A stretch of 64,000 nt of DNA from Oscillospiraceae bacterium. Its GTDB lineage: Bacteria > Bacillota > Clostridia > Oscillospirales > CAG-272. Of the stretch, positions 1 through 64,000 are shown in pieces. The translations under genes and the position numbers were made by a program. Within the stretch, counting starts at the first letter, position 1. The number at the start of each line of letters is the position of its first letter. The DNA lies in the NCBI GenBank assembly GCA_015064505.1, contig SVSB01000001.1, positions 1-64,000 of the forward strand. Reading direction: 5' to 3'. The notes under the pieces were generated by a model. That model was not told the origin of the DNA and made no database searches. It saw only the letters and a list, made by a program, of their open reading frames with translations.

Positions 1-102
1 CATCTTAAAATGCTTGCTCTTTGCGCCCCAATAACCCTTGGCGGCCTTCAGGATCTTATTTCTTCTCTTGCGAGTCGCCATGGCGCCCTTAATTCTTGCC
101 AT
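1..102 (-). CDS. rplT: 50S ribosomal protein L20, N-terminal part (runs off window start)
   Basis: Reverse strand translates to [34 protein letters not shown]; followed upstream by rpmI and infC. Confidence 0.95.
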
Positions 103-138
103 TTTATATATTCCTCCGTATTTTCGTTATGTTTGGTC

Positions 139-333
139 TTACTTCTGGATAAGAGTTCTGTAGATAGGTGCAAAGCTCTCGCTGAGAGTGGTGCCCTTAC
201 GCAGATTTCTCTTACGCTTCTGAGTCTTGAGTCCGAGGTTGTGGCGATGCTGAGAGTGGTTGCACTTAACCTTGCCGCTTCCGGTTACGGAAAAACGCTT
301 TGCGGAAGCCTTATGAGTTTTGATCTTTCCCAT
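139..333 (-). CDS. rpmI: 50S ribosomal protein L35
   Basis: MGKIKTHKASAKRFSVTGSGKVK...; canonical infC-rpmI-rplT order. Confidence 0.97.
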   Translation of the reverse strand: MGKIKTHKASAKRFSVTGSGKVKCNHSQHRHNLGLKTQKRKRNLRKGTTLSESFAPIYRTLIQK

Positions 334-362
334 GGTATATCTCCTTGAAAATTATTAGCTTT

Positions 363-935
363 TTAGTTTTCCTTGTTTTCTGTATTCTGCTCGGGCTTTT
401 CCTTTTTAGCCTTCACGGGAGTGTTCTTGAGAGGTGCGAGAACGACGGACATGAATCTGCCCTCCATGACCGGCTTTTTGTCGGCGGCGCCGAATTCGGA
501 AACTGCGTTCTCAAAGCGCTCGATAAGCTCGCGTCCGATCTCCTGGTGGGTCATTTCCCTTCCGCGGAACACAACGATGACCTTGACCTTATCCCCATCG
601 GTGAGAAAACGCTTTGCGTGGTTCACACGGGTGTCAAAATCGTGAGTGTCGATACGGCAGGAAAGCTTAACTTCCTTAACCTTGATGACCTGCTGCTTCT
701 TGCGGGCTTCCTTTTCCTTCTTATCACGCTCAAAGCGGAACTTGCCGTAATCCATTGCGCGGGCAACGGGAGGCACTGCCTGAGGAGCGATAAGCACAAG
801 ATCAAGTCCTCTGTCGTAAGCGTAGGTCTTTGCGGAGTCAAGGCTCTTAACGCCAAGCTGCTCGCCCTCTTCACCGATAAGGCGAACCTCTTTTGCCTTG
901 ATGCTGTCGTTGATAAGCAATTCTTTAGTGCTGAT
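363..935 (-). CDS. infC: Translation initiation factor IF-3, probable AUC start at 933-935
   Basis: ORF LINDSIKAKEVRLIGEEGEQLG...; upstream in frame GGAGGTGCCAAACC-ATC-AGC-ACT-AAA-GAA-TTG gives (M)STKELLINDSIKAKEV with a well-placed Shine-Dalgarno. Confidence 0.9.
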   Translation of the reverse strand: MSTKELLINDSIKAKEVRLIGEEGEQLGVKSLDSAKTYAYDRGLDLVLIAPQAVPPVARAMDYGKFRFERDKKEKEARKKQQVIKVKEVKLSCRIDTHDFDTRVNHAKRFLTDGDKVKVIVVFRGREMTHQEIGRELIERFENAVSEFGAADKKPVMEGRFMSVVLAPLKNTPVKAKKEKPEQNTENKEN

Positions 936-950
936 GGTTTGGCACCTCCA

Positions 951-987
951 AAGAAAAATAAAAATGTGCGAAAAACATTCCGCACAT
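951..987 (-). terminator. Intrinsic terminator/attenuator in infC leader
   Basis: Minus strand ATGTGCG-gaatgtttttt-like loop-CGCACAT followed by TTTTTATTTTT, located between the promoter and the infC RBS. Confidence 0.7.
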
Positions 988-1080
988 CAACACAAACAGT
1001 CCGCAGACTGTGAAAGTATTGGACCGAGCTCGCTGTGCGGCACGGTGAGAACGGAGCGTTCTTCTTCATTTACGTGGCAG

Positions 1081-1109
1081 ATTATAACACCCTTTTTGCG
1101 GCTTGTCAA
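1081..1109 (-). promoter_or_regulatory. Sigma-A type promoter of infC operon
   Basis: Minus strand TTGACA-N17-TATAAT. Confidence 0.85.
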
Positions 1110-1193
1110 GAGCTTTTTTTGATTTTTTTGCCCCTTTATTCAAAATCGTGAGAATCGACAAAGTTTTTGTCGTTTTTTCGTCTCTTTTGCGGC

Positions 1194-1323
1194 TTTACTT
1201 TTCCGTGCGCCGTTGGTATAATATCTTCACACTTGCGGCACGGGTCGCCGTCCGCATAAAGCGCAAGCCCTATCCACAGGATCAAGCTTATGATTCGCTC
1301 GGGAACGGTGCTTGTGCTTTTTT
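1194..1323 (+). ncRNA. Candidate small RNA (promoter plus structured transcript plus terminator)
   Basis: TTTACT-N17-TATAAT (1194-1222); hairpin TGCGGcaCGGgtcgCCGtCCGCA; long-range pairing AAGCGCAAGC (1259-1268) with GCTTGTGCTT (1310-1319) directly followed by TTTTTTCTTTT; no convincing ORF. Confidence 0.4.
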
Positions 1324-1471
1324 CTTTTGTCTTAACCCGTATTTTTGACTTAAATATTAAATTATTTTAAATAATTGTAAAAAACTATAGAATTTTTCGG
1401 TACGCCGTGATATAATGTAACATCTATAGCTATGCTCAGCTGTAGTACCCAAATGAAGAAAGGAACCCATA

Positions 1472-3898
1472 ATGTCCGCAACCGTAGAAACCGTAGATAA
1501 ATATATATTACCCGCAGTTCCCCTCCGCTCCATTGCCGCATATCCCGGTATGCCCATATCCCTGGAGCTTGGGCGCAAGCGCTCTATTGCCGCCCTTGAG
1601 GAAGCAAACGCAACCACGGGTAAGCTTTTCCTTATCCCTCAGAAGGATCCCAACACCGAGCGCCCCTTTGCCGACGATCTTTTCGACGTGGGCTGCATTG
1701 CCAAGATAAAGAGCGTGTCCAAGACCAAGGAAGGCACCGCAAGAGTGCTTTTTGAGTGCGAGGACCGCGCAATGATCACGAACGTTATTCAGCGCAAGGG
1801 CTACATCGCCGCAGAGGGTCTCGTTAAAAAGGTAGCTCTCAAAAGCAACGGCGTGAAATCCGAGGCGCTGATGGGGGAGGCAAGAAAAGCCTTCCAAAGA
1901 ATGGCGGAGCTTACGAGCGGCCTGCCGGATGAGATCAAATTTGCCGTTGACACCGTAAAGGATCCGGGGCTTCTTGCTGATTTCATCGCCGCAAACGCCT
2001 TGAACCGCTTTGAAAGCAAAATAAAGATTCTTTACGAATTCGATCCCATCTGCCGCATTGAAATGCTTCTCCTTTGCATGGAGGAGGAGATCAAGGTGCT
2101 GGAGTACGAGGCAGACATTGCCCGCAAGGTACGCAGTGCCATAGACGATAATCAGCGCGATTACTATCTGCGCGAGCAGCTGAACGTTATCCGCGACGAG
2201 CTTGGCATGAACGACGACGACGAGGACTTCGAGCAGCGCATACGTTCCGCAAAGCTGCCCGAGGAGGTGGAAAGCAAGCTCCTCAAGGAAAATCTCCGTC
2301 TTTCCAAAACTCCCTTCGGCTCTGCCGAGGGCAACGTGCTTCGCAACTACATAGAGACCTGCCTTGAGCTGCCCTGGGGCGTTACCACACCCGAAAGAAA
2401 GAGCCTGAAGCAGGCGCGCCGCATCCTTGACCGCGATCACGAGGGCATTGAGGACGTTAAAAAGAGAATACTTGAATATCTGGCGGTAAGAGAGCTTACC
2501 GATAAGCCCGCAAGCCAGATAATATGCCTTGTTGGCCCTCCCGGTGTTGGTAAGACCAGCGTTGCCCGCTCCATTGCCGAGGCACTTAACCGCAAATACG
2601 TACGCGTTGCTCTGGGCGGCATCAGAGACGAAGCGGATATCAGAGGTCATCGCAAGACCTACGTCGGCGCCATGCCCGGCAGAATTATTGAAGCCATCGG
2701 CCGTGCCGAAACCTCCAACCCCCTTATTCTCCTTGACGAAATAGACAAGCTTGCAAACGATTTCCGCGGAGACCCCGCTTCCGCACTTCTTGAGGTGCTG
2801 GACAGCGAGCAGAACAAATTCTTCCGCGATCATTTCCTTGAGCTGCCCTACGATCTTTCCGGCTGTATGTTCATTGCAACCGCAAACGATCCCTCGGGCA
2901 TCCCCGCTCCCCTTTACGACCGTATGGAGATAATCGAGCTGAAGACCTATACCTACAGCGAGCGTCTTGCCATTGCCAAGCACCACCTTATCCCCAAGCA
3001 GCTTGAAAAGCACGGACTTACCTCCGCACAGCTGAAGATCACCGACGCGGCGATTAACAAGATCATCCGCAGCTACACGAGAGAGGCGGGCGTGCGTAAT
3101 CTGGAGAGAGAGATCGGAAGCATCTGCAGAAAGTGTGCCGCAGGTATAGTGGGCAAGGAATACGAAAAGCTCACCGTTAAGCCCGATAATCTTGCAGAGC
3201 TTCTTGGTCCCGAGAAGCTCATCCCCGAGATGATCCCCGAGAAGGATACCGTTGGTCTCGTAAACGGACTTGCATACACCGAGAGCGGCGGAGCCATGCT
3301 CCCCATCGAGGTCGCTCTGCTTCCCGGCACGGGAAAGATAGAGCTTACGGGCTCGCTCGGTGACGTTATGAAGGAAAGCGCTCATATTGCCGTAAGCTTC
3401 ATCAGAAGCCGCGCGGAGATACTGGGCATAGACCCCGATTTTTACAAAACGAAGGATATCCATATTCACGCCCCCGAGGGAGCGATCCCCAAGGACGGCC
3501 CCAGTGCGGGTATTGCCATGACCGTTTGCCTTGCAAGCGCCCTGACGAACAGACCCGTTGACCGCACCGTTGCAATGACGGGCGAGGTTTCCTTGCTTGG
3601 GCGCGCCATTGCCATCGGCGGCCTTAAGGAAAAATCCCTTGCCGCCCTTCGCGCAGGCGCCAAGACCGTGCTTATCCCCAAGGATAACGTAAGGGATATG
3701 CAGAGATTACCAGATGAAGTAAAGCGCGGCATCTCCTTTATACCCGTTGAAGACGCTGATACGGCCATTGAGCTCGCTCTGCTTTCCGCGGCGGCAAAAA
3801 AGGAGCGCACGGAAAAAAGGGGCGAAACAGATTTTGCTCCCATCCCCTCGAAAAAGAATTACGTACCCCTTAACTGCTCCGCAAAAAATAACGAATAA
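1472..3898 (+). CDS. lon: ATP-dependent endopeptidase La (Lon)
   Basis: 808 aa; Walker A GPPGVGKTS, LDEIDK, catalytic segment PKDGPSAGIAM. Confidence 0.97.
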   Translation: MSATVETVDKYILPAVPLRSIAAYPGMPISLELGRKRSIAALEEANATTGKLFLIPQKDPNTERPFADDLFDVGCIAKIKSVSKTKEGTARVLFECEDRAMITNVIQRKGYIAAEGLVKKVALKSNGVKSEALMGEARKAFQRMAELTSGLPDEIKFAVDTVKDPGLLADFIAANALNRFESKIKILYEFDPICRIEMLLLCMEEEIKVLEYEADIARKVRSAIDDNQRDYYLREQLNVIRDELGMNDDDEDFEQRIRSAKLPEEVESKLLKENLRLSKTPFGSAEGNVLRNYIETCLELPWGVTTPERKSLKQARRILDRDHEGIEDVKKRILEYLAVRELTDKPASQIICLVGPPGVGKTSVARSIAEALNRKYVRVALGGIRDEADIRGHRKTYVGAMPGRIIEAIGRAETSNPLILLDEIDKLANDFRGDPASALLEVLDSEQNKFFRDHFLELPYDLSGCMFIATANDPSGIPAPLYDRMEIIELKTYTYSERLAIAKHHLIPKQLEKHGLTSAQLKITDAAINKIIRSYTREAGVRNLEREIGSICRKCAAGIVGKEYEKLTVKPDNLAELLGPEKLIPEMIPEKDTVGLVNGLAYTESGGAMLPIEVALLPGTGKIELTGSLGDVMKESAHIAVSFIRSRAEILGIDPDFYKTKDIHIHAPEGAIPKDGPSAGIAMTVCLASALTNRPVDRTVAMTGEVSLLGRAIAIGGLKEKSLAALRAGAKTVLIPKDNVRDMQRLPDEVKRGISFIPVEDADTAIELALLSAAAKKERTEKRGETDFAPIPSKKNYVPLNCSAKNNE

Positions 3899-3910
3899 GA
3901 GCCTTATAAA

Positions 3911-4513
3911 ATGATAAAAATCAACGTACAAAACTCAAAGCTTGCCATAACCGCAGGACTTCCCAAGCAGTTTCCCGCTTCGGCAATGCCCCAGATAGCC
4001 TTCTCGGGCAGATCGAACGTGGGAAAAAGCTCCCTTATGAATACCCTTTTGGGCAGGAAGTCTCTTGCAAGAGTTTCCTCCACCCCCGGCAAGACCATTA
4101 CCGTAAACTTTTACGATATCGACGGAAAGCTTTTTCTCGTTGACCTGCCGGGCTACGGATACGCAAAGCGCAGTCCCGAGGACAAAAAGCGCTGGTCACA
4201 GCTTACGGACGGTTTTTTCACCCGTAATCCCCGCATAGATCTGCTTTGCGGAGTTATTCAGCTTGTGGACTGCAGAAGCGGTGCAACCAACGACGATCTG
4301 ATGATGATCGACTTTCTCCGTCAATCGGAGATCCCCTTCGTTATCTGCGTTACGAAAACCGATAAGCTGGGAAAAACCGCCCTAAGTGAAGCCCTTGACC
4401 GTATTGCCGAGGACTGCGAGGTTGCAAGAGAAGAGCTGGTGCCCTTTTCCTCCCTTTCGGGCGCGGGCAAGACCGAGCTCTGGAACCGCATTTATAAGCT
4501 TCTTGAAAGGTAA
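3911..4513 (+). CDS. engB: Ribosome biogenesis GTPase YsxC/EngB
   Basis: GRSNVGKSSLMN, DLPGYGYA, TKTDK motifs; adjacent to lon. Confidence 0.95.
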   Translation: MIKINVQNSKLAITAGLPKQFPASAMPQIAFSGRSNVGKSSLMNTLLGRKSLARVSSTPGKTITVNFYDIDGKLFLVDLPGYGYAKRSPEDKKRWSQLTDGFFTRNPRIDLLCGVIQLVDCRSGATNDDLMMIDFLRQSEIPFVICVTKTDKLGKTALSEALDRIAEDCEVAREELVPFSSLSGAGKTELWNRIYKLLER

Positions 4514-4518
4514 CCGAT

Positions 4519-5208
4519 ATGCTTTTAGATCTTTTGCAGGGCGGCTTTGACAGGATGGATATCCTCCGTCTCCTCATATCCCTTCCCTGCATTATGCTGG
4601 CACTTACGGTGCACGAGGTAAGCCACGGCTACGCCGCCTACCGCCTCGGAGACCCCACGGCGCACAACTTGGGCAGACTCAGCCTTAACCCCTTAAAGCA
4701 TCTGGATCCTATAGGCTCCCTTTTTATGCTTCTTGTGGGCTACGGTTGGGCAAAGCCCGTACCCATAAACGTAAGATACTTTAAAAATTACCGCCGCGAT
4801 ATGGCAATAACGGCAGCTGCAGGCCCCTTATCCAACCTTCTGATGGGTATTATCGGCTCTCTTCTGCACGGGTTAAGCGATTCTCTCTTTAATCATCTGC
4901 TTTATCTGCACCCGACGGAGGCACTTTATAACTTCGGCCTTGCCTGCTCCATGCTGCTTTACGTTTTCTCATTCCTTAATTTTTCTCTTTGCTTCTTCAA
5001 TCTTATTCCCATCCCGCCCTTTGACGGAAGCAGGATACTTTTCGTTTTTCTGCCCGACAGGCTCTACTTTGGAATAATGAAGTACGAAAGAATTATTATG
5101 ATAGTCCTTTTGGGACTTATCTGGGCAAATATTATCCCCCTGCCCATCGGAGGCATCTCCGCATCCCTCCACGGCGTGCTCTACGACCTTGCGTACATTC
5201 TTGATTAA
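4519..5208 (+). CDS. Site-2 protease (M50) family membrane protein
   Basis: TVHEVSHGYAAY (HExxH), multiple TM, NLIPIPPFDGSR. Confidence 0.9.
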   Translation: MLLDLLQGGFDRMDILRLLISLPCIMLALTVHEVSHGYAAYRLGDPTAHNLGRLSLNPLKHLDPIGSLFMLLVGYGWAKPVPINVRYFKNYRRDMAITAAAGPLSNLLMGIIGSLLHGLSDSLFNHLLYLHPTEALYNFGLACSMLLYVFSFLNFSLCFFNLIPIPPFDGSRILFVFLPDRLYFGIMKYERIIMIVLLGLIWANIIPLPIGGISASLHGVLYDLAYILD

Positions 5209-5219
5209 AGGACGACGAT

Positions 5220-6026
5220 ATGCAACAGCCAACCCTGAAGCTGGAGATATTTGAAGGCCCCCTTGACCTTCTGCTATCCCTTGTTCACAAAAACAAAATG
5301 AATATCAACGACATCGTCATTTCCGTTATTTGCGAGCAGTATCTTGACTATCTCTCGCAGGCGGAGGCGATGGACGTGGAGCTTGCTTCCGAGTTTATCG
5401 TTATGGCAAGCGAGCTGATGCTTATTAAGAGCAGGATGCTTCTTCCCCGCAAGGAGGAGGACGAGGATCCCCGTGCTCCCCTTGCTGAAGCTCTCCTTCT
5501 TTACGAGCGTGCAAGAGAGGCGGCAAAGGTCATGCTTCCCCTTTACGCGGAGTTTTCGGGCCGCATGGTAAAGGACGAGGACGAGCTTCTTCCCTTGAAC
5601 GAGCTTCCTACGGGTCTTGACCCCGACAGGCTCACCGCCGCTTTTCTTAAGATGCTTGCCCGTATGAAAACAAACGAGACAAGCAGCGAAACGCTTATCT
5701 CCCCCATAGTTAAGGCAAAGCCCGTTCCCGTAAGGAAGATGGCAAATAACATACTTGATCACGTGCGCCAAAGGAAAAAGGCGTCGGTGGTCACGCTTCT
5801 TGCGGGAGCCACCACGAGAGGAGAGCTGGTTGCCTCCTTCATCGCTCTGCTTGAGCTTATAAAGCAAAAGGTACTGCTTCTTTGCGAAACGGAGGAGCAG
5901 GCGGAGAGAGGCGACATAGACTATTCCATATCCCTTATGCTGAATCCCGATGCTGACGGAGATACGGTAATGACCGAATACGACGGCGACGAAGCCGAAA
6001 AGGACCCGGAGGACGAAAATGAGTGA
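5220..6026 (+). CDS. scpA: Segregation and condensation protein A
   Basis: LKLEIFEGPLDLLLSLVHKNKMNINDI start; followed by scpB. Confidence 0.95.
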   Translation: MQQPTLKLEIFEGPLDLLLSLVHKNKMNINDIVISVICEQYLDYLSQAEAMDVELASEFIVMASELMLIKSRMLLPRKEEDEDPRAPLAEALLLYERAREAAKVMLPLYAEFSGRMVKDEDELLPLNELPTGLDPDRLTAAFLKMLARMKTNETSSETLISPIVKAKPVPVRKMANNILDHVRQRKKASVVTLLAGATTRGELVASFIALLELIKQKVLLLCETEEQAERGDIDYSISLMLNPDADGDTVMTEYDGDEAEKDPEDENE

Positions 6027-6690
6027 ACAGACCGTAAGTGAAAAAGCAATAGATTGCACCGATGAGGAATTACCCGACATAAACGGTGCTGAAGCGGAGA
6101 ACATAATAGAAGCGGTGCTTTTTGCCGCAGGACATCCCCTTGAATACGCAAAGATCGGCAAGCTTTTCGGCGTAACTCCCACGGAAACGAAAAAGCGCGT
6201 TGCCGCCGTTGCGGAAAAATTCAATGAAAGAAGCGGCGCACTCACTATGCTTGCCCTTGACGATTGCGCACAGATATGCACCCGCGAGGAGTTTGCCCCC
6301 TATATCCGCGACGCTCTCGGCATCCGTAAGGGCGGCAATCTTTCCAACTCCTCCATAGAGACCCTTGCCATCGTTGCATATAATCAGCCCGTTACCCGCG
6401 TTTACGTGGATACGGTGCGCGGCGTTGACTCCTCTTATGCGGTAAATTCCCTTTTGGAGCGCGGCCTTATTGAGGTAGTGGGCAGACTTGACCAGCCCGG
6501 CAGACCCATGCTTTACGGTACCACCCCCGACTTTTTGCGTTGCTTCGGTCTTTCTTCTCTGAAGGATCTGCCCGAGGTGGACGGTGCGGGAAGCGCCCCC
6601 GCCGTGCTGCTTAACCTTACCATTGACGATATGTTGAACGAAACCGAGAATCCCGATACCGCCGAGAACAGCGGCGAAAAAACGGAATGA
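6019..6690 (+). CDS. scpB: Segregation and condensation protein B
   Basis: IIEAVLFAAGHPLEYAKIGKLFGV, LAIVAYNQPVTR; overlaps scpA. Confidence 0.95.
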   Translation: MSEQTVSEKAIDCTDEELPDINGAEAENIIEAVLFAAGHPLEYAKIGKLFGVTPTETKKRVAAVAEKFNERSGALTMLALDDCAQICTREEFAPYIRDALGIRKGGNLSNSSIETLAIVAYNQPVTRVYVDTVRGVDSSYAVNSLLERGLIEVVGRLDQPGRPMLYGTTPDFLRCFGLSSLKDLPEVDGAGSAPAVLLNLTIDDMLNETENPDTAENSGEKTE

Positions 6691-7379
6691 AGATCTTTTT
6701 GATAATTCTTTACGCCCTGCTGTTTCTTCTGCTGTGCGTTTTCCTCACGAAGGTCAGCTTCCGGATCAAAGCGTCAAGCGACGTTACGATGACCCTTGAG
6801 GTACTATTCCTCAAATTCCCCATTTTTCCGAAAAAGGAAAGCCGACCGAATGCGCGCCGCTTTACAAAAAAAGGACTTGAAAGGCAGATACTGAAGGAAC
6901 GGAAAAAAGCGGACAAGCAAAAAAGAAAAAAAGCGGATAAGGCGGCAAAAAAGGATGCAAAAAAGCAAGCCGCCCCCAAAAAAGGAGCAGAAAAAAAGCA
7001 GAAAATGAGCGTTATCGAAATAATAGAGCTCGTTACTCTGCTCGTAAGAAAGCTGCTTAACCACCTTTCCCGCCGTCTTAAGATAGACGTGAAGCGGTTG
7101 AACGTTACGGTGGCAACGGGGGATGCGGCAAGCACCGCCATTCTCTACGGCGCCGTAAGCGCCGCCGCGGCAGGACTTACGGAGCTGCTTTACACTGCCG
7201 CAAAAACCAAGCTTCCCGATGAAAAAAACGGCGGTGTTTTTGCCGATTTTACGGGCAACAAGACCACCGTTGACATAGAGCTCGTGCTCTCCATGCGCGT
7301 TTATAACGCATTTATCACACTGGTTTCCCTTGCTTATCATTATTTAAAAAAACAATTCTTCGGTAATATGAAAGGATGA
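6687..7379 (+). CDS. DUF2953/YtfI-like membrane protein
   Basis: N-terminal TM, Lys-rich segment, RRLKIDVKRLNVTVATGDAASTAILYGA; adjacent to a YtfJ homologue. Confidence 0.7.
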   Translation: MKIFLIILYALLFLLLCVFLTKVSFRIKASSDVTMTLEVLFLKFPIFPKKESRPNARRFTKKGLERQILKERKKADKQKRKKADKAAKKDAKKQAAPKKGAEKKQKMSVIEIIELVTLLVRKLLNHLSRRLKIDVKRLNVTVATGDAASTAILYGAVSAAAAGLTELLYTAAKTKLPDEKNGGVFADFTGNKTTVDIELVLSMRVYNAFITLVSLAYHYLKKQFFGNMKG

Positions 7380-7861
7380 AAGCCATGCCAGACACCACCT
7401 CTACCGGAAAAATAAACGAAATTATGACCGCAGCCCTTGATAAGATCCGCTCCCTCGCGGACGCCCAGACCATCATAGGTGCGCCCATCTCCACCCCCGG
7501 CGGAACCACCGTCATCCCCGTTTCCAAGGTTTCCGTAGGCTTTGCCTCCGGCGGACTTGATTACAACGGTAAAGCACCCGAGAAGGCAAAGAATTTCGGC
7601 GGAGGAGGCGGAACGGGCATCAGCGTTACTCCCGTTGCCTTCCTCGTTATCTCCCCCACGGGCGCCGTTGAGATGCTCTCCGTGAACACGGCGGCTGACC
7701 CCGTTGAGAAGATCGCTTCTCTCGTTGACAAAACACCAGACATAGTGGAGCGCCTCAAGGCAGTTTTTGCAAAGAAAAAGGACGGAAGCGCACCTTCCGC
7801 AGAGGCTACCGCAACGGAAGCACCCGCGGATACCGCCGCAACGGAAAACCCCGTAGCTTAA
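7376..7861 (+). CDS. ytfJ: Sporulation protein YtfJ/GerW family
   Basis: MTAALDKIRSLADAQTIIGAPISTPGGTTVIPVSKVSVGFASGG; exact start (7376 or 7385) uncertain. Confidence 0.88.
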   Translation: MKAMPDTTSTGKINEIMTAALDKIRSLADAQTIIGAPISTPGGTTVIPVSKVSVGFASGGLDYNGKAPEKAKNFGGGGGTGISVTPVAFLVISPTGAVEMLSVNTAADPVEKIASLVDKTPDIVERLKAVFAKKKDGSAPSAEATATEAPADTAATENPVA

Positions 7862-7879
7862 GCGTATGAGTACTCCCCT

Positions 7880-9019
7880 TTGGGGCATACTCGTACTATG
7901 AAAAGATTTAATAGTTTAATTATCATTTTGCTGTGCGCACTGCTTGCGTTTCCCCGCGGGGTAATTGGGGCAGATGAAAGCACACGGGTATCTGCCCGCG
8001 CCGCCGTGCTTTACGATCCCCTCGGCGGCAAATGGCTTTATGAAAAAAACGCGGATACTCAAATGCCCATGGCAAGCACCACCAAGGTAATGACCGCCAT
8101 GGTTGCTCTCCGCCTTCTGGATCTTGACGCTGTATACGAAATACCGCCCGAGGCTTGCGGAAAGGAGGGTTCTTCCCTCTATCTTCAAAAAGGCGACAAA
8201 TTAAGCGTGCGGGATCTGTTGTACGGGCTTTTACTGCGCAGCGCAAACGACGCCGCCTCCGCTCTTGCCGTTCTTGCCTGCGGCTCCGAGGAGGCGTTTG
8301 CAAAGGAAATGAACGCCGAGGCGCGCCGTCTGGGTCTTAAGAACACAAGCTTCAAAAATCCCCACGGACTTGACGCAGAGGGGCATTACAGCTGTGCGAG
8401 AGATCTTGCCCTTATCCTTTCTGCGGCAATGGAGGACGAACGCTTTGCCGAGATCTGCAAATGCACGAAGTACACCGTTACACTTGAAGGGCGTGCGCAG
8501 GTGCTTTACAATCACAACAAGCTGCTTAATATGAGCGGCGACGTAGTGGGCGGCAAGACCGGCTTTACCAAAAAAAGCGGCAGATGTCTCGTTTCCGCCG
8601 CAGAGCGGAACGGAGTGCACCTTATTGCCGTCACCTTATCGGCGCCCGACGATTGGAACGATCATCTGCGGCTTTTTGATATGGGATTTGCCTCCCTTGA
8701 AAGGCGGCAGATAATTTCGGTAAACGACGCCCTGTACGTTGACGTGGCGGGCGGCACCAAGGACAAGCTACGCTGCAGACCCACGGACGATCTTTTTGCC
8801 GTTACGGAAAAGAACGCTACCGTTACCTGCGACGTACTGCTTCCCTCCGTTATCTTTGCACCCGTAAAAAAGGGCGATACCGTGGGCATCATCGTTGCGT
8901 ACGACGGCGACGTGATATTAGGCAAAATATGCCTTGCGGCAGACGAGGATACAGAAACAAAGGAAGATATCAAGCCCCGTTCCCTTTTAGACAAATTGCG
9001 GGAGCTTTTCAAAAAATGA
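7880..9019 (+). CDS. D-alanyl-D-alanine carboxypeptidase (DacF-like)
   Basis: MASTTKVMTAMVAL (SxxK), SANDAASALA (SxN), GKTGFTKKSGRC (KTG). Confidence 0.93.
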   Translation: MGHTRTMKRFNSLIIILLCALLAFPRGVIGADESTRVSARAAVLYDPLGGKWLYEKNADTQMPMASTTKVMTAMVALRLLDLDAVYEIPPEACGKEGSSLYLQKGDKLSVRDLLYGLLLRSANDAASALAVLACGSEEAFAKEMNAEARRLGLKNTSFKNPHGLDAEGHYSCARDLALILSAAMEDERFAEICKCTKYTVTLEGRAQVLYNHNKLLNMSGDVVGGKTGFTKKSGRCLVSAAERNGVHLIAVTLSAPDDWNDHLRLFDMGFASLERRQIISVNDALYVDVAGGTKDKLRCRPTDDLFAVTEKNATVTCDVLLPSVIFAPVKKGDTVGIIVAYDGDVILGKICLAADEDTETKEDIKPRSLLDKLRELFKK

Positions 9020-9032
9020 GGATATATCACCT

Positions 9033-9752
9033 ATGGAAAAAATGAGATTGCAAAAATTCTTCAGCGAGTGCGGCGTGATGTCACGCCGCGCCGCCGAAGC
9101 CGCCATTCTTGACGGCAGAGTCAGGATAAACGACCGCGTGGCCGAACTCGGGGAAAGCGTGGATCCCCGCAAGGACACCGTATATCTTGACGGCGAGCCC
9201 GTGGAACGCCGCACGGCGGAATATTCCTACTATATGCTCCACAAGCCCCGCGGCTACATAACCACCCTTTCCGACGAAAAGGGCAGAAAATGCGTAACCG
9301 AGCTGCTTGAGGATATTGAGGAGCGAGTCTACCCCGTTGGCAGACTTGACTATAACTCCGAGGGGCTTCTTATATTCACAAACGACGGTGCCCTTGCAAA
9401 CAAGCTTATGCATCCCGGTCACGGAGTAAAGAAGACATATATCGTGGTATCCGACTCCGCCATAGACGACGTTAAGGCAATGGAGCTTGCAAAGCCCGTT
9501 GAAAGCGACGGTGAGAAGCTGAAGGCGGATTCCGTTGAGCTTATCTCCCCCGGGGATAAGCATTCGGTGCTTAAGATCGTTCTCTCCGAGGGCAAGAACC
9601 GCGAGATCCGACGCATTTTTGAAGCAAACGGGCTTACGGTTCGCCGTCTTAAGCGCGTTGCAATGGGCAAGCTGGAGCTTGGCGAGCTGAAGAAGGGCGA
9701 AGTACGCCCCCTGACCGCCAAGGAGATCGCATATCTGAAGTCTATTAAGTGA
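9033..9752 (+). CDS. rRNA pseudouridine synthase (RluB/RsuA family)
   Basis: MRLQKFFSECGVMSRRAAEAAILDGRVRIN S4 domain; VGRLDYNSEGLLIFTNDG. Confidence 0.95.
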   Translation: MEKMRLQKFFSECGVMSRRAAEAAILDGRVRINDRVAELGESVDPRKDTVYLDGEPVERRTAEYSYYMLHKPRGYITTLSDEKGRKCVTELLEDIEERVYPVGRLDYNSEGLLIFTNDGALANKLMHPGHGVKKTYIVVSDSAIDDVKAMELAKPVESDGEKLKADSVELISPGDKHSVLKIVLSEGKNREIRRIFEANGLTVRRLKRVAMGKLELGELKKGEVRPLTAKEIAYLKSIK

Positions 9753-9761
9753 GGTATAAAA

Positions 9762-10169
9762 ATGTTTGACATATTAAGCGTTCAGAATAAAGACGAGCAA
9801 AAAAATTACGCCGCGCTTTGCGGCACCGAATATCTTGCGGATGCCCTTGCTTACTCCCTTACGGTGGACGGCGTTTTCGCGGGCGTTTGCCAATTCCGCA
9901 TCGGCGCGGGCGTTGGCGAGATCGTCAGCCTTGATAAGGTGGCGTCCTTTGAAGGCAACGCAGACGGCTCTGCCGATCAGTATCTTGCGGCGCTTTGCCG
10001 CACCGCTCTCTCCTTTTTGGAGCTTATAGGCATTACCGACGCAGTATACGCAGGTGCCGAAAAGAGCCGCGCGCTGATGCTTATGTCCGGCTTCAAGGAA
10101 GCGGAGGACGGCAAATGGCGCACCAATCTGAAGGAGCTTTTTGCTCACTGCCCCTCAGAAGGTAAATAA
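9762..10169 (+). CDS. Hypothetical protein, possibly GNAT-like
   Basis: 135 aa ORF in series with neighbours; no strong motif. Confidence 0.6.
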   Translation: MFDILSVQNKDEQKNYAALCGTEYLADALAYSLTVDGVFAGVCQFRIGAGVGEIVSLDKVASFEGNADGSADQYLAALCRTALSFLELIGITDAVYAGAEKSRALMLMSGFKEAEDGKWRTNLKELFAHCPSEGK

Positions 10170-10170
10170 C

Positions 10171-10210
10171 AAAAAACGACCCGAAGAAACAAGCTTCTTC
10201 GGGTCATTTT
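10171..10210. terminator. Bidirectional intrinsic terminator
   Basis: GACCCGAAGAA-acaagc-TTCTTCGGGTC (10178-10205) between convergent genes, A and T runs on either side. Confidence 0.9.
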
Positions 10211-10674
10211 TCTTTTGCGCCGTACAGAAGCTGAAAGCTTCCGTAATGATCGTCCGTGTAAAATATCAATCCGTCGTTGGAATATACTATCCGCCTTGCT
10301 CCGCGGCTGTCTTTTCTCAGGGTGCCGATATCGCATTCAAAATACTGCCTGCCGCTTTTTTCGGGCAAACGTCCCTCGCGGTTATTAAAAACGTCGCCGC
10401 CGATGCATTTTCCGGGGGCGTATTCCTCAAGCCCTCCGCCGCGCCAGCCAAGCTCGTAGGCCTCTGCCTTGGTTATAAAATTGTCGGGCAATCTTCCGTA
10501 AACGTGAATGTAGAGGGCAACCTCGTCCCTCTCCGTGTAGCTTCCGTCCTCGTCAATTGCGCAAACAACGCCGTAAAAATCCTCCGTAGCGGCATCTCTG
10601 CCGCATGAAAACAGAGCGCCAACAAGGCACAAAAGCGCAAGTAAAAGCGCCGCAAATCTGAAACTCTTCTTCAT
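10204..10674 (-). CDS. Barnase-family secreted/lipoprotein ribonuclease
   Basis: MKKSFRFAALLLALLCLVGALFSC lipobox; GRLPDNFITKAEAYELGW...APGKCIGGDVFNNREGRLPEKSGRQYFECDI...RRIVYSNDGLIFYTDDHYGSFQLL matches barnase including catalytic E, R, H. Confidence 0.93.
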   Translation of the reverse strand: MKKSFRFAALLLALLCLVGALFSCGRDAATEDFYGVVCAIDEDGSYTERDEVALYIHVYGRLPDNFITKAEAYELGWRGGGLEEYAPGKCIGGDVFNNREGRLPEKSGRQYFECDIGTLRKDSRGARRIVYSNDGLIFYTDDHYGSFQLLYGAKEK

Positions 10675-10786
10675 ACCGTCTCTCCTTTCGTTTATTTTAT
10701 CACACTGCGTTTGCCAAATCAATAAGCTGATAAAAAATGTACTTTTCCACCCCTTGGAAACATAGATTATATCCAAGAGGTAGAAT

Positions 10787-12403
10787 ATGAACAAAACGAA
10801 AAAATTCCTTGGGGATGCCTTGGTAATGACGGCGGTATCTCTTATTATGCGCACCGTTGCCGTCAGCTTCAATTCCTATATCACCGCAAAGATAGGCTCT
10901 GCAGGTATGGGGCTTTATACCCTTATAACAAGCGTATACACCTTCTCTGTGACCTTTGCCACCTCGGGCATAAATCTGGGCGTTACTCGTACCGTAGCGG
11001 AGGCGCTTGCGGGAAAAAGATCCGTAAAAAAGGAAATGGGACGGGCGCTGCTTTACGCGCTGTTCTTCGGTTGCGTTGCGTTTTTTGCCCTTTTCTTCGG
11101 TGCTTTTTTCATCGGCAATACTCTTTTGGGAGACGTCCGCACTGTGAAAAGTATAAGGGTATTCGCCATCAGTCTCCCTTTTATTTCCCTCTCCTCCTGC
11201 TTTAACGGGTATTTCTGCGCCGTGCGCCGCACCTGGAAGAACGCCGCCTCCATGCTTTTTGAGCAAGGACTGAAAATATTTCTCTCCGTTGCATTGCTTA
11301 CGGTGCTTCTGCCCGCAGGCATAGAATACGCCTGCCTTGCGCTGGTGCTGGGAGGTGCCATTGCGGAAAGCGCCTCGGTGCTTTTTGCGTGGCTTTTTTA
11401 CCTTGGAGATAAAAGCAGACGTGAAAAAACCGCGGGAGACGAAGGAAGTCTAAAAAAGCTTTTTTCCATTGCCTTTCCCGTTGCTTTATCCGCGTACGTG
11501 CGCTCCGCTCTCGTTACCGTGGAGCACATGCTGATTCCCAGAGGACTGAAAAAATACGGAATGGCGGGGGATAACGCCCTTGCCGCATACGGAGTGCTTC
11601 AGGGCATGGCTCTCCCCGTGGTACTGTATCCCGCCGCATTTTCCACCGCCTTTGCGGGTCTGCTGGTACCGGAAATGACGGAATGCTACGCGTTTGCCAA
11701 TAAAAAACGCCTTGCCCGCCTTACGGAGAGGGCAATATATTCCATTCTTATCTTTGCCGTCTGCGCCTCGGGCATTATCGGAGCGGAGGCGTACAATATT
11801 GCCGATCTGCTGTACCCCGCAACGGATGCGGGGCGTTATATCCGCTGTCTTGCTATGCTTATTCCCGTTATGTACTGCGATACGGTGTGTGACGGAATAT
11901 TAAAGGGCACGGGGAAGCAGGTATATTCCATGGGCGTTAATATATTCGATGCGTCACTGAGCGTGTTGCTGGTTGCACTTCTCGTGCCGCGTTACGGAAT
12001 AAACGCGTATATGTACATCATAATCGGCTGCGAGGTACTTAACACCGCCTTAAGCCTTTCCTGCGTGCTGTATACCACCAACGCGAAGATAAACCCGTTT
12101 GCGGCTATAATGCCACCCTTTTGCGCCGTTTTTCTGGCAACGCGGGCGGTAAGAGAGTATTCTCTTGTGCTTACCCCCCTTTCCGATGGGGCGGAGCTTT
12201 TTTTGCGCATCACCGCCTCCGTAATTATCTACAGCGTAATAATATCCCTGTGGTCCCTTATTAAAAAAGCCTTGCCAAAGATAAGCGGATATGGTAAAAT
12301 AATAAGGATATCAACAAAAAGGCGGAGCACAGATGATCCTGATAATTGCGGAAAAGCCAAGCCTTGCGCGGAACATTGCGGGGGCTATCGGCAATTCAAA
12401 TAA
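10787..12403 (+). CDS. SpoVB/polysaccharide flippase (MOP superfamily)
   Basis: 538 aa, ~12-14 TM; MNKTKKFLGDALVMTAVSLIMRTVAVSFNSYITAKIGSAGMGLY. Confidence 0.88.
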   Translation: MNKTKKFLGDALVMTAVSLIMRTVAVSFNSYITAKIGSAGMGLYTLITSVYTFSVTFATSGINLGVTRTVAEALAGKRSVKKEMGRALLYALFFGCVAFFALFFGAFFIGNTLLGDVRTVKSIRVFAISLPFISLSSCFNGYFCAVRRTWKNAASMLFEQGLKIFLSVALLTVLLPAGIEYACLALVLGGAIAESASVLFAWLFYLGDKSRREKTAGDEGSLKKLFSIAFPVALSAYVRSALVTVEHMLIPRGLKKYGMAGDNALAAYGVLQGMALPVVLYPAAFSTAFAGLLVPEMTECYAFANKKRLARLTERAIYSILIFAVCASGIIGAEAYNIADLLYPATDAGRYIRCLAMLIPVMYCDTVCDGILKGTGKQVYSMGVNIFDASLSVLLVALLVPRYGINAYMYIIIGCEVLNTALSLSCVLYTTNAKINPFAAIMPPFCAVFLATRAVREYSLVLTPLSDGAELFLRITASVIIYSVIISLWSLIKKALPKISGYGKIIRISTKRRSTDDPDNCGKAKPCAEHCGGYRQFK

Positions 12404-14438
12404 GAAGAACGGTTACCTTGAATGCGGTGAATACCTTATTACCTGGGCATTCGGTCACCTTTTTTCCTTATGCGATATAGAGGAATACACCCCCGGCACG
12501 GAGGGGCAACGCTGGACCATGGATAATCTGCCCTGCTTTCCCGAGGAATTCAAGTTCCGCATCAGAAGCGGCGCCGATAAAAAGCCCGATGCGGGAGTTG
12601 AGAGGCAGTTTGGCGTTATACGCGCCCTTTGCAGAAGGAGCGACGTTACCACCATAGTAAACGCTGGCGACTCCGACCGCGAGGGAGAGATAATCGTGCG
12701 TCTGTGCGTAGATAACGCCATGCGCGACGCAGAAAAAAAGCCCGTGTGCCGTCTTTGGCTTCCCGACCAGACCCCCCAGACCATCAAGGCCGCCATTGAG
12801 GAGATGCGCTCTGACAGTGAATACGACAATCTGGCAAACGAGGGCTTTGCCCGCACCTATATAGACTGGCTCTACGGCGTTAATCTCACCCGTTACGCAA
12901 CCCTGAAAACGGGATCTCTTCTGCGCGTCGGCAGAGTTATCGTGCCCATCGTTAAGGCGATATACGACCGCGACATGGCAATACGCAACTTCGTGCCCGA
13001 GAAATACTTCGTGATCCGAAGCTGCGAAAAGACCAACGGCGAGGACGTGGAGCTTGTCAGCAAGGAGAAATTTGCGGGCGACAAGCTTGGGGAGGCACAG
13101 GCGGCGTGCGACAGATACAACGCCGAAACCGCAGTTGTCACCTCCGTCAAAAAGAAACGCGACGTGCTTCAGCCCGGTAAGCTCTATTCCCTCTCAAAGC
13201 TCCAGAGTATGCTTGGCAAAAAATACAAGATGCCCATGGAAAAAAGCCTTGAGGTACTGCAAAAGCTTTACGAGGACGGATACGTAACCTATCCCCGTAC
13301 CAACTCCGAGTATCTGGCGACGGCGGAGCAGGGCAAGATGAAGAAGATAATCGAGGGCGTCAGCAAGCTGGGATATCCCGTACAGTTCCGCTTCTCAAAG
13401 ACTATCTTTGACGATAAGAAAATAGAAAGCCACTCTGCCCTTACCCCTACCTATAAGATACCCGACGTAAAAAGTCTTACGGAGGACGAAAAGAAGGTAT
13501 ATTCCGCCATATTCCGCCGCTTCGTTGCGGTATTCTGCGCAGAGGAATGCAAGGTGGACAAGACCACCATCACTATCGCCGTCGGGGAGCTTGAGGAGTT
13601 TACCCTCAAGGGAATGATGATAGCGGAGCCCGGCTGGACGAAATACGACGATTACGATAAAAAGGACAAGGTGCTTCCCTCTCTAAATAAGGGAGATACG
13701 GTAAATATCTGCTTCAAGCCCCAGGAAAAGGAAACCACGCCCCCGAAGCACTATACCATAGAAACCCTGAACAATTATCTGAAAAACCCTTTCCGCGAAG
13801 AAAAAGCGGCTGCCGAAACGGAAAACGACGAGGAGGAATACCGCGCCGTTTTTGAAGGTCTTGAGCTTGGCACGGAGGCGACTCGCACGTCCATTATCGA
13901 CAACGCAAAGAAAAGCGGCTACATAGAGCTGAAAAAGGACGTTTACCGCATTCTGCCCGGCGGAGAATTCCTTATTGAATCCCTTATCCGTATGGGCATT
14001 TCAATGGATAAGTATAAGACCGCCGAGCTCGGCAAGGCGCTGAAAAAGGTATTTCGAGGGGAAATCGAGGTAAAGGACAGCGTTAAGATAGCGGAGGACG
14101 AGATCGCCGCAGTATTTGAGCACAAAAACCTCCCCACCGACAGTGATGACGGTATTATGGGCGATATTGCAGGCAGATGCCCCCTTTGCGGAGGTGAGGT
14201 TCGCCGTACCACGTTCGGCTACGGATGCGCCAATTACCGCGAAAAAGGCTGTAAATTCGGCTTCAGGAACGTTATCTGCAAGCGTACCATTTCCATAGAA
14301 AACGCACGTCTGCTTCTCTCCGAGGGAAAGACCGCCCTTATAAAGGGCTTTATCTCCAAGGCAGGCAAGCCCTTTGATGCGTTCCTCACCCTTAAGGACG
14401 GAGAAGTGAAATTCGAATTCCCGCCCCGCGGATATTGA
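12333..14438 (+). CDS. topB: DNA topoisomerase III
   Basis: MILIIAEKPSLARNIAGAIG, NAGDSDREGEIIVR, VTYPRTNSEYL. Confidence 0.96.
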   Translation: MILIIAEKPSLARNIAGAIGNSNKKNGYLECGEYLITWAFGHLFSLCDIEEYTPGTEGQRWTMDNLPCFPEEFKFRIRSGADKKPDAGVERQFGVIRALCRRSDVTTIVNAGDSDREGEIIVRLCVDNAMRDAEKKPVCRLWLPDQTPQTIKAAIEEMRSDSEYDNLANEGFARTYIDWLYGVNLTRYATLKTGSLLRVGRVIVPIVKAIYDRDMAIRNFVPEKYFVIRSCEKTNGEDVELVSKEKFAGDKLGEAQAACDRYNAETAVVTSVKKKRDVLQPGKLYSLSKLQSMLGKKYKMPMEKSLEVLQKLYEDGYVTYPRTNSEYLATAEQGKMKKIIEGVSKLGYPVQFRFSKTIFDDKKIESHSALTPTYKIPDVKSLTEDEKKVYSAIFRRFVAVFCAEECKVDKTTITIAVGELEEFTLKGMMIAEPGWTKYDDYDKKDKVLPSLNKGDTVNICFKPQEKETTPPKHYTIETLNNYLKNPFREEKAAAETENDEEEYRAVFEGLELGTEATRTSIIDNAKKSGYIELKKDVYRILPGGEFLIESLIRMGISMDKYKTAELGKALKKVFRGEIEVKDSVKIAEDEIAAVFEHKNLPTDSDDGIMGDIAGRCPLCGGEVRRTTFGYGCANYREKGCKFGFRNVICKRTISIENARLLLSEGKTALIKGFISKAGKPFDAFLTLKDGEVKFEFPPRGY

Positions 14439-14561
14439 CTCCCGTAGGGGACGGCTCCCAAGACGTCCCGCAGATACCTCCAAAGTTGATGCCGCTATAT
14501 ATTGACAAGTTCACAGATTAATGCTAAAATATCCCCGTATTTTATTTTTTGGAAGTGTATT

Positions 14562-15566
14562 ATGAAAAACCTCTATATCCCCGAGGGCTACACGCCCGCA
14601 CTTGATTTGCGTATGACGCAGGTGGCTATTAAAAAGGTAAAGGACTTTTTTGAGCGCGACCTTGCCATAGCCATGAACCTTACCCGTGTTTCCGCGCCTC
14701 TCTTCGTTGAGGGCAACAGCGGACTTAACGATACTCTGAACGGCGTTGAAAGACCCGTGGGATTTGATATTTTCTCCGGCGAGAGCTTTGAGATAGTACA
14801 AAGCCTTGCAAAATGGAAGCGTATGGCTCTGCAGAGCTACGGCTTTGAAAAAGGCGAGGGCCTTTATACCGATATGAGCGCCATCCGCCGCGACGAGAAT
14901 CCCGATAATATCCACTCTATCTACGTTGACCAGTGGGACTGGGAGAAGGTGATCACCGAGGAGGATCGCACCCTTGATTACCTCAAGCGTGCCGTTCGTC
15001 ATATCTACGGCGCTCTTCACCACACGGAGATATATATTGCACAGGAATATAAGTTTATCGACCGTCTGCTCCCCGATCATATTTTCTTTATTACATCCCA
15101 AGAGCTTGAGGACGAGTACCCCGACCTCACCCCCAAGCAGAGAGAATACGAGATAACCAAGAAGCACGGCGCGGTGTTCATTGCCCAGATAGGCGGCAAG
15201 CTGAGATCGGGCAAGCCCCACGACGGACGCGCCCCCGACTACGACGATTGGTCCTTAAACGGCGATATCCTCGTTTACTACCCCGTGCTTGATATAGCTC
15301 TTGAGCTTTCCTCCATGGGTATCCGCGTTGACCGCAATTCCCTGCTTTCCCAGCTTGAGGAACGCGGCTGTATGGAGAGAACGGAGCTTCCCTTCCACAA
15401 GGCACTGCTGGAAAACAAGCTGCCCCTTACCATCGGCGGCGGCATCGGTCAGTCCAGAATGTGTATGTTCTTCCTCCGCAAGGCACATATAGGCGAGGTT
15501 CAGTCCTCCTATTGGTCTCCCGAGGTAAGAGCCGAATTCTTAAAGCGCGGCGTGGAATTGCTGTAA
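14562..15566 (+). CDS. asnA: Aspartate-ammonia ligase
   Basis: [30 protein letters not shown]...[30 protein letters not shown]. Confidence 0.96.
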
Positions 15567-15570
15567 ACAA

Positions 15571-15780
15571 ATGATAGTTTTTGATAGACTATGGAAGACG
15601 ATGGAGCACAAAGGAGTAAGCACCTATGTGCTGCGGGAAAAATGCGGCATTGACAGCAAAACGATCCGCAGATTGAAATCGAACGAAAATATCGAAACAA
15701 AAACCATCGACAAGCTCTGCACCTTTCTTGAATGCGGCATCGACGATATTGCCGAGTTTATAAAAAGCGAAAACAAATAA
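15571..15780 (+). CDS. XRE-family HTH regulator (YozG/Cro-like)
   Basis: VFDRLWKTMEHKGVSTYVLREKCGIDSKTIRRLKSNENIETKTIDKLCTFLECGIDDIAEF. Confidence 0.85.
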   Translation: MIVFDRLWKTMEHKGVSTYVLREKCGIDSKTIRRLKSNENIETKTIDKLCTFLECGIDDIAEFIKSENK

Positions 15781-15784
15781 TATT

Positions 15785-15812
15785 GCGCCCCGTGAGAAAA
15801 CTCACGGGGCGC
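15785..15812. terminator. Hairpin/terminator between convergent genes
   Basis: GCGCCCCGTGAG-aaaa-CTCACGGGGCGC. Confidence 0.75.
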
Positions 15813-15853
15813 CGCTTTATCTTTATCTATTTTCTTTTATCTTGGGTCTCCCC

Positions 15854-16795
15854 TTATCTTTCCTCGCTCTTGCCCTCATAAATGCCCATAAGGCGCTTAT
15901 TGAACTCCTCTGCGGTGTTATAGCCCATCTTCTTCTGGCGGTTGTTCATTGCCGCTATCTCAAGAATTACAGCAAGGTTACGTCCGGGACGGACGGGAAT
16001 GGTGATGGTGGGGATATTGATTCCCAGAATATCAGTCGTTTCGTTATCAAGGCCGAAGCGGTCGTACATCTTATTCTGATCCCAATGCTCCAGCTTGATG
16101 ATAAGGTCGATCTTCTCCGTCATCTTTACGGCACCCATACCGAATATACGGCGCACGTCCACGATTCCGATACCGCGAAGCTCTACGTAGTGGCGGATTA
16201 TCTCGGGCGCGGAGCCGACGAGGGCCTTTGCTGACACGCGCTTTATCTCCACGGCATCGTCGGCAATAAGACGGTGACCGCGCTTTACAAGCTCAATGGC
16301 GCACTCGCTTTTTCCGATGCCGCTGTCGCCGAGGATAAGTATACCCTCGCCGTATACCTCCACCAGCACTCCGTGGCGGGTGATGCGGGGCGCAAGGGCA
16401 ACGTTAAGATACGCAATAAGCGCCGCAAGGAACTGCGTTGTGGGTGAGGAGGTGCGGAGCAAGGGCACCTCGTAGGCCTTTGCCGCATCCATAAGCTCGG
16501 GATAAATGGAAAGATCCGTGGATACCACTACGGCAACGGGCTTGTGTGCAAAGAATTCGTTTAATCTGGTTGCCCGCTCCTCTTTGCTCATATTGCCGAG
16601 ATAATCGTGCTCTACGTGACCGATTATCTGCACTCTTTCCTCTTCAAAATGGTCAAAATATCCCGTTATCTGCAAGCCGGGTCTGTTCACTGCGTTGCAT
16701 TCAACGAAAATATCCTTTGCTTCACGGGGAAGATAGATCTCCTCCAGCGAAAACTCGGAAATAATATGATCAAGAGAAACTTTGATTTTTTCCAT
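15854..16795 (-). CDS. hprK: HPr kinase/phosphorylase
   Basis: GDSGIGKSECAIELVKRGHRLIADDAVEI; ELRGIGIVDVRRIFG; GGAGG RBS upstream of MEKIKVSL. Confidence 0.96.
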   Translation of the reverse strand: MEKIKVSLDHIISEFSLEEIYLPREAKDIFVECNAVNRPGLQITGYFDHFEEERVQIIGHVEHDYLGNMSKEERATRLNEFFAHKPVAVVVSTDLSIYPELMDAAKAYEVPLLRTSSPTTQFLAALIAYLNVALAPRITRHGVLVEVYGEGILILGDSGIGKSECAIELVKRGHRLIADDAVEIKRVSAKALVGSAPEIIRHYVELRGIGIVDVRRIFGMGAVKMTEKIDLIIKLEHWDQNKMYDRFGLDNETTDILGINIPTITIPVRPGRNLAVILEIAAMNNRQKKMGYNTAEEFNKRLMGIYEGKSEER

Positions 16796-16997
16796 TATCT
16801 GCACCTCCGTAGGTTATACTTATATTTTACATCATCACGTGCCCACTGTCAACCGTATGTTTTCCGCTAAAATACTAAACCGTTCGTTTATTTGGGGGCT
16901 TATTATACGAAAAAACCTTGAAATGTTCACATAAATGTTATATTATATACAATGTATTATTATGTTCAAAAACTCCCATACGGGAAGGAGCGATAAA

Positions 16998-17987
16998 ATG
17001 AATAAACTTTTTAAGGTCTTTGCCATTTTGCTGCTGGCGGCTACCCTGCTTTCCTTTGCGGGCTGTTCGGGCGCGGAGCTTCCCCCCGAGGATGACCGCA
17101 CCGTTGCCACCGTAAACGGCAAGCACAACGTATCCTACGATCTTTACAAGTATTTTTATCTTAATTACGCCGCATCCTACAAGGCAGAGGAATTTGAGGG
17201 AGAAAAGCGCCTTGAGACCGATGCCGAGATACGCACCCTTTGCAAGAACGCCCTCGTTAACGTTTTTGCCGTTGTGGATCTTGCGGCAGAATACGGCATT
17301 ACCGTAAACGACGCCTCCGTTAAGGAATCCGCAGATCTGGTGGTAAAGGAAGCCATTGACGAATTCGGTGGCAAGGCTGAATACGCAGAGGCTCTCACCT
17401 CCTTCCATATGACAGATTCCGTATTCCGTTTTATGATGGCGGTGGATGCCTGCGAGGACGAGCTTTACTCCGTGCTTACCACGGGTCTCGGCGTTATAGA
17501 CAACTCCGACGAGACCGTTAAGAACGCAATAAAGGGCGACGAATTCGTGCGCATCGTTCAGGTGCTCGTGGCTCACGATAACGGCTTCTCGGACGATAAG
17601 AACCGCAAGACCGCGGAAAAGGTACTGCAGCTTGCAAAGGACGGCGAGGATTTTGACAAGCTTATTGCCAATTATTCGAACGATTATTCCATGACCAAGG
17701 ACGGTTATTACTTCACCTACGGCTATATGCTTGACGAGATAGAGGAGGCCGCCTTTGCCCTTAAGGTAAACGAGATCTCCGACATAATCGTTACACAGAA
17801 CGGCTACCACATCATCAAGCGCCTTGAAAAGGACGATGACTTCCTGGCAACCAATTACGCCTCCCTTAAGGCGCAATACGAAAGCTGTAAGTTCTACGCT
17901 CTTATCGATGCGCGCGCCGCCGAGCTTGACGTCACCCTTGACGCTCTTGCAAACGAAATAGACCACACCTTACTTACAGAAGAATGA
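16998..17987 (+). CDS. Peptidylprolyl isomerase-like (PrsA/SurA) lipoprotein
   Basis: MNKLFKVFAILLLAATLLSFAGCSG lipobox; NYSNDYSMTKDGYYFTYGYMLDEIEEAAFALKVNEISDIIVTQNGYHIIKRLE. Confidence 0.88.
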   Translation: MNKLFKVFAILLLAATLLSFAGCSGAELPPEDDRTVATVNGKHNVSYDLYKYFYLNYAASYKAEEFEGEKRLETDAEIRTLCKNALVNVFAVVDLAAEYGITVNDASVKESADLVVKEAIDEFGGKAEYAEALTSFHMTDSVFRFMMAVDACEDELYSVLTTGLGVIDNSDETVKNAIKGDEFVRIVQVLVAHDNGFSDDKNRKTAEKVLQLAKDGEDFDKLIANYSNDYSMTKDGYYFTYGYMLDEIEEAAFALKVNEISDIIVTQNGYHIIKRLEKDDDFLATNYASLKAQYESCKFYALIDARAAELDVTLDALANEIDHTLLTEE

Positions 17988-19030
17988 AGCTGAAGAAAAA
18001 CAGGATCTCATCCGTATATAAAAGGCCCAAGGACCGCCGTCTTATTCTGAACATAACGGTTATCGTCCTTGTGCTCGTTGCATCCGTGGTAATAACCGCC
18101 GCGTACGGCAACGAGCTGAAGAAGAGGGCGGGAAGCTTTGATAGCTCTCCTCCCCCTCAGCTTCCTGCTGACACCGCCTCCTCCGTTAGCGACGAGCCAA
18201 ACGAGGAAAACGCAATAAGCACCCTCTATCTCCCCTCTGCCGCTTTTGCCGGCAAGGAGGAATTTTCTGCCGCCGTTGAGGCTCTGCCCGATAGCTGCAC
18301 CGCCCTCTCCCTTCTGCTTTACACGGCAAACGAGGGCGCAAGATGGCAGGCAAGCTCTGCCTCCATCATTTCCGCCGAAACGGGAACGAGCACCCTTACG
18401 GCGCCCGATATGTTCTCTCTGCTGAAGGAAAAGGGTATATACAGCTCCGCGGTTTTTGAAAGCCGCGCCTTTGCAGAAGGTCTTGCCCCTGCGGAAAAGG
18501 CAGCCCTTGCCTCCTACGAGCAGTTGCTTATTACGGAGCTTTACGCCTCCGGCTGCAACGAGATACTTATTTACAATGCAGGAGTAACCGCAGATACGGT
18601 GGATGAGATAACCGAATACTGCAAAACCTTAAAAAAGCTCTGCAACGGCATTACCGTCGGCATTTCCCTGCCCCGCGGTGCGGATATATCCGAAAACGGT
18701 TCTCTTGTTTACAGCCGACTTGCTTCAAGCTTTGATTTCCTTTGCCTTGATCTTACCGCCGCGCTGTACGCGGATATTAACAACACGTTAAACCCTTTGC
18801 TTCCCGATGTCGGCTCGGCTGACGGCACCGAGGAAACGGAGGATAACGCGATCGACTTCCCCACAGTGAGGGAAACGGTCGAATATGAGCTGCTGCACAT
18901 CTCCCGTTACGGGATGCGCGTGCTTTTCAGAATATCGGATAACGCATCGGTCGAAGGCTGCAGCACCGTACTGCTTCCCTTCCTTGCGGACCTTTCGCTT
19001 CACTCCGTATCTCTCGTAAGCGAGCAGTAA
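17984..19030 (+). CDS. Hypothetical membrane-anchored protein, possibly TIM-barrel/glycosidase-like
   Basis: Single N-terminal TM; alternating beta/alpha-like hydrophobic pattern; overlaps upstream CDS. Confidence 0.6.
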   Translation: MKLKKNRISSVYKRPKDRRLILNITVIVLVLVASVVITAAYGNELKKRAGSFDSSPPPQLPADTASSVSDEPNEENAISTLYLPSAAFAGKEEFSAAVEALPDSCTALSLLLYTANEGARWQASSASIISAETGTSTLTAPDMFSLLKEKGIYSSAVFESRAFAEGLAPAEKAALASYEQLLITELYASGCNEILIYNAGVTADTVDEITEYCKTLKKLCNGITVGISLPRGADISENGSLVYSRLASSFDFLCLDLTAALYADINNTLNPLLPDVGSADGTEETEDNAIDFPTVRETVEYELLHISRYGMRVLFRISDNASVEGCSTVLLPFLADLSLHSVSLVSEQ

Positions 19031-19074
19031 CGCAAAAGGACAAAAGTCCGAAATAAGACAACGAGTAAAAACAA

Positions 19075-20904
19075 ATGAATAAAAGAAAGCAATTAACCAA
19101 AACAGGGATGATAATGAGCTTTCTTAAAAACAGCAAGCGCTGGTTCGTGCTATCCACGGTCAGTGCTTTGCTTGTGTCCGTATGTGAGCTCATTTCCCCG
19201 CAGATAGTCCGATTCACCGTGGACTCGGTCATCGGCAACGAGCCGCCCGATCTGCCCGCCCCCATCCCGGCGATGGTGGAAAGCGCAGGCGGCGCTCATA
19301 TATTCAGAGAACGGCTGTGGATCGTTGCCCTTGCGGTGGTGGTCACGGCTGTATTCAACGTTATTTTCAAGTACTGCTTTTCCGTAAGTAACACAAAGGG
19401 CGCGGAGACCCTCGTTAAAAGAATGCGCGATACCCTCTTTGCCCACATCGAGCGTCTCCCCTTTGCATGGCATATGAAGAACCAGACGGGTGATATCATA
19501 CAGCGCTGCACCTCGGACGTGGACACCGTAAAGCGATTCCTCTCCGAGCAGCTGACGCAGGTATTCCGCATCGTTTGCCTGCTTACCATGTCTCTTATCT
19601 TTATGTTCTCCATGAACGCCACACTCTCCCTTATCGCCCTTTGCTCCATTCCCGTTATATTCGGCTACAGCCTGCTTTTTCATAAGCGCATCAGCGGCTC
19701 ATTTGGCGAATGCGACGAGAACGAGGGCAAGCTTTCCGCCATTGCACAGGAAAACCTGACGGGAGTGAGAGTTGTGCGCGCCTTCGGACGCGAAAAGTAC
19801 GAAAGGGATCGCTTTGAGGAGCAGAACAACAAATACTGCTCTCTGTGGACCCGTCTTTCCATGATATTCTCCGTTTTCTGGGGCACTGCCGATCTTATAT
19901 CGGGAATTCAGGTGATGCTTATCATCGTCGTTGGTGCTTATCTTGCCATAAACGGAGATATTACCGCAGGAGAATACATTACCTTTATCTCCTATAACTC
20001 CATGCTTATCTGGCCCGTGCGTATGCTTGGCAGAATGATCGCCAACGTAAGCAAGGCGGGCGTATCCCTTGACAGGATACACTACATTATGGCAAGTGAG
20101 GAGGAAAGGGACAGGGATAACGCCCTTACCCCCGATTTTAAGGGCGCCGATATAGTTTACGAGAACGTAAGCTTTGCCTACGAGGGCTGTCCCGAGCTTC
20201 TGCACGACATAAACGTGCGTATCAAAGCAGGCTCCACCGTGGGTATTCTCGGCGGCACGGGAAGCGGCAAATCCACTCTTATCCATCTGCTTGACCGTCT
20301 TTACGAGCTCCCCGAGGGGTGCGGCAGAATTACCGTTGGCGGCGTTGATATCGCCGATATCAAGGGGGATCATCTGCGCAAGAATATCGGCATCGTGCTT
20401 CAGGAGCCGTACCTTTTCTCCCGTTCCATCAAGGATAATATCGGCATCGCCCTTGAAAACGCCTCCATGGATGAGGTCCGTGAGGCTTCCGCCACCGCCG
20501 CCTTTGAAGAAACGGCAGACTCCTTTGCGGAAGGCTTTGACACCTTCGTTGGTGAGCGTGGCGTTACCCTATCGGGCGGACAGAAGCAAAGGGCGGCCAT
20601 CGCCCGTATGCTGACGGGCAAGACCCCCGTTATGATATTTGACGATTCCATGAGCGCCCTTGATACGGAGACGGATGCAAAGATCCGCACCGCCCTCCGC
20701 GAGAAGCTTGCAGATTCCACGGTGATCATAGTCAGCCACCGTATAACCACCCTTATGCAGGCAGACTGCATACTGGTGCTGGAGGACGGCAGAATTACCG
20801 AAAGAGGCACTCATGCGGAGCTTGTGAAGAACGGCGGACTCTACTCCAGAGTTTACGAGCTGCAAAGCAAGCGCGAAAGCGACGAGGGGGAGGTGACGGC
20901 GTGA
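19075..20904 (+). CDS. ABC transporter, TMD-NBD fusion (exporter half)
   Basis: GGTGSGKST, LSGGQKQRAAIARML, MIFDDSMSALD. Confidence 0.95.
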   Translation: MNKRKQLTKTGMIMSFLKNSKRWFVLSTVSALLVSVCELISPQIVRFTVDSVIGNEPPDLPAPIPAMVESAGGAHIFRERLWIVALAVVVTAVFNVIFKYCFSVSNTKGAETLVKRMRDTLFAHIERLPFAWHMKNQTGDIIQRCTSDVDTVKRFLSEQLTQVFRIVCLLTMSLIFMFSMNATLSLIALCSIPVIFGYSLLFHKRISGSFGECDENEGKLSAIAQENLTGVRVVRAFGREKYERDRFEEQNNKYCSLWTRLSMIFSVFWGTADLISGIQVMLIIVVGAYLAINGDITAGEYITFISYNSMLIWPVRMLGRMIANVSKAGVSLDRIHYIMASEEERDRDNALTPDFKGADIVYENVSFAYEGCPELLHDINVRIKAGSTVGILGGTGSGKSTLIHLLDRLYELPEGCGRITVGGVDIADIKGDHLRKNIGIVLQEPYLFSRSIKDNIGIALENASMDEVREASATAAFEETADSFAEGFDTFVGERGVTLSGGQKQRAAIARMLTGKTPVMIFDDSMSALDTETDAKIRTALREKLADSTVIIVSHRITTLMQADCILVLEDGRITERGTHAELVKNGGLYSRVYELQSKRESDEGEVTA

Positions 20905-22724
20905 AGAAGCAAAAGGAACAGGAATACGTTAAGCTTCCCATGTTCGGAATCCCGAAGCTTATCCCCTATATGCGCCCCTACGGCAGGATACTGCTTATTA
21001 TGATCCTTTGCGGTCTTGGGGGAAGTGCCACAGACGTGCTGCTTCCCTTCTTCCAGAAATACGCACTGAACCACTTTGTTGAGCTTGGCACGCTGGATAC
21101 TCTTATTCCCTTTATTCTGCTCTACCTTGCATTTCTCGTGGTGCAGATGGCGGTGAATTTTATCTCCACTTACTTTGCCGCCCGCATAGAGCACAGCGTA
21201 AGCCGCGATCTGCGCCGCGCCGCGTTCAATCATCTGCAGACCCTTTCATTCTCTTATTTCAATCAGAACAGCGTGGGCTACATCCACGCAAGAGTAATGA
21301 GCGATACCTCCCGAATAGGAGAAATGGTATCCTGGTCGCTCATGGACGGAGTATGGCATATCTCCTACATCGTTGGCGTTATCGCCGTTATGTTCTCCAT
21401 GAACCCGCGCCTTGCGTTGCTTGTGGTGGCGGTAATACCATTTACGGTGATCTGCATCTGGATATTCCAATCAAAGCTTTCCGACTTCCACCGCAAGATA
21501 AGAGAGATCAACTCCAGGATAACGGGCAACTTCAACGAGGGAATTACGGGCGCAAAGACCGTCAAGACCCTTGTGATCGAGGAAAAAATGTCACGGGACT
21601 TTAACGTGGACAGTGCGGAAATGAAGCGCACCTCCATCCGCGCCTCCCGTCTGAACGCAATGTTCGGCTCCGTTATTACCTTTGCATCCTCCCTGGTGCT
21701 TGCGCTGGTGCTTTTGCGCGGCGGCAAGCTTACCATGGAAAACGCAATGCTCATCGGAACCCTTTCGGTATTTATGTCCTACGCTCTCGGCGTTATGGAG
21801 CCAATCCGCTGGCTTATAGACGCGCTCTCCACCCTTATAAACGTTCAGGTAAACATTGAGCGCTTCACGAAGCTGATGGAGACCAAAAGCGACGTTGCGG
21901 ACAGCGCAGAGGTAGTTAAAAAATACGGCGACAGCTTTGAGCCAAAGCGCGAAAATTGGGAGGAGCTGCACGGGGATATTGAATTCTGCGACGTTACCTT
22001 CAAGTATCCCGACGGCGAGGAATACATCCTTGAGCATTTTGATCTGAAGCTTCCCCGCGGCAGCAGCGTTGCAATCGTTGGAGAAACGGGCGCGGGAAAA
22101 AGCACCCTCGTTAACCTTGTGTGCCGCTTCTTTGAGCCCACCGAGGGAAGGGTGCTTATAGACGGCAGGGACGCAAGAGAACGCTCCCAGCTCTGGCTGC
22201 ACTCCAATATCGGCTACGTACTGCAAACGCCTCATCTGTTCTCCGGCACCGTTGCGGAAAATCTGCGCTACGGCAATCCCAATGCAACGGAAGAAGAGAT
22301 AATGGCGGCGCTTAAGCGAGTAAGCGCCGACGATATCGTTGCAAAGATGGAAAAGGGGCTTGAAAGCCAGGTGGGAGAAGGAGGCGACCTGCTCTCCACG
22401 GGCGAAAAGCAGCTGCTTTCCTTTGCCCGTGCCATCCTTGCGGATCCCCGTATTCTGGCGCTTGACGAGGCGACCGCCTCCGTTGACACCATCACCGAGG
22501 GAAAGATACAGTCCGCCATCAAGGAGATAACCAACGGCAGAACCTCTCTCGTTATCGCCCACAGGCTTTCCACCATCAGAAACTCCGACCTCATACTTGT
22601 TGTAAGTGCCGGAAAGATAATCGAGCGCGGCACTCACACGGAGCTGATGAAGGCAAGGGGACATTACTATTCCCTCTACACCAAGCAGTTTGAGGAAGAA
22701 GCCACGAAGGCGTTGCTTCAATAA
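20901..22724 (+). CDS. ABC transporter, TMD-NBD fusion (exporter half)
   Basis: GETGAGKST, LSTGEKQLLSFARAIL, ILALDEATASVD; overlaps partner. Confidence 0.95.
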   Translation: MKKQKEQEYVKLPMFGIPKLIPYMRPYGRILLIMILCGLGGSATDVLLPFFQKYALNHFVELGTLDTLIPFILLYLAFLVVQMAVNFISTYFAARIEHSVSRDLRRAAFNHLQTLSFSYFNQNSVGYIHARVMSDTSRIGEMVSWSLMDGVWHISYIVGVIAVMFSMNPRLALLVVAVIPFTVICIWIFQSKLSDFHRKIREINSRITGNFNEGITGAKTVKTLVIEEKMSRDFNVDSAEMKRTSIRASRLNAMFGSVITFASSLVLALVLLRGGKLTMENAMLIGTLSVFMSYALGVMEPIRWLIDALSTLINVQVNIERFTKLMETKSDVADSAEVVKKYGDSFEPKRENWEELHGDIEFCDVTFKYPDGEEYILEHFDLKLPRGSSVAIVGETGAGKSTLVNLVCRFFEPTEGRVLIDGRDARERSQLWLHSNIGYVLQTPHLFSGTVAENLRYGNPNATEEEIMAALKRVSADDIVAKMEKGLESQVGEGGDLLSTGEKQLLSFARAILADPRILALDEATASVDTITEGKIQSAIKEITNGRTSLVIAHRLSTIRNSDLILVVSAGKIIERGTHTELMKARGHYYSLYTKQFEEEATKALLQ

Positions 22725-22750
22725 AAGTGCAAGTATTTCATAGGTAAAAG

Positions 22751-22785
22751 AAAACCGCGGCTGTCCGTTGGACAGCCGCGGTTTT
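22751..22785. terminator. Bidirectional intrinsic terminator
   Basis: AAAACCGCGGCTGTCC-gtt-GGACAGCCGCGGTTTT. Confidence 0.93.
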
Positions 22786-22797
22786 TATCGTACTATA

Positions 22798-22902
22798 TTA
22801 ACCGCAGATGCAGGAGATGAAAAGGATAGCAAGAATGGCAATAATAAGCCAAGTGCAAGCGCAGTTGTTGTTATTACCGAGTACGTTGTTAAGGCAATCC
22901 AT
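22798..22902 (-). CDS. 34-aa hydrophobic Cys/Asn-rich small protein (not in ORF track)
   Basis: MDCLNNVLGNNNNCACTWLIIAILAILFISCICG* with GGAGG RBS (TTGGAGGAACAATT-ATG). Confidence 0.75.
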   Translation of the reverse strand: MDCLNNVLGNNNNCACTWLIIAILAILFISCICG

Positions 22903-22972
22903 AATTGTTCCTCCAAGAGTTTACGGGGGCTTTTCGCCTCCCATATCATCTTATGAATCGCCGCCGATTGTG

Positions 22973-23674
22973 TTACTTGTTTTTGCCGTACTCAAAAATG
23001 GCGCGGAAAGCCTCAACGCCCCTGTCGTAAAACTCGCCCGACTCGCTTTCTCCCACCATCGCGCTGTAATTGGAGCTGCGGCGCATACAAAGCAGCGTAT
23101 CCTCGGGCAGATAGGAAAAGAAGGTCTTTCCGAATTCCGTTTCAAGCAGGCGCACGCTGTATTGGTCAAAGCTTCCGTCGGGCAGGTCTGCGGTAAAGCT
23201 GCGCCAAGCCTCCGTATCAAGCACCTCAAGCATGGATACCCAATCGTCGGTCTTTGCGTACTCCGCGTAAAGGGCAGGGTCAACGAACCAGATGACCGTA
23301 TCTCCCGCCTCAAACTCGCGGCAGAACTTTTCAAAGTTGCCCTCCTGGGAGGGAACGCTGAAGGTGGGGTCCTTCTCAAACTCCGCCCTTATCTGTTCGT
23401 TTGTCATATGAAATATCTTATTGAAGCTGACGCTTACCTTGCCGTCGCCGTTAAGATCCTTTCCTATTGCCGCGGCGGCGTATGCGGCGCCCTCCTCAAG
23501 CTGCTGCTCGTAAAGTCTGGCGGGTCCCGCATAGGTTATGTAAGTATCGTATTCCTCCGCGCCGGCGCATTGCACAAGGGCTGCAATGCACACCGCAAGT
23601 CCGAGAAGTCCCAAAAGCGTTTGATGCTTATAATGATACCAATAATTTTCCAGCTTCTTTTTTAATCTTTCCAT
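22973..23674 (-). CDS. Hypothetical membrane-anchored protein
   Basis: N-terminal basic segment plus TM (TLLGLLGLAVCIAALVQC), 233 aa. Confidence 0.7.
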   Translation of the reverse strand: MERLKKKLENYWYHYKHQTLLGLLGLAVCIAALVQCAGAEEYDTYITYAGPARLYEQQLEEGAAYAAAAIGKDLNGDGKVSVSFNKIFHMTNEQIRAEFEKDPTFSVPSQEGNFEKFCREFEAGDTVIWFVDPALYAEYAKTDDWVSMLEVLDTEAWRSFTADLPDGSFDQYSVRLLETEFGKTFFSYLPEDTLLCMRRSSNYSAMVGESESGEFYDRGVEAFRAIFEYGKNK

Positions 23675-23779
23675 AACAGCCTCGCAATTATCTTTTATAC
23701 ATTAAGTATAACATTGTTTTGTGAATATGGCAAGTATTTTGTGCAAAGGGGAAATGAATAAGAAAATTCCAAAAAGCTA

Positions 23780-23834
23780 TTGACAAATGGCGCATTTTGG
23801 TATAATATATACGAGTGGTTAGCAGAAGCTAACC
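23780..23834 (+). promoter_or_regulatory. feo promoter with palindromic candidate operator
   Basis: TTGACA (23780) and TATAATAT (23801); palindrome GGTTAGC-agaa-GCTAACC at 23817-23834 over the expected start site. Confidence 0.65.
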
Positions 23835-23861
23835 CCGACAGTGTATTTAAAGGTGGAAGCT

Positions 23862-24077
23862 ATGAACCTGACTAACGCCGTTGAGGGCAAGGAATACGTT
23901 GTAAAGGAAATAGCCACGGACGACGAGGAGCTTGATGCGTTCCTCTTTTCTCTCGGTTGCTACAGCGGAGAGAAGATAACCGTTATCAGCCGCCGCAAGG
24001 GCGGATGCGTGGTGTCCATCAAGGACGGCCGTTACAATATGGACGATCAGCTTGCCGCCGCCATTATCGTGGAATAA
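23862..24077 (+). CDS. feoA: FeoA-domain protein
   Basis: MNLTNAVEGKEYVVKEIATDDEELDAFLFSLGCYSGEKITVISRRKGGCVVSIKDGRYNMDDQLAAAIIVE; precedes feoB. Confidence 0.92.
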   Translation: MNLTNAVEGKEYVVKEIATDDEELDAFLFSLGCYSGEKITVISRRKGGCVVSIKDGRYNMDDQLAAAIIVE

Positions 24078-24119
24078 CACGGTAAGGCAGCGGGCGATGC
24101 TGTTTGTTTTTTGCCCGTT

Positions 24120-24136
24120 GGTTAGCGGTTGCTAAC
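24120..24136. promoter_or_regulatory. Second copy of the GTTAGC-N4-GCTAAC palindrome, upstream of feoB
   Basis: GGTTAGC-ggtt-GCTAAC in the feoA-feoB intergenic region. Confidence 0.6.
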
Positions 24137-24163
24137 TTCCATTTCAAGAGAAGGAGAGAACTT

Positions 24164-26164
24164 ATGCGCATTGCATTTGCAGGAAATCCCAACAGCGGAA
24201 AGACCACGATGTACAACGCTCTTACAGGCCGCAACGAAAAGGTCGGCAACTGGGCGGGTGTTACGGTGGATAAAAAGGAGGCACGCATCAAAAAGAGCTA
24301 TGCGGGGGAACACGAGCTTATCGCCGTAGACCTTCCCGGCGCGTACTCTATGTCGCCGTTCACCTCCGAGGAGAGCGTTACCAGCGCGTACGTAAAGAAC
24401 GAAAAGCCCGACGTTATCATCAATATCGTTGACGCTACTAACCTCAGCCGTTCCCTGTTCTTTACCACACAGCTGCTTGAGCTTGGTATCCCTATGGTGG
24501 TTGCCCTTAACAAAGCAGACGTAAACAAGAAGAAGGAAACGGAGATAGATACCGCAGCTCTCTCCAAGGCGCTGTGCTGTCCCGTTGTGGATACCGTATC
24601 CACCAACTCCAAGGGCCTTGGCGAGCTTATAAAGGCCGCCGTAGCTCAGCACGGTCTTTCCCAGAAGGCTCCCTATATTCAGGAGGGAGTGGATCTTACG
24701 GATAAGAAGGCAGTTGAAATCGCAGACCGCAAGCGCTTTGAATTTGTAAACGGCATAGTAGATAAAGTTGAAACGCGCAAGGTTTTCACCAAGGATAGAA
24801 ACGCGCAGGACAAGTTCGACTCCGTAATAACTAACCCCATCGTCGGTCTTATTCTGTTTGCGGGCGTTATGTTCCTTGTATTCCAGATATCTCAGGCTTG
24901 GCTCGGTCCCTGGATCGCGGACGTCTTCGTTGGTTGGATAGACGCGTTCAAGGAATGGGTAGCAGGCGCCCTTGAGGGCGGCAACGATTTTCTGGTTGCT
25001 CTGCTCACCGAGGGAATTATCGGCGGTGTAAGCGCGGTTGTAGGGTTCCTCCCCCTCGTCATGGTAATGTATTTCATGATCGCACTCCTTGAGGATTGCG
25101 GTTATATGGCCCGCGCTACCATCGTCCTTGACCCCATCTTCAAGAAGGTCGGACTTTCCGGCAAATCGGTTATTCCCTTCATTATCGGCACAGGCTGTGC
25201 CATTCCCGGCGTTATGGCCTGCCGCACCATCCGCAACGAGCGCGAGCGCAACGCCACCGCAATGCTCGCTCCCTTTATGCCATGCGGCGCCAAGCTCCCC
25301 GTTATTGCCCTCTTTGCGGGCGCATTCTTCCCTGAGGCTTCCTGGGTAGGTACTCTTATGTACTTTGCGGGTATTGTTATCATCTTCCTTGGTGCACTGC
25401 TCGTAAATAAGATCGCAGGTCACAAGGCAAGAAAGTCTTACTTCATTATGGAGCTGCCCGAATACAAGGTTCCCAGCCTTAAGCGCGCGGCACTCTCCAT
25501 GCTCTCCCGCGGTTGGGCATACATAGTTAAGGCAGGTACTATTATTCTGCTGTGCAACGCAATAGTATATATTATGCAGTCCTTCGATTGGAGCTTCGCT
25601 CTCGTTGAGGAAGGTATGGAGAGCACCTCCATCCTTGCTTCCATTGCACAGCCCATTGCAGTACTCATTCTCCCCATCATCGGCATTAAGGCCTGGCAGA
25701 TGGCTGCAGCAGCCGTTACCGGCTTTATCGCCAAGGAAAACGTTGTCGGTACTCTTGCGGTCTGCTACGGCATCTCCAATCTTATTGATACCGAGGCTCT
25801 TGAGATGGTAGAGGGCGCGGGCACGGAGGTTGCCGCAGTATTCGGCATCACCAAGGTTGCGGCTCTTGCATACCTTATGTTCAATCTCTTCACTCCTCCC
25901 TGCTTTGCGGCTCTCGGCGCTATGAACGCGGAGATCAAGGATAAAAAATGGTTCTGGGGCGGTATCGGTCTTCAGCTCGGCACCGGCTATTCCGTAGGCT
26001 TCCTCGTATTCCAGATCGGAACTCTTATTACCACGGGTTCTCTCGGCGCAGGCTTTGTTGGCGGACTTATTGCCGTTCTGGTATTCGCAGGCATCCTTAT
26101 TGCCCTCTGCGCACGCTCCGATAGAAAGCTCAAGGCAGAGTACGCTCTGAAAGGTAACAAATAA
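24164..26164 (+). CDS. feoB: Ferrous iron transport protein B
   Basis: MRIAFAGNPNSGKTTMYNALTGRNEKVGNWAGVTVDKKE; DLPGAYSM; Gate/Core TM regions. Confidence 0.96.
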   Translation: MRIAFAGNPNSGKTTMYNALTGRNEKVGNWAGVTVDKKEARIKKSYAGEHELIAVDLPGAYSMSPFTSEESVTSAYVKNEKPDVIINIVDATNLSRSLFFTTQLLELGIPMVVALNKADVNKKKETEIDTAALSKALCCPVVDTVSTNSKGLGELIKAAVAQHGLSQKAPYIQEGVDLTDKKAVEIADRKRFEFVNGIVDKVETRKVFTKDRNAQDKFDSVITNPIVGLILFAGVMFLVFQISQAWLGPWIADVFVGWIDAFKEWVAGALEGGNDFLVALLTEGIIGGVSAVVGFLPLVMVMYFMIALLEDCGYMARATIVLDPIFKKVGLSGKSVIPFIIGTGCAIPGVMACRTIRNERERNATAMLAPFMPCGAKLPVIALFAGAFFPEASWVGTLMYFAGIVIIFLGALLVNKIAGHKARKSYFIMELPEYKVPSLKRAALSMLSRGWAYIVKAGTIILLCNAIVYIMQSFDWSFALVEEGMESTSILASIAQPIAVLILPIIGIKAWQMAAAAVTGFIAKENVVGTLAVCYGISNLIDTEALEMVEGAGTEVAAVFGITKVAALAYLMFNLFTPPCFAALGAMNAEIKDKKWFWGGIGLQLGTGYSVGFLVFQIGTLITTGSLGAGFVGGLIAVLVFAGILIALCARSDRKLKAEYALKGNK

Positions 26165-26328
26165 TGAACGCAACGGATATCGTAATTATCGCCATAATCG
26201 TCGCAATAATAGGCTTTGCCGCCTTTTACGTATACAAATCGAAGAAAAGCGGTAAGAAGTGCATCGGCTGTCCCGACGGATGTTGCTGCAGCGATGCTCA
26301 GAAAAAAAGCTGCGGCTGCGGTAAATAA
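26164..26328 (+). CDS. FeoB-associated Cys-rich small membrane protein (not in ORF track)
   Basis: MNATDIVIIAIIVAIIGFAAFYVYKSKKSGKKCIGCPDGCCCSDAQKKSCGCGK*; start overlaps feoB stop (TAATG). Confidence 0.85.
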   Translation: MNATDIVIIAIIVAIIGFAAFYVYKSKKSGKKCIGCPDGCCCSDAQKKSCGCGK

Positions 26329-26335
26329 TGATAAA

Positions 26336-26372
26336 AAATCGGCTGTGAAGACCACGTCTTCACAGCCGATTT
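26336..26372. terminator. Intrinsic terminator hairpin, copy 1
   Basis: AAATCGGCTGTGAAGAC-cac-GTCTTCACAGCCGATTT. Confidence 0.9.
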
Positions 26373-26375
26373 AAT

Positions 26376-26570
26376 TTAACTTTGCGCGTCGTCGTTTGCG
26401 GGCATAACTATCTCGCCCTCGCTTTGCTCAAAGGCTTTTATCTCCTGCCTTATCAAATACAGGATCTCCCCGTTTGCGGAGCGTCCGTAATACTTTGATA
26501 TATAGTGCAGCTTATAATGAAGCTCCGGATCTATCTCTATACCAAGATGCTTGTTTTTCTTATTTCTCAC
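26376..26570 (-). CDS. Arc/ribbon-helix-helix-like DNA-binding protein
   Basis: KNKHLGIEIDPELHYKLHYISKYYGRSANGEILYLIRQEIKAFE. Confidence 0.8.
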   Translation of the reverse strand: MRNKKNKHLGIEIDPELHYKLHYISKYYGRSANGEILYLIRQEIKAFEQSEGEIVMPANDDAQS

Positions 26571-26632
26571 AAATATACTCCAAATAATCTTACTTTAAGT
26601 ATATTTTAAGATTATTTTATGTTATAATGTTG

Positions 26633-26659
26633 TTAGTATACTTATTTTAAGTATACTAA
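26633..26659. promoter_or_regulatory. 27-bp palindrome, candidate operator of the RHH protein
   Basis: TTAGTATACTT-atttt-AAGTATACTAA with TATAAT at 26623-26628; additional half-site AAGTATA at 26597-26603. Confidence 0.65.
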
Positions 26660-26679
26660 ATTCATATATGGGAGTTTTT

Positions 26680-27012
26680 ATGAAAATAGCAATCATTGGG
26701 TCAAGAGATCTTTCGATAAGCAACTTGGGAGATTACGTATCCGAAAATGACGAGATAGTATCGGGGGGCGCTAACGGAATAGACCGTTGCGCGGCAGAAT
26801 ACGCAAAAACGCACGGAATAAAGCTTACGGAATATTTGCCGGAATACGATCGTTACGGTCGCGCCGCGCCGATAATCAGAAACAAAAGGATAGTAGACTG
26901 TTCAGATGCCGTCGTTGCCTTTTGGGACGGAAGCTCAAAAGGCACTCTCTCCGTAATAAAATACGCGGAAAAGATCAAAAAGCCCTGCAAGGTGATAATA
27001 ATTCAAAAGTAA
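26680..27012 (+). CDS. YspA/YpsA-related SLOG-family nucleotide-binding-like protein
   Basis: MKIAIIGSRDLS...DEIVSGGANGIDRCAAEYAKTHGIKLTEYLPEYDRYGRAAPIIRNKRIVDCSDAVVAFWDGSSKGTLSVIKYA; GGAG RBS. Confidence 0.88.
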   Translation: MKIAIIGSRDLSISNLGDYVSENDEIVSGGANGIDRCAAEYAKTHGIKLTEYLPEYDRYGRAAPIIRNKRIVDCSDAVVAFWDGSSKGTLSVIKYAEKIKKPCKVIIIQK

Positions 27013-27026
27013 AAACATCCTAAAAG

Positions 27027-27060
27027 CGGCTGTGAAGACCACGTCTTCACAGCCGATTTT
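27027..27060. terminator. Intrinsic terminator hairpin, copy 2 (identical core to 26340-26372)
   Basis: CGGCTGTGAAGAC-cac-GTCTTCACAGCCG-ATTTT. Confidence 0.9.
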
Positions 27061-27064
27061 ATTT

Positions 27065-30000
27065 TTACGGAAGCGTTATCCTTATCCACTTCCACTCGCC
27101 ATTTACTATCTGGCAAATGTTCTGTGTATTCTTGGTTATGCCCGCAGGCTTTCCCTCGCTGTTATAAAGCACGGAGCGCTGTGTCATAACTATATAACCT
27201 GCGCTGCGGAAAGTAATAACGTATTCCGATGTCCCGTTGAAGGAATAGCCATCACGCTTTGCGATTTCCTCGTCTCTTGCTGCGTAGAACAGATCCGCAA
27301 GCTCACGCAAAGTGATGCCTTCGCCGTTCCAGCCGCTTTCGTCTGACCATGCGGAGTACTCGTCCTCCGTTACCTCGCGGGTCTCCTCCTCATCCTCGGG
27401 ATCCACGATCTGAGAGCCGCCGGAGCCGTACCATCCGAGACCGTCCGTGGTATAATCGGTCTTTACCGCATTCCACACACCGCCCGTGTAGGTCCACTCG
27501 TATACATTGTTCTGCAGCGAGTAATTCACGGTTTCCCAAACGGATATACGAACGCGGGACGAGCTTATCCACTGGAAGAACTCAATATTGTTCGCACTCG
27601 TTCTGCTGCCGTAGAGGCTCTGAGAGAGCTTTTGAGTCTTTCCCGTTGCAAGATCGAGAGCGTAATATTCAGCGGAAAGCTTGTTCACGCCGTCGCTTAC
27701 AAGATACAGAATGCGAGAGCCGTTTGCGGAAGCGCCAAGAAAGCGCGCTCCGTAATAGGGGTAACTGCTTCCCGCCTTCTGCATCGCCGCAATCTCGGCG
27801 GAATAGCCGTTAAAGCCCGTTTTTCCGCTAAGCAGTCGGGTCTCGCCCGAAGCCATATCAACGTACAGAATATCGTGAACGCCGAATCTGCTGACAGATA
27901 TCACTGCCTTGGAGCCGTAGAGATATACGACTCCGAACGCAAGCTCGCCGTTGCGGTATTCATATCCCTTACCGTCTCTGAGCACGGGAGTGATGTTGCC
28001 GCCCGCGGGAGAATCGTTTATGGGATAATAAAGCTTGCCGGGTCCCTTTTCCACTGCGTACCACAGGGGCGCGTACTTAACTCCGTCCAGCTCAAAGCGG
28101 GGGAGATTGTCCCTTACGTTAAGGCTTACGGATACGGAAATTGCGGTTATTCTGTAATAATCGTTCACAGCCTCCAGAGAATACTCCGCATTCATACGGG
28201 TACCGTCCGGTGCTACGAGCACGGTCTTCACCGTCAGCTTGTTCGTATTATGAGCTATTACGGTGCCGCCCGTCTCTATGCTCCAGCCTGATGGAGTATC
28301 CGATCCCGGAATAAAATGGAACAGACCCGTTTCGCGATCGTATCTGTCCTCGCCCTCAAGACCTATATAGGCGTTCTCGGGCTTTTTCTCCTCGGGCTCC
28401 TCGGGCGCGACGGTTTCTGCGGGCACCTCCGTAACGTCCGTGGGTGCGGCTGTTCCGTCGGGTGTTGCATCGTTGGTATCAACGGTATCGGAATCTTCGG
28501 GGATATCCGTCGTCTCCACGCCCGTTACCGTCTCCTCGGGAATCTCCGGAACGGGATCGGTGATACGGTCCTCAAAATAATCCTCCGTTATACCGAGAAG
28601 CTCCCAGGCAAGCTTTTTCAGCGTGTAGATCGGAACTCTGTATCTTTGCACCTCGATGATCTGCTCGATCATCTCGGGGCCCGTGGTGATCGGCTCGGCA
28701 GTCACTCCGTCGGTCACATCATCCGTAATCTCGCCCGTTGCCGTATCCGTATCCTCGGGTACCTCCGCCGTAGTCTCCACGGAAACGGTAACGTCCTCCG
28801 TCTCGCTTGAGGTGGTTTCTGCATCGGCGGTTTCGGCAGGTGCCTCCGGGGTGCCGTCGGTGCTTACCGCATCGGCGGTGATCTCCTCCGCAGGCTTTTC
28901 AACCATTATCTTCACGTAATCCGTGTATTCCTCGCCAAGGCCTTTTTCGGCGGCGTAATTGAGAAGATAATAGATGATATTGCCGGAAGCAAAGGAGCTT
29001 GCCCCCTTTGCGGGTCTGTACAGATAGGGCGCAGAATAACGGATAAGCTCCAGCACCTCCTCGTAATCGGGTTCGTAGTTGGGAGTTTCCTTAACGCTTT
29101 CATGGTCAAAGCTTCCGCCGGGTGTGGTCTTTTCCGGCAGATCGATCGTGTAAAGATTTCCCCAGCCCTGAGTTCCCACGATTATCTGCTTATCAAGGGA
29201 GATGACCTCCGAGATATGGGGAACGGGGGTGGTATAGATGCACTTAAAGGTGTGCGCGCTGAACAGAGATATTCTTGAGGCGTCGTCTGCGGGGAACAGC
29301 ACGAAATAGGTTCCGCTGCTGTTAAGAGTTATGCGGCTTTCAAAGAAGATATCCTCGTAATTATCAAAGAAACCTTCCTTGCGCTCTCCTCCGCGCACGT
29401 ACATTGATTCCGTTTTATCGGGGGTGTCCAGCTCTGCGCGGCATATCTCCACGGGCTGACCGTCTCTGTACCTCATAAGCCACACGGCGGTTGCGGTACA
29501 GCCGATGGGCGCAAGACCGTTTTCGTAAGCGCTTACCGCATTGCTTGCCGTATTGAACACGCCGAATCCCACGGTGCCCGCAGGTCCGTCAATGCGGAAT
29601 ATAAGTCTGTCGTCCTTTGAGAAGCAAATAAGCTCCGCCCGTCTTTCCTCGCCTGCAGTAACCGACTCGGTACGGGGAGAATATACCACCGTGCTGGTTC
29701 CCGTGGAAAGATCCTCCACGATCACGTTGCCGCCTGCCGCCTGAACGTAGGCGCGGTAATTTCCGTCATCCGAATACAGCGCATCGGAGAACGTGCGGGT
29801 TATAAGCTGCATCTTCAGGCTGTCGGGTGCTCCCGTAACGGAATAATACTTTCCGTAAGCGGGAGAAACGATAAGCCCGTTCTCTGCGGCAAAAACGTCG
29901 CAGGCCGCGGCGTTATCGTAGATCCTTTGCCAACCGCCCTCAAGGGTATTCGTTATATAATTAAAGAAGCTGACGTAGAGAGCCTTTGCCTTATCCCTTG

Positions 30001-30832
30001 CAAATACCGCCAGAAGATCCTCCGTATAAGGAACTATATCCGCAACGGAATACCCGTCCGGCAGATTATCGTAAAGAGAGAAGTTACGGCTTACAAGTCC
30101 GTCTGCAAGCTGAATTGCAAAATTATCCTCGTGAACGGTCACGGTTGCGGCGATCTCACGTACCCTTGCCCTTACCTCGGCATCGCGGAATGCGGTAAAG
30201 CCTTCAAATCTGCAAACGAAGGGGAAAACGGACATACCGTCCTCCGCAAGCAGATAGCAGTACGCCTCGTATCTTCCGCCGTTTCCTTCCTTAACGAAGG
30301 TATAGAAAACGGAAAGCGCCCTGCCATCCTCAAGGGTGAGCTTTTCCGAATCCATAAGGGTAAAGCCCTCGTCCGCAAGATCGGGGCGAAGGGTTGAGAG
30401 AGTGGATTCGGTGGTCTGGATGGCGAGATACTTGGAATTGAAGGCAATCAGATCCTCTGCGTAAATAAGGGAAAAGCCCGTCCTCTCCGCCACGGCGTTG
30501 CTTTGTGCCGCAAATTCACGGTAACCGCCGCCCATGCCCTCGGGCACGCCCATGGTAATATACACCGTCTCGCCCGAATCCTCAAAGGGACCGGGGATAT
30601 CGCCCTTGAGAAGGGCGGAGGTAAACACGGTGTTTACAAGCTTTACCTCCTCCTGCACGGGATCATCCGTAACGGGAGGCACGGTGGTGGTAATACCCGT
30701 GCCGTCTGTAGTGTCGGAGGGTATTTTACCCGGCTGACAGGACGTAAGTCCCCAGACTGCCAAAACGACGAGCAGGAGCGCAGTCAGCCGCGCTCCTCCC
30801 GTATATGTGCTTTTTCTATAGTTTCTGAACAT
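27065..30832 (-). CDS. Very large secreted lipoprotein with acidic Thr/Glu-rich linkers
   Basis: MFRNYRKSTYTGGARLTALLLVVLAVWGLTSCQPGK lipobox, GGAGAAGCT RBS; 1255 aa; repetitive TTxxxTE/DT segments. Confidence 0.8.
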   Translation of the reverse strand: MFRNYRKSTYTGGARLTALLLVVLAVWGLTSCQPGKIPSDTTDGTGITTTVPPVTDDPVQEEVKLVNTVFTSALLKGDIPGPFEDSGETVYITMGVPEGMGGGYREFAAQSNAVAERTGFSLIYAEDLIAFNSKYLAIQTTESTLSTLRPDLADEGFTLMDSEKLTLEDGRALSVFYTFVKEGNGGRYEAYCYLLAEDGMSVFPFVCRFEGFTAFRDAEVRARVREIAATVTVHEDNFAIQLADGLVSRNFSLYDNLPDGYSVADIVPYTEDLLAVFARDKAKALYVSFFNYITNTLEGGWQRIYDNAAACDVFAAENGLIVSPAYGKYYSVTGAPDSLKMQLITRTFSDALYSDDGNYRAYVQAAGGNVIVEDLSTGTSTVVYSPRTESVTAGEERRAELICFSKDDRLIFRIDGPAGTVGFGVFNTASNAVSAYENGLAPIGCTATAVWLMRYRDGQPVEICRAELDTPDKTESMYVRGGERKEGFFDNYEDIFFESRITLNSSGTYFVLFPADDASRISLFSAHTFKCIYTTPVPHISEVISLDKQIIVGTQGWGNLYTIDLPEKTTPGGSFDHESVKETPNYEPDYEEVLELIRYSAPYLYRPAKGASSFASGNIIYYLLNYAAEKGLGEEYTDYVKIMVEKPAEEITADAVSTDGTPEAPAETADAETTSSETEDVTVSVETTAEVPEDTDTATGEITDDVTDGVTAEPITTGPEMIEQIIEVQRYRVPIYTLKKLAWELLGITEDYFEDRITDPVPEIPEETVTGVETTDIPEDSDTVDTNDATPDGTAAPTDVTEVPAETVAPEEPEEKKPENAYIGLEGEDRYDRETGLFHFIPGSDTPSGWSIETGGTVIAHNTNKLTVKTVLVAPDGTRMNAEYSLEAVNDYYRITAISVSVSLNVRDNLPRFELDGVKYAPLWYAVEKGPGKLYYPINDSPAGGNITPVLRDGKGYEYRNGELAFGVVYLYGSKAVISVSRFGVHDILYVDMASGETRLLSGKTGFNGYSAEIAAMQKAGSSYPYYGARFLGASANGSRILYLVSDGVNKLSAEYYALDLATGKTQKLSQSLYGSRTSANNIEFFQWISSSRVRISVWETVNYSLQNNVYEWTYTGGVWNAVKTDYTTDGLGWYGSGGSQIVDPEDEEETREVTEDEYSAWSDESGWNGEGITLRELADLFYAARDEEIAKRDGYSFNGTSEYVITFRSAGYIVMTQRSVLYNSEGKPAGITKNTQNICQIVNGEWKWIRITLP

Positions 30833-30866
30833 AGCTTCTCCTGCGCTAAGCGATATTTTTACAGGC

Positions 30867-31298
30867 TTAAAGCTGTGCGATTTCCTCCTCGGAAGCAAGG
30901 GTATAGCCCTTATCAAGAAGGATCTGCTCCGCCGCGGAATTATCCTCTGCGCGGATAACGAGATATGCGTGCCTGCGGGATACCGCTACAAACGCGTATA
31001 CGTATTCAATATTTACTCCCGCATCGGAAGCGTCACGAATGACCTTTGCCATACTGCCGGGAACGTCGGGCATTTCAACTGCAATGACCTTGGTGATGGA
31101 AACGAGATGCTGCCCCGCCTCAAGCGCCGCCTTTGCCTTGGGCGCGTCGCTCACTATCATACGGAGAACCCCGAAATCGGAAGAATCTCCGATGGAAAGG
31201 GCACGGATATCCACGCCGCTTTCAGCAATAAGCTCGGTGATGGCGGCAAGCTTGCCGCGGCTGTTTTCAACGAAAACGGAAATTTGACTGATAGCCAT
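30867..31298 (-). CDS. ACT-domain protein (tandem ACT)
   Basis: MAISQISVFVENSRGKLAAITELIAESGVDIRALSIGDSSDFGVLRMIV; adjacent to paaK. Confidence 0.92.
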   Translation of the reverse strand: MAISQISVFVENSRGKLAAITELIAESGVDIRALSIGDSSDFGVLRMIVSDAPKAKAALEAGQHLVSITKVIAVEMPDVPGSMAKVIRDASDAGVNIEYVYAFVAVSRRHAYLVIRAEDNSAAEQILLDKGYTLASEEEIAQL

Positions 31299-31349
31299 TT
31301 CTATTCCTCCTATTTGTCGTTTAAAATCACGGAAAGGTTCCGTATCTGC

Positions 31350-32654
31350 TTACTTTTTTCTGTTATCAATAACGCGCTTTGCCTTACCCTCGGAGCGGGC
31401 AATGCTGTTGGGAGCGCAAAGGATGACCTTGGCGGAAACGCCGAGCAAGGATTTAAGCTCGTCCGCAAGCTCCTTTTCTCTGCGGGTTATCTCCTTAACC
31501 ACGTCGTCAAAATGCTGTTCGCCCATCTCTACCTTGACGGCAAGAGTGTCCATATTATCCTTGGTATCAACGATTATCTGATAGTTAGGCAGATAACCCA
31601 TCTTTATGAGCACGGTCTCTATCTGAGAGGGGAATACGTTCACTCCGCGGATAATAAGCATATCGTCCGTTCGTCCGCAAGGCTTGGACATACGGGCAAG
31701 CGTACGGCCGCAGCTGCACTTTTCATACTTAACGGAGCCGATATCACGGGTGCGGTAACGGAGAATGGGGAAAGCCTCCTTGGTGATGCAGGAGAACACG
31801 ATCTCGCCCTGCTCGCCCTCAGCCACGGGCTCGCCCGTTTCTGGATTGATGACCTCGATAATGAAGTGGTCCTCGTTCACGTGCATACCGTCGTGAGCGT
31901 GACAGCCAAAGGAAACGCCGGGGCCGATGATCTCCGTAAGTCCGTAGATATCGAAGGCTTCAAGGCCGAGTCTTTTCTCTATCTCGTGGCGCATCTCGTC
32001 GGTCCAGGGTTCGGCACCGAAGATACCCGCCTTAAGCTTGAAGTCTGCGGGGGTAAGCCCCTGCTTTTCCGCGGTTTCCGCAAGATACATTGCGTAGCTG
32101 GGGGTACAGCAAAGGACGGTACTGCCGAAATCCTGCATAATGGTAAGCTGGCGCTGGGTATTACCGGAGGATACGGGAATGGTGGTAGCGCCCATACGGT
32201 GCGCGCCCTCGTGCATTCCAAGACCGCCCGTGAAAAGTCCGTAGCCGTAGGAAACGTGTACTATCGCGTTCTCGTCAGCACCCGTTGCCGCAAGCTGACG
32301 TGCGGCGCAGTCGCCCCAGATCTCCAGATCCTTTCTGGTGTAGCCGACTACTATCTGCTTACCGGTGGTACCGCTGGAGGCGTGCAGTCTTACCACGTCC
32401 TTCATAGGTACCGCAAACAAACCGTAGGGGTAAGTATCCCGCAGATCCTGCTTGCAGGTAAAGGGCAGCTTTACGATATCCTCGCGGCTTTTGATGTCCT
32501 CGGGCTTTACTCCTGCCTTGTCCATCATATCGCGGTAATAGGGCACGTTTTCGTAAACTCTCTTTACCGTGGCAACCAGGCGCTCGCTCTGCCATGCCTC
32601 TATCTGCTCGCGGGACGCCGTTTCTATTTCTTTTTGCCAATAACGCTCTTCCAT
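31350..32654 (-). CDS. paaK: Phenylacetate-CoA ligase
   Basis: HASSGTTGKQIVVGYTRKDLEIW; YGLTEIIGPGVSFGC. Confidence 0.94.
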   Translation of the reverse strand: MEERYWQKEIETASREQIEAWQSERLVATVKRVYENVPYYRDMMDKAGVKPEDIKSREDIVKLPFTCKQDLRDTYPYGLFAVPMKDVVRLHASSGTTGKQIVVGYTRKDLEIWGDCAARQLAATGADENAIVHVSYGYGLFTGGLGMHEGAHRMGATTIPVSSGNTQRQLTIMQDFGSTVLCCTPSYAMYLAETAEKQGLTPADFKLKAGIFGAEPWTDEMRHEIEKRLGLEAFDIYGLTEIIGPGVSFGCHAHDGMHVNEDHFIIEVINPETGEPVAEGEQGEIVFSCITKEAFPILRYRTRDIGSVKYEKCSCGRTLARMSKPCGRTDDMLIIRGVNVFPSQIETVLIKMGYLPNYQIIVDTKDNMDTLAVKVEMGEQHFDDVVKEITRREKELADELKSLLGVSAKVILCAPNSIARSEGKAKRVIDNRKK

Positions 32655-32701
32655 TGTTTTTTCCTCTCGCTCTTATAAGAATTGTTCAAGAATTTCAAAA
32701 A

Positions 32702-33283
32702 TTATTCAAGACCGTAGCCGAGGTTAAACGCCTTAACGTTCACGTCAATGAACTGCGGTTTTACACATGCTTTGATGGCATCAAGCCATTTTTCCGCGGG
32801 GATATCCGTCTGCTTCGCAAACTTTCCGAGCAAAACGATATTCACCGCTCTTGCGGTGCCTGCCTCTGCGGCAAGAGAGAGTGCGTCGAACTCAAATACA
32901 TCCGCTCCGTTTGCCTTTAATTTTTCAAGCACGTCGGAAGGATATTCGCACGCGCCTGTAATAACGGGCATAGGATCGGTTTCGCGATTGTTGGTGATTA
33001 TTTTCCCGTCCTTCTTAAGGCAGGATGCGTATCTTGCCGCCTCCAGCTTTTCAAAGGAAAGGATATAGTCTGCCTCGCCCTCCGTAACCACGGGGGAATA
33101 TACCTTATCTCCCCATCTTACGTAGGTGACCACGCTTCCGCCGCGCTGGCTCATTCCGTGAACCTCGCTTACCTTAACGTCGTATCCTTCACCAAGAACC
33201 ACTCTGCCGAGCACCTTGCTTGCAAGCAGAGTACCTTGACCTCCGACACCCACGATAAGCGCGCTTTTTACGTTGTTGTTCAT
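32702..33283 (-). CDS. iorB: Indolepyruvate oxidoreductase subunit beta
   Basis: VGGQGTLLASKVLGRVVLGEGYDVKVSEVHGMSQRGGSVVTYVRWG. Confidence 0.94.
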   Translation of the reverse strand: MNNNVKSALIVGVGGQGTLLASKVLGRVVLGEGYDVKVSEVHGMSQRGGSVVTYVRWGDKVYSPVVTEGEADYILSFEKLEAARYASCLKKDGKIITNNRETDPMPVITGACEYPSDVLEKLKANGADVFEFDALSLAAEAGTARAVNIVLLGKFAKQTDIPAEKWLDAIKACVKPQFIDVNVKAFNLGYGLE

Positions 33284-35026
33284 TTACTTATCCTCCCCGT
33301 CGGTAATGGCGTCGAACGCGCAAAGCTGCTTGCATACTCCGCAGCCAACGCAAAGGGTTGCGTCTATTTTTGCCTTGCCGTTCTTCATGCTGATGGCGGG
33401 ACAGCCAAGCCTCATGCACGCCTTGCAGCCTCTGCACTTTGCTTCGTCCACGATAAGAGGCTTCTTTGCCTTAACGGTCTTAAGCAGCACGCAGGGACGG
33501 CGGCTGATGATAACGGAAGGCTCGCTTACCGCAAGCTCCTCCTTTACGGCCTCGTTGCACGCCTTAAGATCGTAAGGATCGACCACGCGCACGCGGTTGA
33601 TACCCACGGCACGGCACAGCGCCTCCAGATCTATCTTTGCCGCAGGCTCTCCGCGCAGGTTCATACCCGTTGCGGGGTTCTGCTGGTGACCCGTCATACC
33701 CGTGATGGAGTTATCAAGGATAATAACGGTGCTGTTGGTTGCGTTATAAGCGATATTGATAAGACCCGTAACGCCCGAATGCAGGAAGGTGGAGTCGCCG
33801 ATTACGGCAACGCTCTTCTTTTCCGCCTCCTCGCCGCCCGCAAGGTTAAAGCCGTGCAGACCCGATACGGAAGCGCCCATGCAAAGGGTGGAATCTATGG
33901 CAAACAGGGGCGCCTGTGCGCCGAGAGTGTAGCACCCAATATCACCGAGTACGGTTACTTTGTTCTTTGCAAGAGTATAGAACATTCCTCTGTGAGGACA
34001 GCCTGCGCACATAACGGGAGGACGCATGGGGATATCGCCCACGTTTGCGTCAACGGATGCGCCGATCTCCTTTCCAAAGGCAGAGGCGATAAACTGTTGA
34101 GAAAATTCTCCGATGGGCGGGAACATATCCTTGCCGCCGTCAAGCTTAACGCCGATACTCAGGCAATGCTCCTCTATAACGGGATCAAGCTCCTCAACCA
34201 CGTAGAGCTTTTCAACGGAGGCGGCAAAGTCCCTTATAAGCTTAACGGGCATGGGATTAACGATACCCAGCTTAAGGATCTTCACGTCGTCGCCGAACAC
34301 TTCTTTGACGTACTGATAGCAGGTACCCGAGGTAATAATACCCATTGTGCCGTTACCCTCAATGCGGTTGAAGGGGCAGTTTTCCGCATATTCCGCTATG
34401 GCTGCCGTGCGCGCCTCCACAACGGGGTGGCGCTTCTTGGCGTTACCGGGCATCATTATGTACTTTGCGCCGTTCTTTTCGTACTTTATATTCTCTCTGT
34501 TCTCTCGTTCTCCAAGCTCCACCAGGCTCTGTGCGTGAGCGATGCGGGTGCAGAGACGGAGCATAACGGGAGTATCGAATCTTTCGGAAAGCTCAAAAGC
34601 TGCCTTTGCAAACTCCTTGCACTCGGTACTGTCTGCGGGCTCAAGCATAGGCACCTTTGCGGAAACTGCGTAATGACGGCTGTCCTGCTCGTTCTGGGAT
34701 GAGTGCATTCCGGGGTCGTCGGCAACGCAGATAACGAGACCTCCGTTAACGCCCGTATAGGAAAGGGTGAAGAGGGGGTCAGCCGCAACGTTCATTCCCA
34801 CGTGCTTCATTGCGCAGGCACTTCTTGCGCCCGCAAGAGAGGCGCCGAAGGCAACCTCCAAAGCCACTTTTTCATTGGGCGCCCACTCGCAATGCATCTC
34901 GGGATAATCGGCGGCGTATTCGGTTATCTCCGTGCTGGGGGTGCCGGGGTAAGAGGATATGACGGTACAGCCCGATTCAAAAATACCGCGGGCAACCGCC
35001 TTGTTTCCTATCATCAGATCTTTCAT
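33284..35026 (-). CDS. iorA: Indolepyruvate ferredoxin oxidoreductase subunit alpha
   Basis: MKDLMIGNKAVARGIFESGCTVISSYPGTPSTEITEY; C-terminal CRGCKACMRLGCP and CVGCGVCKQLC 4Fe-4S motifs. Confidence 0.95.
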   Translation of the reverse strand: MKDLMIGNKAVARGIFESGCTVISSYPGTPSTEITEYAADYPEMHCEWAPNEKVALEVAFGASLAGARSACAMKHVGMNVAADPLFTLSYTGVNGGLVICVADDPGMHSSQNEQDSRHYAVSAKVPMLEPADSTECKEFAKAAFELSERFDTPVMLRLCTRIAHAQSLVELGERENRENIKYEKNGAKYIMMPGNAKKRHPVVEARTAAIAEYAENCPFNRIEGNGTMGIITSGTCYQYVKEVFGDDVKILKLGIVNPMPVKLIRDFAASVEKLYVVEELDPVIEEHCLSIGVKLDGGKDMFPPIGEFSQQFIASAFGKEIGASVDANVGDIPMRPPVMCAGCPHRGMFYTLAKNKVTVLGDIGCYTLGAQAPLFAIDSTLCMGASVSGLHGFNLAGGEEAEKKSVAVIGDSTFLHSGVTGLINIAYNATNSTVIILDNSITGMTGHQQNPATGMNLRGEPAAKIDLEALCRAVGINRVRVVDPYDLKACNEAVKEELAVSEPSVIISRRPCVLLKTVKAKKPLIVDEAKCRGCKACMRLGCPAISMKNGKAKIDATLCVGCGVCKQLCAFDAITDGEDK

Positions 35027-35138
35027 AATACATCCTTGGTCTACTTGAGATTTTTGATCAAAATAATATATGCAATATTCTACCACAGCATCTTGCAAAT
35101 TGCAAGGTGATGAAGAACATTTAAGGGGTATTTTAAGG

Positions 35139-35435
35139 CTAAAACGCCAAAAAAATGAAGGATGCCGCCGATGCGGACAGCGCAACCAGCACCATTGGCA
35201 CGCGGAAGAAGGCAAGCACGCAGGCAACGGCACAGCCGACGGCTGAGGCAAGAGTGCTTGACGTTGCGTAAAAAACCGATGGAAAAGTCAATGCCGCAAG
35301 CACCGTATAGGGCAAGTAGGTAAGCAGACTGATAATAAAGCGGGAGCGTATCTTTTCTCTGATCAGAGCAAGAGGAAGCATACGGGTGAGATACGTTACC
35401 GCCGCCATAATGAGGATATAAACGATTACCGTCAT
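35139..35435 (-). CDS. azlD: AzlD-family branched-chain amino acid transport protein
   Basis: MTVIVYILIMAAVTYLTRMLPLALIREKI; overlaps azlC. Confidence 0.9.
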   Translation of the reverse strand: MTVIVYILIMAAVTYLTRMLPLALIREKIRSRFIISLLTYLPYTVLAALTFPSVFYATSSTLASAVGCAVACVLAFFRVPMVLVALSASAASFIFLAF

Positions 35436-36190
35436 TTTTCCGCCTCCTCTTTTACGGGGCGCACCGCCGCACAAACGGCAGCCGCCGCCACTGCGCATAT
35501 TATAACGCGGAAGCCCGCGCTTAAAAAGTCGAATATCGGAAGAAAGAAAAGCAAGCAGGAGAGCGCGGCGGAAAATAAGACCGCCAGACAAACCGCCCGC
35601 TTTTCTCTTGCGGGAGGCACGATTATTGCAAGGAACATTCCGTACAGCGCGATACCAAGGGCATCCCCCACGGCACCGGGCAGAATATTACCCGCAAGAG
35701 CACCGCAAAGAGTGCCAAGCGCCCATGAAAAATATGGTACCGTGGCAAGGCCGTACCAATACCTCGGCTCAATATCTCCCTTTCTGGTCACGCCAACGGC
35801 GTAAATCTCGTCCGTGATGAAGGCAGACGCAATAAGCCGCTGAAGCATATTAAACCTTGGGGAAAGCTTTTGGGAGAGGGATACCGCCATAAGGGAATAG
35901 CGCAGATTGATGACCAGCTGTGCAAGGGCAAGCTCTCCCGCTGTAAGCAGGGAGAACACGAGTGCTCCTCCTCCCTTTGAAAGCGCCTCTCCGATTATCT
36001 CTATACCCGCCGCCTGCCCTGCGGAGGTAAGATTGGTTGCAGACATAACAAGTGCCGCAAGGGCGGTAAAGCCTTTGGTGGTGGCAAGTATTCCCATACC
36101 GAAGGAAACGGAAAAATATCCGAGTCCTATGGGAATACCGTCCCTTACACCGTCGGCGTAGAAAAGGCCCTTGCCTTTATTTGAATTCAT
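35432..36190 (-). CDS. azlC: AzlC-family permease
   Basis: GIPIGLGYFSVSFGMGILATTKGFTALAALVMSATNLTSAGQAAGIEII. Confidence 0.93.
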   Translation of the reverse strand: MNSNKGKGLFYADGVRDGIPIGLGYFSVSFGMGILATTKGFTALAALVMSATNLTSAGQAAGIEIIGEALSKGGGALVFSLLTAGELALAQLVINLRYSLMAVSLSQKLSPRFNMLQRLIASAFITDEIYAVGVTRKGDIEPRYWYGLATVPYFSWALGTLCGALAGNILPGAVGDALGIALYGMFLAIIVPPAREKRAVCLAVLFSAALSCLLFFLPIFDFLSAGFRVIICAVAAAAVCAAVRPVKEEAEK

Positions 36191-37962
36191 TCCAGTTCTC
36201 CGTTTTCTGCGGCGGCGTTTACAAGTGCCGCGTATCCTCCTCCCAGAGCCATCAGCTCTCCGTGGGTGCCGCGTTCCACGATCACCCCGCGGTCAAGAAG
36301 GAAAATAATATCGCAATCTCTGATGGTGGAAAGCCTGTGGGCAATGAACACGCAGGTGCGCCCGCGGGATATTTCTCCTATGGCGCTCTGTATCCTTTCC
36401 TCCGTAACGCTGTCAATATTTGCCGTTGCCTCGTCAAGAATAAGTACTCCGGGGTCCGTTGCCACGGCACGGGCAAAGGAAAGAAGCTGCCGCTGACCCG
36501 TGGAGAAATTAAGACCCTGCTCGTATACTCTTGCGTCAATTCCGCCGATCTCGGATACAAACTCGTCCGCGTTTGCGGCAACGAGAGCTTCGGTGATTTT
36601 TTCATCCGTAAGGGAAGCGTGCATATCTATATTATCCCGCACGTTGCCGTCAAAAAGAAATACGTTCTGCATAACAGCCGAAATACCGCGCCGCAGATCA
36701 CGAAGCTTCCATTCCCTTATATCGGTGCCGTCCACCAGTATGCGTCCCGAATCGGGCACGTAGTAGCGGCAAAGCAGGCTTATGACCGTTGTCTTTCCCG
36801 CACCCGTAGCGCCAACGAAGGCGGCTTTGGTTCCCGGCTTCAGGTGGAAGCTCACGTTCTTCAGCACGGGGGTCTTGCCGTCGTAGGAGAAGCACACGTT
36901 ATCGAACTCTATATCCCCGATAACGGCACCGTCCCTCGTTCCCTCTTCAGGCATTTCGGTGCCCTCTGCGTCAAGTATCTCACCTATACGGTCCACGGAA
37001 ACGAAGGCGGACTGTACGCTTGTGTATTTTTCCGCAAGATCGTTTATGGGTTCAAAAAACTTTTTAACGTAATTGGTGAAGGCGTAAAGCACGCCAAGCT
37101 TCAGAGCGCCGTCGCTTATTCTGCCGAAGCTTGCAACGAGCAAAAGAGCGATAACCAGATTGTTTATTACCTCCATAGAGGGGTGAAGCACGGAGTTGAG
37201 CACTATCTGGGTCACGGTGCCCTTGAAATACCTGTGGTTAAGGGCAACGAACTCGCGGAGCTTGTGCTTCTGGCGGTTATAGGCCTTAACGATGCGCATA
37301 CCGCTGATGTTTTCCGCGATGAAGCCGTTTATCTGCCCCGTTATCGCCTTTACCTTCTTGAAGTTGTTTTTAATAAGCTTCTTAAGGGAAAAGGTGATAA
37401 GGAATATAAACGGTACTCCCGTAAGGGAAAGAAGAGCAAGGTATGGGTCGAAGGCTATCATAACCCCCGCAATACCGATAAGCAGGAAAACGTCCTTGAA
37501 CAGATTGATGAAGATATCGGAATAGAACTCGTTTACCGTTTCCACGTCGTTTGTTGCGCGGGTGATAAGTCTGCCCGTTCCGTTATCGTCTATCTGGGAT
37601 ATGGGCATATGAAGTATCTTATCAAAGACCTGCTCGCGCATGGTGTGCAGTATGGATTGTGAGATACGGGCAACGCGCCTCTGCTGCATCAGCCCGAAGA
37701 AGGAGCCCGCTATCTCCACCAGAAGATAAAGTATACCGAAGCCGAGAATGGAGTAAAGACCCCTTTGCTCCTTTCCCTCTCTTAAGAAATCATCGATAAT
37801 TACCGAAGCAACCGCAGGACTTGCAAGGGCGGCGGCATTGGCAAGAAGAGCGAATATCATGCAGAGGATAAGCTGTGCGGAATATGGGCGCATCAGCTGA
37901 AGCAGGCGGGAAACTGCGGATCGGGTATTTACCTTCGGTTCTTCACGTCCGTGATCTCTCAT
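36187..37962 (-). CDS. ABC transporter, TMD-NBD fusion (exporter half)
   Basis: GATGAGKTT, FSTGQRQLLSFARAV, VLILDEATANID. Confidence 0.95.
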   Translation of the reverse strand: MRDHGREEPKVNTRSAVSRLLQLMRPYSAQLILCMIFALLANAAALASPAVASVIIDDFLREGKEQRGLYSILGFGILYLLVEIAGSFFGLMQQRRVARISQSILHTMREQVFDKILHMPISQIDDNGTGRLITRATNDVETVNEFYSDIFINLFKDVFLLIGIAGVMIAFDPYLALLSLTGVPFIFLITFSLKKLIKNNFKKVKAITGQINGFIAENISGMRIVKAYNRQKHKLREFVALNHRYFKGTVTQIVLNSVLHPSMEVINNLVIALLLVASFGRISDGALKLGVLYAFTNYVKKFFEPINDLAEKYTSVQSAFVSVDRIGEILDAEGTEMPEEGTRDGAVIGDIEFDNVCFSYDGKTPVLKNVSFHLKPGTKAAFVGATGAGKTTVISLLCRYYVPDSGRILVDGTDIREWKLRDLRRGISAVMQNVFLFDGNVRDNIDMHASLTDEKITEALVAANADEFVSEIGGIDARVYEQGLNFSTGQRQLLSFARAVATDPGVLILDEATANIDSVTEERIQSAIGEISRGRTCVFIAHRLSTIRDCDIIFLLDRGVIVERGTHGELMALGGGYAALVNAAAENGELE

Positions 37963-39695
37963 TTCGCATCCTCCTCTCCCTTTTGCTCGCTTTGCTTTTG
38001 CCAAAGCTCCGCGTAATCTCCGCCGAGCGCAACCAGCTCCCCGTGGGTGCCGCGCTCGGTGATCTTACCGTCCTTCATATAGAGGATGCAGTCGCAATCC
38101 GCAATGGCGGAAAGCTTCTGGCTGATTATGATGGACGTTCTGCCCTCAAGCAAGGGGCGCAGACGGCTCTTTATGGTTTCCTCCGTTATGCTGTCAACGG
38201 CGGAGAGGGTATCGTCAAGAATAAGCAGCTGAGGCTTGCGGATAAGGGCGCGGGCAAGGGATATCCTTTGCTTCTGACCGCCCGAAAGATGAGTACCGCG
38301 CTCGCCAACCTCCGTTGCGTAGCCATCCGGGAAAACGGAGGTATCGGATGCGTCTATGCTTGCGGCGTGAGCGGCTTCTTCTATATCCTTCTCCGTAACG
38401 CCCTCGGTGTAAAATGCGATATTACCCGATATGCTGTCGGAGAAAAGAAAGCCGTCCTGAGGCACGTATCCGCAGGCCTTGCGCATGGAATATGCGGGCA
38501 TATGGCAGATATCCGTACCGTCAACGAAGATGCTGTTTTCAGGCGCTTCGTAGAGCTTCAGAAGCAAAGCGGCAAGGGTGGTCTTTCCGCATCCCGTCTG
38601 CCCCGTGATACCGATGGAGGAGCCTGCGGGCAGCTCAAAGCTGACGCCGTCAAGAGCGGGGGAGGATGCACCCTCGTATGTAAAGGTAAGATCTCTTACG
38701 CTTATTCCCTCTTTTATCTCGGCGGTAACGCCCTCGATCTCCCCCTCGTCAACGGAGGGCTCGTCGAATACCGCACGCAAACGCTTATAGGAAGCCGTAC
38801 CGCGCACGATGAGATTTATTATACGGCTGAGCATAACTATGGGGCGGCGCACGAGCTCAAGATAGAACTGATAAGCCACAAGGTCGCCGATGGACATTGC
38901 ACCGTCAAGCACCAGACCTCCGCCGTAAATAAGGCTTACCGCATAGCTTATGCCAAAGGAAACGGTAACGGCGGGTCCAAGGAGCGAGGTGACCTTAACG
39001 AGAGAGATATTCGCATCCCGCATTTCATCGGAAAGCTTGCCGTAATCCTCGTTCCATTCGTCCTCTCTTGCAAAGGATTTTATAATCTTTGCGCCCATGA
39101 TTGACTCGTTTACAAAGCCCGAGATACGGGCAAACATTGCCTGCACCTTGGTGAATCTGGTGCGGATCTTGCTTCCAAGCAAAATAACCGCGCCGCAGGC
39201 AACGGGCAACGGCAGAAGCACGAACAGAGTCATTCTGCCGTCTATATCGTTTGACATGGCAAAGATGGAAAAAAGTGCGGTAGCAATGCCGCGCACGCTC
39301 ATGGCAAGCACGGGGCCGAGAGTCATACGTACCGCGTTTATATCGTTTATGGCGTAAGCGATAAGGTCGCCCGTGCGCTGCTTCTGGAAGTATGAAACGG
39401 GAAGGCTCTGGAGCTTAGAAAAATAGCTTTCCCTCATAGCGCACTCAAGGCGGCGGGCGTTGCTCATTATGCAAACGCGCCACATAAACTGCGTGGCGAA
39501 TACGAGAATGCCCAGAAGCGCCACCTTGCCCGCGGCGTACAGCACCGCGTTCATATCCGCGGCACCCGATTCCACCACGTCTATGGCGGCACCAAGCGCT
39601 TCCGGCACTGCGGCGCTTATTTTGCTGTAAAGGAGCAGGAATATAAAGCCGGGAATATAGACCCAGGCATACCTGCGAAAAAAGTTACCGAACAT
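37959..39695 (-). CDS. ABC transporter, TMD-NBD fusion (exporter half)
   Basis: GQTGCGKTT, LSGGQKQRISLARALI, LLILDDTLSAVD; overlaps partner. Confidence 0.95.
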   Translation of the reverse strand: MFGNFFRRYAWVYIPGFIFLLLYSKISAAVPEALGAAIDVVESGAADMNAVLYAAGKVALLGILVFATQFMWRVCIMSNARRLECAMRESYFSKLQSLPVSYFQKQRTGDLIAYAINDINAVRMTLGPVLAMSVRGIATALFSIFAMSNDIDGRMTLFVLLPLPVACGAVILLGSKIRTRFTKVQAMFARISGFVNESIMGAKIIKSFAREDEWNEDYGKLSDEMRDANISLVKVTSLLGPAVTVSFGISYAVSLIYGGGLVLDGAMSIGDLVAYQFYLELVRRPIVMLSRIINLIVRGTASYKRLRAVFDEPSVDEGEIEGVTAEIKEGISVRDLTFTYEGASSPALDGVSFELPAGSSIGITGQTGCGKTTLAALLLKLYEAPENSIFVDGTDICHMPAYSMRKACGYVPQDGFLFSDSISGNIAFYTEGVTEKDIEEAAHAASIDASDTSVFPDGYATEVGERGTHLSGGQKQRISLARALIRKPQLLILDDTLSAVDSITEETIKSRLRPLLEGRTSIIISQKLSAIADCDCILYMKDGKITERGTHGELVALGGDYAELWQKQSEQKGEEDAK

Positions 39696-39868
39696 GGAAA
39701 GCTCCCGAATTTTAGATTATATTGATATATTAACATATAATAAATCGCATTTCCATAGCTTGCCTGAAAAAATTAACAATTCCGTAATCTTTTTTACCCC
39801 TCCAAGTATTGCCTGCGGCGGTTTTGTGTGATAGAATGAGCGCAAGAAATACCAAAACGGAGAAAGCC

Positions 39869-40795
39869 ATGTCTAAGGAATTATTGCTCGTTATGAATCC
39901 CTTCTCGGGAACACGGCGCGCAAACAGATTTTTAACCGATATACTGATACTTTTCTGCTCCTACGGGTGGAATTGCCATACCCACATGACACAAAGCAAG
40001 GGCGACTGCCGCAATAAGGTGGAGGAATGCGCCGCGGGATGCGACCTCATCGTCTGCATCGGCGGTGACGGCACCTTCAACGAATGCGTGGACGGTCTGC
40101 TTACCGCAAACGCCAACATCCCTCTCGGATACATTCCCGCAGGAAGCACCAACGATTTTGCAAGCAGTCTTAAGCTCTCCAAAAACATTATGAGAGCGGC
40201 AAAGGATATTATGGAGGGCAAGGAGCGCTTCCTTGACGTGGGCTCCTTCGACGGACGGCATTTCACCTACGTTGCCTCCTTCGGCGCTTTCACGAAGGCG
40301 TCCTACGCAACTCCCCAGAACGTAAAAAACTCCCTCGGACACCTTGCTTACGTCCTTGAGGGAATAAACGATATTTCCGCCATCCGTCCCCATCATCTGC
40401 GCTTTGATACCCCCGAAAAGACCGTGGAGGGAGATTACATCTTCGGTGCCATATCCAACTCCACCTCCGTTGCGGGTCTGCTTACCATATCCCCGAAGAT
40501 TGTGGATATGAACGACGGAAGATTTGAGCTGCTGCTTATCCGCCATCCCGATAATATAGTTGATTTAAGCGAGATTATCCGGGCTCTCACAGCCGCGGAT
40601 TACAGCTCCTATATGCTTGACTTTTTCTCCGCAGCTGAAATAAAGATCCGCGCGGACAAGCAGATGGATTGGACTCTTGACGGCGAGTGGCAGCAGGGAG
40701 CTTCCGAAATAAAGGTGGAAAACATCCACAACGCCATCAGAGTAATAACGAACCCGGATGCAAGTAACAAAACTCCCCTTCAGTTAATAAAATGA
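39869..40795 (+). CDS. Diacylglycerol/lipid kinase family protein
   Basis: LLLVMNPFSGTRRA, CIGGDGTFNECVDGL, GYIPAGSTNDFA. Confidence 0.94.
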   Translation: MSKELLLVMNPFSGTRRANRFLTDILILFCSYGWNCHTHMTQSKGDCRNKVEECAAGCDLIVCIGGDGTFNECVDGLLTANANIPLGYIPAGSTNDFASSLKLSKNIMRAAKDIMEGKERFLDVGSFDGRHFTYVASFGAFTKASYATPQNVKNSLGHLAYVLEGINDISAIRPHHLRFDTPEKTVEGDYIFGAISNSTSVAGLLTISPKIVDMNDGRFELLLIRHPDNIVDLSEIIRALTAADYSSYMLDFFSAAEIKIRADKQMDWTLDGEWQQGASEIKVENIHNAIRVITNPDASNKTPLQLIK

Positions 40796-40816
40796 GAAAA
40801 ACAGTAAAAGGCTGAA

Positions 40817-41524
40817 ATGAAAAAACACCTGACCTTTCTTCTCTCCCCCGATAGTCCCGCAAAGGGGCTGCTCTCCCGCCACGCAACGAAAAAAGAGCGC
40901 TTTGGCGCAATTCCGTGGCTTGCCGTTTTCCCCTTATATCTGCTTGCGTACTTTGCAGTGGAGGCAATAGTCCCTTTGGAAGACTATTGGGTCTCCTACC
41001 TGCCTCTTGACGATTACATCCCCTTCGTTGAGCAGTACGTGGTGTTCTACGTAATGTGGTACGCACTCCTTGCAATCACGGGGCTTTATCTGTTGCTGTT
41101 CAACGGCGAAGGACTCAAAAAATACTGTGCCTTTATCGGCATCGGTTTTTTCACCGTGCTTATATTTTCCCTGTTTTTCCCAAACGGGCAGGATCTGCGC
41201 CCCGACCTTGCCACCCTTGGAAGAGAGAACTTCTTTACGCATATCCTTGAGGGCATCTATTCGGCGGATACCAACACAAACGTTATTCCCAGTATGCACG
41301 TTATCGGATGCTTCGGTATAATGTTCGCCTTTTGGGATGCGCGGGAGCTTCGCCCCCTAAAATGGCCCGCACCGCTGATGACCTTCCTTTGCGTAAACGT
41401 TATCCTCTCCACCACCTTCGTAAAACAGCACTCCATCCTTGATACCTTCACCGCAATACCCTTCAGCATTCTTGTATATCTGTTGGTGTACAAGGTGATC
41501 TTCCGAAAAAAGAAAATGAAATGA
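40817..41524 (+). CDS. PAP2-superfamily membrane phosphatase-like protein
   Basis: Multiple TM; NVIPSMHVIGCFGIMFA and STTFVKQHSILDTFTAIP. Confidence 0.85.
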   Translation: MKKHLTFLLSPDSPAKGLLSRHATKKERFGAIPWLAVFPLYLLAYFAVEAIVPLEDYWVSYLPLDDYIPFVEQYVVFYVMWYALLAITGLYLLLFNGEGLKKYCAFIGIGFFTVLIFSLFFPNGQDLRPDLATLGRENFFTHILEGIYSADTNTNVIPSMHVIGCFGIMFAFWDARELRPLKWPAPLMTFLCVNVILSTTFVKQHSILDTFTAIPFSILVYLLVYKVIFRKKKMK

Positions 41525-41525
41525 T

Positions 41526-41557
41526 AATAGCCTTCCCCGGCGGGGGAAGGCTATTTT
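41526..41557. terminator. Bidirectional intrinsic terminator
   Basis: AATAGCCTTCCCC-ggcg-GGGGAAGGCTATTTTTT. Confidence 0.92.
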
Positions 41558-41563
41558 TTCGGT

Positions 41564-43075
41564 TCATTCCGCAAATTCCAAGCCGTATTTTTTTGCAATA
41601 TCGTAAGCGTGGCTGAGATCGTCCGATCTGCCGCGGATAATGCGGTAGGTACGCTCACCGTTCTGCATTTCCACGCACATGGGCATTACCCGCTCGCCGT
41701 TTTTGTTCAGCTCGTCCGTATAGGAGGTAAGCTCGTGGATATGAGTTGAATATATACAGCTGCATTTTTTGGAGATTATGTGCTTCAGCACCTGCGCCGC
41801 AACGGCGGCTCCCTCCGAGGAGGAGGTGCCGGAGAAGCTTTCGTCCATCAAAAGCATGGAGTCTTCCGTAAGCTTGGAAATAACCTCTCTCATAACGCGG
41901 CACTCGGCAACGAAGCGGCTCTCTCCGCTTCCGCCCTCCGGCGAAATATCCGCAGAAAAATGCGTGAAAATGCTTTTAACGGGGCACATATCCGCACTTT
42001 GGGCAGGGATGAATATCCCCAACTGAAACATAAGCGCGCAAAGTCCCACCGCCTGAATATACACGCTTTTTCCGCCGCTGTTGGCACCCGTCAGTATGTA
42101 GACGGAATACCCGTTTTTATCAAACTCCGCATCGTTTTGCACAACTTTATAATACGGCAAATGGGTAAGAAGCAAGGGAGAATAGGCTCCCGTGATCCTC
42201 ATGCGTGCGGTATCCGCTTTCGGGAAGCACAGTGCCGCGTTCTTTTCTTTCAAAGCAGCTGCCGCCTTGCACACGCGGCAAAGGAAGCGCAGATCGTTTT
42301 CTGCGGAAAGAAGCGCCATGGTTATATCGTCCGTATTCTTAAGAATATCCCTGAAGGCACGCTTCACAGCCTTGCAAAGATAATCGTTCATGGAAATATA
42401 CATGGATCTTTGCAACAGCTCGCTTTTGCCGGAAAAGGGCACCATCGGAGTAAGCTTCTTGTCCTTCATTCTTCCGCTTCCGAAAAGCTCGGTAAAAAAG
42501 TTTGAGGTAACGAAGGGCTCCGCGTTCATGGAGATGATACCTATCTCCGTGGGTTCAAGCTTCGTATTGAGATTTATGCCAACGGTAAAGCTTTTGACGG
42601 TTTGGGCATCCTCCAGACATTCTCTGACGTATTCGCCCATTTTTGCATAGCCTTCGCTGTGATATACCTGCGAAAACTCCGCAAGAAAGCCGTGCAGTCT
42701 TTCGGAGGTAAGCTTATCTCCGAATTCTTCAAAAAGATCGCTTGCGGCGGCAATGGCGTCCATATACTGCTCTATTATGCGCACGGAATAAAGGGTGCGC
42801 TCCATATCCGAGGAATATGCGCGCTCCTTTTCAAGTATCTCCTTAATGGAGTCTACGTACCACAGAAGCTTTTCAAGCCCCTCGGCAAGCGCGGGAAGCT
42901 TCATACAATCGGCTACCGTCTTTTGCCGTGCCGCTATCTCCTCTGCGTCATCGGTAAAATATTCGGAAATATCACGGGCGCTTATACCGAGAACCTTATC
43001 GCAGCGCAATGCTGTTACGGAGCTTATTAGCTCCCCATTCGTCGCCATACCGTCTTTTTTGATAAACAGTGCCAT
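41564..43075 (-). CDS. MutS-like ATPase lacking an evident mismatch-recognition domain
   Basis: LTGANSGGKSVYIQAVGL Walker A; LLMDESFSGTSSSEG; STHIHEL. Confidence 0.88.
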   Translation of the reverse strand: MALFIKKDGMATNGELISSVTALRCDKVLGISARDISEYFTDDAEEIAARQKTVADCMKLPALAEGLEKLLWYVDSIKEILEKERAYSSDMERTLYSVRIIEQYMDAIAAASDLFEEFGDKLTSERLHGFLAEFSQVYHSEGYAKMGEYVRECLEDAQTVKSFTVGINLNTKLEPTEIGIISMNAEPFVTSNFFTELFGSGRMKDKKLTPMVPFSGKSELLQRSMYISMNDYLCKAVKRAFRDILKNTDDITMALLSAENDLRFLCRVCKAAAALKEKNAALCFPKADTARMRITGAYSPLLLTHLPYYKVVQNDAEFDKNGYSVYILTGANSGGKSVYIQAVGLCALMFQLGIFIPAQSADMCPVKSIFTHFSADISPEGGSGESRFVAECRVMREVISKLTEDSMLLMDESFSGTSSSEGAAVAAQVLKHIISKKCSCIYSTHIHELTSYTDELNKNGERVMPMCVEMQNGERTYRIIRGRSDDLSHAYDIAKKYGLEFAE

Positions 43076-43076
43076 A

Positions 43077-43418
43077 TCAACCTCCCGTAATAAGCCGTAT
43101 TACCGCGGTACGCAAAAGCACCGCCAAAGCCGCAACAACAGCGGAAGAAAAAACAAAAAACAGCGCAAACTTCCATTTTGAGAGCGAAAGCAAAGTAAAC
43201 AGCTTCATATAAAGCACGTAGCTGTAAATGAGATAAAATACCGCAAATACCGCAACTATAACGAAGGCGCCGTAAAAGAGCAAGGCGGCGAGAAACACGA
43301 AAAAGTAAAGGGTGAAAAGGCATCGCGCCATATAAGCCGTCGGAAAGGGCACGCGGGGACAACCGTCCTTTTCCCACAGCTTATAGGTCCTTATCATGCT
43401 CTTTGGGTCAAGCAACAT
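43077..43418 (-). CDS. Hypothetical membrane protein
   Basis: Several hydrophobic segments; one base from the MutS-like CDS. Confidence 0.65.
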   Translation of the reverse strand: MLLDPKSMIRTYKLWEKDGCPRVPFPTAYMARCLFTLYFFVFLAALLFYGAFVIVAVFAVFYLIYSYVLYMKLFTLLSLSKWKFALFFVFSSAVVAALAVLLRTAVIRLITGG

Positions 43419-43510
43419 ATTTTTTCTCCTTGCAATCCTTTGCGCAAAGTGGTAAAATATACTGTAATTATTTTAGCATAGCATAAAAACCTTGTCAACA
43501 GAAGGTACAA

Positions 43511-44683
43511 ATGGAACAGAGAAGCATAGACCACAGAAGATTATATTATGAAAACGGGATGCTCACGGAGTTTGACGCCGTGGTAAAAAGCTGCAAGGCG
43601 GCAAAGAACGGATTTGCCGTTACCCTTGACAGGACTGCGTTCTTCCCCGGAGGGGGAGGACAGGAAGCGGACACGGGCGAGATAAACGGCACGCGGCTCC
43701 TTTCGGTATTCGAGGAGGAGGGGGAGGTAGTTCACCTTCTACCCGCAGAGCTATCCGAGGGGATGGGCGTAAGCTGCCGCATTGACCGCATTCCCCGCCT
43801 GCGCAAGATGCAGGGGCACGGGGGGGAGCATATCCTCTCGGGCATTATGCACCGCCTTTTCGGCACCGTAAACGCAGGCTTCCATCTCGGGAAAAACGAG
43901 ATAGTAACCGTTGACACCCGCACCCCCGTTACCGATGGGCAGTTAAGACAAGCGGAGGCGGAAGCAAACCTTGCCATTGCGGAAAACATACCCATAAATG
44001 CATATTTCCCCACCCCCAAGGAGCTTGAGGCAATGACCTTCCGCTCCAAGATAGATTTTGAGGGAGAAGTACGAATAGTTGAGATCGAGGGAATCGACGT
44101 ATGCGCCTGCTGTGCTCCTCATTTTGCAAGCACGGGCAGTATCGGCTCCGTAAAGATCCTTGAAGCGATCCCCTGGAAGGGCGGCACCCGAATCACCCTC
44201 GTTTGCGGACTTGCGGCATTTGAGGATCACGTTGAAAAGCACGACTCCGTAAAGCGCATTTCCGTGACCCTTTCCGCAAAGACCGACGAGGTTGCGGAGG
44301 CGGTGGAGAACCGTCTTGAAAAGGCGGAGGAAGCCAAGAAAAGCGTTGCGGCGCTTTCCCGTGCAATGCGTGATATACGCATAGAGAATACGGCGGCTGC
44401 GGAAAAGTGCCTCTGCATTTTTGACGAGTACGCCGATGCGGAGGGCCTTCGGGATTATGCCAACCGTCTGGCGGAAAAATGCGCCGTTGCCGCCGCTTTT
44501 GCGCCCGCAAAAACGGGATTTACCTACGCCGCCGCATCCAAAAAGCACAATATGCGCACCCTTGCGCCCGTAATAAACTCTGCCCTCGGCGGAAAAGGCG
44601 GCGGAAGCGAAACCATGATATTCGGCTCAGTTACCGCAGAAAAGGAAGCCGTTGAGAGCTTCTTTAAGACTCTTGAACCTTGA
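43511..44683 (+). CDS. AlaX-like alanyl-tRNA editing protein with C-terminal extension
   Basis: AFFPGGGGQEADTGEINGT, GHGGEHILSGIMHRLFG, C-terminal GGKGGGSETMIFGSV (DHHA1-like). Confidence 0.88.
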   Translation: MEQRSIDHRRLYYENGMLTEFDAVVKSCKAAKNGFAVTLDRTAFFPGGGGQEADTGEINGTRLLSVFEEEGEVVHLLPAELSEGMGVSCRIDRIPRLRKMQGHGGEHILSGIMHRLFGTVNAGFHLGKNEIVTVDTRTPVTDGQLRQAEAEANLAIAENIPINAYFPTPKELEAMTFRSKIDFEGEVRIVEIEGIDVCACCAPHFASTGSIGSVKILEAIPWKGGTRITLVCGLAAFEDHVEKHDSVKRISVTLSAKTDEVAEAVENRLEKAEEAKKSVAALSRAMRDIRIENTAAAEKCLCIFDEYADAEGLRDYANRLAEKCAVAAAFAPAKTGFTYAAASKKHNMRTLAPVINSALGGKGGGSETMIFGSVTAEKEAVESFFKTLEP

Positions 44684-44699
44684 GAAGGAGATAATCAAA

Positions 44700-46859
44700 A
44701 TGGACATTTTAGCAACTATTGCAAAAGAACTGAACATAAAGGAAACTCAGGTTGAGAACGCCGTCAAGCTTATTGACGAGGGCAACACCATTCCCTTTAT
44801 CGCCCGCTACCGCAAGGAAGCTCACGGAGGTCTGACGGATACCCAACTCCGCGATCTCTTCGACCGTCTTACCTATCTGCGCAATCTGGAGGAGGCCAAG
44901 GAAAAGGCGCGCACAGCCATTGAAGCCCAAGGCAAGCTTACCCCGGAGATAGAGGCCGCCCTTGAGGGTGCCGCAACCATGACAGAGGTAGAGGATATTT
45001 ACCGCCCCTACCGCCCCAAGCGCAGGACCCGCGCTACCATTGCAAAGGAAAAGGGACTTGAGCCCCTTGCCATGCTTTTGCTTGAAGAGGACGTAAAGAC
45101 CGTTCCCGCAAAGGAGGCGGAGGCTTATATAGACCCCGAAAAGGGCGTTGAGACCGTAGAGGATGCTCTTGCGGGCGCAAGCGATATCATTGCGGAGATA
45201 ATAAGCGACGATGCGGAGCTGAGGCGCCGCCTTCGCTACGTTTGCCGTATGAACGGCAAGCTCACCTCCAAGAAAGCAGAGGATGATGCGGGAGTTTACG
45301 AAAACTACGCCGATTACAGCGAGCCCATAGCAAGAATGGCGGGGCACCGTATACTCGCGGTCAACCGCGGTGAACGGGAGGACAAGCTGAAGGTAAGCAT
45401 TGATTTTGAGCGTGCAAAGGCGGAGAACATCATCTTCTCCATGTACGTGAAAAACGACGGCGATGCGGCAAATATCGTGCTTGCCGCCGCAAGAGATGCT
45501 TACGACCGTCTTATATTCCCCTCCATCGAGCGCGAAATAAGGAACGAGATGACCGACGGCGCAAGCGAGGCGGCAATAAGAGTATTCGGACTCAATCTCC
45601 GCCAGCTCCTTATGCAGCCGCCGATCAGAAACCGCGTTGCCCTTGGTATGGACCCCGGCTACCGCACCGGCTGTAAGCTTGCGGTGGTTGACGGAACGGG
45701 CAAGGTGCTTGACACGGGCGTTATCTATCCCGCCCCCCCTCACAGTAAGCTTGCGGAAGCAAGAAGCACCGTTATCCGTCTTGTAAAGAAGCACGGCGTT
45801 ACGGTCTTTGCCATCGGCAACGGTACCGCAAGCCACGAAACCGAGGAGTTTGCCGCCTCTCTCCTTTCCGAGCTTCCCGGAGTTTCATATATGGTGGTAA
45901 GCGAGGCAGGCGCATCCGTTTACAGCGCAAGCGAGCTTGCGGCAAAGGAATTCCCCGAATACGACGTTTCTCTCCGCAGTGCGGTATCCATTGCCCGCAG
46001 ACTGCAGGATCCCCTTGCGGAGCTTGTGAAGATAGATCCCAAGGCTATCGGAGTTGGTCAGTACCAGCACGATATGCCTCCGAAGGAGCTTTCCTCCACC
46101 CTTGACGGAGTTGTCGAGGACTGCGTAAACTCCGTTGGTGCGGATCTTAACACCGCCTCGGCGCCCCTGCTTTCTCACATTGCGGGTCTTGGCCCCGCTC
46201 TTGCGGCAAACGTAGTAAAATACCGCGAGGAAAACGGCGCGTTCAAATCCCGCACGGAGCTTAAAAAGGTTCCCAAGCTCGGCCCGAAGGCCTTTGAACA
46301 GTGCGCAGGCTTTTTGCGCGTTCACGACGGAAAGGAGCCTCTTGACAACACGGCGGTGCACCCCGAAAGCTACGCCGCCGCAAAGGAGCTTTTGAAGCTT
46401 TGCGGATACGAGGCAAAGGCGGCCGCAAAGGGACTTCCCGAAATCGGAGAAAAATGCGACGAAATGGGCAGAGCCGCCATTGCGGAGAAGCTGGGCATCG
46501 GTATCGAAACGCTGAACGATATCATCTCCGAGCTGACGAAGCCGGGGCGCGACCCCCGCGATTCCCTGCCCCCTCCCATGCTCCGCTCGGACGTTATGGA
46601 TATAGACAGCCTTATCCCCGGCATGGAGCTTACGGGCACGGTACGCAATCTGGTTGACTTCGGTGCATTCGTGGACATCGGCGTTCATCAGGATGGACTC
46701 GTACACATCTCCCGCATCGCGGGCAGAAGGATAAACCACCCCATTGAGGTGCTCTCCGTCGGCGACAGAGTTACCGTATGGGTGCTTGACGTGGATAAAA
46801 AGAGAGGCCGTATTTCTCTTACTATGCAAAAACCAAAAAACACGGAGGAAAAGAAATGA
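44700..46859 (+). CDS. tex: Tex-family S1 RNA-binding protein
   Basis: VENAVKLIDEGNTIPFIARYRKEAHGGLTDTQLRDL; GMDPGYRTGCKLAVVD; C-terminal S1 GTVRNLVDFGAFVDIGVHQDGLVHIS. Confidence 0.96.
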   Translation: MDILATIAKELNIKETQVENAVKLIDEGNTIPFIARYRKEAHGGLTDTQLRDLFDRLTYLRNLEEAKEKARTAIEAQGKLTPEIEAALEGAATMTEVEDIYRPYRPKRRTRATIAKEKGLEPLAMLLLEEDVKTVPAKEAEAYIDPEKGVETVEDALAGASDIIAEIISDDAELRRRLRYVCRMNGKLTSKKAEDDAGVYENYADYSEPIARMAGHRILAVNRGEREDKLKVSIDFERAKAENIIFSMYVKNDGDAANIVLAAARDAYDRLIFPSIEREIRNEMTDGASEAAIRVFGLNLRQLLMQPPIRNRVALGMDPGYRTGCKLAVVDGTGKVLDTGVIYPAPPHSKLAEARSTVIRLVKKHGVTVFAIGNGTASHETEEFAASLLSELPGVSYMVVSEAGASVYSASELAAKEFPEYDVSLRSAVSIARRLQDPLAELVKIDPKAIGVGQYQHDMPPKELSSTLDGVVEDCVNSVGADLNTASAPLLSHIAGLGPALAANVVKYREENGAFKSRTELKKVPKLGPKAFEQCAGFLRVHDGKEPLDNTAVHPESYAAAKELLKLCGYEAKAAAKGLPEIGEKCDEMGRAAIAEKLGIGIETLNDIISELTKPGRDPRDSLPPPMLRSDVMDIDSLIPGMELTGTVRNLVDFGAFVDIGVHQDGLVHISRIAGRRINHPIEVLSVGDRVTVWVLDVDKKRGRISLTMQKPKNTEEKK

Positions 46860-47332
46860 CCATCGAAGAGCGCAAAAACAGAGCCGCAGAACTGTTCACC
46901 GCGGGATATAATTGCTCCCAGGCGGTGTTTGCAGCCTTCTGCGACGTAACGGGATATGAGGAAAAGGCGGCACTTCGTCTTGCCTCCTCCTTTGGCGGCG
47001 GAGTTGCCCGCCACCGCGACGTATGCGGTGCAGTCAGCGCCTGCGCAATGGTTCTCGGCATTCTTTACGGACACGACGAGCCGGACAGAGAAAAATGCAT
47101 GGAGCATTACGCAAGAGTAAGCAATCTTTTGAACCGCTTTGCGGATGCAAACGGCTCCATCGTGTGCCGCGAGCTTCTGGAGCTTACGGCAGAAAAGGTA
47201 AAAGCAGACGAAAAAGAGCCCACCCCCACGGAACGCAACGAGGCGTTCTATAAGGACAGGCCCTGCACGCGCCTTGTTATCAGCGCCGTTGAGCTGCTTG
47301 CAAAGGAAATTGAAGAGATAGAAGGCAAATAA
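46856..47332 (+). CDS. C_GCAxxG_C_C family redox-type protein
   Basis: YNCSQAVFAAFCDVTG, FGGGVARHRDVCGAVSACAMVLG. Confidence 0.9.
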   Translation: MTIEERKNRAAELFTAGYNCSQAVFAAFCDVTGYEEKAALRLASSFGGGVARHRDVCGAVSACAMVLGILYGHDEPDREKCMEHYARVSNLLNRFADANGSIVCRELLELTAEKVKADEKEPTPTERNEAFYKDRPCTRLVISAVELLAKEIEEIEGK

Positions 47333-47334
47333 AG

Positions 47335-47376
47335 AAAGCGGATGTGAAGAACCGTACGTTTCTTCACATCCGCTTT
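47335..47376. terminator. Intrinsic terminator hairpin
   Basis: AAAGCGGATGTGAAGA-N10-TCTTCACATCCGCTTT. Confidence 0.88.
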
Positions 47377-47386
47377 TAATCTTTTT

Positions 47387-47478
47387 GAAAACCGCACGGC
47401 GGTTTTCTTCCTTAACGTTTTGCGCAGCAAAACATATGGCTTTAAACAGAGGCGCAGTCAAATTTGACTGCGCCTCTG
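47387..47478. repeat. Cluster of three further short hairpins/palindromes
   Basis: GAAAACCGC-acg-GCGGTTTTC (47387-47407); GTTTTGC-gca-GCAAAAC (47417-47433); perfect 32-bp palindrome CAGAGGCGCAGTCAAATTTGACTGCGCCTCTG (47447-47478). Confidence 0.8.
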
Positions 47479-47507
47479 CTTAAAATATCGCACGCACAAG
47501 ATGTTGC

Positions 47508-47693
47508 GTACGTCGAGGTCGTGCCTGTTGCACTTTCCGAAGTATGCGGAAGAATTTTTAGGCTTACTCCCCAAGCCGCGAAAATTGTTTCGCAGGCGAG
47601 GAAAGAAGATAGGCACGGGCGACGGCGTACTTACGTACGTCGAGGTCGTGCCTGTCGCACTTTCCGAAGTATGCGGAAGAATTTTTAGGCTTA
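47508..47693. repeat. Two direct copies of a 59-bp repeat (47508-47566, 47635-47693; period 127)
   Basis: GTACGTCGAGGTCGTGCCTGTYGCACTTTCCGAAGTATGCGGAAGAATTTTTAGGCTTA, one mismatch between copies. Confidence 0.9.
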
Positions 47694-48659
47694 TGAAATC
47701 AATGCGGCAGCCCCAATAATCCCCGCATCGTTTCCCAGCTCCGCTATCTTCAGCTTCGTCTGCACTCCGAAATCGCGGGTATATTGCTCGTGCTCTATTA
47801 TGGGCAGGAGAGGCTTCAAGAGATAATCTCCCTCGCCGCTGATGCCGCCGCCGATGGAGAGCACCTCGGGCTGGAAGGTGTTTATCATATTGGTAAGGCC
47901 GCAACCAAGGTTCTTTACGTATTCGCAAACGAGCTTCTGCGCCTCGCTATCGCCGTTTTTTGCGCACTCAAAGGCGGTGCGGGTATCGGCGTTCTCGGGA
48001 TCTCCTCCCACGGCGCTTATCATCTCCGTTTCGATATTCAGGGCAATGGCGCGCTTTATTGCATCTCTCGTCTGTCTTTTCAGTGCAGTTGCGCTGGAAT
48101 ACACCTCAAAGCATCCTCTTCTGCCGCAGGAGCAAAGCTCGCCGTCGGTTTTTACAACGGTGTGACCAAGCTCCGCCGCCGCGCCGTTGATACCCGTAAG
48201 TATCTTGCCGTCAAGGATAACTCCGCCTCCCACTCCCGTGCCGAGAGTTATCATAACGGAGCTTTTCGTACCCTTTGCGGCACCCGCCACAGCCTCGCCG
48301 AGGGCGGCGGCGTTGGCATCGTTTGCTATTTCTATCTGCTTGCCGTCCGTAAGCTTCTTCAGCTCCTCGGTAACGGATAAAAACTTAAAGGTGGGCAGAT
48401 TGCAGGAATAGACCACAACTCCCGTTTCGGGCACTACCGCTCCGGGAATGGCAATACCGATCCCCTCCACGGATGCAAAGTCAACTCCGTTCTTTTCGCA
48501 CACCTCGCGGCAAAGGGCGGCAAGATCCCCAAGAATAGCGCCGCTTTCTCTTTCCGCGCCCGTGAGAGCGCGAAGCTTATCTATTATCTTGTAGTCTTCA
48601 TCAACAAGACCCGCGCACATTTTCGTGCCGCCGAGGTCAACGCCAATACGGTATTTCAT
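47691..48659 (-). CDS. ROK-family glucokinase
   Basis: MKYRIGVDLGGTKMCAGLVD; LGTGVGGGVILDGKIL; CSCGRRGCFEVYSS. Confidence 0.94.
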   Translation of the reverse strand: MKYRIGVDLGGTKMCAGLVDEDYKIIDKLRALTGAERESGAILGDLAALCREVCEKNGVDFASVEGIGIAIPGAVVPETGVVVYSCNLPTFKFLSVTEELKKLTDGKQIEIANDANAAALGEAVAGAAKGTKSSVMITLGTGVGGGVILDGKILTGINGAAAELGHTVVKTDGELCSCGRRGCFEVYSSATALKRQTRDAIKRAIALNIETEMISAVGGDPENADTRTAFECAKNGDSEAQKLVCEYVKNLGCGLTNMINTFQPEVLSIGGGISGEGDYLLKPLLPIIEHEQYTRDFGVQTKLKIAELGNDAGIIGAAALIS

Positions 48660-48856
48660 AGCTACTCCGTTCAAGTGTTATTTTAGGATATTTTACCCCG
48701 ATATCCCTCGCAAAGTCAATAGATATGCAAAAAATACGGCGAGTTAGCACAAGCTTACCGATTTTACAAAAATTTAACATTTGCCCCATTGCATAAAGGC
48801 GAAAATAAGTATACAATAATGCTGAATGAAAATAATCCCTTATATGGAGAAGATAA

Positions 48857-50029
48857 ATGAGAAGAATTTACGCGGACAACGCGGCAACCACAGCGGTAAG
48901 CCGTGAGGTCCTTGAGGCTATGCTCCCCTATTTCTGCGAGAGCTACGGCAACCCCTCCAGCCTGCACGCAGTAGGCAGAGAGGCAAAGAAGGCACTGGAC
49001 GCATCCCGTGCTACCCTTGCCGCCGCACTGAATTGCGACGCAAGCGAGATCTACTTCACCTCCTGCGGAAGCGAAAGCGATAACTGGGCGATCCGCGGCG
49101 GTGCCCACAGCAAAAAGGGCAAGAAGCATATTATCACCACTAAAATAGAGCATCACGCGGCGCTCCACGCCTGCAAGGCGCTGGAAAAGGAGGGCTACGA
49201 GGTCACTTACGTGGGCGTTGACGAAAACGGCTACGTTGATCCTGCGGATATTGCCGCCGCAATGCGCCCCGATACCGCGCTTGTTTCCGTTATGATGGCG
49301 AATAACGAGATCGGCACCATTCAGCCCATCAAGGAGATCGCAGAGATCGCCCACAAGGGCGGCGCCCTTATGTTTACCGACGCCGTACAGGCAGTAGGTA
49401 ATATTCCCGTTGACGTTAAGGAGCTGGGCGTTGATATGCTTGCCCTCTCCGGACACAAGATCCACGCCCCCAAGGGCATCGGCGCTCTCTACTGCAAGAA
49501 GGGCGTGCGCCCCGACGTGCTTATTGAGGGCGGCGGACAGGAAAGAGGCAGACGCGGCGGTACCGAGGCACTTGCCTCCATCGTTGGCCTTGCAAAGGCG
49601 GCAGAGATCGCAAACGCCGAGCTTTCCGAGATGGACAAGGTGGCCGCTCTCCGCGATAAGCTTATCGACGGCATTCTTGAAAAGATCCCCTATTCACGCT
49701 TGAACGGCGGCAGAAGCCCCCGCCTTCCCGGCAACGTGAACGTTGCATTTGAGTTCATCGAGGGCGAGAGCCTTCTCCTGCTCCTTGATATGGAAGGCAT
49801 CTGCGCCTCCACAGGCTCCGCTTGCTCCTCTAACTCTCTGGAGCCCTCCCACGTACTGCTTGCAACGGGACTTCCCGTTGAAAAGGCACACGGCTCCCTC
49901 CGTCTTTCCATCTCCAAGGAAACCACCGAGGAGGACGTGGACTATATTCTTGAAAAGCTTCCCGCCATCGTACAGAGGCTCCGTGATATGAGCCCCCTCT
50001 ACGAGGAAGTTACAAAAAACAACAAATAA
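48857..50029 (+). CDS. nifS: Cysteine desulfurase NifS/IscS
   Basis: [49 protein letters not shown]. Confidence 0.96.
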
Positions 50030-50051
50030 CCCAAACCGAAAGGATATAAAA

Positions 50052-50519
50052 ATGGATTACAGCGAAAAGGTAATGGAACATTTTGCCCATCCCCGTAACG
50101 TGGGCGAGATCGAGGACGCAAACGGCGTTGGTACCGTTGGTAACGCCAAGTGCGGCGATATTATGAAGATGTATCTGAAGGTTGACGAGAACGAGATAAT
50201 CACCGACGTTAAGTTCAAGACCTTCGGTTGCGGTGCGGCTATCGCAACCTCCTCCATGGCTACCGAGATGATCAAGGGCAAGAGCATAAACGAAGCGCTT
50301 TCTCTGACGAACAAGGCGGTTATTGAGGCTCTCGGCGGTCTGCCCGCAGTTAAAATCCACTGCTCCGTGCTTGCTGAGGAGGCAGTAAAGTCCGCTATTG
50401 CAGACTATTACAAGAGAAAGGGCATCGAAAACGAGCTCACCCGTTCCCTTGAGTGCGACGGATGCTGTGGCTGCGACCACGACCATCATCACCACGATCA
50501 GGACGAGGACGAGGAATAA
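50052..50519 (+). CDS. nifU: NifU/IscU-type Fe-S scaffold with His/Asp-rich C-terminal tail
   Basis: MDYSEKVMEHFAHPRNVGEI, NAKCGDIMKMYL, tail CDGCCGCDHDHHHHDQDEDEE. Confidence 0.95.
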   Translation: MDYSEKVMEHFAHPRNVGEIEDANGVGTVGNAKCGDIMKMYLKVDENEIITDVKFKTFGCGAAIATSSMATEMIKGKSINEALSLTNKAVIEALGGLPAVKIHCSVLAEEAVKSAIADYYKRKGIENELTRSLECDGCCGCDHDHHHHDQDEDEE

Positions 50520-50550
50520 TTGCCGCGGGAAGCATCCCGAAGGAGCGTCT

Positions 50551-51576
50551 ATGAATAAGGAAACCGTACTTCTGGGTATGAGCGGAGGAATGGACAGCGC
50601 CTGTGCCGTCAGCCTGCTTCGAGCAGACGGGTACGAGGTCATCGGCTCCGTCCTTGCCATGCACGGATATTCGGACACCGCGGGCGCTTTGGATGCGGCA
50701 AGTGCCCTCGGCATCAACATAACTACAGTAAACTGTGCCGCAGACTTCACGCGTGAGGTCTGCGGTCCTTTTTGCCGCGAGTATTCCCTTGGCAGAACGC
50801 CGAACCCCTGCATCATCTGCAACGAAAGGGTAAAATTTGCAAAGCTTTTGGAAGAAGCGGACAGGCTGGGCATTGAAAAAATAGCCACGGGGCATTACGC
50901 AGGCATTGAAAGGCTTGAAAACGGCAGATATTGCGTTATAAAAGCAAAGGACGAAAAAAAGGACCAGAGCTATATGCTCTGGCGCCTTTCTCAGGAAACT
51001 CTTGCCCGTACCGTTTTCCCGCTTTACACGCATATAAAGACCGATCTGCGGGAAGGCGCGCGGAAAATGGGACTTGCCGCCGCAGATAAGCCCGAGAGCC
51101 AGGAGATATGCTTTATCCCCGACGGAAACTACGCGGCGTATATTGAAAACGCCCTTGGAAGAACGTTTCCCGAGGGAGATATCTGCGACGAAGCGGGCAA
51201 TATTGTGGGCCGCCACAAGGGGCTAATCCGCTACACGGTTGGTCAGCGCAAGGGCATCGGTGCTTACGGCAAGCCCATGTTCGTTAAAAGAATAGACGCG
51301 GAAAAGAACCGCCTTATTCTGGGCGTATCGGGTGAAGAATACGACAGCACCCTTGAAGCCGACGGGCTTGTTTTTTCGGGCGCAGAGCCCTTTGAGGGTG
51401 AGCTGTGCTGTGAGGTAAAGCTGCGCTACCGCGCACCTGCAGTTCCCTGCACCGTAAGGGTGGAAAAGGGCGTTGCAAGGGTTGCTTTAGACTCCCCCGC
51501 CCGCGCAATCACCCCGGGGCAAAGCGCAGTGTTCTATAAGGACGGGCGCATCCTCTTCGGCGGGTTTATAAGATAA
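50551..51576 (+). CDS. mnmA: tRNA 2-thiouridylase
   Basis: VLLGMSGGMDSACAVSLL; RTPNPCIICNERVKF; GATGHYAG-like ATGHYAGIE; YTVGQRKGIGAYGKP. Confidence 0.95.
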   Translation: MNKETVLLGMSGGMDSACAVSLLRADGYEVIGSVLAMHGYSDTAGALDAASALGINITTVNCAADFTREVCGPFCREYSLGRTPNPCIICNERVKFAKLLEEADRLGIEKIATGHYAGIERLENGRYCVIKAKDEKKDQSYMLWRLSQETLARTVFPLYTHIKTDLREGARKMGLAAADKPESQEICFIPDGNYAAYIENALGRTFPEGDICDEAGNIVGRHKGLIRYTVGQRKGIGAYGKPMFVKRIDAEKNRLILGVSGEEYDSTLEADGLVFSGAEPFEGELCCEVKLRYRAPAVPCTVRVEKGVARVALDSPARAITPGQSAVFYKDGRILFGGFIR

Positions 51577-51628
51577 CAAAAAAAGGACTTGCTTAAAAGC
51601 GCATCCTCAATAAAGAATTGATCTTGGT

Positions 51629-51667
51629 ATATACCCGGAAGTCGTAAAGGCTTCCGGGTATATTTTT
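51629..51667. terminator. Intrinsic terminator
   Basis: ATATACCCGGAAG-N9-CTTCCGGGTATAT-TTTT. Confidence 0.9.
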
Positions 51668-51700
51668 ATGCTTTTCAGTGTCGCCAACGGTATCCCGCCG

Positions 51701-53407
51701 TCAGTCTTCGGACTCCTCCCTGTGATTTCGCATGACCTCTGCGTAACGAAGCATTTGTTTACGGGAGGATACGCCCAGCTTACCCAAAATATTGTGATTA
51801 TGATATTTCAGCGTGCTTTCCTTGATGCCCGTCAGCGCAAGGATCTCTTTTGCGCTTTTTCCCGCAAGGTAATATTCAAAAACATTTCGCTCGGCTTCCG
51901 TAAGAGTCTGAAGTCCGGCAAGGAAATAACGGTAATCCTCAGGGTCTATCTCCGTTTTGCGTGAGTAGGCAAGCCGTTCAAGCTCCGTTTGTATCCTTCT
52001 CAGCTCGCTTTGCGCGTTGCCGTATTCCTCTTCGATCCTGTGAAAATCACTTAAGGCTCTTTCGTAATCCGTCTGCAGGCGGATTTTTTCACTTTCAGCC
52101 GCCTCGTGCTTACGGGTAAGGGCACTCAACGTCTCACCGTGTTCTTTATCCTGACGGTCAAGATATTCAATAAGGTCAAGGATCTCGGGAATATCGGAGC
52201 CTGCCTCATTCCGCTTGTCCGACTTGATATGCTCAAGTGCGGAAAGCAACGGAGACAGAAACCGCTTGCTGAAATATCGGCAGAAGCTCAGCGTGAAAAA
52301 CAGCAGCAGAACCAGAAGCAGGACCGTCTGAGTGATGCTTTCAAACCGTGCACGGTCATAGTCCGCCCTCGGAACCATAACGGCAAGAATATGCTCGGCG
52401 GAACCGGCAGAAAGCGAGAGCCTTTTGGTTATTCCGATATAAGTATACGTATCCGACCTGAAATCCATAAGTCCGCTGTCAAGCCCGGTGACCGAGTAAT
52501 CCTCCGTCAGCTCATGGAAATACCCGTTTGATCCGCCGCAGCTGAGGGATTCGGAGGTGATCAGAACGTTTTCATGCGCCACTGTCAGAATACAGCTGAG
52601 ACGCTCCAGCTTTGACGGCTGCGAGTGATAGGTCATGAAATAACTGGCGCTGATCTCATATCCGCAGATACCGTAAAAGGTCCCGTCCTGCCCAAGCAGG
52701 GGAACGGTCAACAGAATTGCGTTTTCGGAGGTTCCGGGCAGGACGAACGGATCGGTGATCCGATACGCCTTTTCAAGCGGAAACGCCGCTCCGGACGTGA
52801 TATCGGCATAATTGGGGAAAATGTCGGTACGGAATTCCAGCTTCCATTTACGGTGCGGCATGATACCGTGTTTTTTGGCGATATCGGCGGATCCGCGGTA
52901 CATCAGCACGTCGGCATCCGACGGATGATAGCCGTTGATCTGCAAATACAGCCCCGTTCGCGAAAAAGCCGATTCAGGAAGTGAAGAATTAACGGTGGCG
53001 TTCAGCAGCACGAACGCACCGGAGCAGTTTGTTCCAAAGAGCTTCTGCCGCAGCGGCTCGATCATTGCTTCCTGTACGTTTGCGGTATGGGCTCCTGAAT
53101 CGTTAAGAGCGACAAACGCAAGACCGTTTTTCTGCAAATACTCCTCCAGAACGGCGGTCATATCCTCAGAAAGAGTGATCGCCGAGGCAGCAAGATGATC
53201 AAAATGGGCGCAGACGTCCTTCTCAAAGACCTCCATCTGAATGTCAAGCGCCTCGGAAAACGCTTCTTCCGTGCTTGTCGTGCGCCCGAACGCGATCAGT
53301 CCCACGGTGAGTATCAAAAGAAGCAGAAGCGCAAGAAGGAGCATATAAACGAATAATTTGCTTTTAAGAGACCACGCGGTATATGGGGAATGGGAATTTT
53401 TTCGCAT
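51701..53407 (-). CDS. Membrane-tethered LuxR-type transcriptional regulator with extracellular sensor region
   Basis: Two TM segments (near residues 20-45 and ~345-365) bracketing ~300 aa; coiled coil; C-terminal HTH LTEAERNVFEYYLAGKSAKEILALTGIKESTLKYHNHNILGKLGVSSRKQMLRYA. Confidence 0.88.
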   Translation of the reverse strand: MRKNSHSPYTAWSLKSKLFVYMLLLALLLLLILTVGLIAFGRTTSTEEAFSEALDIQMEVFEKDVCAHFDHLAASAITLSEDMTAVLEEYLQKNGLAFVALNDSGAHTANVQEAMIEPLRQKLFGTNCSGAFVLLNATVNSSLPESAFSRTGLYLQINGYHPSDADVLMYRGSADIAKKHGIMPHRKWKLEFRTDIFPNYADITSGAAFPLEKAYRITDPFVLPGTSENAILLTVPLLGQDGTFYGICGYEISASYFMTYHSQPSKLERLSCILTVAHENVLITSESLSCGGSNGYFHELTEDYSVTGLDSGLMDFRSDTYTYIGITKRLSLSAGSAEHILAVMVPRADYDRARFESITQTVLLLVLLLFFTLSFCRYFSKRFLSPLLSALEHIKSDKRNEAGSDIPEILDLIEYLDRQDKEHGETLSALTRKHEAAESEKIRLQTDYERALSDFHRIEEEYGNAQSELRRIQTELERLAYSRKTEIDPEDYRYFLAGLQTLTEAERNVFEYYLAGKSAKEILALTGIKESTLKYHNHNILGKLGVSSRKQMLRYAEVMRNHREESED

Positions 53408-53420
53408 ATTCCCACCTCAT

Positions 53421-54761
53421 TCAATCGATGCTGCAGAAGAATTCCCAAAGCTCCTCGGTCAGCGCGGCGATGCTTTCACCATTTTCGGCACGCTCCGCGA
53501 GGGAGGGCTGCATTTTTCTAAGCCCTGCGTACAGTGCGTTCGTTTTGTCATAAAATCCCGCAAAATCCGGACGGACGACGGGAACATATTCGTCGTACAT
53601 CGTTTTGATGGCGGTATAGAGGCTTTCGTAGCCCGCATCGTCAAAGTCATAATCTTCGATCGCTTCAAACGCGCCGTTCGTCACCGGCATATAGCCCGTA
53701 CTGACCACAAAATCCAGATTCCGTTCACCTTCGGTAAACCATCTTACAAATTCATATGCGGCTTCCGCCTTTTGATCGGTCGTTTTGAAAGCACACAAAC
53801 CAACGCCGGTCTGGGGCATATATTCGTTTTCCCCACCCGTTCTCGGCAAAGGAAGCACCTTCAGCTCCATGGCCTCGGAGGTATTGTCGGGATAAGTGAC
53901 GGTATCGTTATAATATCCCACCGCCGCCGAGGAGCCGATGCCCGAAAGCACCTCGCCGGTCATGACCTGGGTGTTTGCGTACAGATCGGATACGACGATA
54001 TGTCCCTTGGCAAGCGCTTCGGCAAACATGGAGAAGGATTCCTTGATGGCGGGATCGTTCTCGTCATACCAGCCGTTTTCCGTGTATTCAAGCTTTCCGT
54101 AACGGGAGAGAATATCAAGCTCCATGTGGCGGATCAGGTAGTCAAGGGCGCAGAATGCACTGCCTCCCGACCACTCATAGTATTTTTCTGCGGCAGCAAA
54201 GAAAGAGTCCCAATCGGACAGGCTTTCATAGGTTACGCCGGTATCCGCTGAAAAGCGCGCAAACTGCGAGCCGTTTACAAACAGCGCGTAGGTAGATTTA
54301 GACACGGGAAAAACAACGAGCTTTTCTTCGATAACGCCGCTTTCTATAAACTCGGGCACGTAATTATCCAATTCCTTTTCGGCAAACCACTGGCTCCAGT
54401 CCAGCAGATTCTCAATGCCGAACGCCTGTGCGTTCTGCGTGTGGCAGGAAAAGAGATCGGGAAGTTCGGGAGCTCCCGGCTTGCCTGCCTGCGCATCCAG
54501 AAGCTGCGCCTGAATTTTTGACGTGCTCGTTACGTTGGTAACCTGAACACGAATGCCCTTCTCACGTCCGACCGTTTCGTTGAATTCTTTGATCAGCAGA
54601 TTCATGGGCGCGTCTGCCTGCTCGCCGTAAACGTGCCAAACGGTAAGTGTGACGGGGTCGCTCGGGTCAAGCAGTGACTTGTCGGAGCAGGCGCAAAGCC
54701 CTCCGAGTGCAAAGGCCAAAAATAGAATAACCGAGAAGATGCGTACAAGTGTCTTGTTCAT
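53421..54761 (-). CDS. Extracellular solute-binding lipoprotein (sugar-ABC type), no permease nearby
   Basis: MNKTLVRIFSVILFLAFALGGLCACSDKSLLDPSDPVTLTVWHVYGEQADAPMNLLIKEFNE lipobox and SBP fold motifs. Confidence 0.92.
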   Translation of the reverse strand: MNKTLVRIFSVILFLAFALGGLCACSDKSLLDPSDPVTLTVWHVYGEQADAPMNLLIKEFNETVGREKGIRVQVTNVTSTSKIQAQLLDAQAGKPGAPELPDLFSCHTQNAQAFGIENLLDWSQWFAEKELDNYVPEFIESGVIEEKLVVFPVSKSTYALFVNGSQFARFSADTGVTYESLSDWDSFFAAAEKYYEWSGGSAFCALDYLIRHMELDILSRYGKLEYTENGWYDENDPAIKESFSMFAEALAKGHIVVSDLYANTQVMTGEVLSGIGSSAAVGYYNDTVTYPDNTSEAMELKVLPLPRTGGENEYMPQTGVGLCAFKTTDQKAEAAYEFVRWFTEGERNLDFVVSTGYMPVTNGAFEAIEDYDFDDAGYESLYTAIKTMYDEYVPVVRPDFAGFYDKTNALYAGLRKMQPSLAERAENGESIAALTEELWEFFCSID

Positions 54762-55012
54762 GATTTTTCCTCCGTTTTTCAGAATTTCATCAAAAATTCA
54801 GAAAAAATTTTTCGCTTTTCCCCACCTTTTTCCCTTTTGGGTGGGGGACAAAACTCCGAAAATCTGTAAAATGATTCTTGAGGTAGATTCAAGGAGGGTA
54901 TAGATCTTGCCTTCGGCCAAAAAGTTTTGGGGTACCTTATATCAAGTCTCCGCAAACGCGCCAACGGATCCGGAGACCGCCCCATTACTTATGAGTATAT
55001 TATAGCACGAAA

Positions 55013-55048
55013 CGTTGAAACAGTCAACGGTGTACGGCTATTTATAAT
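55013..55048 (+). promoter_or_regulatory. Candidate dyad and -10 upstream of the zinc-ribbon operon
   Basis: CGTTGA-aacag-TCAACG (55013-55029) upstream of TATAAT (55043-55048). Confidence 0.35.
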
Positions 55049-55099
55049 ACGAGCGTTGGATACCCACATCAGTATTTTTTTGAAGGAGGTAAACGTTTT

Positions 55100-55468
55100 A
55101 TGCCGAAAAAGCAAACCGCGGCGTATAAGATCATCTCGGATTCCGGCGGAAACCGCTATAAGTTTTACTGCGACCTGACCGGGGCGCTTTTATGTACCAC
55201 GAAGCCGTACCGTGCGGACACACCCGAGAAAGAGCTTGAGCTTGCATGGAATAACGAGGGCAAAGCGCATTTTAATTTGTGCCACAAATGCGGCAGATGG
55301 GTAATCGATGCGATGTATAACGCAGACGCGCTGGAATGCGTTTCCTGCTCGCCTTGGGAAAACACGCCCGAATTCTGCAAGTTCTGCGGCACGAAAGTAT
55401 CTTTCTCCGACGCAGTATGTCCGATGTGCGGAAAACAACTTATTTACGGGGGGTGCTTTGATGATTGA
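55100..55468 (+). CDS. Zinc-ribbon protein 1
   Basis: CHKCGRW, CVSC, FCKFCGTKVSFSDAVCPMCGKQL; AAGGAGG RBS. Confidence 0.85.
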   Translation: MPKKQTAAYKIISDSGGNRYKFYCDLTGALLCTTKPYRADTPEKELELAWNNEGKAHFNLCHKCGRWVIDAMYNADALECVSCSPWENTPEFCKFCGTKVSFSDAVCPMCGKQLIYGGCFDD

Positions 55469-55745
55469 TACCACGGAAAGTCCGAAATACGTCCGTCTGG
55501 AAGCCTTCGGCATGGGCCCTTACGCCATGAAAAAGATCAAGATATGTCCGAGGTGCGGTCAGATAGCGAAAAGAACTTCTTTGGTGTGTTATGCGTGCAA
55601 AAAAATACTGACGCGCAAAACGCTCTTTGACGAATACAAAATGATGCATTTCTGCTGTCCTTCGTGCGATATTCCCCTTACGTTGGATACGCAGTATTGC
55701 CCGCATTGCGGCAGAAAAGTAAGCTTTAGCTCGGGCGAACAATAA
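55461..55745 (+). CDS. Zinc-ribbon protein 2
   Basis: KICPRCGQIAKRTSLVCYACKK...CCPSCDIPLTLDTQYCPHCGRKVSF; overlaps the upstream stop. Confidence 0.85.
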   Translation: MIDTTESPKYVRLEAFGMGPYAMKKIKICPRCGQIAKRTSLVCYACKKILTRKTLFDEYKMMHFCCPSCDIPLTLDTQYCPHCGRKVSFSSGEQ

Positions 55746-55771
55746 TTCTTTACAGCAAGGAGAATCAAATA

Positions 55772-58522
55772 ATGAAAAAGATCAAATGCTTGAACCGAAT
55801 ATTCGCTATGGCGATAGCAACCGTTTTGCTTATCGGTTCCTTTTCCACGTCGGTTTTCGCGGCGAAGGAGAATTTTACAACATATCAGATCGATGACGTT
55901 ACCATTACCGGAATCGATGCTCCCGAAGCGGGCAAACCGTTCGATTTTACAGCAGAAGAGAGCTCGCAGAAATATAACGTTATCAAGGTTGCCTGGAAGT
56001 CGCAGTTCGGCAACAATTACATAACCGACACCTCTGTATCTGCAACTGCAGGAACGCAATACACGGTGTACGTGGTTCTTGAGGTTGCAACGGCTGATCA
56101 TTATTTCCATACCGACAGCGGAAGAATGCCTGCAGTTTCAAGCGTCACCGTAAACGGCTATACTGCAAACGCAAGCAATTCAATGGATTACAGCCTTTTC
56201 TCGGTAGACGCGTCCAAATACGAGCACGATACCACGTATCAGAAATATCTGGTCGTTACGTATACCTTCCCGGAAACCGAAGCTGCTCCTATCACAAGCA
56301 TAGATTTTAACGTTCCCACCCTTGTGCTCGGACAGCTCATTCCCACCACCTGGCAAGCTTCGGGAATAAGCATTGAAGGCATAAACGGAAACGCGAACAA
56401 CGGCCAGGTCAGCGTCAACAAGATCGAATGGTCTTTGCAGGACGGCACTAGTCTGCCGGGCAACTCAGCCTTTATATTCGGACAGACGTACTCGCTGAAG
56501 CTTACGCTGAGTCCGCTCTACGGCGCAAGCTTCGCTACCGATCCGAACCATTTTCTCTCTCAGCCCGGCAAGCCCTTCCCCGCCGTTACGGTGACCATGA
56601 ACGGAAAAACGGCCACCGTGCTTCCGACTTACGATAACTATTCCAATATGTACTTAGTCGCATCATGCGTATTCAGCTGCGACACGCCGTCAAAAATAGC
56701 GAAGATCGATCTCACCGACATTGATGCGCCCGTTGCGGGAAAAGCGCCCGATTATACCTTCATAGGCGGCGGTGGATATGAGCACAACGGCAGAAGCGAC
56801 GCCTATTACAAGAACGGTGTGTGCTGGTCCGAGGTGGGCAGCTCGTACGTTCTCTCCGACGGCACGCAGGCATTCCTGCCCAACAAGGCGTATCAGGTAG
56901 ATATCCGCATCAAGGCAAAGACGGGATATGAATTTGCCACTGATTCTTTCGGCATCGTTTCCACGGCTGTCACCGTCAACGGTAAGAGCGCATCCGTCTC
57001 CGGAAACAAGAACGAAATTCTCATTACCTGCGAGTTCCCCGCTACGGGTAACCTGGCCATTGGCAAGATAGGAGTTACGGACATTGAACTACCCGCCGAG
57101 GAAAGCACCCCCGATTACAACGTAACTTACTTAAACGTCAACTACGGCGCCGCCAATTACAACAACGCAACCACGAAGAACGGTATTTCCTGGTACAACG
57201 AAACTGATAGCAAGGTCATGTCCACCACCGACAAGTTTGAGGCAGGCAAGACCTATACTGTGCAGATCACGATCTGGACCAACGAGGGCTATGAGTTCCT
57301 ATATGATTTGGGCGAGGTAAACGTGGACGGTACCGTCAACGGCGAGAAGGCCGAGGTAAGCTCGCGCCACAACGAGGAAGTTACGCTTTCCTACAGCTTT
57401 CCGAAGGTAGTTAAGCACAAGCACTCTCCCATAAAGGTGGACGAAGTGAAAGCAACCTGTAAGGAAGAAGGCAAAAAGGCGTATTACTACTGTTCCGAAT
57501 GCGGCAAGATCTTCGAGGATAGCAAGTGTACCATCGATATCTACGACGTCAACACTTGGGGAACGATCGAAAAGCTTGAGCATACCGGCGGCAAGGCGAC
57601 CTGCGACACCCGTGCGATCTGCAAAAACTGCGGTGAATACTACGGCGATCTTGCGGAACACAACTTCGGAAGCACGTGGGATTATAAGGACGCATTGGGC
57701 CACGCACACAAATGTAAGGTTTGCGGCGTCATCGATACCGTTATTCCTCACGGCGGAGGAACCGCAAAGTGCGGAGAACTGGCAAAATGCGCAGAGTGCA
57801 AGACCGAATACGGCGAAGTGATGCAGCATCAGTGGAGCAAAACTCCCGAATACACCGATTCCAAGGGACACGCATATATATGCACCGTTTGCGGCGATCA
57901 CGACGATATCGTGAAGCACTCTCCCGGCCCGGAGGCAACCGAGACCTCCTCCCAAAACTGCACCGTGTGCAATTACGTGATCACTCCCGCAAAGCAGCAT
58001 AAGCACACCCTTACCAAGGTTGAAAAGACCGATGCCACCTGCACGACAGCAGGCCAAGAACAGCACTACGTCTGCGACGGATGCGGCAAGCTTTTCAGCG
58101 ACAGCAAGGGAAACACGGAGATCACGGACAAGGACAGTCTGGTCATCCCCGCCACAGGTCACAAGGATTCCGCGTGGAAGTCCGATGCTGACGTGCATTG
58201 GAAAGAATGCACCGTTAAGGGCTGCGGTGAGCTGACCGTAGAAAAAGGATCACACGAATTCAACAAGGCAGGCAAATGTACCGTTTGCGGATACGTTTCC
58301 GAAGATGAAACCGACGAGCCCAAGACAACGGACAGCGCCGCCGAAGACGATACGACCGTCCCCGACGAACCCGATGATACCACGGAAGTAAATGACCCCG
58401 CAGACGATAACGAAAGCAACGCGGTAATGTGGATCGTTCTTATTGCTTCCGGTGTATTAGCCGTTGCTTGTATCGCTATCGTTGCAATAGTGCTCGTGAA
58501 AAAGAATAAGAAAAAATCATGA
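55772..58522 (+). CDS. Large surface protein with repeated domains, CxxC modules and C-terminal TM anchor
   Basis: Signal peptide (IATVLLIGSFSTSVFAA); three DUF-like repeats; several CxxCG modules; C-terminal AVMWIVLIASGVLAVACIAIVAIVLVKKNKKKS. Confidence 0.88.
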   Translation: MKKIKCLNRIFAMAIATVLLIGSFSTSVFAAKENFTTYQIDDVTITGIDAPEAGKPFDFTAEESSQKYNVIKVAWKSQFGNNYITDTSVSATAGTQYTVYVVLEVATADHYFHTDSGRMPAVSSVTVNGYTANASNSMDYSLFSVDASKYEHDTTYQKYLVVTYTFPETEAAPITSIDFNVPTLVLGQLIPTTWQASGISIEGINGNANNGQVSVNKIEWSLQDGTSLPGNSAFIFGQTYSLKLTLSPLYGASFATDPNHFLSQPGKPFPAVTVTMNGKTATVLPTYDNYSNMYLVASCVFSCDTPSKIAKIDLTDIDAPVAGKAPDYTFIGGGGYEHNGRSDAYYKNGVCWSEVGSSYVLSDGTQAFLPNKAYQVDIRIKAKTGYEFATDSFGIVSTAVTVNGKSASVSGNKNEILITCEFPATGNLAIGKIGVTDIELPAEESTPDYNVTYLNVNYGAANYNNATTKNGISWYNETDSKVMSTTDKFEAGKTYTVQITIWTNEGYEFLYDLGEVNVDGTVNGEKAEVSSRHNEEVTLSYSFPKVVKHKHSPIKVDEVKATCKEEGKKAYYYCSECGKIFEDSKCTIDIYDVNTWGTIEKLEHTGGKATCDTRAICKNCGEYYGDLAEHNFGSTWDYKDALGHAHKCKVCGVIDTVIPHGGGTAKCGELAKCAECKTEYGEVMQHQWSKTPEYTDSKGHAYICTVCGDHDDIVKHSPGPEATETSSQNCTVCNYVITPAKQHKHTLTKVEKTDATCTTAGQEQHYVCDGCGKLFSDSKGNTEITDKDSLVIPATGHKDSAWKSDADVHWKECTVKGCGELTVEKGSHEFNKAGKCTVCGYVSEDETDEPKTTDSAAEDDTTVPDEPDDTTEVNDPADDNESNAVMWIVLIASGVLAVACIAIVAIVLVKKNKKKS

Positions 58523-59106
58523 AACCGCGAGGTGAACCCATGAAATGGCTTTTCCTCGGGCTTGGAGTCGCATTTGCCGCCCTGATCTGCGGCATCGCGG
58601 CATTCCGCCGAAACCTTCCCGAAAAAACCAGCGAAGATATAGACGGCGGCGTTGTCAAACGCTACCGGACCGATATGCCGAAGGTAATTGAATCTACCGA
58701 AATCGTGAGCTTCCAATGCGTGATCTCTTTGATTGCCGCGTGTGAAGCAGAAGGCTTGGGACACCGCGTATATAAGCTTGCCGCCGAAGTGCGTGACGGC
58801 GAGGTGCTTGTAAAATACGATTGGCGTGAGCGCGGCGGCAAAAGCGACAGGGCTGAATATACGGCTGAGGCGGATTTTATGGTGCGCCTGCAAAAAATCG
58901 TTTCCGATTACGATCTTGCAAGTCAAAACGGATATTACCATAACGTCAGCGGTCTGCCCGATATGTACGGAGGAAGTTTGGATATCGTATACGCCACCGA
59001 CGAACGAATTCATATCCACGATAACCAGAGTGGGATTCTGCCGCCCGAAGCCGAAAGGGAGCTTATTTTGCTGTTCGGCGCGGCAACGAAGCTTGAACGC
59101 GAATGA
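58519..59106 (+). CDS. Hypothetical membrane-anchored protein
   Basis: N-terminal TM MKWLFLGLGVAFAALICGIAAF; ATGA overlap with upstream CDS. Confidence 0.75.
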   Translation: MKPRGEPMKWLFLGLGVAFAALICGIAAFRRNLPEKTSEDIDGGVVKRYRTDMPKVIESTEIVSFQCVISLIAACEAEGLGHRVYKLAAEVRDGEVLVKYDWRERGGKSDRAEYTAEADFMVRLQKIVSDYDLASQNGYYHNVSGLPDMYGGSLDIVYATDERIHIHDNQSGILPPEAERELILLFGAATKLERE

Positions 59107-59122
59107 ATAAGGAGGAATCTGA

Positions 59123-59686
59123 ATGTCAATTTTTGATAAACTGAAGAAAAACGTACAAACTGCGGTGAGATCTGCCGCAACGGCTGCTTTTGCAAGCGAG
59201 GAGACCTTCACGTTTGCGGCACTTCCCGAAAGTCTTGCCGAGATGAAGGCATTGCCGGAAGCATCCCTTGCCAGCCCCTTTGCAACGGCGGCTCTTACCG
59301 TTTGCGCGCTGTGCGCGTATGCTGCAGATAAGTCCATCGGCACGGAAATGCTCAATTATCTGCGCGGTCCCCGTCCGCTGTCCAATCACGATATCTCTTT
59401 CCTGAACGATCGCTTCAGCGAAGTGCGCTACGTTCCCTTCTCCTACTTCAAGGGTGCCGTTCCCGCCAACGATTACACGCCCGACACACCCTTTACCGTC
59501 ACCGTCACAAGCGGTCCCTATTCCGACGCAAACGAAGGCTATAAGAAGCTCTATATAAAAAGCGGCGGCGCTGACAGCCCGCGCGAGATAGTCCTGAGAA
59601 GGCTTGGGGACGGAAGATGGATGCTGTGGGATCAGTTTCTGCTTGTGAGCATCCGCAAGTCGGGATCCGACGATCCGTGGGCGTGA
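59123..59686 (+). CDS. Hypothetical protein
   Basis: 187 aa with GGAGG RBS (aaggaggaatctga-atg); coherent operon position. Confidence 0.7.
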   Translation: MSIFDKLKKNVQTAVRSAATAAFASEETFTFAALPESLAEMKALPEASLASPFATAALTVCALCAYAADKSIGTEMLNYLRGPRPLSNHDISFLNDRFSEVRYVPFSYFKGAVPANDYTPDTPFTVTVTSGPYSDANEGYKKLYIKSGGADSPREIVLRRLGDGRWMLWDQFLLVSIRKSGSDDPWA

Positions 59687-60156
59687 GAATACGGATACTG
59701 ACGGCCGTTATGATATTTACTGCGCTGTTTGGTTTGTTCGGATGCAACGGAGGGGGCAAAAAGACGGTCACTTCCGTAGAGGCGGTGACGCTCGTCCTGC
59801 AAACGATGCGAGGGAGCTGCGTATACAAGGTTGAGGGCAACGGAGACGCAAAGGAGCTGAGGCGATATCGGGAAATCTACCGCAGCGAAGCAGTGGAGCT
59901 TGTGCTTGAGCTGAGCGTTCCCTGCGATGCGCAAAAGCTGACCGAGCTTATGAATGCCTGCGGTATCCTTCGTTGGGACGGCTTTCACGGCAAGCATCCA
60001 AAAAACGTCTCCGACGGAACCTCGTTCCGCTTTGAAGCCACGGTAAACGGCGGACAGACGATCCGCGCTGAAGGTTCTGCGAATTTCCCCAAAGGCTACA
60101 ACGAATTTGTCAGCGCTCTGAATGCGATGCTTGCAGAGCACGAAAAGACCGAATAA
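59683..60156 (+). CDS. Hypothetical lipoprotein, GTG start overlapping upstream TGA
   Basis: (V)RIRILTAVMIFTALFGLFGCNGGGKK lipobox; GTGA overlap. Confidence 0.7.
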   Translation: MRIRILTAVMIFTALFGLFGCNGGGKKTVTSVEAVTLVLQTMRGSCVYKVEGNGDAKELRRYREIYRSEAVELVLELSVPCDAQKLTELMNACGILRWDGFHGKHPKNVSDGTSFRFEATVNGGQTIRAEGSANFPKGYNEFVSALNAMLAEHEKTE

Positions 60157-60228
60157 CGGAGCTGCGGCAACGGGTAATTTCTGCTCAAATGCGGAAAGCC
60201 GCGCAAGTAACGAATAAAATACGGAAGC

Positions 60229-60293
60229 GGGGAACCTCGGTTCCCCCCTTCTCAAAGTCCTTCTCTCCCAATGAGAGGAGGACTTTGAGAAGG
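60229..60293. repeat. Two adjacent intergenic hairpins without a T-tract (REP-like)
   Basis: GGGGAACC-tc-GGTTCCCC (60229-60246) abutting CCTTCTCAAAGTCC-TTCTCTC-CCAAT-GAGAGGA-GGACTTTGAGAAGG (60247-60293). Confidence 0.75.
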
Positions 60294-60340
60294 AAAATTC
60301 TTCAAAGCAAACACAAATCACAAATAAGGGGGCATATACG

Positions 60341-60775
60341 ATGCGTTATGTTGGAAAATGGGTCTTTCACTCCATTGGAGCGGTGACGGATGCCGATGAA
60401 CCGGTATATCTTAATGCCGAGGAGTATCTGAAATCTCCAATGCCGTATATCGACGAAACGGATGAAGAAGCGGTTGCAGGCGAGCTTCGGGAGAGAAAAT
60501 CCATGATCGGAATGCAAATAGAGATCTGCGAGGACGGAAAGCTGTACACGCTGATGCCTCTTCCCGAAGGCGTTACCAAAGAGGAGGTCGATGCAGCCGT
60601 TGCCGCCGGTGAGATAATGCTGCGAGGAGGCATGATGACTAACGGTCCCGCATCGTGGGAGGAACGGGACGGCGTGCTGTGGTATACCACCGAGCTCAGC
60701 GAGGACGGGTGGACGAGAGGCTCGGACGACGGCTTTGTTTTCTTCATGACCGTACGGTTTGCAAAAGCCGAATGA
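60341..60775 (+). CDS. Hypothetical protein
   Basis: 144 aa ORF, MRYVGKWVFHSIGAVTDADEPVYLNAEEYL...; AGGGGG upstream. Confidence 0.7.
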   Translation: MRYVGKWVFHSIGAVTDADEPVYLNAEEYLKSPMPYIDETDEEAVAGELRERKSMIGMQIEICEDGKLYTLMPLPEGVTKEEVDAAVAAGEIMLRGGMMTNGPASWEERDGVLWYTTELSEDGWTRGSDDGFVFFMTVRFAKAE

Positions 60776-60790
60776 TCAAGGTGGCGGCTT

Positions 60791-61216
60791 ATGAGTGTTT
60801 TCGATACCAAAAAATTCCGCGTGACGGTGCCTGAGGGCTGGATGGCGTTCTGCGGCACCGACAGCGGCGGAAAAACCACACCTAAGAAGGTACATATTTA
60901 TAAAGGGATATCCCTTCAAACGGATATTTTTACCCACGCGGGCATTACGGTCTGCTACTTCGGTAAGGAGGACCCTTACCTTTCACCGAAGAGCTTTTAC
61001 GAAAACGTTACGGATATGGAGCCGCTCTCCCTCGGACCGTATATCTGGAACGGATATACCTGCACGAGTATCGGATATCCGTATACGATGTTAGACGCAA
61101 AAAAGGACGGATGCGTCCTTCAGGTAATGATCCTCATGAAAAACGGAGATCATGAAATCTCACTTAACGATGCGGACGTGAGACTCATAATCGGGAGTCT
61201 TGCGCTGTCTGAATAA
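60791..61216 (+). CDS. Hypothetical protein
   Basis: 141 aa ORF, MSVFDTKKFRVTVPEGWMAFC...; same strand and short gap. Confidence 0.7.
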   Translation: MSVFDTKKFRVTVPEGWMAFCGTDSGGKTTPKKVHIYKGISLQTDIFTHAGITVCYFGKEDPYLSPKSFYENVTDMEPLSLGPYIWNGYTCTSIGYPYTMLDAKKDGCVLQVMILMKNGDHEISLNDADVRLIIGSLALSE

Positions 61217-61323
61217 CGTCTTTTAAAACACACGGACGAGGAGTGAGGGTTTTTGCGGTTTTGCGGTAACACAGATCTCCCTGCGGCGGAAAAGCCCAAC
61301 GGGAGTTACGGAAGGAGAACAAA

Positions 61324-64000
61324 ATGAATCAGAAAATGAGAAGAATATGGAGTATACTGCTCTGCTTTTTGCTGTTGATCGGAATATTTCCGAGATATAC
61401 ACAGCATAACGAATTTCACAGTCTTGCCGAGCTGGAATTATCTTTCGACGGTCACGACGGTCACGGTCACGAAGATCACGGTCACGACGGTCACGGTCAC
61501 GAGGATCACGATCACGAAGGTCACGGTCACGGTGATCAAGACGACCACGACCGTGAGGAGCTTGATTCCCGCGCTGCGTTCGATCTGTTATCGGTTTTCG
61601 AGGATATTCTTGAGTTTTCGCTGTCACTTTTTGCAACGCCCGTATACGCCGCCTACGAGGACGGCGTGGAGTGCGAATACTGCGGCGGCTGGCGTTACGA
61701 CGATTGGAAATGTGACAACGGCGACCACTGCGGCGAGGGTGCCGACGGCGACTGCTACGAGGAGCATCACTGCGGATACTGCGGTGCCTGCGAGGATGAT
61801 AACGAGCTGTGCGACGATTGCGGCAACTGTCTTGACGAATGCTGCGAGTGCGACGAAAAGTGCCGCGGATGCTATTCAACGAGCGGCGACGTGTGCGACG
61901 TATGTGGAGAAAAATGCACGGAATGTGTGGATTTCATCTGCGATGACTGCGGCATCTGTGCCGATTGTGCGGGCAACGACCTGTACTGCTCCGAATGTAT
62001 GCTGTGTATCGGCTGTGCCGATTGGATATGCTACTGCGGCGGTGGCTGCTCGGAATGCACAACGGGCTGCGAGCAATGCTATGAAAAGTGCATGGTCTGT
62101 GCAGAAGACGAGATCTGTGGCGACTGCGGAACCTGCTTTGACTGTCTCGGCGGTGACGGTAACTACTGCTCTGAATGTCTGCTGTGTAAATTCTGTGTTG
62201 AATACATATGTGAATGCGGCAGAGGCTGTTCCGAATGTGTACTGATCTGTGAGCAATGCCAGGAAAAGTGCGAGCAATGCGCCGACGGCGGAATTTGCCA
62301 GGACTGCGGTGTTTGTTTTGACTGCGTGGGCGGTGACGGCAACTTCTGTCAGAACTGTGAGCTTTGCAAATTCTGCGTTGAATACATCTGCACCGGCTGC
62401 GGTGAGGGTTGCTCGGAATGTGCCATAATCTGTTCGGAATGCGGCGAGAAGTGCGAAAGCTGTGCGGACGACGAGCTGTGCGGCGAGTGCGGGGTATGCT
62501 TTGCTTGCCGCGGAGGAGAGGGTAATTACTGTTCTGACTGCGGTTTATGCAAAATGTGCGTGGATTACGTCTGCGCCTGCGGAAACGGATGCTCGGAGTG
62601 CTCCTACGTATGCCCCGAATGCGGCGAAAAATGTTCAGCCTGCGCCGAGGAAGAGATCTGCATAGAATGCGGTACCTGCTTTGACTGCGTGGGCGGTGAG
62701 GGCAACTTCTGTTCCTCATGCGGCTACTGTAAAAACTGCGTCGACTACATCTGCTACTGCGGCGAAGGATGCTCGGAATGCGCTATTATCTGCGTGGCGT
62801 GTAACGAAAAATGTGAAAAATGCGCCGATGACGAGCTGTGCGCCGATTGCGAGCGCTGTTTTGATTGCGCAGGCGGCGACTTCTGTGCCGAATGCGGCTT
62901 ATGCGGTGAATGCGTTGAGGTTCTGTGCGCCTGCGGCAACGGATGTAATAATTGTGCAGAAGTGATCTGCGAGAGCTGCGGTGAAAAATGCTCAAACTGT
63001 GCCGAGGATGAGCTGTGCACGGAATGCGGCACCTGCCGCGATTGCGTGGGCGGCGACGGCAACTTCTGCGACACCTGCTCAATTTGTAAAAACTGCGTGG
63101 ATTATATCTGCGTGGGATGCAGCGAGGGCTGCTCCAATTGCGCGGAGATCTGTCCCGAGTGCGGCGAAAAATGCGAAAACTGCGCAGCGGATGAGCTTTG
63201 TGCAGACTGCGGCGTCTGCCGCGACTGCGTGGGCGGCGACGGCAACTTCTGCGACACCTGCTCTCTCTGCAAAAACTGCGTGGACTACGTCTGCTCCGAG
63301 TGCGGTCAGGGCTGCTCCAATTGCGCGGAGGTCTGTCCCGAGTGCGGTGAAAAATGTAATCAATGCGCAAACGACGAGATGTGCTCGGATTGCGGAATCT
63401 GCGTGGATTGTGTCGGTGCGGAGAATTTTTGCGTGATGTGCTCACTCTGCCATGAATGCGTGGAGGCGGTGTGCGCCTGCGGAGAGGGCTGCTCCAACTG
63501 TGCCACCGTATGCTCGGATTGTAACGAAAAATGCTCTAACTGCTCCGACGGTGAGGTGTGCACGGAATGCGGCAAGTGCGTTGACTGTGCGGGTGCGGAC
63601 AGCTTCTGCATAAACTGCGGACTCTGCTCGGACTGCGGCGTTATCTGCCCTTGCGGCGAGGGATGCGAAAACTGTGCGGATCTCTGCCCTGACTGCGGCG
63701 AAAAATGCTCCAACTGCACGGACGAATTCTGTGTGTCCTGCGATATTTGCCGTGAATGTGCGGAGGATATCTTCTGCGAGGATTGTTATCAGTGCGGCGA
63801 ATGCACGGAAATATGCGATGACTGCGGCACCGTCTGTGCCGACTGTGCCGAGAGCGTGTGCGAGGAGTGCGGCAAATGCTCCGGATGTATTGATGAATTC
63901 TGTCCCGACTGCGGCGTCTGCATTGACTGTGCCGACAGCATGTGCCGCGACTGCTATTACTGCGGCGACTGTACCGATAACATCTGCGTTGACTGCGGTG
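61324..64000 (+). CDS. Giant secreted Cys-rich repeat protein with His-rich N-terminal region (3' end outside window; not in ORF track)
   Basis: AAGGAGAACAAA-ATG; uninterrupted for at least 892 codons; hydrophobic N-terminus; (D/E)GHxxH repeats; about ten ~60-aa repeats of the type C-PEC-GEKC-xxC-ADDELC-xxCGxC-xxC-VGGDGNFC-xxC-xLC-KxC-VDYIC-xCGxGC-SxC. Confidence 0.9.
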   Translation, partial: MNQKMRRIWSILLCFLLLIGIFPRYTQHNEFHSLAELELSFDGHDGHGHEDHGHDGHGHEDHDHEGHGHGDQDDHDREELDSRAAFDLLSVFEDILEFSLSLFATPVYAAYEDGVECEYCGGWRYDDWKCDNGDHCGEGADGDCYEEHHCGYCGACEDDNELCDDCGNCLDECCECDEKCRGCYSTSGDVCDVCGEKCTECVDFICDDCGICADCAGNDLYCSECMLCIGCADWICYCGGGCSECTTGCEQCYEKCMVCAEDEICGDCGTCFDCLGGDGNYCSECLLCKFCVEYICECGRGCSECVLICEQCQEKCEQCADGGICQDCGVCFDCVGGDGNFCQNCELCKFCVEYICTGCGEGCSECAIICSECGEKCESCADDELCGECGVCFACRGGEGNYCSDCGLCKMCVDYVCACGNGCSECSYVCPECGEKCSACAEEEICIECGTCFDCVGGEGNFCSSCGYCKNCVDYICYCGEGCSECAIICVACNEKCEKCADDELCADCERCFDCAGGDFCAECGLCGECVEVLCACGNGCNNCAEVICESCGEKCSNCAEDELCTECGTCRDCVGGDGNFCDTCSICKNCVDYICVGCSEGCSNCAEICPECGEKCENCAADELCADCGVCRDCVGGDGNFCDTCSLCKNCVDYVCSECGQGCSNCAEVCPECGEKCNQCANDEMCSDCGICVDCVGAENFCVMCSLCHECVEAVCACGEGCSNCATVCSDCNEKCSNCSDGEVCTECGKCVDCAGADSFCINCGLCSDCGVICPCGEGCENCADLCPDCGEKCSNCTDEFCVSCDICRECAEDIFCEDCYQCGECTEICDDCGTVCADCAESVCEECGKCSGCIDEFCPDCGVCIDCADSMCRDCYYCGDCTDNICVDCG
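61444..61560 (+). repeat. Short tandem repeat encoding His/Asp/Gly-rich segment
   Basis: Repeats of GGTCACGACGGTCACGGTCACGAAGATCAC-like units encoding FDGHDGHGHEDHGHDGHGHEDHDHEGHGHGDQDDHD. Confidence 0.85.

Follow-up and report, generated by a model that had tools for sequence, protein, structure and literature searches.

A giant cysteine-rich protein encoded last in a conserved set of genes of an Oscillospiraceae bacterium: anatomy, conservation and a candidate metal-binding role

The DNA analysed here (the window) is a stretch of 64,000 nucleotides at the start of a contig (C39:1-64000), from a draft genome of 2.46 Mb in 72 contigs. At its far end, the sequence-only reading had reported a giant secreted protein made of Cys-rich repeats. 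The locus raises the question of whether this array is a genuine gene product and, if so, what would hold together a protein of such Cys density outside the cell.

Anatomy of the gene and its product

The frame opens at ATG 61324, preceded by GGAAGGAG, and runs for 892 codons without a stop to the window end, so that the claim of an open frame with a good ribosome binding site (ggaaggag) was borne out. Extension into the parent contig, which had been proposed as a check, placed the end of the stop at contig position 65334 and gave a full protein of 1,336 aa, with a transmembrane (TM) helix and RKKK at its C-terminus; the ORF had appeared incomplete solely because the window boundary falls inside the gene. 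The features of the gene inside the window are as follows:

61309..61318, + strand: ribosome binding site ggaaggag, read from the sequence, just 5' of ATG 61324
61324..64000, + strand: coding sequence of the giant Cys-rich protein, residues 1-892 of 1336 inside the window; dN/dS about 0.1 against orthologs
61324..61395, + strand: predicted signal sequence, first hydrophobic segment MNQKMRRIWSILLCFLLLIGIF, read from the sequence and found in all orthologs
61450..61554, + strand: His/Asp-rich insert HDGHGHEDHGHDGHGHEDHDHEGHGHGDQDDHD, His-rich, its sequence unconserved among main-type orthologs
61573..61653, + strand: second hydrophobic segment with a signal-peptidase-I-like AxA site (TPVYA/AYEDG), a similar site being present in main-type orthologs
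61654..61887, + strand: N-terminal Cys/His domain YEDGVEC-x2-CGGWRYDDWKC...HC...CYEEHHC-x2-C (alignments A1 and A3), also in distant relatives
61894..63684, + strand: ten units in tandem, each 58-61 aa long and carrying 16 Cys in four 4-Cys lobes, residues 191-787
63685..64000, + strand: degenerate Cys-lobe array (C-x2-C-G-x-C-x2-C-x4), running past the window to about residue 960

The ten units of about 60 aa proposed at 61894-63684 proved exact, each holding exactly 16 Cys, and the degenerate CxxC repeats described after them continue to about residue 960, beyond which different domains follow. The Cys-rich region spans about residues 115-960 and holds 221 Cys in 846 aa (26%), in agreement with the quarter estimated earlier over more than 600 residues; it is also very acidic, with 179 D/E against 34 K/R. 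Past the array lie HTH(E)Y/CxC repeats of the type HTHEYTSVVNKPTCESGGYTTHTCECGHTY, common to many proteins of the relatives, and a Ser/Thr/Pro/Gly-rich linker, in whose region one stretch weakly resembles Flg_new (Listeria-Bacteroides repeat) at a score under the threshold, precedes the C-terminal TM helix.

The signal sequence is split, since its first hydrophobic segment is followed by an insert with 14 His and by a second hydrophobic segment, with the AxA right before YEDG. His-rich inserts of differing sequence occur in the main-type orthologs and in a more distant relative (L051). In the insert-free distant relatives (L025, L046, L048, and L049) a single ordinary signal peptide ends at the same point, from which we infer that the mature protein probably begins at (A)YEDG and that the His segment probably belongs to a pro-region. 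The N-terminal Cys/His domain shares 73-97% identity among main-type orthologs and is recognizable in other Clostridia families; its structure model (pLDDT 51) was too poor for a fold search. Regarding the description of the protein as secreted, export is supported by the signal sequence and free secretion is not, in view of the C-terminal TM helix and RKKK, which suggest that the protein is probably membrane-anchored.

Clusters of the CxxCGxCxxC pattern were found nowhere else in the genome, and no other Cys array was detected there. Rfam searches detected no RNA family in the 64-kb window, and promoter and terminator scans did no better than chance. A second, incomplete lon gene (G000:C40:1-1638) is 86% identical to the lon of the window (1472-3898), possibly denoting a strain mixture in the MAG.

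Conservation and the upstream gene module

Orthologs are present in MAGs of gut Clostridia, several of the named carriers having been recovered from the gut of ruminants, namely roe deer, sheep, goat, and water buffalo. Most share 52-65% identity, their lengths range from 989 to 1,402 aa, and each carries about 170-270 Cys. The N-terminal domain was carried by 5/391 genomes in the class sample and by 5/394 in the order sample, counts that include the window's own genome. In comparisons with seven orthologs, array Cys are retained at 99-100% of aligned positions vs. 52-71% for other residues, with pN of 0.16-0.28 and pS of 0.67-0.79 (dN/dS about 0.1). The existence of orthologs, the retention of Cys, and pN lower than pS demonstrate that the gene is real and under selection, and not a product of chance; low-complexity noise was rejected as an explanation of the array on the grounds of dN/dS and Cys conservation. 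A viral origin was likewise rejected, because no relative was found among the viral contigs searched.

Judged by eye, the C-terminal end of some relatives is of another kind, being SLH-like in L033 and dockerin-like in L025, L026, L046, L051, and L052. In the L033 ortholog (L033:1315-4284), SLH-like repeats stand in place of the TM anchor, and one unit has an internal deletion. The related protein of L051 (L051:6488-10606, genome G587) has 1,372 aa, 314 Cys, a His-rich insert, and its dockerin-like C-terminus. L025 and L026 (both G015), L046, and L052 encode distant Cys-rich exported proteins, whose dockerin-like repeat ends suggest attachment to a partner protein instead of a membrane anchor.

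The giant gene closes a run of genes on one strand, ZnR1-ZnR2-CHrep916-hyp195-DUF6935-hyp179-(hyp144-hyp141)-Cys protein, flanked by a divergent gene:

53421..54761, - strand: solute-binding lipoprotein (SBP_bac_8), divergent, with linkage to the module seen in two further lineages
55100..55468, + strand: ZnR1, small zinc-ribbon-like protein, first gene of the module (DZR, E 4e-4, under the cut-off)
55533..55745, + strand: ZnR2, a small protein of double-zinc-ribbon type (PF12773, E 2.3e-8), its start codon provisional
55772..58522, + strand: CHrep916, 916-aa exported protein with Cys/His repeats, a C-terminal TM segment and KKNKKKS, kept in the module
58519..59106, + strand: hyp195, with an N-terminal membrane segment, kept in the module
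59123..59686, + strand: DUF6935 protein (PF22043, E 3.2e-54), kept in the module
59617..60156, + strand: hyp179, probable lipoprotein (LFGC lipobox-like), kept in the module, start codon uncertain
60341..60775, + strand: hyp144, at a variable module position, 83% identical in L035
60791..61216, + strand: hyp141, directly upstream of the giant gene, its L035 ortholog 76% identical and the order kept

In the ortholog loci, parts of this series are kept as far as the contigs reach, and the downstream genes are unconserved; a solute-binding protein gene adjoins the module in two of these loci. Module proteins are 74-75% (ZnR1), 75-79% (solute-binding protein), and 72-95% (DUF6935) identical between carriers, whereas housekeeping identities are lower (Lon, 47-60%; MnmA, 39-47%). 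Since the module identities exceed those of Lon and MnmA, and a genome of the same genus in the sample lacks the N-terminal domain, it is likely, judging from these comparisons, that the module has spread by horizontal transfer, protein-specific rates being the alternative. A role in anti-phage defence was considered and rejected, PADLOC having returned no match for the giant protein or its module neighbours; also, no metal-efflux or metal-resistance gene was recognized in the module. Furthermore, the 916-aa protein carries HxH...CxxCG repeats, matched no family, and is 41-63% identical in other carriers. Downstream of one ortholog, on the opposite strand (L002:4457-7048), lies a gene with a GH32-like C-terminal half (sucrose-6-phosphate hydrolase/beta-fructosidase) and an unmatched N-terminal extension.

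Four-cysteine lobes and their likeness to known systems

The earlier statement that the repeats belong to no standard family agrees with profile searches of Pfam, NCBIfam, and PDB, which yielded no family match. The first 892 aa matched nothing in Pfam or NCBIfam, the full protein matched only Flg_new in Pfam (E 0.026, under the cut-off, in the C-terminal part), and 44 two-unit rows plus 9 N-terminal rows gave nothing significant in either database. An AlphaFold model of two units, built with the 44 rows (pLDDT 71, pTM 0.44), consists of short turns and bridges with almost no helix. With this model, Foldseek against PDB and the BFVD fold search returned nothing significant; the best eight Foldseek entries were mostly zinc-finger (TFIIH/PHD/FYVE/RING), and none was a disulfide-rich rod. 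Comparable bacterial repeats were not found in the open-access literature, and the CxxC protein of PMC12637426 was dismissed as a counterpart because its operon is a different one that includes a ferredoxin and TlpA.

What the array does display is a four-Cys periodicity. In the orthologs, Cys spacing is autocorrelated at lag 4 (0.24-0.47) and lag 16, and a parse into lobes of the form C-x2/3-C-x2-C-x3-8-C absorbs 84-91% of Cys, whereas shuffled sequences average 46-50% and never exceed 64%; the lobe boundaries are our reading, as a parse offset by one Cys yields equal counts. Lobe 2 of the typical unit reads CGxCxDCVGGEGN[FY]C, that is, C-x2-C-x2-C-x7-C with 3,3,8 spacing, and its loop has 7 residues in 54 of the 86 parsed lobes, 6 in 22, and 8 in 10. 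The four structural-zinc ligands of zinc-dependent medium-chain dehydrogenases (MDR), which include alcohol dehydrogenases (ADH), are spaced in this way, at 97, 100, 103, and 111 (PMC9895041). When a two-unit profile was compared with all PDB sequences, the sole match below E=1 was a lobe of 5vkt (CRTCESCSTGHENYC; E 0.2), a cinnamyl alcohol dehydrogenase, and the matched part is its structural-zinc loop, with an N-Y-C end that also closes lobe 2 of most full units; the next PDB sequence match was the Cys-rich region of Rubicon (E 2). The 5vkt match is weak alone; combined with the four-Cys periodicity, it suggests that each molecule has about 55 lobes in series, with one metal apiece.

In this context, the giant protein can be likened to the structural-zinc lobe of ADH, and perhaps to the variant-specific surface proteins (VSPs) of Giardia, membership in neither being claimed. 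The MDR lobe is single and sits inside a cytosolic enzyme, whereas here about 55 would stand in tandem in a protein predicted to be exported and having no enzyme domain, and homology is not claimed. Giardia VSPs are likewise CxxC-rich, with Cys less dense than in the giant protein, and are found on the cell surface, as predicted here; however, they are eukaryotic, while the present protein is bacterial, with strict 16-Cys tandem units, and the Pfam VSP profile was absent from the 44 two-unit rows at E 1 and from the full protein at E 0.5. Metallothioneins share the Cys density and, if metal is bound here, the metal-thiolate logic, but they are small and cytosolic, with no Pfam match to this protein, which has regular 60-aa units, conserved Gly/Asn/aromatic positions, and a predicted surface anchor. 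Many Cys in CxxC-type spacing are also seen in the copper storage proteins (Csp1-3, DUF326), some of them exported, although these are four-helix bundles holding Cu(I), and the two-unit model is non-helical. The CPxCG..C knuckles of DZR (PF12773) are similar too; within the module ZnR2 alone matches that family, the giant protein being unmatched at E 0.5.

Metal or disulfide: competing readings and their meaning

The choice left by the sequence-only reading, metal or a disulfide rod, can be narrowed, on indirect evidence, in favour of metal, probably zinc, with a disulfide rod less likely. We consider that the protein would form, with a slightly better than even chance, a cell-surface metal-thiolate array, an anchored chain of tetra-Cys lobes with zinc as the first candidate. 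Judging from its signal sequence, the protein would be exported by Sec and anchored through the C-terminal TM helix, or in relatives through SLH-like or dockerin-like ends, so as to display about 55 four-Cys lobes, four per 60-aa unit and joined by linkers of 1-2 residues. Each lobe may ligate one tetrahedral metal ion, most likely zinc, as the ADH structural-zinc lobe does, and metal would serve as the folding staple in place of disulfides in an organism in which no exported disulfide system was recognized. The His/Asp-rich segment of the split signal region may gather metal before or during export, and the likely use would be a metal-stapled, protease-resistant surface rod doubling as a large zinc reserve.

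This preference derives from the four-Cys quantum, the ADH structural-zinc spacing, the isolated Cys-to-His swaps, and the failure to find disulfide enzymes, and the reading is further favoured by the 99% retention of Cys, the His-rich inserts, the zinc-ribbon partners in the module, ZnuA in the same genome (6/10 carriers have it), and the mostly zinc-finger, albeit not significant, top Foldseek entries. It is weakened by the E of only 0.2 for the PDB match, the lack of significance in Foldseek, the moderate repeat model, an acidity that comes on top of the negative charge which zinc-tetrathiolate sites already bear, and Asn, not a usual zinc ligand, at one Cys column.

A surface rod stapled by disulfides, in which Cys would pair after export, spontaneously or through an unidentified oxidant, into a metal-free EGF- or VSP-like stalk, would fit the extracellular location, the even number of Cys per full unit (16), and the strong acidity, which suits neutral disulfides better than thiolate clusters; moreover, oxidative folding is present in some clostridial species (PMC12453122). 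Nevertheless, we regard it as unlikely. VKOR (0/13), Thioredoxin_4 (0/12), and DSBA (0/10) were not found in carriers, control genomes being positive, although these absences are relative, as the carriers are mostly incomplete MAGs and the search covered these three families; another oxidant, or a DsbA-like enzyme of a different family such as SdbA (AhpC/TSA-like), may be present. Obligate anaerobes also tend to keep Cys out of exported proteins, according to a passage of PMC12453122 citing Daniels et al. (2010). Besides, the only substitutions at Cys columns in the 44 two-unit rows are His at one position (CKDHVDY/CKEHVDY) and Asn at one position (CYNGDGC), which leave 15-Cys units with no partner Cys lost, and no fold match to disulfide-rich rods was obtained.

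Scavenging of soft metals (Cu(I), Cd, Hg) by a Csp- or metallothionein-like protein that would guard the cell from toxic metal is consistent with the very high Cys density, the His-rich segment, and weak DUF326 matches in 8/44 two-unit rows (best E 0.013). Such a role appears quite improbable to us, given that DUF326 matched neither the window's own two-unit row nor the full protein at E 0.5, that the fold of Csp proteins is a four-helix bundle (PMC12510493) and the repeat model is almost devoid of helix, that the module has no recognized efflux or resistance gene, and that the lobe spacing is of zinc type. Even less credible is an extracellular Fe-S array, with a 4Fe-4S cluster in each CxxCxxC...C carrying or storing electrons. 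Its CxxCxxC motifs and acidity resemble those of bacterial ferredoxins and the four-Cys quantum would suit it, but the Pro that follows the fourth Cys in ferredoxins is absent and no ferredoxin family matched; in addition, Sec exports unfolded protein, and Fe-S assembly is not known to occur outside the cell.

Returning to the zinc-first metal array, a Cys-dense predicted surface protein in gut Clostridia without recognized disulfide enzymes is a marked exception to Cys exclusion, and it raises the testable question of whether metal, instead of disulfide, can be the staple of an extracellular rod. Giardia VSPs are reported to bind zinc, and a 2015 review considered them the only surface Zn-finger proteins known in any organism (PMC4488794). 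We tentatively put forward, as a possibility short of an even chance, that the present protein may represent a new bacterial surface class, in which a horizontally moving module ends in a giant chain of ADH-like zinc lobes outside the cell. A His-rich pro-segment would load this chain, and an anaerobe would thereby gain a coat stapled by metal, as well as a reserve of zinc, in analogy to the VSPs. Were the protein indeed loaded with zinc, each molecule would hold about 55 Zn, an amount that would count in the competition for metals within the gut of ruminants.
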